The notes under the pieces: model-generated | Told to the model about the DNA's origin: nothing | Seen by the model: the letters and a program-made list of their open reading frames with translations, nothing else | The model's database searches: none | Shown: in pieces, positions 1-32,616 of the stretch | How the letters are laid out: each line of letters starts with the position of its first letter | How positions within the stretch are numbered: position 1 is the first letter of the stretch | Program-made: the position numbers and the translations under genes | Virus record (IMG/VR): IMGVR_UViG_3300009620_000025 | Span: 1-32,616 of that record | DNA from: a virus | Reading direction: 5' to 3' (one strand) | DNA: 32,616 bases

Positions 1-327
1 AACGCGGATAATCAAACTTTATCTATTTCTTTAGAGCCTGGAACTTGGTTGGCTATGATAAATTTTCAATACTCTAATTTTTCTAAAGGTACCAAAAATC
101 TTTCTTCCTCATTTGGAGTTCAGGATGCGACGACTGGGGCTATCCTTACTAATCCTTTTGGGGGAGCTGCATCCATAACACAGGTCAGAAACGCAGATGA
201 TGATTGCCACGGGTGTTATGTAATACCTTTCATTCTCACAACTCAAACTTCTGTAAGAACATATGGAACAGAAGCGTCAAAGCTTTCTGTTACGAGTAAG
301 AGCACAATTTTTATTAGACTTGATTAA
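1..327 (+). CDS. C-terminal part of a fibre/adhesin-like virion protein (partial, 5' end outside window)
   Basis: The reading frame is open from base 1 to a TAA at 325-327, so at least 108 residues of a longer protein are present. An internal TTG at 49 is not a convincing start because the frame continues upstream and has no ribosome site there. The protein is rich in S, T, N and beta-branched residues, with an LEPGTW stretch followed by alternating hydrophobic strands and an ending FIRLD. That style is typical of the beta-rich C-terminal domains of tail fibres or short adhesins. I do not recognise a specific family. It precedes the cysteine-rich protein gene by 26 bases and belongs by position to the tail/adhesion block. 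Fibre assignment is inference from composition and context. Confidence 0.45.
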   Translation, partial: NADNQTLSISLEPGTWLAMINFQYSNFSKGTKNLSSSFGVQDATTGAILTNPFGGAASITQVRNADDDCHGCYVIPFILTTQTSVRTYGTEASKLSVTSKSTIFIRLD

Positions 328-338
328 AAAAAAATAAA

Positions 339-346
339 CTATAATG
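339..346 (+). promoter_or_regulatory. Candidate late-type promoter (CTATAATG) abutting a start codon
   Basis: TATAAT at 340-345 lies 9 bases before the ATG at 354, and no Shine-Dalgarno sequence lies between. If it is a -10 element, transcription would start almost at the ATG. The same arrangement occurs before the genes at 18452 and 31550. AT richness makes chance matches possible. Confidence 0.35.
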
Positions 347-353
347 AATTATA

Positions 354-2729
354 ATGGCGTTTCCGGATTTAGCAGTATCTTCAAATGATTTAGTATTTCC
401 TAGCGAAATCGCTCTAAATGAAACATCTTCTTTTAGTTTAACGGTAAGCAATGAAGGAACAGTAGATGTAAGTTCTGATTTTTATTTTATAATCCAAATA
501 GTTCCTTCCTCGAATATTAATCAAAATTATATTTTCGAGTACCTTTGGCCTGCTTCTCAATCTGAATTCCAAATTCCGGCTAGTGGACCGGCAGGAGCAG
601 GAACCGCAACAGCTTCTTTTGATTTCAGTTTTTTATATTCATATAAATCTGCTCCTTTAATTGGTGACCCACTAGATCCATTTCCGGATATTTATGACGT
701 ACTTCTTCAAGTGAATATAAATTCGGAAGGGACAAGGTTTATAAACGAAAGCCTCTATTATAATAATGCAGTTTCAGCGGGAACTTTTGAAGTATCGGCT
801 GATACTTCGGTACCTCCTCCAGGAATACCTTCTTTTAACGATTGTAAAGTAGTTCCTCCTCCATTCACTCCTCCTCCAGTTATTCCTGGACTATGCGACA
901 AAATTCAGATATGGAGGAATTTATCTATAGGATCAGGTGGAACCCCTAACGGGGGGGAGAATGTAGATGATGATGACGATTGGAGATTCAGAGTCAGACC
1001 CACCGGTCAAACAAATTTCCCTTGTTATAATTTTGGGTCAGAGGCTATCCCTCCTGGATTGGGGCTTTTACATAATTTGGAAAAAATGTGTGTCTGGGAA
1101 GAAGACAACCCAGGGGGAACTGCAGTCTCAATCCCGAGCCCAATTACCTTGGAGGAATGGAAGCTCCGGTTCCGGTTTCCTTGGCCTGGCTTGGAGGGAG
1201 ATGGAGGGGGAGCAGTAACTCAAGATCCGCCGCAGGTAGCCTGTTGTTGCGAAAAAAAAACCTCTTATGGAGTATGCACAAAAGTAAAATGTAAGCCACA
1301 CTTGCCCGACGGAAGCCCTCCTAACTGTGGCGATGGTATGATTTGGTCTCATCTTCCCCCGGAGAGTTGTTTCCTTTGCACCACTGACAACCCTGGAAGC
1401 GCCAACACCGGAGCCCCGGCCCTCGGCGAAAAAGTAATAACCAATGGAGGGGGAGTCGAAATAGATGAGAGAGACCCCCCTCCCGGCGGAAAAGCAGGAG
1501 GAGCCGTAACAGAGCCGGGTTTGTGTATTTGGTGGTCTTGTGATGACGGGCAATGTAACGGATGTACCCAACACTCGGTCGCCGGTCTATCTGCTAAAGA
1601 TTGTCGAGCTCTAATGGCAACTTACACCTTCGCGGGACTAAAATCTCAATGTGATAAGAAATGTGACCCTAGCCCCGAGTGCGATGTATGCCAACGGTGG
1701 AAATGTGTGGTTAAAATAGTCCCCTCTACTCCTAACTGGTATTGCAAGTGCGAATGCGTTGCTGTAAAATTAAAAGGAATTAATTGCACAACCCTTCCTC
1801 CTGGGCATTATATGAGTTTTTCCTCTTGTAAGTTCTCTTGTGTTGATAAATGCAGTTCCCTCTCTGAATGCACAGGAACAGGAGGAACTCTTGAAGGAAG
1901 GTCAGGTCTCGGGATAGGTTCTATTTCTCCTGGTTTAAACACGTCTAAGATAGGAGGGATTAACTTCGGTTCTCAGGGGTTGATAAAAGGTATACAAGAT
2001 TTTACTACTTTTTACCCTAAAGAAAATTTCAACACAGCCGGAGTTTCAAGAACTAATTTAGATAAAAATAATGCAGGACTTCCGTTCTTAACAAAACCTA
2101 ATATAGAGCAATGGGAAGATGGTTTTTTCTCTTCAATTTTTAGAGGAAAAAGAGGCTCCGTTAAAGATTTAAATAAAGTCCCTATTGTGTCACAAGATAG
2201 CACCTCAATACCAGAAGGATTTTTCTGCAAAGGTTGGAAATGTACGGAAGATAAAGGATGCCAGTATGTCTTTGAGGCGAATAAAAATGAATGTTTAAAA
2301 TTATACGCTTCTGAAACAGATTGTAATAAAGTTTGTGCTTCAAATAAAAAATCTTTCTCTTCTTTTAATCAAAAAGATTTTAGTAATAAGTTTAATCAAA
2401 ATAGATTAAATTTAAATTTAGGTAAAAATGAGAGGAAAATATGTGAAGGTTTTAAATGTGTAAGACACACCAATTGGAGTAATTGTGATCCAATTTATGA
2501 TTTTTGCGATACTATACGCACAAAAGCAGGGGTGTTTCCTTCAGAAGCTTTGTGCCAAGCTGAATGTGGAGTATCTTCGGATAAAGTTTATGTAGAACGA
2601 GTTTCTTTTGTTTCTACTCCTAAAGTTTCTGCTAAATTTGTGAATTTAGGAATAAAAAAAACAAGTTCTTCTTCCGTAACTCCTCCTTCTCTTCCAACAG
2701 TAACTCCTCCCGGAGGATTTAATTATTAA
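354..2729 (+). CDS. Large cysteine-rich modular virion protein with N-terminal CARDB/Ig-like domain
   Basis: 791 residues. Residues about 3-150 look like a CARDB/Ig-type beta sandwich (DLAVSSNDLVF, then a VSNEGTV turn), which in other proteins mediates adhesion. A proline-rich linker (about 152-178) follows. The rest is cysteine rich. At least five modules open with C-x4-C, the middle usually [WFV][KS]: C308-C313, C391-C396, C446-C451, C625-C630 and C697-C702. They contain further cysteines and often close with a Ser..C-x3-C pattern (SETDCNKVC, SEALCQAEC). This suggests repeated disulfide-bonded or metal-binding knots. There is no signal peptide or membrane segment. The start ATG lies 9 bases after a TATAAT and has no Shine-Dalgarno sequence. 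The part coding for about residues 280-480 is visibly richer in G and C than the rest. Probable surface or tail protein by location; function unknown. Confidence 0.55.
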   Translation: MAFPDLAVSSNDLVFPSEIALNETSSFSLTVSNEGTVDVSSDFYFIIQIVPSSNINQNYIFEYLWPASQSEFQIPASGPAGAGTATASFDFSFLYSYKSAPLIGDPLDPFPDIYDVLLQVNINSEGTRFINESLYYNNAVSAGTFEVSADTSVPPPGIPSFNDCKVVPPPFTPPPVIPGLCDKIQIWRNLSIGSGGTPNGGENVDDDDDWRFRVRPTGQTNFPCYNFGSEAIPPGLGLLHNLEKMCVWEEDNPGGTAVSIPSPITLEEWKLRFRFPWPGLEGDGGGAVTQDPPQVACCCEKKTSYGVCTKVKCKPHLPDGSPPNCGDGMIWSHLPPESCFLCTTDNPGSANTGAPALGEKVITNGGGVEIDERDPPPGGKAGGAVTEPGLCIWWSCDDGQCNGCTQHSVAGLSAKDCRALMATYTFAGLKSQCDKKCDPSPECDVCQRWKCVVKIVPSTPNWYCKCECVAVKLKGINCTTLPPGHYMSFSSCKFSCVDKCSSLSECTGTGGTLEGRSGLGIGSISPGLNTSKIGGINFGSQGLIKGIQDFTTFYPKENFNTAGVSRTNLDKNNAGLPFLTKPNIEQWEDGFFSSIFRGKRGSVKDLNKVPIVSQDSTSIPEGFFCKGWKCTEDKGCQYVFEANKNECLKLYASETDCNKVCASNKKSFSSFNQKDFSNKFNQNRLNLNLGKNERKICEGFKCVRHTNWSNCDPIYDFCDTIRTKAGVFPSEALCQAECGVSSDKVYVERVSFVSTPKVSAKFVNLGIKKTSSSSVTPPSLPTVTPPGGFNY

Positions 2730-2730
2730 T

Positions 2731-3843
2731 ATGGGTATTTTACAACAAAACGCTCTTCCTAACTTTAGCGGGTGGTTAACTGGTTTAACCCCTGAGATTC
2801 AAGCAGATAAGCCCGTTATTTTTTCTTGGATTCCTATCGATTTAGCTCCTCCCGACCCTTCGTTAGGAGTTGAAGACTCAGGATTTTTTTCTGAACTTCC
2901 TGAAAAAACTTCTGAAGACTTTAATGATTTTAATATGCGATTAGACGATTTAGTGGGGGAATATGATGTTCCTTTTCAAGATCCAGACATAGGCTTAATG
3001 TACCCAGGAGGAAGACCTCTTGACATGAATATTCAAAATGCAATTACTCGCTATTATATGAGAAATTCAACTTCATTTAGTGAGGAACTCCTGCATACTA
3101 GATTAGTAAACCATACCTTTAATAGTATTTTTACTGAAAATCAAAAAAAGTCTGCGTGGTACTATACTCACAGGGGGGAATTCGGAGGGAGAGGTGGAAG
3201 TGTTAACAGAGTATCCATTTTTGGAGATAACTGGCCTATTGACACAACTCTTGACGATGATTCTGACCCGCACGTGCTTCACCCGAATGCGGACTCTCTT
3301 TTACCATTTGTGTTCGGTGTTAATAACTATCCTTCTCTATTAGCTTCTGTCGCTAATAATATTGATATCGATTCTTATTCTCCAATAACTGTCCCTTCTA
3401 AGATATACTTTTCTTTAGAAGGAACTAAAAACGATACGGAAACAGAGGTAGATGTAGTTCTTCCTCCGCAAATAAATAGTACTTCTTCTTTGTACAAAAG
3501 AGTAATTCCTTCAGAATTAGAAAAAAAAGCTTTTGCTCCTGTAAATATAATTTATATAAAATATGATGATCCTATTCTAAAATTTTTGTTACACCCAACG
3601 GCTTCTGTTAGGTGGACTAAGTTACAATATAATGTTGAAGCTCTAGGAGGAACATATATGGTTAACAATATTCCTAGGATTTTAGTATTTATGCCAACCG
3701 ATAACGTAGCTTATTATATACTTAATGGAGCAGGTTCAAAAATGGCAACCTTAACCACGCGAACTATGAATTTTTGTAGAGAATTAAATCCTAGAGGCTG
3801 GTATACTCATTCCTTTGATCATCCTGATATAGTGGTGTCTTAA
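2731..3843 (+). CDS. Unrecognised virion-block protein, 370 residues
   Basis: 370 residues; I do not recognise a family. It is soluble-looking, with no signal peptide or membrane helix, many acidic and aromatic residues, and a Pro-rich beginning (IDLAPPDPS). The C-terminal third alternates hydrophobic strands with turns (IIYIKYDD, RILVFMPTD) and may be a beta domain. The ATG follows the previous stop codon after one base and has no Shine-Dalgarno sequence, so translation is probably coupled to the cysteine-rich protein upstream. The next gene starts one base after its own stop. Location in a run ending with a PAAR spike-tip gene suggests a tail, baseplate or fibre-associated structural protein, but nothing in the sequence proves this. 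Confidence 0.5.
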   Translation: MGILQQNALPNFSGWLTGLTPEIQADKPVIFSWIPIDLAPPDPSLGVEDSGFFSELPEKTSEDFNDFNMRLDDLVGEYDVPFQDPDIGLMYPGGRPLDMNIQNAITRYYMRNSTSFSEELLHTRLVNHTFNSIFTENQKKSAWYYTHRGEFGGRGGSVNRVSIFGDNWPIDTTLDDDSDPHVLHPNADSLLPFVFGVNNYPSLLASVANNIDIDSYSPITVPSKIYFSLEGTKNDTETEVDVVLPPQINSTSSLYKRVIPSELEKKAFAPVNIIYIKYDDPILKFLLHPTASVRWTKLQYNVEALGGTYMVNNIPRILVFMPTDNVAYYILNGAGSKMATLTTRTMNFCRELNPRGWYTHSFDHPDIVVS

Positions 3844-3844
3844 A

Positions 3845-4309
3845 ATGGTTATAAAATTAAATATTGAAGGAAATGTGGAAGGACACCATATTTTGAAATC
3901 TTCTCGTATACTTTCTACTAGTATTAAAAAAACTCCTATAGAACCTTTTAATGAAAAATTTTATAATTTAGTAGAAAGACTAAGAGGAGGAGATCTTACT
4001 GTAACTCCTAATTTTTCTCAAATTTATGCAGAACTTTCTGATGAAATAAAATTAGAATTAAGTGCTCTTCCTTATAATATTGTTAGAGAACTTTTATCAG
4101 GAAAAAGATGGTCTAGACCTGCTTCTAGATTGGCTGTGGAAAGAGATGGTTTTGGCAAGATAAAACAACCCGAAGTTATAAAAAAGATAGGAAAGACTAT
4201 AGGAAAGAGAAAAGTTAAAACATTTCTTCCTCCTACTCCTCTCGGACAAGAGGGAGGACATCAACTTCAAATTTCCTTACTAATGTTTACTAACCCTAAA
4301 GGAATATAA
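3845..4309 (+). CDS. Unrecognised small basic virion-block protein
   Basis: 154 residues, not recognised. The N-terminal half looks folded (alternating hydrophobic and charged residues, YNLVERLRGGDL). Residues about 110-140 are strongly basic (KKIGKTIGKRKVK) and followed by a short Pro/Gly-rich tail. There is no membrane segment or signal peptide. The start ATG follows the preceding TAA after a single base without a ribosome site, indicating coupled translation. It sits directly upstream of the PAAR gene with the same one-base spacing, so it is probably co-expressed with tail or baseplate components. Function unknown. Confidence 0.5.
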   Translation: MVIKLNIEGNVEGHHILKSSRILSTSIKKTPIEPFNEKFYNLVERLRGGDLTVTPNFSQIYAELSDEIKLELSALPYNIVRELLSGKRWSRPASRLAVERDGFGKIKQPEVIKKIGKTIGKRKVKTFLPPTPLGQEGGHQLQISLLMFTNPKGI

Positions 4310-4310
4310 A

Positions 4311-4592
4311 ATGGCTAAACCTGTTTGTGTAGTAAGTGATTCAAATAGTAATGGAGGTATAATTATTGCATCTAACCAAACCGTCTTAGTCTTAGAAGGA
4401 AAGATAGCAGCTAACGCTTCTTCTCCCGTTAGTACCCATCCTGCAATTGGAACAGGAGTACATGCGGGTACCACTACAAGTTCTTCGACCGTTTTAATTT
4501 TAGAAGGTTCCCCCGCTACTTTAATAGGAGATGTAGATTCTTGTGGACATCCAAGACTACCTTCTTCTCAAACAATTTTTTCAACAGATTAA
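4311..4592 (+). CDS. PAAR-domain tail spike tip protein
   Basis: 93 residues, the usual size of a single PAAR domain. PAAR proteins form a small zinc-bound cone that caps the central spike of contractile tails (T4 gp5.4) and type VI secretion systems, sharpening the tip that pierces the host envelope. The sequence shows two related halves: TVLVLEGKIAANASSP with following S-T-H43, and TVLILEGSPATLIGD with following C78-G-H80. H43, H51, C78 and H80 are the likely zinc ligands. No effector domain is attached. Translation is coupled to the previous gene (one-base gap after TAA). The central spike protein itself is not in the window. PAAR assignment rests on the repeated TV-hydrophobic-EG pattern and His/His/Cys/His spacing. 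Confidence 0.8.
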   Translation: MAKPVCVVSDSNSNGGIIIASNQTVLVLEGKIAANASSPVSTHPAIGTGVHAGTTTSSSTVLILEGSPATLIGDVDSCGHPRLPSSQTIFSTD

Positions 4593-4600
4593 AATCTATA

Positions 4601-4608
4601 TATAAATT
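4601..4608 (+). promoter_or_regulatory. Candidate T4-like late promoter (TATAAATT) before the small membrane protein gene
   Basis: TATAAATT at 4601-4608 is one base from the T4 late promoter octamer TATAAATA, which the gp55 sigma factor recognises. It lies just upstream of an AGGAG ribosome site (4609-4613) and the ATG at 4620. A gp55-like sigma gene is present in this window. The short, AT-rich motif keeps confidence low. Confidence 0.35.
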
Positions 4609-4619
4609 AGGAGTTTATT

Positions 4620-4724
4620 ATGTGGAAAATCTTATTGAATGAAGTGAATGCCGTTATATTCGGAAGTTGGAGAGTTTGGTTACCTTTTGTCCTCGGAGTT
4701 GGAGTAGGAGTTCTTTTTCTTTAG
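4620..4724 (+). CDS. Tiny single-span membrane protein (34 residues)
   Basis: 34 codons from ATG at 4620 to TAG at 4722-4724, preceded by a good ribosome site (AGGAG, 7 bases upstream). The N-terminal half is mixed polar; residues about 14-34 form one hydrophobic segment (FGSWRVWLPFVLGVGVGVLFL minus its charged Arg region), ending without a soluble tail. The strong ribosome site, a TATAAATT motif just upstream, and one-base coupling to the lipoprotein gene downstream support a real gene. Membrane micropeptides next to envelope lipoproteins are often holin- or lysis-related in phages. That role is inference; no lysis motif is recognisable, and no endolysin is seen in the window. Confidence 0.55.
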   Translation: MWKILLNEVNAVIFGSWRVWLPFVLGVGVGVLFL

Positions 4725-4725
4725 A

Positions 4726-5166
4726 ATGAATAAAATTAGCCTTTTTTCGCTAATTTTGCTACTCTCTTCTTGTGCGACTCTACTGGAGACGGGTTTGGCT
4801 GGGACTGGAGCGGCAATAGGATCTGCTATAGCGGGGCCTGGAGGGGCCGCTGTCGGGGGTGCTGTGGGGGTTGCAGGAGCAAAACTTATAGAGAGCGAAG
4901 TCGAAGGGTCTCCTGGTATAGTCTCCCAGGGACCCGCAGGAGTTGTCCATGAAGTAACTTCTTTAACAGAGACTCTTATTTGGGGAGCGATTGTCTTCCT
5001 AGTAATAATACCTTTTCTTACAGGAAAAGGAAGAAAAGGTATTAGCGGAGGGCTAAGAACAGTTTTTGGTAATTCTGCTCCCAAAAAATGGGTAACTGAA
5101 AACTTTGATAGACTAAATAAACATGAAGAGGTTTTAAAAAATCTCGAAGAAAAAACAAAACTTTAA
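4726..5166 (+). CDS. Lipoprotein with glycine-zipper stretch and second transmembrane segment (spanin/holin-like candidate)
   Basis: 146 residues. Residues 1-16 form a lipoprotein signal: MNK, a hydrophobic core, then lipobox L-S-S-C with C16 as the modified cysteine. Residues about 24-52 are a Gly/Ala zipper (GTGAAIGSAIAGPGGAAVGG), as seen in proteins that insert in or oligomerise within membranes. A second hydrophobic segment (about 84-98, LIWGAIVFLVIIPFL) is followed by a basic patch and a short helical tail. Lipid anchor plus later transmembrane helix is the topology of unimolecular spanins, which link outer and inner membranes during lysis. A glycine-zipper outer-membrane lipoprotein or a virion membrane-active protein is also possible. 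It is coupled to the 34-residue membrane protein. Role is inference. Confidence 0.55.
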   Translation: MNKISLFSLILLLSSCATLLETGLAGTGAAIGSAIAGPGGAAVGGAVGVAGAKLIESEVEGSPGIVSQGPAGVVHEVTSLTETLIWGAIVFLVIIPFLTGKGRKGISGGLRTVFGNSAPKKWVTENFDRLNKHEEVLKNLEEKTKL

Positions 5167-5182
5167 TAGTGGAGAAATAACA

Positions 5183-5650
5183 ATGACATTTAATGGTCTT
5201 AATGTTCCCGATAACTTTGTTGACAGTGTTCTAAAATCTAACGGTATTCTTGCCGAAGGTGCGGAAGTCGAAAATGAAACAGTTGAGGAAGCTACAGAAG
5301 AAAAAGCTTCTGAAGAAACCTCAGAGGAAACTTCCGAAAACACAGAAAACGAAACCGTAGAAGAGAACGCCGAGCTTTCCCCAGAAGAAGTAGAGAAATT
5401 TTTAGATGAAGCTTATGGAATCGAAATTTCCGGAGAAGAAGGATTATCTTCTGTTCTGGAATTTGTAGAAGATTTTTCTAAGGTGTTCACTGAAAAGGTA
5501 AACGAAGCTTCTGAGGCTGGAGAAGAAGAGATTGATGTAGATCTCGATATTGTTTCTGAAATTTTACAGGAAGAATATGATCTCGAAGTAGATGATGTTG
5601 ATGTGGTTGCAAGCCTTGTTGAATTGGCTTACGATTATACTCAGTCTTAA
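5183..5650 (+). CDS. Very acidic prohead-core-like protein (gp67-like position)
   Basis: 155 residues. Residues about 28-70 are almost entirely Glu with Ser, Thr and Asn; the rest is also acidic and probably helical (SPEEVEKFLDEAYGIE). It has no membrane segment or cysteine. In T4, a small acidic core protein (gp67) and gp68 precede the prohead protease gene 21, and the order here is the same: acidic protein, small Lys-rich protein, protease, scaffold, capsid. Prohead core proteins are acidic and are digested by the protease to clear the head for DNA. A ribosome site (GGAG, 9 bases upstream of ATG) supports the start. The gp67 role is inferred from position and composition; sequence identity is not recognisable. 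Confidence 0.5.
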   Translation: MTFNGLNVPDNFVDSVLKSNGILAEGAEVENETVEEATEEKASEETSEETSENTENETVEENAELSPEEVEKFLDEAYGIEISGEEGLSSVLEFVEDFSKVFTEKVNEASEAGEEEIDVDLDIVSEILQEEYDLEVDDVDVVASLVELAYDYTQS

Positions 5651-5672
5651 ACTACCCAAGGAAAAAACTAAA

Positions 5673-6005
5673 ATGACGGAAGAAAAAGGTGTTGGTGATT
5701 TGGCTTTAGATATTCTGGAATCCGGTGTAGCCGGTTCCTCCCCTAAATCTCCCGCAGCGGCTCACGCTGCTCCTGATGTTTCTAATGAAGCGATGGCTAG
5801 ATTAGGAATAGATTCTGATAATTTAATCAAACAAATGATTCAAGAGACTACAACTGTAGGTCAGATAGGAGCTAATTTAGCCGGAAGTGTGTCTAAGGAG
5901 TCTTCTAAAGATAATCCTTACACCAACCCTCTTGAGAAAAAGAGAAAAGGTAAGATTTTAACTTTAAAAGTTAAAAAGAAAAGTAAAGTAAGAAAAACTG
6001 TTTGA
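5673..6005 (+). CDS. Small prohead-core-like protein with predicted protease site (gp68-like position)
   Basis: 110 residues from ATG 5673, preceded by AAGGA about 10 bases upstream. An upstream extension to 5592 overlaps the previous gene and lacks a ribosome site, so I prefer the shorter form. The N-terminus is Ala/Ser-rich and flexible; residues 56-66 read IQETTTVGQIG, and the C-terminus is Lys/Arg-rich. IQE fits the [LI]-x-E recognition pattern of the T4 prohead protease. The following TTVGQIG is nearly identical to the segment at the predicted cleavage site of the capsid protein (LTE-D-TTVGQLG). This suggests it is packaged in the prohead and cleaved. It ends one base before the protease gene. 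Position matches T4 gene 68. Confidence 0.5.
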   Translation: MTEEKGVGDLALDILESGVAGSSPKSPAAAHAAPDVSNEAMARLGIDSDNLIKQMIQETTTVGQIGANLAGSVSKESSKDNPYTNPLEKKRKGKILTLKVKKKSKVRKTV

Positions 6006-6006
6006 T

Positions 6007-8214
6007 ATGCTTTTAGTAGATTATTTTGATTTTGATTCCCTGCAAATTTTGGAGGAGAATAAGTCAACTGGTACTATGAAGCTTCAAGGAATTTGCCAAC
6101 GAGCGGGTGTACCTAATAAAAATAATAGAATTTATGAAAAAACACTTTTGGAGAGAGAGTTTAAAAAACTAACTCCCATGATCGGTGAAAGGAGATTAAT
6201 TGGAGAATTAGATCATCCTACCGGTCCTACAGTTAGTTTAAAAAATGCTTCTCATATTATTACAGAAGTTACTTTTAAAGGAGACGATGCTCTTTGTATT
6301 GTTGAATTATTGAATACTCCTGCTGGAAAGGTTGCTCAGTCACTAATAAAAGACGGTGTAAAATTAGGAATTTCATCTAGAGCTGTGGGAAGTTTAGAAT
6401 CTCCTGGTAACGACGGGGTTCAAAGAGTAAATGAAAATGATTTTAAATTGATAACTTGGGATCTTGTTGCTGATCCTTCCACGAAGGAAGCTTTTATAGG
6501 GATAAATGAATCTGTAGAAGGGGCGGAAGGAGAAAATATCAGTTTCAAAAAGAGAATTTCTGCTGTTATAAGAGAAAGACTTATTATAGAAACTTTTAAG
6601 CAAAAGTTCGTAAATGAAGATACTAGGTCAAAAATTGAATCTAAAATCAGAACTTTAGCTGCTTCGGAGGAAGCTGAGCTGCAAAGATCAGCAAGAGCAG
6701 AGAATAGGAAAAGAGGAAGAACGAGACGGAAAGAAACTGAGCACAGGATTCGGACAAGAACTGCTTTAGAACAAGAACTAGAAAAAGAGACAAAGAAAAA
6801 GTCTAAAACAAAAGGAGCTAAAGCAGTAGCTACTCAATTAAAAAAGGCTCCTGGACAAGCAGAAAGACGAAGTTCTCCCAGAATGGATCGCAATCATCTT
6901 GTGATAACCAATATCCCTCTTATAAAAGAATATCTCGATTATAAGAGTAAAGGTCGAGTAACTAAAAAAAAAAGACTAGCTGAGGCTTTTCTCTCCGAAG
7001 TAAGAAGGAGAGGTGTTTACTACGGAGGTCCTGGAAAACAGGATGTTTATGGAGGAGGGGTAATAGGCAGGACTACTAGGAGATATAAAGGTAGTAGAAA
7101 ACCCTTAAAAATAAGATCCTTAGATCCTTCTCAAAGAGCCGCAGCTTTACAACATGTTGGAGCCGACGTAGGAAAAGAACATAAAAGAGTAAGAAGAGTT
7201 TCTATTCCTAGAACGGATACACCAGGAAAGGTGCGCCACGTAACTTATTCCAAAAGAGGACAAGAAAGATTCGAAACTCCAGGTGGAGGTTCGTATAAAA
7301 CAAAAATAGACCCCACAACGGGAGAACGTTACATGTTAGGACGAACTCCGGAAGGGCGAGTCTGGAGATCTTTTGTAGATCCAAAAGGAAAGCAGAAAAT
7401 GCAAATGAGACTTCCTTCTGGGGGAGCAGTAGAAAGAAAGATAAAAGACGGAGGAGCAGAAGGAAGACTACAAAGAAAGAGACCTTCTCTAAAGCCAAAA
7501 CCTAAACCTACGCCTTTACCAACCCCTACTCCTACCACAACTCCGACCCCAACCTCACCCCTCTCTCCTGACCACGAGAAGATAGGTTCCGGAAAATCAA
7601 TTTATGGGATGGAAATAGATCCTCATAAGAGAAGCCCTTTAAATACTCCTCGTAACCGGGATTTGGCTAGGTTACAAGTAAAACGAGGAGTGCCTTTACA
7701 AGGAAAAGAAGGGGGAGGAGGTGTTCCGGCTTCAGCAGGTTCTTCAGCTGAGGGCGCGACTGCTAAAGGTGAGCGTTTAGCAGCAGCCATAACAGGCGAT
7801 ACTACTAAAAAGAAAAAACAGAATTTAGACCAACACAAACTCCCCGGAAAAATGACAGACGTTGAGCTTAAGCGGTCATATGCTTCAGGAAGAGGCAGGT
7901 CTGTTGACCCAGAAACTATAGAGACTGGTCAAAAAATAAGTAATCTTCCTTCTGAACGAGCATTGCCTACAGGGAGATTAGCCAGATTAAGGACCAGATT
8001 AGCAAGATTTACAGGAGCGAGAGAAAGCGGAGTAAGGAGATCTTTGTTTGGCGACCCTAGGATGGAAAGAAGTCCTACTACAGGAAGGCTTCCCGGGGAT
8101 ACCCCCTATACAAAAGGAGAATCTGTTTTTAAGAAGTTTGGAAGAGCTTTTAGAAGAGGTTTTGCTCCTAGAAAATACTATAGTGCCCAACATAAAGCTG
8201 AAGATTTATCCTAA
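6007..8214 (+). CDS. 21: Prohead protease (T4 gp21-like) with a very long basic C-terminal extension
   Basis: 735 residues; T4 gp21 is about 212. Residues 1-175 are the gp21/peptidase S77 domain, a serine protease of herpesvirus-assemblin fold that cleaves core and capsid proteins during head maturation. Visible signature: GELDHP with probable catalytic H70, GISSR with the serine at 123/124, and WDLVADPS (D152/D156). Residues about 200-735 are unlike any protease I know: dominated by Arg, Lys, Gly, Pro and Ser, with a PT-rich linker near 497-520 (TPLPTPTPTTTPTPT) and Arg-rich patches on either side. This region should bind DNA and may be an internal head protein or core part released by self-cleavage. 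Frame and coding style are continuous, so no assembly artefact is evident. It starts one base after the preceding TGA without a ribosome site. Confidence 0.8.
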   Translation: MLLVDYFDFDSLQILEENKSTGTMKLQGICQRAGVPNKNNRIYEKTLLEREFKKLTPMIGERRLIGELDHPTGPTVSLKNASHIITEVTFKGDDALCIVELLNTPAGKVAQSLIKDGVKLGISSRAVGSLESPGNDGVQRVNENDFKLITWDLVADPSTKEAFIGINESVEGAEGENISFKKRISAVIRERLIIETFKQKFVNEDTRSKIESKIRTLAASEEAELQRSARAENRKRGRTRRKETEHRIRTRTALEQELEKETKKKSKTKGAKAVATQLKKAPGQAERRSSPRMDRNHLVITNIPLIKEYLDYKSKGRVTKKKRLAEAFLSEVRRRGVYYGGPGKQDVYGGGVIGRTTRRYKGSRKPLKIRSLDPSQRAAALQHVGADVGKEHKRVRRVSIPRTDTPGKVRHVTYSKRGQERFETPGGGSYKTKIDPTTGERYMLGRTPEGRVWRSFVDPKGKQKMQMRLPSGGAVERKIKDGGAEGRLQRKRPSLKPKPKPTPLPTPTPTTTPTPTSPLSPDHEKIGSGKSIYGMEIDPHKRSPLNTPRNRDLARLQVKRGVPLQGKEGGGGVPASAGSSAEGATAKGERLAAAITGDTTKKKKQNLDQHKLPGKMTDVELKRSYASGRGRSVDPETIETGQKISNLPSERALPTGRLARLRTRLARFTGARESGVRRSLFGDPRMERSPTTGRLPGDTPYTKGESVFKKFGRAFRRGFAPRKYYSAQHKAEDLS

Positions 8215-8283
8215 TTTATTGAAAAAATAAAAACAAAATTCCAATATTTGAATAAGGAAAAAATTTAAAAAAGAATAAATAGC

Positions 8284-8291
8284 CATAAATA
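8284..8291 (+). promoter_or_regulatory. Candidate T4-like late promoter (CATAAATA) upstream of the scaffold and capsid genes
   Basis: The 98-base gap between the protease and scaffold genes is extremely AT rich. It contains CATAAATA at 8284-8291, seven of eight bases matching the T4 late promoter TATAAATA, about 21 bases before the ATG at 8313. A separate promoter here would allow extra expression of scaffold and capsid protein. Low confidence because of base composition. Confidence 0.35.
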
Positions 8292-8312
8292 AGTATAGAA
8301 CAGGAAAATACT

Positions 8313-8933
8313 ATGTCTAATAAAGCCGTAAAAGAAATTGCTAGGTTGGTTCCCGAGGGATTATCTGAAGAAGGTATGAAAGAAATTTCATCCATTCTTG
8401 AGCAATACATTGAGAATCAGGTTGGATCCGAAGTGGCGGATATTGAATCTAAGGTATCTTCTTTGTTCAGAACTAAAATAGATTCTTTTAAAGATCTTGC
8501 TTTAAAAGAATTAGTTAATGAAGATTCTAACATTAAAGCTATTCAATACTTTGATAAAATTATGGGTATTGTAGCGGAATACGTGGAAACTGAAATGATT
8601 GATAGTAAACTTACCGAAAAAGAGAATATTATCAAAGAACAAAAAGAAACTATCTCTACTTTAGAAGGGCAATTAACAGAACTAGTAATCGAAAATAAAA
8701 GAATAAATCAATCTGTGGACATGCTTCAAGAAAATAGAGAAGAATTACAAGAACAACTTATCACGACAAGTGCTGAGCTCGATGAAAAAGATAAAATTAT
8801 GAAAGAAACTTTTGAATCCTCAGAAAAAGCTGTCGTGATCGCTAATGAGAAGATCAACAATCCGTTAGCAGATAACGATAACCCTTACCTCAGTAATGAG
8901 GTGCTAACACTTACTGAACAAGTGTTAAGATAA
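8313..8933 (+). CDS. 22: Prohead core scaffold protein (T4 gp22-like)
   Basis: 206 residues (T4 gp22 is about 269). Acidic and strongly helical. Residues about 90-165 have heptad-like spacing (KEQKETISTLEGQLTELV) indicating a coiled coil, as expected of the scaffolding core around which the gp23 shell assembles. Several [LI]-x-E sequences could be cut by the prohead protease. Assignment rests on position between protease and capsid genes, length and coiled-coil character, not on clear residue identity. ATG 8313 has AGGA seven bases upstream. The capsid gene follows after 33 bases with its own ribosome site. Confidence 0.7.
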   Translation: MSNKAVKEIARLVPEGLSEEGMKEISSILEQYIENQVGSEVADIESKVSSLFRTKIDSFKDLALKELVNEDSNIKAIQYFDKIMGIVAEYVETEMIDSKLTEKENIIKEQKETISTLEGQLTELVIENKRINQSVDMLQENREELQEQLITTSAELDEKDKIMKETFESSEKAVVIANEKINNPLADNDNPYLSNEVLTLTEQVLR

Positions 8934-8966
8934 CAACTTAATAATACAAATTAGGAGTTTACAATT

Positions 8967-10526
8967 ATGCTAGGAGATAACCAAGTTAAGACGCTAACTG
9001 ACAAATGGGCACCTATCCTAGACTCTGGCGATGGTATCAAAGACCAGTACTGTAGGGAAACTACTGCTGTTCTCCTAGAAAATCAAGCACGTAGTATCCT
9101 GAACGAACAAGCCAAGTCTGGAATGCTCACTGAAGACACAACTGTCGGTCAGTTAGGCACTTTTCAAAAGTTTGCGTTCCCAATAGTTCGGAGAGTTTTC
9201 CCCGAACTACTCGCAAATAACATTGTTGGCGTACAGCCAATGCAAGGACCCGTATCCCAAGTGTTCTATCTTGGATACGATAGAAATCAATCTGTAGGTA
9301 GCGGTGCGCTGCAAAATGTCTACAGTAAGTTCCAAATAACCTATAGAGGTGCTGTTCCCGGTGACGGGAGTATCGGTGGTTCTAGAGATAATGTTGGATC
9401 CTTAGACTCAGGTACTCCTTCTGCTTCTGAATTAGCTGATGGCACTCAATTCTCGCCATCAGGTACTGTTGGAGGAGATTGGGCGATGTATCCTGACACT
9501 ACTTCCCTTATGCAATTCGTCACTAGTGCTGGCGAGCGTTTGGGTGAGCGTCTGGTAAGTTCCCATAATGGAACTGATATTCTTCATCAGAATGAAACCA
9601 TCCCTGAAATTGATTTCCATATCGAAACCCAATCGGTCGAAGCTGCTACTCGGAAGTTCAGAGCTCTCTGGACAATCGAAGCTGCCCAAGACCTTCGGGC
9701 TTACCACAATCTTGATTTAGAAAGAGAACTCACTGATCTCCTTTCTAAAGAGGTAGAGGTTGAAATCGATAGAGAACTTATCGAGGATCTGAGAATGCTT
9801 GCTTACGACGTGAGTAACACCTTCGGCACTCCTGCCGGGGGATTTGACAGAGGAAATCTTGGCCTTCCTGGAGCTAATAACTTCACGGGCTTGAAAAACA
9901 CAGGAACGGGTTCATACGAATATGATCATACTGGTCTCCCTGCTGGAAACCCAGCCGGAACCGATAAAAACGTGTTCTTCATTGATCTAGCTAGTACATC
10001 TATGCCAGATGCTCCTCAGCACGTTGGGCACATTTATTCTAACATTCTTGCTGCACTTAACTTTGCATCGAACGATATCTACACCTCTACTTACAGAGGT
10101 CCTGGTAACTGGTTCATCTGCTCTCCCTTGATTGCTGCCATGCTTGAATCCGCTTCTAAACTTGAAGGTGGGATTGAGTCCGGCTCTTACTCGGGAGGAG
10201 TGGCTTACAAAGGTAAGTTTGCGGGTAAATATGACATGTACGTCGATCCTCTCTACCCTGAGGACGAAATTCTTGTCGGATACAAGGGCGAAAGTCCAAT
10301 GGATGCAGGATACGTTTACGCTCCTTATATTCCGTTGCAACTGCTGCCAACTGTTACTGACCCTGATACCTTCCAACCCCGGAAGGGCATTCTGACTCGC
10401 TACGGCAAAGTCGCGATTGCACCGGAGTCCCGGTTCTACAGAGTCATTAGAATTGTTGGAGCTGACGCTTCTAGATATCTACACACTCCGTTCGCAGAAA
10501 TCCAAACTGCCTTCGGCTCACTGTAA
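8967..10526 (+). CDS. 23: Major capsid protein (T4 gp23-like)
   Basis: 519 residues; T4 gp23 has 521. It forms the hexameric lattice of the head. The N-terminal region contains the recognisable gp23 block FPIVRRVFPELLANNIVGVQPM followed by QVFYL, matching the T4 pattern of VRRAIP then GVQPM then QVFAL. Just before it, L54-T55-E56 fits the prohead protease specificity, placing the mature N-terminus near D57, similar to T4 cleavage after residue 65. The C-terminus has RKGILTRYGKVAIAPESRFYRVIRI, typical of the family. Strong ribosome site (AGGAG, 10 bases upstream). Codons are richer in C and G at third positions than in neighbouring genes, consistent with very high expression. A palindrome and a strong terminator follow immediately. 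Confidence 0.93.
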   Translation: MLGDNQVKTLTDKWAPILDSGDGIKDQYCRETTAVLLENQARSILNEQAKSGMLTEDTTVGQLGTFQKFAFPIVRRVFPELLANNIVGVQPMQGPVSQVFYLGYDRNQSVGSGALQNVYSKFQITYRGAVPGDGSIGGSRDNVGSLDSGTPSASELADGTQFSPSGTVGGDWAMYPDTTSLMQFVTSAGERLGERLVSSHNGTDILHQNETIPEIDFHIETQSVEAATRKFRALWTIEAAQDLRAYHNLDLERELTDLLSKEVEVEIDRELIEDLRMLAYDVSNTFGTPAGGFDRGNLGLPGANNFTGLKNTGTGSYEYDHTGLPAGNPAGTDKNVFFIDLASTSMPDAPQHVGHIYSNILAALNFASNDIYTSTYRGPGNWFICSPLIAAMLESASKLEGGIESGSYSGGVAYKGKFAGKYDMYVDPLYPEDEILVGYKGESPMDAGYVYAPYIPLQLLPTVTDPDTFQPRKGILTRYGKVAIAPESRFYRVIRIVGADASRYLHTPFAEIQTAFGSL

Positions 10527-10542
10527 ACCTTAATTAAGGTTT
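10525..10542. repeat. Perfect 18-base palindrome overlapping the capsid gene stop codon
   Basis: AAACCTTAATTAAGGTTT reads identically on both strands and begins inside the TAA stop of the capsid gene. It is followed six bases later by the strong terminator hairpin. It could protect the transcript end or bind a dimeric protein; neither is shown. Confidence 0.6.
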
Positions 10543-10547
10543 AATAA

Positions 10548-10584
10548 ACAGGCGGGAGTTTTTGACTCCCGCCTGTACCTTTTT
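10548..10584 (+). terminator. Strong rho-independent terminator after the capsid gene
   Basis: A perfect 12-base-pair stem, left arm 10548-10559 and right arm 10565-10576 (ACAGGCGGGAGT and its complement), with a 5-base loop TTTTG. It is GC rich in an AT-rich genome and followed by ACCTTTTT. It should end the capsid transcript and isolate the neck/tail genes. Confidence 0.88.
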
Positions 10585-10603
10585 GGTCTATATACTTGTA
10601 GAA

Positions 10604-10858
10604 ATGAAATACGTCAACAGAACTAATAAAACAATATATTTGCCCTCTGGAATGGTTTTCAGACCTTTCGAAGAAAAAATACTTCAAAAAGAAATTCCAA
10701 TTATAAAGGGAATTGATGTCGTTCTCCAAAAGAAGAAGAGAGCTTCAACTTTTGTGAAAAAGAAGTCTGTGAAACAAGTTAAACCCAAAAAAGAAAATAA
10801 AATAAAATCTGATGGTGCACAACAAAAAGAAAAGACAAAAGAGAGGACCTCAGAGTAG
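10604..10858 (+). CDS. Small protein with Lys-rich tail, unrecognised
   Basis: 84 residues from ATG 10604. A longer frame opening inside the terminator stem at 10562 is rejected because it would start in the hairpin. Residues 1-45 look folded (MKYVNRTNKTIYLPSGMVFRPF); the rest is a Lys-rich, disordered tail with repeated KK pairs. No Shine-Dalgarno sequence is visible; TATATA lies about 15 bases upstream. Its end overlaps the gp13-like gene by 47 bases in another frame. The N-terminal pattern of short strands and a Pro turn loosely resembles the 61-residue protein before the sheath gene. Probably a small virion-associated protein by position; function unknown. Confidence 0.45.
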   Translation: MKYVNRTNKTIYLPSGMVFRPFEEKILQKEIPIIKGIDVVLQKKKRASTFVKKKSVKQVKPKKENKIKSDGAQQKEKTKERTSE

Positions 10859-11696
10859 AGCAGGGGATACCTTTTCTGAACCGAGAAGTCCGTATATTCT
10901 TGATAGAGAGAATTTTGGACTTGACATTTCTAAAATTAATAGAAATTTAATTGGGGAAGAAGGGGAATTAACAGACTTTGATAAAATAATTAGAGACTAT
11001 GTGCTCCTTCAAATGGGTCACCCAGTAGTAAGAGTAGAGCTTACAGATCAACAAATTAAAGTCTGTTTAGATGAGTCTATATCCACTCTCCAATATCATG
11101 CTCCTCAATGGATGACTCAGATTATAACTTTTACTACTACTCCTAATGTTAATAAATATGAATTACCTGATTGGGTAGCTCAAAACTTAGAATACGTAGT
11201 TTATAAAAAAGATCTTCTAACTGCTCCTAGTTTAGCAGGTGCTAAAAGTCTGGAGGAAGATATCTTTATTAGATACTTCCAAGATACTAATATTTTTAGA
11301 GCTATGGATATGAGTCAGTTCTATCTAATTCAGCAAAACTTAGAAATGCTTCGTAAGATTTTAAGCAGCGAAGGGGCCTGGGATATAGTGGATGGAAAAT
11401 ATCTTATTCTATATCCTACTCCGAAAGAATTCGAAGAAGCAATTATAATTTACAGAGCTTTAAATCCAGAAACCATACATCCTTTCTATTTGAATTGGCT
11501 TCAAAAATATTCATTAGCCTGCTCCAAAATAATTTTAGGAACTATCAGAGGGAAATATAGAACTCTCCCTTCCCCAGCAGGAGGAGCACAATTGGACGGA
11601 GAAATGCTTCGTCGCACAGGGGAAGAGGAAAAAGTTAATCTTCTTCAGAGGCTTATTGACGAAATTGAAGATCCCCTTTACTTTACAATGTACTAA
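10812..11696 (+). CDS. 13: Neck protein (T4 gp13-like)
   Basis: 294 residues; T4 gp13 has 309. gp13 forms the head-proximal neck ring that joins the filled head to the tail. The family's N-terminal block is clear: DYVLLQMGHPVVRVELTDQQ followed by a run resembling the T4 sequence RRLGAPIINVELTPDQI. The C-terminus also fits: a helical LACSKIILGTIRGKY, then a GG-x-LDGE turn, and an ending EIEDPLYF, parallel to T4's GQILARH, TIDGQ and LLDPPFG. Start codon is uncertain: the first 20 residues are basic and overlap the preceding gene by 47 bases, so a later in-frame start is possible. The stop overlaps the next start (TAATG). Confidence 0.82.
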   Translation: MVHNKKKRQKRGPQSRAGDTFSEPRSPYILDRENFGLDISKINRNLIGEEGELTDFDKIIRDYVLLQMGHPVVRVELTDQQIKVCLDESISTLQYHAPQWMTQIITFTTTPNVNKYELPDWVAQNLEYVVYKKDLLTAPSLAGAKSLEEDIFIRYFQDTNIFRAMDMSQFYLIQQNLEMLRKILSSEGAWDIVDGKYLILYPTPKEFEEAIIIYRALNPETIHPFYLNWLQKYSLACSKIILGTIRGKYRTLPSPAGGAQLDGEMLRRTGEEEKVNLLQRLIDEIEDPLYFTMY

Positions 11697-14656
11697 TGGT
11701 TACTAATGAAGAAATTCGTCCAACCGCTGATTTCTTTAGAAATGTAATTGATGAATTAGAAAATTCGGGATATGCTACTAATTTCACTAAAGAATATACA
11801 GAAAAATTATCTCAATTATTTGATAATTTAACATATATTTCTTCTGAAGAAAAAGAGATTTCAGTAGCCTTTATCTATGGATCTGTCGAAAGGGCTGTAG
11901 GGAAACGACAAGAGAAAAATACACTAACTTTACCAATAGTATCTTTTTCTTTTCATTCCTTGACAGAATCAAAAGACAGACAAAAATATGACCCTCTTAT
12001 TAATTTTGAAACATCCTTTGATAAAGCAAAACAAGAATATAAAAGAGTTATTTCAAAAGTTCCAAAACCTATAAAATTAAATTATAAAATAAATCTTTAT
12101 AGTAAATTTATTGAAGATTTAAATCAACTTACAGAAAAAATTGAAGCTAAATTTAACCCTTCTTTAGAAGTTTCTGTAAGTTTCAATAAAAAAGGAAAAG
12201 CTTTTATAACTGATAGGCAAGAAGCTACGAGTGTTATTCTTGGAGATAAACAAGATAGAGTTTTAAAAAGGTCTCTTGTGATAACTATTGAGACTTACAT
12301 ACCTTCTGAAAGATTTTTAGTTACTAATACTAAAAAATCTAAATTTAAAACTGAACTGTATGTAAACGATGTTTTAGATGAGCCGCTAGGAAGTTTAGCT
12401 CCAGTTACAGAAGATCTAGGGTTGGTAATAACTTATTCCGACGGGTATAAAGCTTATGTTGATGTTAGGTACCCTTCCAAACCTAGTAAAACTATCCAAC
12501 TAGACGGAAGTATTCCAGTAGCTTTTCTCGTTCACGGAGCAGGAGACGATAGAAGTTCCCAAGCAGCTAAAGCTTTTCTCATCTCTCTAGAAGAGGAAGT
12601 AATGACGGTTACTTTTGACATAAGAGGGCAGGGGGCTTCATTAGATGTTTTGAATGATAATACAAAATATGGAAGGACTACCCAACTTTCCTTTAGAGAG
12701 CAGATGGATATTTATGAAATAATGAGATTTGTAATCGATAAATATTCAGGTAAGACTTCCGCTATTGCAGCCAACCCTAATAAAATTGCTTGGTTAGGGT
12801 TTTCTCAAGGGGGATCTTATTCTTTAATGGCTAATGGATTGTCAGAAACTGCGGTACCTGAGGAAGTAATAGAGAATTTCAAATGGAAAGATATAGTTAC
12901 AAAGACAACTTATACTTCGTCCGATAAGTTCCCAAAAATTTCTTTCACCGCGATGGGAGGAGTCCCTCCTTCTCTTAATAGGTTAGCTGTTGATTATGGT
13001 TATATTTTTCCACACACAGCAGCTAGATCTCACTACAGAGTAAATACTCCTGATTGGATTTTATATCCTGGAGCCCCCGGTTCTCCACCTTATGATGGTT
13101 CTCTTCCAAAAAAGGAAGCTGGAATGAAAATGTGGTTAAGACCAGACATCTGGAGACAAATTAGTAACGTCGGAGCTTCTTCTACAGGGGACGCTAATTA
13201 CCCTGATGCTATTTTAAGCGTGTCTTCTTTAGCTGATTATTTTGATGGGATTTTCTCAGGAGATGTTGGAACTTCTTTCGATTCTGAGTCTTCTAGTTTT
13301 TATAACTGGTCCGAGACGATGGATTCTCTAATAGTTGAAAGCACTGTCCCTTTACTTTATACTCAAGATCCTAATGATTTTTATATAGATATTAATCCTG
13401 TTCTAGATGTTCTTTATAGAAGATTTGTGTATGATCAAGGACCTAACGGAACTTTAAACAAAGGAAATTTTTTCATTAGATTTGGATATCCCGCTCACGG
13501 TGTTTTTATTGTTCCCGGAGAATTGGGAAAATATAAATTATTGGAAAGAGTTTTTTTTAGAAAACATTTATTAAATATTGATTATCCTCCTTGGTTTGCA
13601 ACTTATAGTTTAGAAAAAAATACTATTCTTGCTAAAGTAAAACCTAATGTTGTTTTTCCTAACGATTTAAGTTCAGCTCCTTTTGGAAGTTTAAAGCTGG
13701 ATCCGGGGTGGAAATGGAAATACATTGGACTTGAACCGGAATCTATACAAGCAGACCAACGAATACTCTTTACTTCTAGTGGAATTACTACAGGAGAAAG
13801 TACCTCCTCTGTTTATTTTTGTTCTGGAACTTCTAGATTAGCCACTGCATTCCCTGCTTCCGGAGGAGAAACAGATTACTTTATTAATCATAGTGTTTCT
13901 TCTGGTTTCGATGTATCAGCATATTATGATATTGCAAAAAATGCAAACACTCCTGATTTAAACAACCCTGGTTTTGTCACATATAATTTTGGTCCTACGC
14001 AGTTAACAGCAAGTGGGCTTATAGCAAGTACTTCTGCAGAGTATGAGTCGGGTACTTTAGCAGGATCTTCTATTTTATGTGGTCCGGTCGAAGTCCTTTT
14101 GCATGCTTCAGGAAATGCTCCTTTTATGTTAGGAGTATCTCTATGGGATAAATATACAACTCTCTTAGGGGATGAGAGATCTATTTTTATAACAAACGGA
14201 TACATTACACAACCCATCCCAGAGAAAGCCAAAGAGCTTAATTCTTATTTATTTCATATGGGAGTTGAATTCTATCCTTTATTAGCAAATCATAGATTGT
14301 CAGTCATTGTAGAAGCTTATCCGTGGTTTAGGCAAACTATGGGCCCTGCTGATCTGGTAAAAGAAGGAGTTTTCAGACCCGGTATGTATTTACATAATTT
14401 TGATGTGGTAATAAAGGAACATCCTGACTCTTCAGATATAGTAAATACTATTGACCAAAGAGCAGAAACTTTATTTCTGAATAGAGGAGCTTTGACTACA
14501 ACTCAAAATCACGATTGGATGAGAATAACAATTCCTATACTTCCCATTACTAAAGCTCTTATTTTAAAAGATGATCAAGGAGGATTTCTAGGCACAGGGG
14601 AAGGTGGTTCAGGCGGATTCCTTAATAGCGGATTGGGAGAAGACCCGGTCATATAA
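11696..14656 (+). CDS. Tail terminator/sheath stabiliser (gp15-like) fused to an alpha/beta-hydrolase with PepX/CocE-type C-terminal domain
   Basis: 986 residues. Residues 1-215 match the T4 gp15 proximal tail sheath stabiliser: YGSVERAVGK, LTLP, and LNYKINLYSKFIEDLNQLTEKIE (first part), ending in IETYIPSERF. T4 gp15 is about 270 residues. Residues about 240-610 are an alpha/beta hydrolase: VHGAG (279-283, oxyanion region), DIRGQG (308-313), nucleophile elbow GFSQGG with S370, acid candidates D558/D561/D565 in QDPNDFYID, and catalytic His candidate H601 in YPAHG. Residues about 650-940 are beta rich with YFCSGT and LLHASG stretches, resembling the jelly-roll C-terminal domain of X-prolyl peptidases and cocaine-esterase-type enzymes. 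A Gly-rich tail ends the protein. It overlaps gp13's stop and is followed one base later by an unfused paralogue. Enzyme substrate unknown; fusion is seen directly in one uninterrupted frame. Confidence 0.75.
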   Translation: MVTNEEIRPTADFFRNVIDELENSGYATNFTKEYTEKLSQLFDNLTYISSEEKEISVAFIYGSVERAVGKRQEKNTLTLPIVSFSFHSLTESKDRQKYDPLINFETSFDKAKQEYKRVISKVPKPIKLNYKINLYSKFIEDLNQLTEKIEAKFNPSLEVSVSFNKKGKAFITDRQEATSVILGDKQDRVLKRSLVITIETYIPSERFLVTNTKKSKFKTELYVNDVLDEPLGSLAPVTEDLGLVITYSDGYKAYVDVRYPSKPSKTIQLDGSIPVAFLVHGAGDDRSSQAAKAFLISLEEEVMTVTFDIRGQGASLDVLNDNTKYGRTTQLSFREQMDIYEIMRFVIDKYSGKTSAIAANPNKIAWLGFSQGGSYSLMANGLSETAVPEEVIENFKWKDIVTKTTYTSSDKFPKISFTAMGGVPPSLNRLAVDYGYIFPHTAARSHYRVNTPDWILYPGAPGSPPYDGSLPKKEAGMKMWLRPDIWRQISNVGASSTGDANYPDAILSVSSLADYFDGIFSGDVGTSFDSESSSFYNWSETMDSLIVESTVPLLYTQDPNDFYIDINPVLDVLYRRFVYDQGPNGTLNKGNFFIRFGYPAHGVFIVPGELGKYKLLERVFFRKHLLNIDYPPWFATYSLEKNTILAKVKPNVVFPNDLSSAPFGSLKLDPGWKWKYIGLEPESIQADQRILFTSSGITTGESTSSVYFCSGTSRLATAFPASGGETDYFINHSVSSGFDVSAYYDIAKNANTPDLNNPGFVTYNFGPTQLTASGLIASTSAEYESGTLAGSSILCGPVEVLLHASGNAPFMLGVSLWDKYTTLLGDERSIFITNGYITQPIPEKAKELNSYLFHMGVEFYPLLANHRLSVIVEAYPWFRQTMGPADLVKEGVFRPGMYLHNFDVVIKEHPDSSDIVNTIDQRAETLFLNRGALTTTQNHDWMRITIPILPITKALILKDDQGGFLGTGEGGSGGFLNSGLGEDPVI

Positions 14657-14657
14657 A

Positions 14658-15386
14658 ATGAGCAATATAGAAACTTCGTCGATAGGTCCCCACGATAAAA
14701 GACCACCTTCTGTTTACTTTAGGAATATTGTAAAGGAACTTAGAGATTCCGGGTACAAATCTGATTTTACTAGAGAATACACGTCTCAATTATTGAGTAT
14801 GTTTTCTGGTTTAAGATATATTAATGCTGAAAGCAAAATAGTTGAAGTAACAACTATTTACGGCTCTCCAGAGAGAGCCGTAGGAAAGAGAAATGAAAAA
14901 TTATCTTTAATTCTTCCTCTGGCCTCTTTAACAATACACTCCTTTGCAGAAGGAGCAGAAAGACAAAAATATGAGCCTCTTATTAATTTTGAAACTATAT
15001 TTGATAAAAATGAGCAACGGCATAAAAGGGTAGTTTCTTTACTACCTAAACCCGTTAAACTCAATTATCAATTTAATTTATACAGTAAATTTATCGAAGA
15101 TTTAAATCAATTAGCAGAGAAGATAGAGTTAAAATTTAACCCTTCTCTGAAAATTCCTGTTAGTTTTGATAGTCAAGCGCAAGCTTTTGTAACAGACAGA
15201 CAAGAAGCGGTAAGTACTATTCTAGGAGATAGACAAGACAGAGTGGTAAAAAGATCCTTTGTTTTCTCCATTGAAACTTATATTCCCGCCGAAAGATTTC
15301 TAGTTACTAATACAGGACATATTGAAAAGTTTAATCAGGAGCTTTTTCTAACTGATTTCGCTGTTTCGGCAGATCCTCGCTATTAA
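14658..15386 (+). CDS. 15: Tail terminator / proximal sheath stabiliser (T4 gp15-like)
   Basis: 242 residues from ATG 14658; an upstream alternative at 14604 would overlap the preceding gene and has no ribosome site. The protein matches the gp15 pattern: YGSPERAVGK, an ILPLASL strand, LNYQFNLYSKFIEDLNQL, and IETYIPAERF near the end. gp15 forms the hexameric ring that caps the finished tail and binds the neck. Over 202 aligned residues I count 127 identities (about 63%) with the N-terminal domain of the hydrolase fusion just upstream, so the two arose by tandem duplication. This copy has the plain gp15 length and is the likely canonical terminator. It starts one base after the upstream stop. 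Confidence 0.8.
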   Translation: MSNIETSSIGPHDKRPPSVYFRNIVKELRDSGYKSDFTREYTSQLLSMFSGLRYINAESKIVEVTTIYGSPERAVGKRNEKLSLILPLASLTIHSFAEGAERQKYEPLINFETIFDKNEQRHKRVVSLLPKPVKLNYQFNLYSKFIEDLNQLAEKIELKFNPSLKIPVSFDSQAQAFVTDRQEAVSTILGDRQDRVVKRSFVFSIETYIPAERFLVTNTGHIEKFNQELFLTDFAVSADPRY

Positions 15387-15394
15387 AAATCTAT

Positions 15395-15443
15395 TATTTA
15401 CTTTCAAAAATCAATAAGTTTATTGATTTGGTAGTAGTAAATA
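15395..15443. promoter_or_regulatory. Long imperfect inverted repeat between gp15-like gene and small protein gene
   Basis: Inner perfect arms AAATCAATAA (15408-15417) and TTATTGATTT (15420-15429), flanked by outer arms TATTTACT (15395-15402) and AGTAAATA (15436-15443). It could fold into a 49-base hairpin in RNA, or be an operator or weak bidirectional terminator. No T-run follows directly, so terminator function is uncertain. Confidence 0.5.
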
Positions 15444-15469
15444 TATTTAGGAACGAGTAATTACTAGAA

Positions 15470-15655
15470 ATGATGAAGGAAATTCGTAATAAAACAAGAC
15501 AGCACAAAAAGTTGCTAGTTAACAAAAACGGGAAATCTGACGAAATAGTTATAGCTCCCTCCCAAACTATTGTTATCCCGGAGTCATGGATAACATGTCA
15601 GACACATAATATGGCTCGAATGCAGTTCATTTCAATTGCAAATTATGACAAGTAA
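15470..15655 (+). CDS. Small protein upstream of the tail sheath gene, unrecognised
   Basis: 61 residues, beginning with two consecutive Met codons; either could be the start. The only Shine-Dalgarno-like sequence (AGGAACGAG) ends about 14 bases upstream. The protein is basic, with a short strand pattern (SDEIVIAPSQTIVIPESW) and no membrane segment. It sits between the long inverted repeat and the sheath gene, whose ribosome site begins right after its stop codon. Small proteins in this position of contractile-tail modules are usually structural, but I recognise no family. Confidence 0.45.
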   Translation: MMKEIRNKTRQHKKLLVNKNGKSDEIVIAPSQTIVIPESWITCQTHNMARMQFISIANYDK

Positions 15656-15675
15656 TACTATAAAGAGGAATAAAA

Positions 15676-17757
15676 ATGCCTACGTTTACTAGCCCCGGAG
15701 TTTATTTTGTAGAACAGGATTTTTCTGAGTATGCACCTTCTATAAGCTCAACAATTCCTGCCGTAATCGGATACGCGTCTAAGGGACCTATTGATAAGCC
15801 TACTTTAATCACTAGCGCGAAACAATTAGTCGATACCTTTGGTCGCCCAGATCAAGTGAATGACGGAGAACACACTATTCTAGGTGCTCTGGAAATATTA
15901 AAAAAAACTAACACTCTGTACTACATCCGTCCTTCTGACGGATCTGCTACTCAAGCCACCGCTTCATTAAGAATGGGATCATGCCCAGGAATAGGGGTTG
16001 TTGCGCCTACATCGCCAGCGGCTAATTACGCTATGCAGGTAAGCTCAGTCATTGATTCAGGAGGAACCGAAAAATTATCAGACCCTGTTAATTTCACTTT
16101 TGCAGGGGGAGCAACCGCAGGAGCTTTCCTTACAAATTTAAGAGCTGCTGCTGACGGGGTAACATCTGATATCTCCTTTTTCACTATGGAGGACCTAGAG
16201 AATTCTACTGCTTCCGCAGCTATTGTTGGTTTCGCGGCGGGTATCTCTTCTAGAGTCCATTGTGCTATTTCTTCGGGTACTGTTTTAACCCCTTCTGCTG
16301 GAGTTTCTGATATTCTTACACCTCTAGGAACCTCTGGAGAAGACGTAGGATTCGCAAGTAGCGTAACTGCAAGCGGGACTCTTATTAGTGCCACCGCGCT
16401 TGCTTTCGATATATCAGGACTAACCAAGGGGGCTGGTTTTAATGCCAGCACAGATGCTGCAGGGAACCAAACTGGAGCACAAGTATCCGTTACTAGCCAA
16501 GCAGGGCCAAGACAACTTTTCTCGTCTTATAATGACGGAAGTTTTTTAGAAGCTTTCGATTTTAATTGGGACGGAGCTACAGCTTCCTCTAACAATAGTT
16601 GGATTCAAGATATTCTAACTAGTGACGAGGATACTACTAAGAGTGATTTGTTACTTGGTTCATTTGTGGGATCAGCTATTACTGGAAGCACTTATTCAAG
16701 AAGCGGTTTCACGGGCTGGTTTGACAAGTTGTTTACTAATAGCGAAGTAGCATTACAGGATGGAGCAGGGGATGCCACTTCCGGAAACCCTTTCTTCCCT
16801 AAACTTATCTCTTCAGAAACAGGAACTAAAACTGGCCTTACAGGAGGAACTAATGGGGATGATTTATCCAAGCAGGTAAGTTCCTACACAGGAGCTGCTC
16901 ACTCAGCTAATAGAACAGGTATCTACGCTCTTCAAGATGATTCTTTGAATATCTCTATGGCATGTATCCCGGGAGTAAGTAATCAAACAATTCAAAACGA
17001 TTTAGTCTCCTTAGCAGAATCCACTGAGGCTTTTTTAGCAATAATAAATCCTCCTGAGAGTTTAACTCCACAAGAAGCAGTATCGTGGCACAATGGAACA
17101 GGAAGTCTGAGAACAAATTCTCTTAATTCTTCTTTTGCTGCAATATACTACCCTTGGCTTCAAATCTTTAACACTTTTGACGGGGTAACTTCTTTTGTGA
17201 CTCCTGATGTTTATGCCATAGCTACTATGTGCCACACTGATAGCGTTAGTGACCCTTGGTTTGCGCCTGCCGGAGTTGTTAGAGGTCGCCTAACTAAGCC
17301 TTTAGATGTTCAATATATCCTAAATGCCGGAGATAGACAAGTTCTTTACTCTGGGGGAAACGTTATTAATCCAATTTCTAAATTTGTTCCTGACGGTATC
17401 GTAATCTATGGTCAAAGAACTGCTCAAAGAGCTCCAAGTGCCCTTGATAGAATTAACGTCAGAAGAATGATGATTCTTTTGAGAAAGACAATACTTGCAG
17501 CTACCCAAACATTTGTATTCGAACCTAATGACCCTTTGACTTGGACTCGAGTTACAGATACTATTAACCCTCTCCTTGATGATATTACTCGTCGAAGAGG
17601 AATCACTGACTTCAAAGTTGTCTGTGACGAAACTACTAATACGCCTTTAAGAATTGACAGAAACGAACTTTGGTGTCAAGTCAGAATTAAACCTACAAAG
17701 ACTGCAGAGATCATTATCTTCGAAGTTAATATCACCAGTCAAAGTGCGTCAATCTAA
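15676..17757 (+). CDS. 18: Contractile tail sheath protein (T4 gp18-like)
   Basis: 693 residues; T4 gp18 is 659. The N-terminus TFTSPGVYFVEQDFS is the hallmark of phage sheath proteins, followed by IPAVIGYASKGP and TLITSAKQLVDTFG, also typical. The C-terminal domain has LDRINVRRMMILLRKTI and a terminal strand region (TAEIIIFEVNI) that links neighbouring sheath subunits. The middle (about residues 100-400) is variable and Ser/Thr/Gly rich, as in other sheaths where it forms surface domains. The sheath contracts to drive the tube through the host envelope. The ribosome site TATAAAGAGGA ends six bases before ATG and is repeated before the tube gene. Confidence 0.93.
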   Translation: MPTFTSPGVYFVEQDFSEYAPSISSTIPAVIGYASKGPIDKPTLITSAKQLVDTFGRPDQVNDGEHTILGALEILKKTNTLYYIRPSDGSATQATASLRMGSCPGIGVVAPTSPAANYAMQVSSVIDSGGTEKLSDPVNFTFAGGATAGAFLTNLRAAADGVTSDISFFTMEDLENSTASAAIVGFAAGISSRVHCAISSGTVLTPSAGVSDILTPLGTSGEDVGFASSVTASGTLISATALAFDISGLTKGAGFNASTDAAGNQTGAQVSVTSQAGPRQLFSSYNDGSFLEAFDFNWDGATASSNNSWIQDILTSDEDTTKSDLLLGSFVGSAITGSTYSRSGFTGWFDKLFTNSEVALQDGAGDATSGNPFFPKLISSETGTKTGLTGGTNGDDLSKQVSSYTGAAHSANRTGIYALQDDSLNISMACIPGVSNQTIQNDLVSLAESTEAFLAIINPPESLTPQEAVSWHNGTGSLRTNSLNSSFAAIYYPWLQIFNTFDGVTSFVTPDVYAIATMCHTDSVSDPWFAPAGVVRGRLTKPLDVQYILNAGDRQVLYSGGNVINPISKFVPDGIVIYGQRTAQRAPSALDRINVRRMMILLRKTILAATQTFVFEPNDPLTWTRVTDTINPLLDDITRRRGITDFKVVCDETTNTPLRIDRNELWCQVRIKPTKTAEIIIFEVNITSQSASI

Positions 17758-17803
17758 CAAATTTGATGTAATTGCTATATAATATAAAGAGGAGAAAAGA
17801 ACA

Positions 17804-18373
17804 ATCGCTAACGCCTACTATGCTACACAAACTAACAGGACACTTGTCCTTGGCAAGACTCCTGGATTATCCCACGCGCTAGAATCATATCGTAAGTATC
17901 AATGGGAGGTCGAAATTGAAACCGGTCTTTCAGGAGATAAAAGTGCTTTAACTCTAGCTGCTAAGAATGTTACACCAATCCAATTAACTTCAGAGGATAT
18001 TGTTGTTCATAGAGTGAACGATAGGTTCTTCTACCCTGGTCTTGTAGCTCCTGAAGAAGTTACAATCACTTTTGATAACTTAGTGAAAGGTCAAGTTGCT
18101 GAACAACTTTTTGATTGGTTTTCAAGTGTTTATGATCCTGTTCATGGAATTTTTACTCCTGGTTTCCTACAAGGTGCTGGAACCTTTAAAAGAAATATTA
18201 AGTTATTCCAATTAGACAACACAGGCTTCCCGGTTAAGCATGTTCACTTGTTCGCTGCTTACCCTAAAATGTGGAAAGTTAATGATTTCACCTACGGTGA
18301 GAACGAATTCCATACTATCGATGTTACCTTGAGATATGACTTCGTAACCCAAGAAGCTGGATTAGATACTTAA
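17804..18373 (+). CDS. 19: Tail tube protein (T4 gp19-like), apparent ATC start codon
   Basis: 189 residues if translation begins at ATC 17804; T4 gp19 has 163. The tube is the rigid inner cylinder of hexamer rings inside the sheath. The family pattern is clear: FYPGLVAPEEVTITFDN, a middle loop with FDWFSSVYDP, IKLFQLD, and the C-terminal AYPKMWKVNDFTYGENE then LRYDF. In this frame no ATG, GTG or TTG lies between the upstream TAA (17780-17782) and residue V67 near 18000. Yet the frame reads I-A-N-A-Y-Y-A-T-Q from 17804, a natural tube beginning, with AGAGGAG 10 bases upstream. So the start is either a rare ATC or an ATG altered by mutation or sequencing. A GTG start at 18014 would remove the N-terminal third. 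A terminator follows. Confidence 0.85.
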   Translation: MANAYYATQTNRTLVLGKTPGLSHALESYRKYQWEVEIETGLSGDKSALTLAAKNVTPIQLTSEDIVVHRVNDRFFYPGLVAPEEVTITFDNLVKGQVAEQLFDWFSSVYDPVHGIFTPGFLQGAGTFKRNIKLFQLDNTGFPVKHVHLFAAYPKMWKVNDFTYGENEFHTIDVTLRYDFVTQEAGLDT

Positions 18374-18400
18374 TCCTTATAACGTAAATTAAAAAGATAT

Positions 18401-18439
18401 AATAGAGGAAGTAAAAAATTACTTCCTCTATTGTTTTTT
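18401..18439 (+). terminator. Strong rho-independent terminator after the tail tube gene
   Basis: Perfect 14-base-pair stem AATAGAGGAAGTAA (18401-18414) with its complement at 18419-18432, loop AAAA, followed by GTTTTTT. It closes the tail operon. A CTATAATA promoter-like element begins at the next base, 18440. Confidence 0.88.
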
Positions 18440-18447
18440 CTATAATA
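18440..18447 (+). promoter_or_regulatory. Candidate late-type promoter (CTATAATA) abutting a start codon
   Basis: CTATAATA directly follows the terminator T-run and ends 5 bases before the ATG at 18452; there is no ribosome site. A transcript starting at the normal distance from this element would be leaderless or nearly so. Placement just after a terminator argues for a real promoter. Confidence 0.45.
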
Positions 18448-18451
18448 AATT

Positions 18452-18685
18452 ATGAATAAGTTACTTTCAAATTCAATTTTTCCTCTTTGTAGGGATCATA
18501 ATATTAATATGATTCCTTCTCCGGGATATCCTTTTGAGTTTTTGTGCACAAATTGTATAAAAGATTTAGGTGACGATGTATCTGATTTTTTTAATGCATG
18601 TAGAGGTGGGTTTTTGAGTAGATATAATGAGGAAGAATCAAATAAAGACTCATGGAATTTAAATCAGACCTTTTTACCCTTTTAA
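18452..18685 (+). CDS. Small zinc-finger-like protein, unrecognised
   Basis: 77 residues. Two potential metal-binding pairs, C13-x2-H16 and C32-x2-C35 (LCRDH and FLCTNCIKD), suggest a small zinc ribbon; the C-terminal half is acidic and polar. No ribosome site precedes the ATG, but a CTATAATA element ends five bases upstream, suggesting a leaderless transcript. The last 34 bases overlap the start of the 829-residue gene in another frame, which may couple the two. No family recognised. Confidence 0.5.
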   Translation: MNKLLSNSIFPLCRDHNINMIPSPGYPFEFLCTNCIKDLGDDVSDFFNACRGGFLSRYNEEESNKDSWNLNQTFLPF

Positions 18686-21141
18686 AAGAAGTAGCAGAAT
18701 TTGCATCTCCAGAAGACGAAGCCAGGGCTAAAAGAAAATGGTTAGGGGATTTATCTTCTGGTGGAGAAAAATGGACTCCAGAAGACGTTGAAACCTCTAT
18801 CCAAGATAAAATCTCTGGAGGAGGATTAGAAGGAGTTCCAACTCCCTATAAAATTTATTCTCCACACGGCTCTAATCATCTGTTCTGGCAGTCTCAATCT
18901 GGTGGTACTCACTACATGCCTAAGGATCAAGCAGGCCGTCTTTCAGGGCAGTATCAGGAGCTTTTAAAACAAGGGGGAACTGATGCAGATTTTGCAACAT
19001 ATGACATGATGCACCCCGAGGGCACGTCTGAGGGGGACCTAGACCTAACCTCTGATTACCGTGCCTTAGGAATGTCTCAAGACCCCGAGCATGGGGATAA
19101 AAATTATCTACAATCAGAAGAAGAAGGTGGAATGCCAACTTTGGCAGCGGATAGAGTTAGGCCGGAAGATCAACCTAGAATTGATATAATTAGAAAAAAT
19201 GCTGAAAATAAGTTTATAGATGAAATCATCTCTAAAGACGGAACTTTATGGGATTTACCAGGAGTTAGGCTTATTGATAATCCTCAAGCTGAGTTCACTA
19301 AAGTAAGGGGGTTTATAGAGCCTAGACCTCTTGAAAAATGGGATTCTGAAAATCCTAGAGAAGATTGGGCTAATAAGATTTCTTTAAAGAGAATGGTCAA
19401 TGATTATACCAACTATATGTTCAGAATGGGAGAGCTCACTATTGATGAAATTGAAGAGAATATGAATAATAATATTATTAAAAGTTTCTCTTTATTAGAC
19501 AAGTTTATTAATCATAAAGATCAATTAGTTTCACAAGATTATGACGAACTTACAAGCATGGTTCAAACAGATGGAAAAACTATTTTTATTACTCTAAGTA
19601 ACGGAAATAGAATGACTATGCATAACAATACTCTCTCTAAAGAAATTATAAAAAGATTTTCTGAAGATCCTGCTTTAGAATACCCCGATATTGTGCCAGA
19701 GTACACTAAAAGTAACAGAATTCTTACTCCAAATAAAATTCTTACAGCTACTGTGGAAGATGCTAAAAGAGAAAAATATTATGATTTAGTAGGGACTCTA
19801 GGGGAGTTTTTAGTAGGTGCTACAGGTCTTGTTAGTAGAAATCCTGAAAAGGCTAGAGAATTAATGGCACAAGCAGCTTACTACGCTAAAGGAAAAGTTC
19901 AGGACATCCAACAAGCTATAGATGTTATCACAAATTATGGTGAAGTAGACTTGGAATTAGCCTGTAAGTCTTTACAGGAATACGCTTTATTCGATTTAAT
20001 GAACCAGATGGATAATGATCCAAATGGTTGGAGTTTTAGTGGGCAAAAAGTCGATACAACAGATGTAAGACAATTATTAGCAGGAATCGTTTTTCATCTA
20101 AGAAAACCTTTGGAATTGAGTTCTAAAGATGATTTAAACTATACTGACTATTTAAGAACTGGTGATATGGAGAAAGGTGATTTTAAAAATCAAGATGGAA
20201 TTTTCCTTTATGCTTCTGAAGATTTAGCAAAGCTTGATGCTGAAGAAAAATTTGGAATAGTTAATTTCTCAGGAAATCAAATACCCGTAAACCAAAAGCA
20301 AATAGCTACTTTTAAAGATGTAGAAGGGGCTGACAAGCATAGAGGTATTAAAAGCCAAGTAAACGGTGGAAAAGTTAACTTTCTTAACTTTATTAGAGCA
20401 GGAGCTGAGGACTATTTGCAAACTATGCTTGATTTTACACAAGATTCTTTTTCAAGAAGTCAAGGAAGAGAAATGAGCTCAAATGTGGTAAGGCATATGA
20501 AGGATATTTTCACTGATGTCCAAGATCTACATACAAAAATAGAACCTGTTCTTAATAGTGAAAATATTTTTGAAGAAGTCAAAGAAACTCTTATAGATCG
20601 TGTTCATTCCTCTACTCTTAATTCTACAGAAAGAAGGGGAAGAATTAAAGAACTGGAAGGTCTTAAATTTGATAGAACAGGAAAAGGAAAAGGTGGAGTA
20701 CCAATTTGGACTGACAGAGTAAAATTAGCTAATTATACTCTTATAGGTAAAATTCTTAGTTTAGCTAAACCTTCTGTTAGTGGAAGAACTACTGCTTCTC
20801 AAAAAAGATTTGTTGGTATTACAAGTTTACTTATGACTAATGCTGAAATAAAAGAAGATTTATCCGATATAGGATTTATGGTTTCTGATAACTTTCAAGG
20901 AAAACTTTACAGATCAGCTCAATCTAAAATTATTGATCCTCTTGTAGCTGGCATTATTAAGAATCCTAACCTTGTTTACGTTGCTAGGGAAGAAGGAAGG
21001 ACAATTTCTATTATTGACCCAGATAACCACGCTAGAGTTGCTTTATCATTAACCTTTTCAAAATCTCCAGGAATGCCTTTACAGTCTAAGTGGAGTAATG
21101 CTTTTCTTCTAAGCAAAGCTCATTCAGTATTATCTTTATAA
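18652..21141 (+). CDS. Unrecognised large protein, 829 residues
   Basis: 829 residues with no family I recognise. Residues 1-20 form an amphipathic helix (LFTLLKEVAEFA), followed by an acidic, Gly- and Pro-containing region to about 190. The middle and C-terminal parts are predicted mainly helical, with conserved-looking stretches such as LVGTLGEFLVGATGLVSRNP and NFLNFIRAGAEDYLQTMLDF. There is no signal peptide, membrane helix, Walker motif or cysteine cluster. It lies where a portal gene follows the tube in T4, but it is much longer than gp20 and shows no portal pattern. It could be a structural or internal head protein. The first ATG overlaps the previous gene by 34 bases and lacks a close ribosome site. 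Its 3' end overlaps the opposing nuclease gene by 22 bases. Confidence 0.6.
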   Translation: MEFKSDLFTLLKEVAEFASPEDEARAKRKWLGDLSSGGEKWTPEDVETSIQDKISGGGLEGVPTPYKIYSPHGSNHLFWQSQSGGTHYMPKDQAGRLSGQYQELLKQGGTDADFATYDMMHPEGTSEGDLDLTSDYRALGMSQDPEHGDKNYLQSEEEGGMPTLAADRVRPEDQPRIDIIRKNAENKFIDEIISKDGTLWDLPGVRLIDNPQAEFTKVRGFIEPRPLEKWDSENPREDWANKISLKRMVNDYTNYMFRMGELTIDEIEENMNNNIIKSFSLLDKFINHKDQLVSQDYDELTSMVQTDGKTIFITLSNGNRMTMHNNTLSKEIIKRFSEDPALEYPDIVPEYTKSNRILTPNKILTATVEDAKREKYYDLVGTLGEFLVGATGLVSRNPEKARELMAQAAYYAKGKVQDIQQAIDVITNYGEVDLELACKSLQEYALFDLMNQMDNDPNGWSFSGQKVDTTDVRQLLAGIVFHLRKPLELSSKDDLNYTDYLRTGDMEKGDFKNQDGIFLYASEDLAKLDAEEKFGIVNFSGNQIPVNQKQIATFKDVEGADKHRGIKSQVNGGKVNFLNFIRAGAEDYLQTMLDFTQDSFSRSQGREMSSNVVRHMKDIFTDVQDLHTKIEPVLNSENIFEEVKETLIDRVHSSTLNSTERRGRIKELEGLKFDRTGKGKGGVPIWTDRVKLANYTLIGKILSLAKPSVSGRTTASQKRFVGITSLLMTNAEIKEDLSDIGFMVSDNFQGKLYRSAQSKIIDPLVAGIIKNPNLVYVAREEGRTISIIDPDNHARVALSLTFSKSPGMPLQSKWSNAFLLSKAHSVLSL

Positions 21142-21659
21142 AGAAATATTTCCGTTGGTAAGTTAAGTATATCATCAAGTAAGTATAAGGATATTTGTTT
21201 ATTAGGTATATTAACTTCTTTATCTTTTAAGTACTGATGGAATTTTTTAAGTTTAGTTATAACTATAGGTTTATTTCTAGTCTTTTTGTAGATTAGTAAC
21301 CAGTCTTTATTATTATTCTTAGAGTCTCTTTTAGCTTGTCTAATGAACTTATCAAGTTCATTATTTTCTTTGAACAAATCAAATATATTTATATTATAGC
21401 CAGATTTTGCCTCGATAACGAAAATAAATTCCTTCGGGGTTATAAGGTCTCCATATATCGCAATATGTTCCGGTAAATCATGGGTTGTAGCAAAAGCTCC
21501 TGAGCCCGGAGTCCTGGCAAATTCCTTGGTTTTGAACTTAGAGTTAAAGAGCTTTGCCAGCTGTCTTTCAAAATTTGCTCCTTTCCTTCGAGAATTGATT
21601 CTCTTCTTCTTTTTTCGTAGGGTCGCTTCCAAGTCCGATAGGTCTAGGTCATCTTCCAT
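21120..21659 (-). CDS. PD-(D/E)XK nuclease, Holliday junction resolvase (Hjc)-like
   Basis: 179 residues. After a Lys/Arg-rich N-terminus comes the Hjc-type core: KGANFERQLAKLF with E31, then ARTPGSG, G70-D71, and E83-A84-K85 (VIEAKSG), giving the E...D...E-x-K active site of archaeal-type resolvases and related nucleases. These cut branched DNA at recombination intermediates. T4 uses the unrelated endonuclease VII for this, so this gene would be its functional substitute, resolving replication/recombination junctions before packaging. It is on the - strand, convergent with the 829-residue gene (22-base overlap) and divergent from the gene at 21751. A TATAAT on its strand lies about 34 bases upstream. 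A general PD-(D/E)XK nuclease role is the safe reading. Confidence 0.75.
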   Translation of the reverse strand: MEDDLDLSDLEATLRKKKKRINSRRKGANFERQLAKLFNSKFKTKEFARTPGSGAFATTHDLPEHIAIYGDLITPKEFIFVIEAKSGYNINIFDLFKENNELDKFIRQAKRDSKNNNKDWLLIYKKTRNKPIVITKLKKFHQYLKDKEVNIPNKQISLYLLDDILNLPTEIFLYKDNTE

Positions 21660-21692
21660 ATTTTTTTAGGGCTAAGCCCCCTCTCCCGTACT

Positions 21693-21700
21693 ATTATAAT
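21693..21700. promoter_or_regulatory. Overlapping divergent -10-like elements between the nuclease and the gene at 21751
   Basis: ATTATAAT contains TATAAT on the + strand (21695-21700) and TATAAT on the - strand (21693-21698). It sits in the 91-base gap between two divergent genes, so it could serve both. A small inverted repeat GGGCTAAGCCC (21669-21679) lies in the - strand leader. Confidence 0.4.
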
Positions 21701-21750
21701 ACACCGAAAGGAATTTATTATTTTTTTTAACTCGTAAAAATTTTACAAAA

Positions 21751-21978
21751 ATGAATTTTTCAGAACAAGTCGTAATTAAACTCACAGAAGAAGAGTTGAA
21801 GAATTACAAGAATTTTCGCAAGACAGCAAAACCTGTTGATATTGAGGATGATATGTTTGATAGACAACTCTTCTTAGCAGGAGCCAGTTGGCTCTCTACG
21901 CGTCTTTCAGAGGAAATAACTGCCGCAATGCTGAATACTACTTCTGGGAGCCCTGAACAAGAGCCTTCTAATGAATGA
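21751..21978 (+). CDS. Small acidic protein, unrecognised
   Basis: 75 residues. Predicted helical, acidic, no cysteines; a central stretch DDMFDRQLFLAGASWLSTRL may form the core. It has a leader of about 50 bases after a TATAAT element, containing GTAAAAATTTTAC just before the ATG, but no clear ribosome site. Its last 8 bases overlap the start of the thioredoxin-fold gene, so the two are probably translated together. No family recognised. Confidence 0.5.
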   Translation: MNFSEQVVIKLTEEELKNYKNFRKTAKPVDIEDDMFDRQLFLAGASWLSTRLSEEITAAMLNTTSGSPEQEPSNE

Positions 21979-22432
21979 TACCTCTTTAGGTTCTTTTGCC
22001 CCTGCTAGAAAATTCGCGTTTTATGAAATTAAGTCTAGAGATGAGTACTCCGTTGTAGAGGAATTACGTCATTTAAGGTATTTCAGGAAGAAAATACATC
22101 TATTATTCGTATCCCCGTGGGATAAAAGGAGTGGATATCTTCTGAGCTCTCTAAAGGCTCATTATGGGGAGTTTAAACCGGTTTATTCTGATTCAATTAC
22201 GGATTTAGTAAAGGATGGGTCTGAGAACAAATTAGTTTTTGTTGTAAATTCTTGGGATACTCCTGAAATTTTCGCTATGCGGGATGTCTCTGTTCTTGTG
22301 GACACGGTTCCCTCTCTATTAGTTCTTAAAAAAGGAGGAAGGGTTATCCGAGAAGATTATTATTCCTTTTTACTAGATCAATTTTTCAGTGGGGAGACTT
22401 TTAACTCTTTAAGAGAGTTTTTTAGCGAGTAA
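21971..22432 (+). CDS. Thioredoxin-fold protein lacking the catalytic cysteines
   Basis: 153 residues. The pattern fits a thioredoxin fold: strand IHLLFVSPW ending at W50, then a helix (GYLLSSLKAHYGEF), strand LVFVVNSWDTPE, and DTVPSLLVLKKGGRV with the cis-proline candidate P114. At the position of the usual W-C-G-P-C active site the sequence is W50-D-K-R-S54, so both redox cysteines are absent and disulfide chemistry is not expected. Such folds can act as structural partners, for example as polymerase processivity or chaperone factors; a family A polymerase is encoded nearby. That link is inference only. The gene's 3' end overlaps the opposing sigma gene by 24 bases and contains a terminator-like hairpin. 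Confidence 0.55.
   Translation: MNDTSLGSFAPARKFAFYEIKSRDEYSVVEELRHLRYFRKKIHLLFVSPWDKRSGYLLSSLKAHYGEFKPVYSDSITDLVKDGSENKLVFVVNSWDTPEIFAMRDVSVLVDTVPSLLVLKKGGRVIREDYYSFLLDQFFSGETFNSLREFFSE
22403..22423 (+). terminator. Terminator-like hairpin inside the 3' end of the thioredoxin-fold gene
   Basis: AACTCT (22403-22408) pairs with AGAGTT (22414-22419) around a 5-base loop, and the right arm runs into six T residues (22418-22423). It is embedded in the last codons of the gene and in the overlap with the convergent sigma gene, so it would stop + strand transcripts before they run antisense through the sigma gene. Confidence 0.55.
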
Positions 22433-22777
22433 TTCTTTATATTCTTCCATTTTCATACTATAACGTTTATTTTTACTGTATATTAATTTTAAGTTGTTTA
22501 GTATAACTGTTGTGAAATAATTAAAAGCTGTTCCTTGCTCCTTATTGAAATTCTTTAGAATTTTGAAAATGAGAAAAAAACACTCTTGTCTCGCATCGTC
22601 ATAATCAACAGAAAATTTAAAAGTTTGTAAAATATTCGTTATTAGTAAATCTAACATGCTTATAAGTTCATTTTCGACCTCTTTATTAGAAGGGTCTGTA
22701 CTATAGCTCTGTATAAGCTCTTCAAATCTCTTATTATCAATATAGTGTTGTTTTTTCTTTTTTTTCTTTTTAGCCAT
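22409..22777 (-). CDS. 55: Short late-type RNA polymerase sigma factor (T4 gp55-like)
   Basis: 122 residues. After a Lys-rich N-terminus, residues about 15-105 resemble sigma region 2: a helix with NELISMLDLLITNILQTF, then YDDARQECFFLIFKILKNF, then GTAFNYFTTVILNNLKLIYSKNKR. T4 gp55 has the parallel [38 protein letters not shown]. gp55 directs host RNA polymerase to late promoters that consist of only a TATAAATA-type -10 element. This protein is shorter than gp55 (185) and lacks region 4, consistent with -10-only recognition. In T4 gene 55 also lies near 46 and 47, as here. It diverges from the UDG/exonuclease gene by 8 bases. A small ECF-type sigma is the alternative. Confidence 0.68.
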   Translation of the reverse strand: MAKKKKKKKQHYIDNKRFEELIQSYSTDPSNKEVENELISMLDLLITNILQTFKFSVDYDDARQECFFLIFKILKNFNKEQGTAFNYFTTVILNNLKLIYSKNKRYSMKMEEYKELLAKKLS

Positions 22778-22785
22778 CGAGTATT

Positions 22786-23955
22786 ATGAGATCTTTTATC
22801 TCAAGTCCCCCTTCCTTTAGTTTAGGTACGTCTAAAATAAAAGACGTAACTCATTATAATAACAATATTAACTCCGATTCATATAAAAATATTTGTGGAA
22901 ATTGTAAAATTAGTGATTTTAATAGAAGTTTTCACTGTCATCTCCCTGATATATCTACAAAAGTTTCAGAGGATATAGATGTTTTGCTTATAACAGAGAG
23001 CTGGGATGATAATCCTAATGCGTTTACTGGGAAAGCTTCTGAGGAAAAAGAAAGAGGAGTCATTGATCCTGTTTATCTTGGGCGTATGACTCAAACTTTG
23101 AGTTTTGGAATGGATAGGCTCCACGATAGGTTTTCTTTAGAAGAGTGGAAAGAGCCTAAGCCAACGATTAATATGTGTTTTAATGTAGCTGTTAAATGTC
23201 CAGCGGTGAGGGCTTTGCAAGATATAGGAGTTAAAAGTTTGAATTTATGCTCCACTTATATAACAGAAGAGATTAAAACTCTAGGACCTAAGAACATTCT
23301 TCTTTTCGGTCCTTTAGCTATAAAAGCTGTTCTTAAAAAGGGACGAGCTCAGTTTTTATACGGGAAAGTAGTCCATACCGAGATTGACGGACATGAATGT
23401 AAAGTAGGGTGTTTACCTTCCGTAGAAAATCTTAGAATTAGTAATACAGAAATTCAAACACATATTTTTTCTATTTTAACAGACTTCTTTATAAAAGAGA
23501 AGGATTACGATACTATTTTAGAGCATGAGTTTGGAGCTACGGTAATTACAGGATTAACTGAAAAGGATATTCAGAAAGCAGTTGAATACTTGTCGAATAT
23601 TGACTGTAATAAGGTTGCTATTGATATAGAGACTACTGGATTGAATTTTCTTGAAGAGAAGATTACAAGTATTAGTTTAGCCTTTAAATCTGGGGAGGAA
23701 AGGGTGGTAGTAGCCTTGGACGCAGAAACCTTATTCAGAGAGGATATAATGCCTATAATAAAGAAGATTCTAGCTGACCCTTTTCTTGTTAAAATATTTC
23801 ATAACGCCCAGTTTGATACTAAATTTCTTTATAGGGATGGTCTGGAAGTTGTCCCTCCTATAGCGGATACAAAGATTTTTGCCCACCTTTCCAACGAGAA
23901 TGAGCCTAAAAGCCTATCTTTTCTTACTAAAAAGTTTTTTCCCGGCCTTGTTTAA
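22786..23955 (+). CDS. UDG family 4-like domain joined to 3'-5' exonuclease domain (N-terminal part of a split family A DNA polymerase)
   Basis: 389 residues. Residues about 30-225 resemble family 4 uracil-DNA glycosylase as found at the N-terminus of SPO1-type phage DNA polymerases. Four cysteines in the family's Fe-S ligand pattern are present (C37, C40, C138, C155), with LLITESWDDNPNAFTG, NILLFGPLAIKAVL, and CLPSVENLRIS. Where active enzymes have His-Pro, this has Leu210-Pro211, so glycosylase activity is doubtful. Residues about 258-389 are a DEDD exonuclease: D280-I-E282 (DIETTG) and HNAQFD with D344. The third exonuclease motif is missing here but is found at the start of the next frame. 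The frame stops at TAA 23953-23955 and ATG follows in the same phase. Proofreading function is likely if the two parts assemble. Confidence 0.78.
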   Translation: MRSFISSPPSFSLGTSKIKDVTHYNNNINSDSYKNICGNCKISDFNRSFHCHLPDISTKVSEDIDVLLITESWDDNPNAFTGKASEEKERGVIDPVYLGRMTQTLSFGMDRLHDRFSLEEWKEPKPTINMCFNVAVKCPAVRALQDIGVKSLNLCSTYITEEIKTLGPKNILLFGPLAIKAVLKKGRAQFLYGKVVHTEIDGHECKVGCLPSVENLRISNTEIQTHIFSILTDFFIKEKDYDTILEHEFGATVITGLTEKDIQKAVEYLSNIDCNKVAIDIETTGLNFLEEKITSISLAFKSGEERVVVALDAETLFREDIMPIIKKILADPFLVKIFHNAQFDTKFLYRDGLEVVPPIADTKIFAHLSNENEPKSLSFLTKKFFPGLV

Positions 23956-25659
23956 ATGTTAACTATCAGCAACCCCGACGAAGTTGATTGGGCTAATATT
24001 CCTAAGGAAAAACTCCTAATAGGAAATGCCCTCGATTCTTTTATAACGTATAATCTGGTGGATCAGATTAAAATTCCTGCTAACAGCAATCAAGTAGCAA
24101 TTCTTCTATCTAAATGTCTTCCTGTATTTTCTGAATTAGAATATAATGGTTTAGATATAGATTGCGAAAAGCTTAAAACTATTTTAGATAAATTAAAACA
24201 AGAAATAATAGAAATAGAAGATTCTTTAAAAACTTCTCTTCTTGTAGAAAAGTATAAAGATGAAACAGAGACTGATATCTTTAATATAAAATCTAGTAAA
24301 CAGTTGAACGCTTTTTTCAAGTATTCAGAAAGTATTCTAGCCACAACTTTTCTAACTTTTGCGTCGATAGACAAGAGCCTTAAAACAGGTCTTTATTCTT
24401 TTAATGAAGCTAATCTTAAGAAGTTAGAAGCATGGCTTAATGAAGCAGTAAATATAGCTCATGATTCTTCCCACGGAGGAGCAATCCCTCTTCTCTCCCA
24501 GGAAGGAGAAAGCCTAATAGAAGTAGTGAACAGCATTCTTAAATTAAGAGAGTTATACAAGTTAAGAGATTCCTATTTTCAAACTTCTTTAGATGTTATA
24601 GAGAATATAGGAGTTCCAAAGTTGTTTTGCCAGTACAATCTTACAGGGACAGTTACCGGTCGCTTAAGTTGCGAGGCTATGTCTTTTAATAAGAATAAAG
24701 TGGGAGTATCTATGCATACTCTCCCAAGGAATGAGCAGTTTAATATGAGAGACGTGGTAGTTCCTTCCAAAAAGGAAAGAGAGGCTGGAGATTTGTTTGT
24801 TACTATTGATTATTCTTCTATGGAATTACGAGTAATGGCACAGGCTTGTCAGGATATCGAATTATGTGCGGCGTATCAAAACGAAGATTCTGATCTTCAC
24901 ACTATAACTGCTAGTAAAATTTTTGGAAAAGATGCAAGTGACATAACAGCAGAAGAGAGACAGACCGGGAAAATGACTAACTTTCTTACCATCTATGGAG
25001 GAGGTCCTAAAAGATTGGCGGAATCATTAGGGAAACCTCTTTTGGAATGTAAAAGAATCATTAGAGATTATCATAAAGCTTTTCCCGGCATAGATGAATA
25101 TAGGAATAGAGTAGTTTCTTATCTGCGTAGGAATAACCATTCTGTATCTTTATTTGGGCGATATAGACATTTAATTGTTCCCTATAAGGATATTTATGAT
25201 AAATTTGATAAATTTAGAGTAGAAAGACAGGCTGTGAATTCTATTATTCAAAGTACTGCTTCTGATATTCTATTAGTTGCTCTTTTGAATTTCGATATGT
25301 TTATAAAGGAAAAGAATCTCAAAGGGCGAATAGTAGCTACTGTTCACGATTCTATTGAGTTTGTTATGTCTTCTATAGATTTTTTTAAATATTTTCAAGA
25401 GATATTAAACTTGTTCCATCATCCTAACTACGAAAAAGTAGGTATGGCAAATTTATATGAATATGGACCCGGAGGTATGTTAATTACACGTTCTATTGAA
25501 GAAGGATGGACAATTCCTCTAGAGATTGATGTGGAAGTTGGTAGATCTTTTGGTTCTAATATTCCTGTAAAATTTAAAAGAAATAAGGATACTTCCAATT
25601 ATGATATATTAAATCCTGGTGCTATAGTTAATTATGTGAAGGAGCTTTCTGTTGCCTAA
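23956..25659 (+). CDS. Family A DNA polymerase (end of exonuclease domain plus polymerase domain)
   Basis: 567 residues. Residues 1-40 complete the upstream exonuclease: GNALDSFITYNLVDQI with D27 is the third motif that normally follows the HNAQFD segment. Residues about 220-480 are the polymerase palm and fingers: TGRLSC; motif A DYSSMELRVMA (D285); motif B R335-x3-K339-x3-F343-x3-YG; motif C VHDSIEF (D465). F343 corresponds to the Phe that disfavours dideoxynucleotides in E. coli Pol I. Motif C reads HDS where Pol I has HDE. No thioredoxin-binding insertion is obvious. It begins directly at the base after the upstream TAA, in the same frame and without a ribosome site, so it depends on re-initiation or read-through. 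The last bases overlap the TTG start of gp47. Confidence 0.88.
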   Translation: MLTISNPDEVDWANIPKEKLLIGNALDSFITYNLVDQIKIPANSNQVAILLSKCLPVFSELEYNGLDIDCEKLKTILDKLKQEIIEIEDSLKTSLLVEKYKDETETDIFNIKSSKQLNAFFKYSESILATTFLTFASIDKSLKTGLYSFNEANLKKLEAWLNEAVNIAHDSSHGGAIPLLSQEGESLIEVVNSILKLRELYKLRDSYFQTSLDVIENIGVPKLFCQYNLTGTVTGRLSCEAMSFNKNKVGVSMHTLPRNEQFNMRDVVVPSKKEREAGDLFVTIDYSSMELRVMAQACQDIELCAAYQNEDSDLHTITASKIFGKDASDITAEERQTGKMTNFLTIYGGGPKRLAESLGKPLLECKRIIRDYHKAFPGIDEYRNRVVSYLRRNNHSVSLFGRYRHLIVPYKDIYDKFDKFRVERQAVNSIIQSTASDILLVALLNFDMFIKEKNLKGRIVATVHDSIEFVMSSIDFFKYFQEILNLFHHPNYEKVGMANLYEYGPGGMLITRSIEEGWTIPLEIDVEVGRSFGSNIPVKFKRNKDTSNYDILNPGAIVNYVKELSVA

Positions 25660-26671
25660 GAATTATAAAGAAGCAGTTATCATTACTGATTTACACCTAA
25701 GGGATGATATACATCCTAAATATCTCGATGCTCAATTAGCCACTTTAAAGAGAATAGTTACTTCTAAAAAGTATGATTGTGTATTAATTTTAGGAGATAT
25801 TTTTGAGCATAGAACCTCCAAAAGTATAGTTTTAATAAAATTCTATGAATTTCTGAAATCTATTAAAACCGGACGTATTATAATCTTAAGGGGTAATCAC
25901 GATACTGTCTCTAAGACTAACACAACAGAAACAATCTTATCAATGTATGATAATGTGGCAGAAATAGTAGACGATGTATCTGATATTTCTATATTTAAAA
26001 CTCCTTGTACTTTTATCCCTCATTTCGAAGATGACCAGATTTTAGCAAAAGCGGTAAGTAAAACAAAAAATTTGGTGTTTGGTCATTTTGGTATTCACGG
26101 TATGGTTACAAATGGAGGTTATGTATATGAGTCTGTTTTGAAGCCTTCTGATTTCAACAACCGAGGAATCCTCGGTCATATACATGCTCATAAGATTTAT
26201 GAAAACAAGGTTCATATTGTAGGTAATCAATATACGGTTAATTTTGGAGAAGCTAACCAAGAAAAATATTATTATGAGTTAAAGTTTTATAATAACGGAG
26301 AGGTTGATATTTTTCCCAAAAAAGTTAAATTTGGAATAAAACATTTAAATGTTAATATGGAAAATATCCATAAAATTTATAAAAAGTTTAATATTAAAGA
26401 TTTTTTTACTTTGTTGCGAGTGAATATAGATGAGTTGGATATGTTTAAAGAACGAGAAATTAGAAATGAATTGAATAAAAAATATCATTATGATTTATTA
26501 GATTTAAGATTTGATAATATTTTAGATAAAAATTCTTCAAAGTTTTATACTAACAAAAAATTATTTTCAATTAATGAAGGAATTTTAGAAGATTATATAC
26601 AACAAAATGAATCTACTTTTTCTAAAAATGAGTTAAGAAAAACTTTAACTGAAATTTATGATTTTAAATAA
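25652..26671 (+). CDS. 47: Recombination nuclease subunit (T4 gp47 / SbcD / Mre11-like)
   Basis: 339 residues, usual for gp47. It is a metallophosphoesterase that works with gp46 to process DNA ends for recombination-dependent replication and host DNA breakdown. Metal-binding motifs are in order: D13-L-H15 (IITDLHLRDD), GDIFEHR with D49, GNHD (81-84), GHFGIHG, and GHIHAHK. The start is TTG at 25652, seven bases after GGAG (25641-25644) and overlapping the polymerase stop; no better start is near. The C-terminus overlaps the gp46 start by 14 bases, indicating paired production of the complex. Confidence 0.92.
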   Translation: MPKNYKEAVIITDLHLRDDIHPKYLDAQLATLKRIVTSKKYDCVLILGDIFEHRTSKSIVLIKFYEFLKSIKTGRIIILRGNHDTVSKTNTTETILSMYDNVAEIVDDVSDISIFKTPCTFIPHFEDDQILAKAVSKTKNLVFGHFGIHGMVTNGGYVYESVLKPSDFNNRGILGHIHAHKIYENKVHIVGNQYTVNFGEANQEKYYYELKFYNNGEVDIFPKKVKFGIKHLNVNMENIHKIYKKFNIKDFFTLLRVNIDELDMFKEREIRNELNKKYHYDLLDLRFDNILDKNSSKFYTNKKLFSINEGILEDYIQQNESTFSKNELRKTLTEIYDFK

Positions 26672-28298
26672 AATAAAAATTAGAAATTTTTTATCTATAT
26701 CTGAAATTGATTTAGATTTTTCTAAATTTGAGGGGGTTACTTTAATAAAAGGTATAAATAATGATTTTAGTATACCTACCTCTAACGGGAGCGGAAAATC
26801 TGCAATTATAGAAGCTGTTATCTGGGGTTTATTTGGAAAAACTATTCGCAAAACTGTTGAGAAGACTTTATCTCATTTCGTAACTGCTAAAGGATGTTTT
26901 GTAGAATTAGTTGTGAATGATGATATTATTATTAGACGAGGAAAAAAGCCTAGTAAGCTGGAAGTGATTTCTGATGGAAAAAATATCTCTAAAGAATCGG
27001 TCCCAAAGACCCAAGAAGAGTTAGAGAAGTTACTTGATGTTTCTTATAAGTCAACTTTAGCATCTCTAGTTTTCGGACAACATAACTCAGTTAATTTTAT
27101 TGCTTCCTCTCCAGAAGAAAAGAGAAATCTTATACAAAGATATCTTAGCGTTGATAAGATTTTTGAGCTTAGAGACTCTACTTTAAAATTAAAGTCTGGA
27201 GCCAACTCTTCTCTAAAGGAAGAACAAACTAAATTTAATATTTATAAGAAAGAATTGGATTTCATTTCAGAAAAAATGAAAAGAAGTAAAAAAGCTATTA
27301 AGGAAGGATCTTCTCTCTTACAAAATCCAAAAATATTAGACTTGATTAAAAAGAAATCTCTGGAGGAACTATACGACCAGGAGGCGTTTCGAGAAAACTT
27401 GTCATCTGAAATTGCCGACCTTATACGGCAAAAAGAAACGTTAAATAAATTAATCATACAAAATAAAGAATTAATCGATTTTCTTACAAACAGTAAATGT
27501 CAAAATTGCGGTTTTAGGGTGGAAGCTAACACAAAAAAAATGGAAGAAGTAAAAGAAGATTTGGAAGAAATTAGAAGAAAAATAAAAAAAGTAGAAATAT
27601 CTCTCAAGAAGAAATCTAAAGAACATGATAATGTTACAATTCAACTTTCTAATTGTGATTTAGATGTTCTCAGGGATTTGAGTAAAATGGAGAGTGAGCT
27701 TACTTCTTTAAAGGATTCCGAAAAGAGATACAAAGAAATGTATTCTTCGTCAGCGGGAAAAGCTGAGGTTTATAAGAAGAAATATGAATTGTTTAAATTT
27801 TGGGAACGAGCCTTCTCTGAAAAGGGGCTTATAAAGTATATCATTAGAAATGTTTTAGGTTTCTTGAATAAGAGGTGTAACCATTACTTATCTTTTTTGT
27901 CTAATTCTACTTTTAAGATAAATCTTTTAGATGATTTGACTATAGACATTTTCCATGGAACGTGTCAAAAGCATTACGATGTACTATCAGGAGGAGAAAA
28001 AAGGAGACTGGAGATGTCTGTTACTCTTGCTCTTAATGACCTAGCATCTTTGTCTAATAATACCCAGACCGATTTGGTGTTTTTCGACGAAGCCGTCGAA
28101 AATCTTGATACTGAAGGCGTAAAAGGATTTTTCAACTTGCTAAAAGAAATTTCAAAGATTAAAAAGATTTTTGTTATCACTCATAACCAGTACCTTAAGT
28201 CTTTGTTGGACGATATAACCACTATCACTGTGGAGAAAACTGAGAGCAAATCGAAGGTCACAAAAATAGATTATAAGAACAAGTCGAATGGCCTATAA
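26658..28298 (+). CDS. 46: Recombination ATPase subunit (T4 gp46 / SbcC / Rad50-like)
   Basis: 546 residues, close to T4 gp46 (560). SMC-like ATPase partner of gp47. Motifs in order: N-terminal ILNKIKIRNFLSI, Walker A SNGSGKSA (42-49), Q-loop FGQHN, a coiled coil broken by the zinc hook C281-Q-N-C284, second coiled coil, ABC signature LSGGEKRR (443-450), Walker B DLVFFDE (472-478), and a switch His in FVITHNQYL. Two copies dimerise through the hook and bind DNA with two gp47 nucleases. The coiled coil is short, as in phage members. Starts inside the end of gp47. Confidence 0.93.
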   Translation: MILNKIKIRNFLSISEIDLDFSKFEGVTLIKGINNDFSIPTSNGSGKSAIIEAVIWGLFGKTIRKTVEKTLSHFVTAKGCFVELVVNDDIIIRRGKKPSKLEVISDGKNISKESVPKTQEELEKLLDVSYKSTLASLVFGQHNSVNFIASSPEEKRNLIQRYLSVDKIFELRDSTLKLKSGANSSLKEEQTKFNIYKKELDFISEKMKRSKKAIKEGSSLLQNPKILDLIKKKSLEELYDQEAFRENLSSEIADLIRQKETLNKLIIQNKELIDFLTNSKCQNCGFRVEANTKKMEEVKEDLEEIRRKIKKVEISLKKKSKEHDNVTIQLSNCDLDVLRDLSKMESELTSLKDSEKRYKEMYSSSAGKAEVYKKKYELFKFWERAFSEKGLIKYIIRNVLGFLNKRCNHYLSFLSNSTFKINLLDDLTIDIFHGTCQKHYDVLSGGEKRRLEMSVTLALNDLASLSNNTQTDLVFFDEAVENLDTEGVKGFFNLLKEISKIKKIFVITHNQYLKSLLDDITTITVEKTESKSKVTKIDYKNKSNGL

Positions 28299-28300
28299 TA
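28293..28300 (+). promoter_or_regulatory. Candidate promoter (CTATAATA) before the HNH/NrdJ genes
   Basis: CTATAATA overlaps the gp46 stop codon and lies 29 bases before the ATG at 28329, which has an AGAGGA ribosome site. The same octamer occurs at 18440 and 31535. It could provide separate expression of the nucleotide-metabolism genes. Confidence 0.35.
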
Positions 28301-28328
28301 GGTACCTTCCTACATACAGAGGACAGTA

Positions 28329-28664
28329 ATGAAAAAGAAACCCCAAAGATACCTTGCGAAAAAAAAATTAGCTAGGCTTGTTCGTAATGAAAATTTTAAA
28401 AGGGATTTTATTAATGAAAACGGAGGTTGTTGCTCTGTTTGTGGCTACAGTAAATGTGCTAATGCTTTAGTTTTTCATCACGTGAACCCTAAAACTAAGA
28501 AATTTGCTCTTTCTAAAATACATAGAAAAATAAGAGAATACGGTAAAAAAGCTGTTCTGAAAGAAATAGAGAAATGTGAACTGGTATGCCATAATTGTCA
28601 TAGTGAAATTCATTATGAAGAATGTAGAAATAATTTAAGGAGATTAATAACGGAAGAAAGCTAA
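28329..28664 (+). CDS. HNH endonuclease
   Basis: 111 residues. A compact HNH nuclease: Lys-rich N-terminus, zinc pair C-S-V-C in CCSVCGYSKC, catalytic region LVFHHVNP, then ELVCHNCHSEIHYE with the second zinc pair C-x2-C and the final His. These enzymes nick or cut DNA using one metal ion. Free-standing HNH genes in phages are often homing endonucleases that sit beside conserved genes such as ribonucleotide reductase. It lies directly upstream of nrdJ and shares a TAATG overlap with it. No DNA-binding repeat domain is visible beyond the HNH core. Ribosome site AGAGGA is about 8 bases upstream. Confidence 0.85.
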   Translation: MKKKPQRYLAKKKLARLVRNENFKRDFINENGGCCSVCGYSKCANALVFHHVNPKTKKFALSKIHRKIREYGKKAVLKEIEKCELVCHNCHSEIHYEECRNNLRRLITEES

Positions 28665-30583
28665 TGTCAGTAATAGAACAAGAACCAGAAGGAATAGGTC
28701 TCGATATTTTTGAGAAAAGATACGCTTATCCAGGAGAAACTAAGTGGAAGGAAAGATCAAAAGCAATTGCTAAGCATATTTCCGTCGCGGAGCCTGACGA
28801 TAAGAAAGCCCTCACCGAACAGAAATTTTACGATATTATAAGGTCTATGGACTTCCTTCCTGGAGGACGTATTATTTTTGGAGCAGGAAGATCAAATTAT
28901 AATCTTTTAAATTGTTACGTTTTGACACCTGATGACAATGTAGGGAGCATAGGAAAGACTATAGCTGATATGTACAAGATTTCTTGTGCCGGAGGAGGGG
29001 TTGGTTTTAATTTCTCTAATATTAGACCTAGAGGGGATGATATTCAGAATATAAAAAATTCGGCTCCTGGGTCTGTGTCTGTAATTAAAATGATTAATGA
29101 AATTGGTAACCATGTTAAAGCAGGGAAAAACCGTCGAACAGCTCTTATGGGGATTTTAGATGTAACTCATCCTGATTTGATGGAATTTTTAACCATTAAA
29201 CTTACGCAAGGAGAATTAAGTAATTTTAATATTTCAGTAGGAATTACTGATCGATTTATTGAAGCTGTCGAGAATGACGAAGAATGGGAATTTTGTTTCA
29301 ACGGGAAATTTTATCAAGTATACGAAGTAATAGCTAACACCAAAAAAAATAAGTCTTATACTATTCAGCTCCCTGCTCTCTCAGAGGAAGATGCTATAGG
29401 AAGAGCTAATCTTCATATGAGAAAATGTTTTGACGATGTTTTTGATACCGCTAAAAGAGTTTCTTACAAAGCCAAGAAGATTTGGGAATATATTTACAGA
29501 AATTCTATTAAGTCAGGGGATCCTGGTATCTATAATAGAGACTTAGCAAATAAATATACAAATGTTTCTTATTTCGAAGATCTTCCAGCTACCAATCCGT
29601 GTGGGGAGATTCCTCTTCCTTCTTACGGCAATTGTTGCCTTGGTGCCGTTAATTTGTCTAATATGGTTGATGATTTTGGGAATGTGGACTACAAGCGGCT
29701 TGCTAGAACGGTTAGATTGGGAGTAAGGTTTTTAGACAATGTCTTGACCGTTAATAATTTTCCTATACCTGAATGTAGGGAAGTAGGTCATCGTTCCAGA
29801 CGGGTAGGTCTAGGAGTAACTGGATTACATTATTTTCTTATTAAAGCTGGATACAAATATGGGTCAGAGGCTTCCCTGGAATTTATTGAGAGAATTTTTA
29901 CGACTATTAGAGATGAAGCTTATAAAGCGTCTATTTCTCTTTCAAAAGAAAAAGGATCCTTTCCTGCCTTCGAACCCAAAAAGTATTTGGCGCAAGATTT
30001 TTCTAAAACCCTCCCTCCTAGAATACGTACCGATATTAAGAAACATGGCATTCGTAATGCCGTTCTCCTTACTGTAGCTCCTACAGGGACTACTTCTATG
30101 GTAGCGGGGGTTTCTACGGGGATAGAGCCTATTTTTGCTCCTATTTATAAGAGAAGGTATAGAGATGGTAATGTATGGAAGGAAAGTATTGTTATTGATA
30201 AACTTTTTGAAAAGTTTTATTTAGGAGGAAAGGATATAAGCCCTTTTTGCGGAGCTTATGACGTAACTCCTGAAGAGCATATTAAAGTTCAATCCTCTAT
30301 TCAAAAGTATATTGACTCAGCTTTGAGCAAAACTTGTAATTTACCAGAGTCAGCTACTTATGAAGAATTGGAAGCTATAATTTTAGAGTACTCTCCCTAT
30401 GTAAAAGGTTTTACTATTTATAGATCCGGATCCAAAGGGCAAGAACCCTTGGAAGCAATAGATATTTCCGATAAAAAAGTTATAGATCAATATATTGAGG
30501 ACCAAAAAAATGAAGGGTTTTCTAAGGAAGAGGAAAGTGCGGAGTTGTCTGCTTCCTGCAAAACAGGAGTGTGCGAATTATAA
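28664..30583 (+). CDS. nrdJ: Adenosylcobalamin-dependent (class II) ribonucleotide reductase
   Basis: 639 residues. Converts ribonucleotides to deoxyribonucleotides for phage DNA synthesis. The alpha-chain landmarks are present: LNCYVL with C84 and GNCCLGAVNLS with C324/C325 (one is the redox partner), thiyl-radical region NPCGEIPL with C313 and E315, phosphate-binding APTGTTSM, and a C-terminal SCKTGVCEL carrying C632 and C637 that shuttle electrons to the active site. No separate radical-generating subunit (NrdB) or activase (NrdG) is nearby. The C-terminal cysteine pair and length fit class II NrdJ, which needs vitamin B12. A class I alpha chain with its beta gene outside the window is the alternative, but the N-terminus lacks an ATP-cone. 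Overlaps the HNH gene by one base. Confidence 0.85.
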   Translation: MSVIEQEPEGIGLDIFEKRYAYPGETKWKERSKAIAKHISVAEPDDKKALTEQKFYDIIRSMDFLPGGRIIFGAGRSNYNLLNCYVLTPDDNVGSIGKTIADMYKISCAGGGVGFNFSNIRPRGDDIQNIKNSAPGSVSVIKMINEIGNHVKAGKNRRTALMGILDVTHPDLMEFLTIKLTQGELSNFNISVGITDRFIEAVENDEEWEFCFNGKFYQVYEVIANTKKNKSYTIQLPALSEEDAIGRANLHMRKCFDDVFDTAKRVSYKAKKIWEYIYRNSIKSGDPGIYNRDLANKYTNVSYFEDLPATNPCGEIPLPSYGNCCLGAVNLSNMVDDFGNVDYKRLARTVRLGVRFLDNVLTVNNFPIPECREVGHRSRRVGLGVTGLHYFLIKAGYKYGSEASLEFIERIFTTIRDEAYKASISLSKEKGSFPAFEPKKYLAQDFSKTLPPRIRTDIKKHGIRNAVLLTVAPTGTTSMVAGVSTGIEPIFAPIYKRRYRDGNVWKESIVIDKLFEKFYLGGKDISPFCGAYDVTPEEHIKVQSSIQKYIDSALSKTCNLPESATYEELEAIILEYSPYVKGFTIYRSGSKGQEPLEAIDISDKKVIDQYIEDQKNEGFSKEEESAELSASCKTGVCEL

Positions 30584-30586
30584 TTT

Positions 30587-31075
30587 ATGAGAGATTATCC
30601 TTACCATTGCGAAGAGTGCGGACCTTTTACTCTAGAAGTAGCAACTTTAGAGGAATTTGAAGAAGTTACTATTGGGACCAAACAAGGGCACTTGTTCCCG
30701 TGCCCCGAGTGCTCTAGACTGTGTGTACAGGATTACTCTAGAAAAAAGTTAGGAGGCTATGTATCTGATTCTAAAATCGTAGGATCTTCCAACATAAAGG
30801 ACAGGAGAACAAACGAAGAAAATTGGATGAGGAAAGAAGCTGAGATTTCTAAGAAACATATCTTCAATACAAAAGAAGGAAAATCTCCTTATTCCACCAT
30901 GGCTGTTAACTATGATAACCTTATTGGAGGCGGAACCAAAAACCCTAGGCTTAAAGAAAGAGGTTTAGATTACAGTAAAAAAACAGGAAAAGAATTAATT
31001 AACGACCAAAAACAAATTTCAAAATTAAACGAAAAATATAGAAAAAAAAGCAATAAAGATTTTAATAAAGATTAA
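30587..31075 (+). CDS. FmdB-type zinc-ribbon protein
   Basis: 162 residues. The N-terminal 45 residues form a zinc ribbon: C8-E-E-C11 and C39-P-E-C42 (YHCEECGPF and FPCPECSRL), of the type found in small regulatory FmdB-like proteins. The remainder is Lys-rich and probably disordered, with a helical stretch near 68-90 (NEENWMRKEAEISKKH). Similar ribbon proteins are common in phage nucleotide-metabolism and structural regions, where their roles are unknown. It lies four bases after nrdJ and five before dUTPase, so is part of the same transcript. Confidence 0.65.
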   Translation: MRDYPYHCEECGPFTLEVATLEEFEEVTIGTKQGHLFPCPECSRLCVQDYSRKKLGGYVSDSKIVGSSNIKDRRTNEENWMRKEAEISKKHIFNTKEGKSPYSTMAVNYDNLIGGGTKNPRLKERGLDYSKKTGKELINDQKQISKLNEKYRKKSNKDFNKD

Positions 31076-31080
31076 AAAAA

Positions 31081-31533
31081 ATGTTCAACGAAATATTATT
31101 ATTAAATGAGTCTGATAACCCCGATCCTTTTAAACAAACAGAAGGGTCTGTAGGGTTGGATCTCTATGCAAAAGAGGAAATTACCGTACGTCCTTTTCAA
31201 CCTACTTTAATAGGTACCGGGATACGGGTTGTAATTCCTCGTACAATGGAAGGGCAAATTAGAATGAGAAGTTCTTTAGCTTTGAAAGGTTTGTTTATTC
31301 CAAATTCTCCTGGCACTATAGATTCTGATTATAGGGGAGAAATAAAAGTTATTATGTCAAGCACTTCTGCTGAGGATATTATTTTATCTAAAGGAGAGCG
31401 TGTTGCTCAATTAGTTCCTTGCCAAGTTCCTTTAGCGGAAGTAAGAACTGTTTCCTCTGAAGAGTTTTATAAAAAGGAAAACTCTTCTGAAAGAGGCTCA
31501 CAGGGATTTGGTTCCACTGGGTTCTATATTTAG
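31081..31533 (+). CDS. dut: dUTPase (deoxyuridine 5'-triphosphate nucleotidohydrolase)
   Basis: 150 residues, the size of the trimeric dUTPase family. Hydrolyses dUTP to dUMP, keeping uracil out of DNA and feeding dTMP synthesis. All five motifs are visible: GSVGLDLYA, RSSLALKG, PGTIDSDYRGEIKVI with the catalytic Asp, KGERVAQLV, and the C-terminal RGSQGFGSTG. It follows the zinc-ribbon gene by five bases, with no strong ribosome site (an A-rich leader only). The gene fits with NrdJ upstream as a dNTP supply unit, and is relevant to the UDG-like polymerase domain, which may sense uracil. Confidence 0.95.
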   Translation: MFNEILLLNESDNPDPFKQTEGSVGLDLYAKEEITVRPFQPTLIGTGIRVVIPRTMEGQIRMRSSLALKGLFIPNSPGTIDSDYRGEIKVIMSSTSAEDIILSKGERVAQLVPCQVPLAEVRTVSSEEFYKKENSSERGSQGFGSTGFYI

Positions 31534-31534
31534 G

Positions 31535-31543
31535 CTATAATAA
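31535..31543 (+). promoter_or_regulatory. Candidate promoter (CTATAATAA) abutting the helicase start codon
   Basis: TATAAT at 31536-31541 ends 8 bases before the ATG at 31550; no Shine-Dalgarno sequence is present. Same layout as at 339 and 18440, compatible with a leaderless transcript. Confidence 0.4.
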
Positions 31544-31549
31544 GCAGTT

Positions 31550-32616
31550 ATGGCATACACTTTTCAGGAATCAATTCAGCGGGGTATCCTATTCTTGATG
31601 AAGTCCGATAAGGACTTCTTCCATGAGATTGCCCCTCTAATTAAGCCTTCCTACTTTGAGTCGCCTTTCCATGAGAACCTTTTTAAGGCTATCTCAGAGC
31701 ACAAGGATGAATATGGTCATCTCCCTTCTGATGATGTTATTCTCGAGGCTGTGAAGACCATAAAGAGCGATGAGGAGCTTATGGTTGACTATAAGGATGA
31801 GCTGTCAGAAATCAATGGGTTAGATATTAAGTCTATTTCCAGTAAAGAGTATTATCTTGACCTTGTAGAAGACTTTGCTAAAAAACAGGCTATTCAGGAT
31901 GCCTTTTTAAGAAGCATAACTTACTTAAAGAAAGGAGAAATTGGTCGTATTGAGCATGAAATGAAAATAGCTCTCTCTGTCTCTAGAAACTTGGATTTAG
32001 GGATAGACTACAAGAGAGACTTTTTTGAAAGATGGGGAAGAAATTATGATAATAAAGGAGCTAAGATAGAGACTGGTTTGTACACTCTAGATGGGTGTTT
32101 GGACGGTGGGGTAGGAAAGAAGGAATTAGCCCTTGTTGTTGCTCCCCCTGGGGTTGGAAAATCCCTCTTCCTGACTCATTTAGGAACTATGGCTATTTTG
32201 CAAGGTCTTAATATTCTTCATGTTACACTAGAAATGAGCGAAGATAAAGTTGCTCAAAGATATGATTCTAATCTTACAGCTATTCCTCAGGATAAATTAA
32301 AAGAATCAAAAGAAGATGTTCACGATAGATTGGATGAATTATTTGAAAATATTGAGAAAAAGGCAGGAAAAAGACCCTCTCTTAAGATAAAAGAATTTCC
32401 AACAGGGCAGTTAAACGTCCATGGTTTAAGAGCCTACCTCACTCAGCTTAGAAATTTCGAGGAATTTATTCCTGATTTAATTATAGTGGATTATATGGAG
32501 CTGATGAGACCTACTACTCCTGGAATGGCTGAGTATCAAGCTCAAGAAAGGATTGCCCAAGAATTGAGAGGGGTGGCATCAGAGTATGATCTGTTATTAT
32601 GGACGGCAACACAGAC
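31550..32616 (+). CDS. DnaB-type replicative helicase (T4 gp41-like role), C-terminus outside window
   Basis: 355 codons to the window edge, still open. Residues 1-120 are a helical N-terminal domain like that of DnaB (FQESIQRGILFLMKSDKDFF). From about 180 the RecA-like ATPase domain starts: TGLYTLDGCLDGGVGKKEL, Walker A APPGVGKS, LHVTLEMSEDKVAQRYD, and Walker B LIIVDYMELM, followed by QERIAQELRGVASEYDLLLWTATQT at the end of the window. It unwinds DNA ahead of the polymerase as a hexamer. ATG 31550 lies 16 bases after the dUTPase stop and immediately downstream of a CTATAATAA element. No primase is visible in the window. Confidence 0.9.
   Translation, partial: MAYTFQESIQRGILFLMKSDKDFFHEIAPLIKPSYFESPFHENLFKAISEHKDEYGHLPSDDVILEAVKTIKSDEELMVDYKDELSEINGLDIKSISSKEYYLDLVEDFAKKQAIQDAFLRSITYLKKGEIGRIEHEMKIALSVSRNLDLGIDYKRDFFERWGRNYDNKGAKIETGLYTLDGCLDGGVGKKELALVVAPPGVGKSLFLTHLGTMAILQGLNILHVTLEMSEDKVAQRYDSNLTAIPQDKLKESKEDVHDRLDELFENIEKKAGKRPSLKIKEFPTGQLNVHGLRAYLTQLRNFEEFIPDLIIVDYMELMRPTTPGMAEYQAQERIAQELRGVASEYDLLLWTATQ

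Follow-up and report, generated by a model that had tools for sequence, protein, structure and literature searches.

The window, a 32,616-nucleotide stretch of viral DNA (IMG/VR record IMGVR_UViG_3300009620_000025, positions 1 to 32,616), raises the question of how to read a polymerase locus in which two open reading frames of 389 and 567 amino acids lie in a common frame, with a TAA at 23953-23955 as their sole separator and an ATG at 23956 directly 3' of it. Replicative polymerases with proofreading usually consist of one chain. The initial annotation had described one frame split by a single TAA followed by ATG, with D280/E282 and D344 upstream and D27 downstream, and had considered that two polypeptides assemble, that the stop is read through, or that a mutation or sequencing error broke one gene. 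We confirmed the reading frames, their phase, and all coordinates, as well as the placement of the motifs, with the break falling between exonuclease motifs II and III (Table 1).

The upstream reading frame matches DNA_pol_A_exo1 (PF01612, E=2.8e-16) and the downstream one matches DNA_pol_A (PF00476, E=5.5e-63), while one continuous protein family, phrog_17, covers both halves (536-785 for the upstream half and 795-1242 for the downstream half). The DnaQ-like D-E-D-D carboxylates are complete, with D280, E282, and D344 contributed by chain 1 and D27 by chain 2, and the PF00476 match, together with motifs A, B, and C carrying the catalytic D, R/K, and HD, places the polymerase in family A. We modeled the window halves as one joined chain, using a Gly placeholder for the stop and an alignment of mixed split and single-chain relatives that scatters a few terminal residues of fragments. 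The joined model reached a pLDDT of 84.9 and a pTM of 0.83, with the exonuclease region mostly above 92 across both halves and a less confident loop at the junction (~70-82), and it matched Klenow 1kfd with a Z of 37.3 and an rmsd of 2.6 over 537 residues. Joined in silico as a single chain, the modeled halves complete one Klenow-type fold. The loop at the break position is longer in isolated single-chain phage relatives.

Table 1. Coordinates of the split polymerase and adjacent genes in the window
Feature	Position	Strand	Remark
Upstream half: UDG-like N-terminal domain and exo I/II part of the 3'-5' exonuclease	22786..23955	+	stop TAA
UDG-like region, ~residues 37-235	22894..23490	+	invariant C37, C40, C138, C155 (alignment A5)
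Exo I, D280-I-E282	23623..23631	+	
Exo II, D344	23815..23817	+	
Gene boundary TAA-ATG	23953..23958	+	family norm: overlapping TAATG
Downstream half: exo III helix and complete family A polymerase	23956..25659	+	
Exo III motif GNALD	24022..24036	+	D27 is the fourth exonuclease carboxylate
Polymerase motif A Asp, D285	24808..24810	+	invariant, 55 loci
Polymerase motif B, R335...K339	24958..24972	+	invariant, 55 loci
Polymerase motif C, H464-D465	25345..25350	+	invariant, 55 loci
SbcD-like phosphoesterase	25652..26671	+	phrog_547; homolog near polymerase in 71/89 loci
SbcC-like protein	26658..28298	+	phrog_77, E=1.5e-71; homolog in 60/89 loci

Searches with single proteins returned few relatives, and profile scans were required. 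One relative, L005, shares 26% identity with the window in the exonuclease half and ~33% in the polymerase half, and its break is identical: the first half ends in ...LYFPEKVNDL before the stop, the second half begins MLTIRNPETFDW..., and a 92-codon gene lies between the halves, overlapping both. Scanning with the exonuclease-half profile led to contigs on which the polymerase occupies three genes (UDG/exo I-II, exo III/thumb, and palm/fingers); the middle-piece profile contributed another 80 loci, and a palm/fingers profile, which is independent of the break, gave 367 confirmed relatives, 80 of which were kept. Comparing related genomes for the same junction, as had been proposed for this locus, yielded 89 distinct split loci (81 three-gene, 6 two-gene, and 2 undecided) in which the break is homologous down to ~25-30% identity. 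Since its position is homologous in all 89, the break is not due to chance. The three-gene polymerase of the 81 loci results from a second break, located in the thumb, and the downstream half begins with ATG-Leu in 89/89 loci.

When the scan was anchored on palm/fingers and the exo III motif was not used, 49/49 distinct loci were split. The initial annotation had named relatives with one continuous gene as evidence against a genuine division. We did find such relatives, but only outside the split clade; inside it, none of 164 non-dereplicated loci, selected by their score against the split-type polymerase and with both parts in view, was fused. By this score, single-chain enzymes reach at most 216 bits and full-length split ones at least 419 bits. 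Two apparent cases of exonuclease and middle pieces joined apart from the polymerase (L203 and L222) were bacterial PolA frames out of genome assemblies and were rejected, as was L232, which is the SPO1-like Goe26 and not a clade case. A gap at the second break is rare; in L159 (5483-6021), the exo III/thumb and palm/fingers genes are ~540 nt apart.

On the basis of these comparisons, we consider it very likely that the locus descends from an ancient gene fission in T4-like phages and that the resulting chains assemble into one proofreading polymerase. The clade ancestor would have carried a single-chain UDG-exo-polymerase gene that broke in the loop between the exo II and exo III helices. We infer that most members now make separate polypeptides through coupled re-initiation at an overlapping TAATG (TAAATG in the window). 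Indeed, a 1-nt overlap (TAATG or TGATG) occurs in 45 of the 89 distinct loci, 9 have longer overlaps, 1 has 42 nt between the halves, and 33 have more than 100 nt; the window is the one adjacent case and the only locus with a gap of 0. In 18/34 overlapping or adjacent loci, the first gene contains a Shine-Dalgarno-like 4-mer shortly before the second start, compared to 39/149 control ORFs in the same test; none is evident by eye before the second start of the window.

In 23 of the 33 loci with a gap above 100 nt, an unrelated minus-strand gene separates the exonuclease halves, and here the second half would probably be expressed from its own promoter. A promoter-like box, TAT[TA]ATATAG, precedes the second-half ATG by exactly 12 nt in 16 of these 23 loci, including L097, L117, L128, L129, L133, and L143, where it stands upstream of the exo III gene. 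The box was found at this position in 0/10 other gapped loci and 0/55 overlapping or adjacent loci, and it is rare elsewhere. The 12-nt spacing to the ATG suggests a leaderless transcript. In L091, L112, L116, L118, L132, and L135, the gap is ~486 nt and holds a conserved lipoprotein-like minus-strand gene (TIKHAVGGALGGG) that overlaps the end of the first half, while L097 and L151 have a family 2 glycosyltransferase between the exonuclease halves.

These junctions also bear on whether the TAA is sometimes read as sense, giving a fused proofreading polymerase alongside the separate halves. The window halves are in frame with nothing between them, and an in-frame TAA would permit such a product. 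However, among 55 distinct overlapping or adjacent loci, the halves share a frame in the window alone, every locus retains the N-terminal ATG-Leu, and read-through cannot fuse the halves of the 23 loci divided by a minus-strand gene. Since most halves are out of frame and these 23 are interrupted, read-through, which the initial annotation had left open, is ruled out for the family as a whole. Of the three stops, UAA generally leaks least, and we regard read-through in the window as improbable. Since TAAATG is one base away from the common TAATG, the shared frame of the window is probably incidental.

About equally improbable, in our judgment, is that the upstream half represents what is left of a UDG/exonuclease, decayed or repurposed, with the downstream protein acting alone as an exonuclease-deficient polymerase. 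This explanation draws on the YxxxD Tyr of exo III, which is Gly in every split locus checked, and on the catalytic motif of the UDG-like domain, which appears degenerate by eye. The split enzymes therefore lack the mark of the DEDDy subgroup, a Tyr positioned four residues ahead of the motif III Asp, although it is also missing from several single-chain relatives; since it is replaced, exonuclease activity may be below that of Klenow-type enzymes. On the other hand, the exonuclease carboxylates are invariant on both chains, with D280, E282, and D344 present in 61/61 distinct split loci and the exo III Asp (D27) in 51/51 distinct loci from a scan not using that motif. The claim of exo III conservation rests on this independent palm/fingers scan, because the scan pattern GNA[LYM]D biases it in L089-L168. 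The polymerase catalytic residues are likewise invariant in 55 loci, bar one Phe for Tyr (L005). Median pairwise omega is 0.061, 0.056, and 0.051 across the pieces, ~0.06 for the upstream half, and by this measure all pieces are under purifying selection, which also argues against a remnant. As for the UDG-like domain itself, its PF03167 match is weak, at 12.8 bits in the window (under the 24.3-bit Pfam cut-off) and 26.2 bits in L005 (above it), and its four invariant Cys could be those of a family 4-type Fe-S cluster; the domain may serve a structural role or bind DNA as an Fe-S domain. Together, the break shared by 89 loci, the invariant residues on both chains, and the low omega values favor the option of two assembling polypeptides among those originally proposed.

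We also considered whether a split intron or split intein joins the halves after transcription or translation. Precedents exist in the split-intein polymerase B of phage MIJ3 (PMC6892783) and in the polymerase intron known from SPO1-like phages. However, no intron was matched by Rfam in 10 loci and no intein by Pfam in either half of the window or L005, and at the break the proteins end in an ordinary way and the start codon is conserved. The inserted genes are varied and lie on either strand, comprising glycosyltransferases, short basic or lipoprotein-like proteins (by eye), and others without assignment. No homing endonuclease match was found in ten inserted proteins or P0001, and the window has nothing between its halves. 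We therefore hold splicing of either kind to be very improbable.

The weakest explanation, that a sequencing error or recent point mutation broke one intact gene, finds a continuous gene in distant isolated phages but can practically be dismissed, since the TAA recurs in a second contig, the homologous break is present in 164/164 clade loci with both parts in view, both halves are under purifying selection, and elsewhere the halves differ in frame or have genes between them. The second contig (IMGVR_UViG_3300025274_002201) aligns with the window along 11,701 bases and departs from it at a single one (22601, outside the polymerase genes); it may derive from a related sample and thus weakens the case for assembly error more than it establishes an independent origin. 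From these sequence comparisons, we conclude that the TAA is a natural gene boundary and neither a sequencing error nor the mark of a broken gene. They also leave no need to invoke a genome-wide reassignment of stop codons.

To return to ancient fission, in the palm/fingers tree a branch with an SH-aLRT of 100 divides all split enzymes from the rest; they adjoin the single-chain UDG-exo-pol phage enzymes, and the window clusters with the two-gene L162 and L165. This topology fits one early exonuclease break, with the thumb break arising later or being secondarily lost in some lineages. The window also encodes a T4-like head protein, head protease, tail sheath, NrdA, dUTPase, and DnaB, and a T4-like head protein was found in 11/14 other clade records. 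On the minus strand directly before the polymerase genes (22409-22777), a small ORF has a weak, below-cut-off match to sigma-70 region 2. One member, L169 (G001:C3), lies on a 130-kb contig of a Prochlorococcus single-cell genome; a T4-like head protein is encoded on the same contig as its split polymerase, which suggests that the host of this member is a cyanobacterium. A tblastn search of 50,697 records of isolated phages gave no close match to the exo III/thumb piece, and the clade is large and widespread and apparently uncultured.

The clade has one polymerase fold encoded by two or more genes and in this sense belongs with other split polymerases. Its nearest tree relatives, Serbin, Margaret, JP1, P11VFA, MW202455, and the SPO1-like LysYB1, have the same domain order but in one gene, with a longer loop at the break position. 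Bacillus phage Goe26 (SPO1-like) also has its polymerase gene in pieces along the genome but keeps exonuclease and thumb within one piece, and polymerase genes of the SPO1 group are known for group I introns. The Aeromonas phages 25 and 44RR similarly make a replicative polymerase from two genes, a T4-related split gene 43 (43A/43B) whose two chains co-purify and are active (PMC2988022). Their enzyme is of family B, with a seg homing endonuclease or an untranslated spacer at the break; the window clade is of family A, is broken through the exonuclease site, and has no homing endonuclease match in ten inserts. The OM43 phages MEP401 and MEP402 have a split family A PolA in two genes with a small gene between (PMC10580990), but they belong to another lineage without the UDG domain, and their break lies just before palm motif A and leaves the entire exonuclease in the first gene. 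Rhodothermus phage RM378, a Far-T4 phage (PMC4360716) with a T4-like capsid, had been offered as a precedent with separate exonuclease and family A polymerase genes. The genes are indeed separate, ~57 kb apart, but both are family B (polymerase p092, PF00136; exonuclease p024, PF03104), and p024 as read from its sequence holds all three exonuclease motifs; we therefore rejected RM378 as an instance of this split. Jumbo phages, too, are known to have split enzymes of replication or transcription (PMC7824862). Split phage polymerases as such were thus already known, but in the part of the literature that we searched, neither a family A enzyme in three chains nor a break that runs through the exonuclease site was described.

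Under ancient fission, the chains would bind each other non-covalently, and a single 3'-5' exonuclease site would arise from D280, E282, and D344 of chain 1 together with D27 of chain 2; we infer that this site would be active in proofreading. It would sit on a family A polymerase whose second chain is itself broken in the thumb in most members, giving three chains. In this clade, the exonuclease active site would thus be common to two gene products, with the polymerase part often split again, and in genomes of this kind automatic annotation will overlook the small exo III/thumb gene or label it wrongly. It is conceivable, if rather unlikely, that proofreading is detachable, with the exonuclease site present only while the UDG-like/exo-N chain is bound and fidelity set by the supply of that chain. 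If true, this would be most relevant where a minus-strand gene divides the halves and the polymerase half has its own promoter-like box. The clade would offer a natural setting in which to study how finely a polymerase can be subdivided without losing its function, and whether proofreading can be switched.
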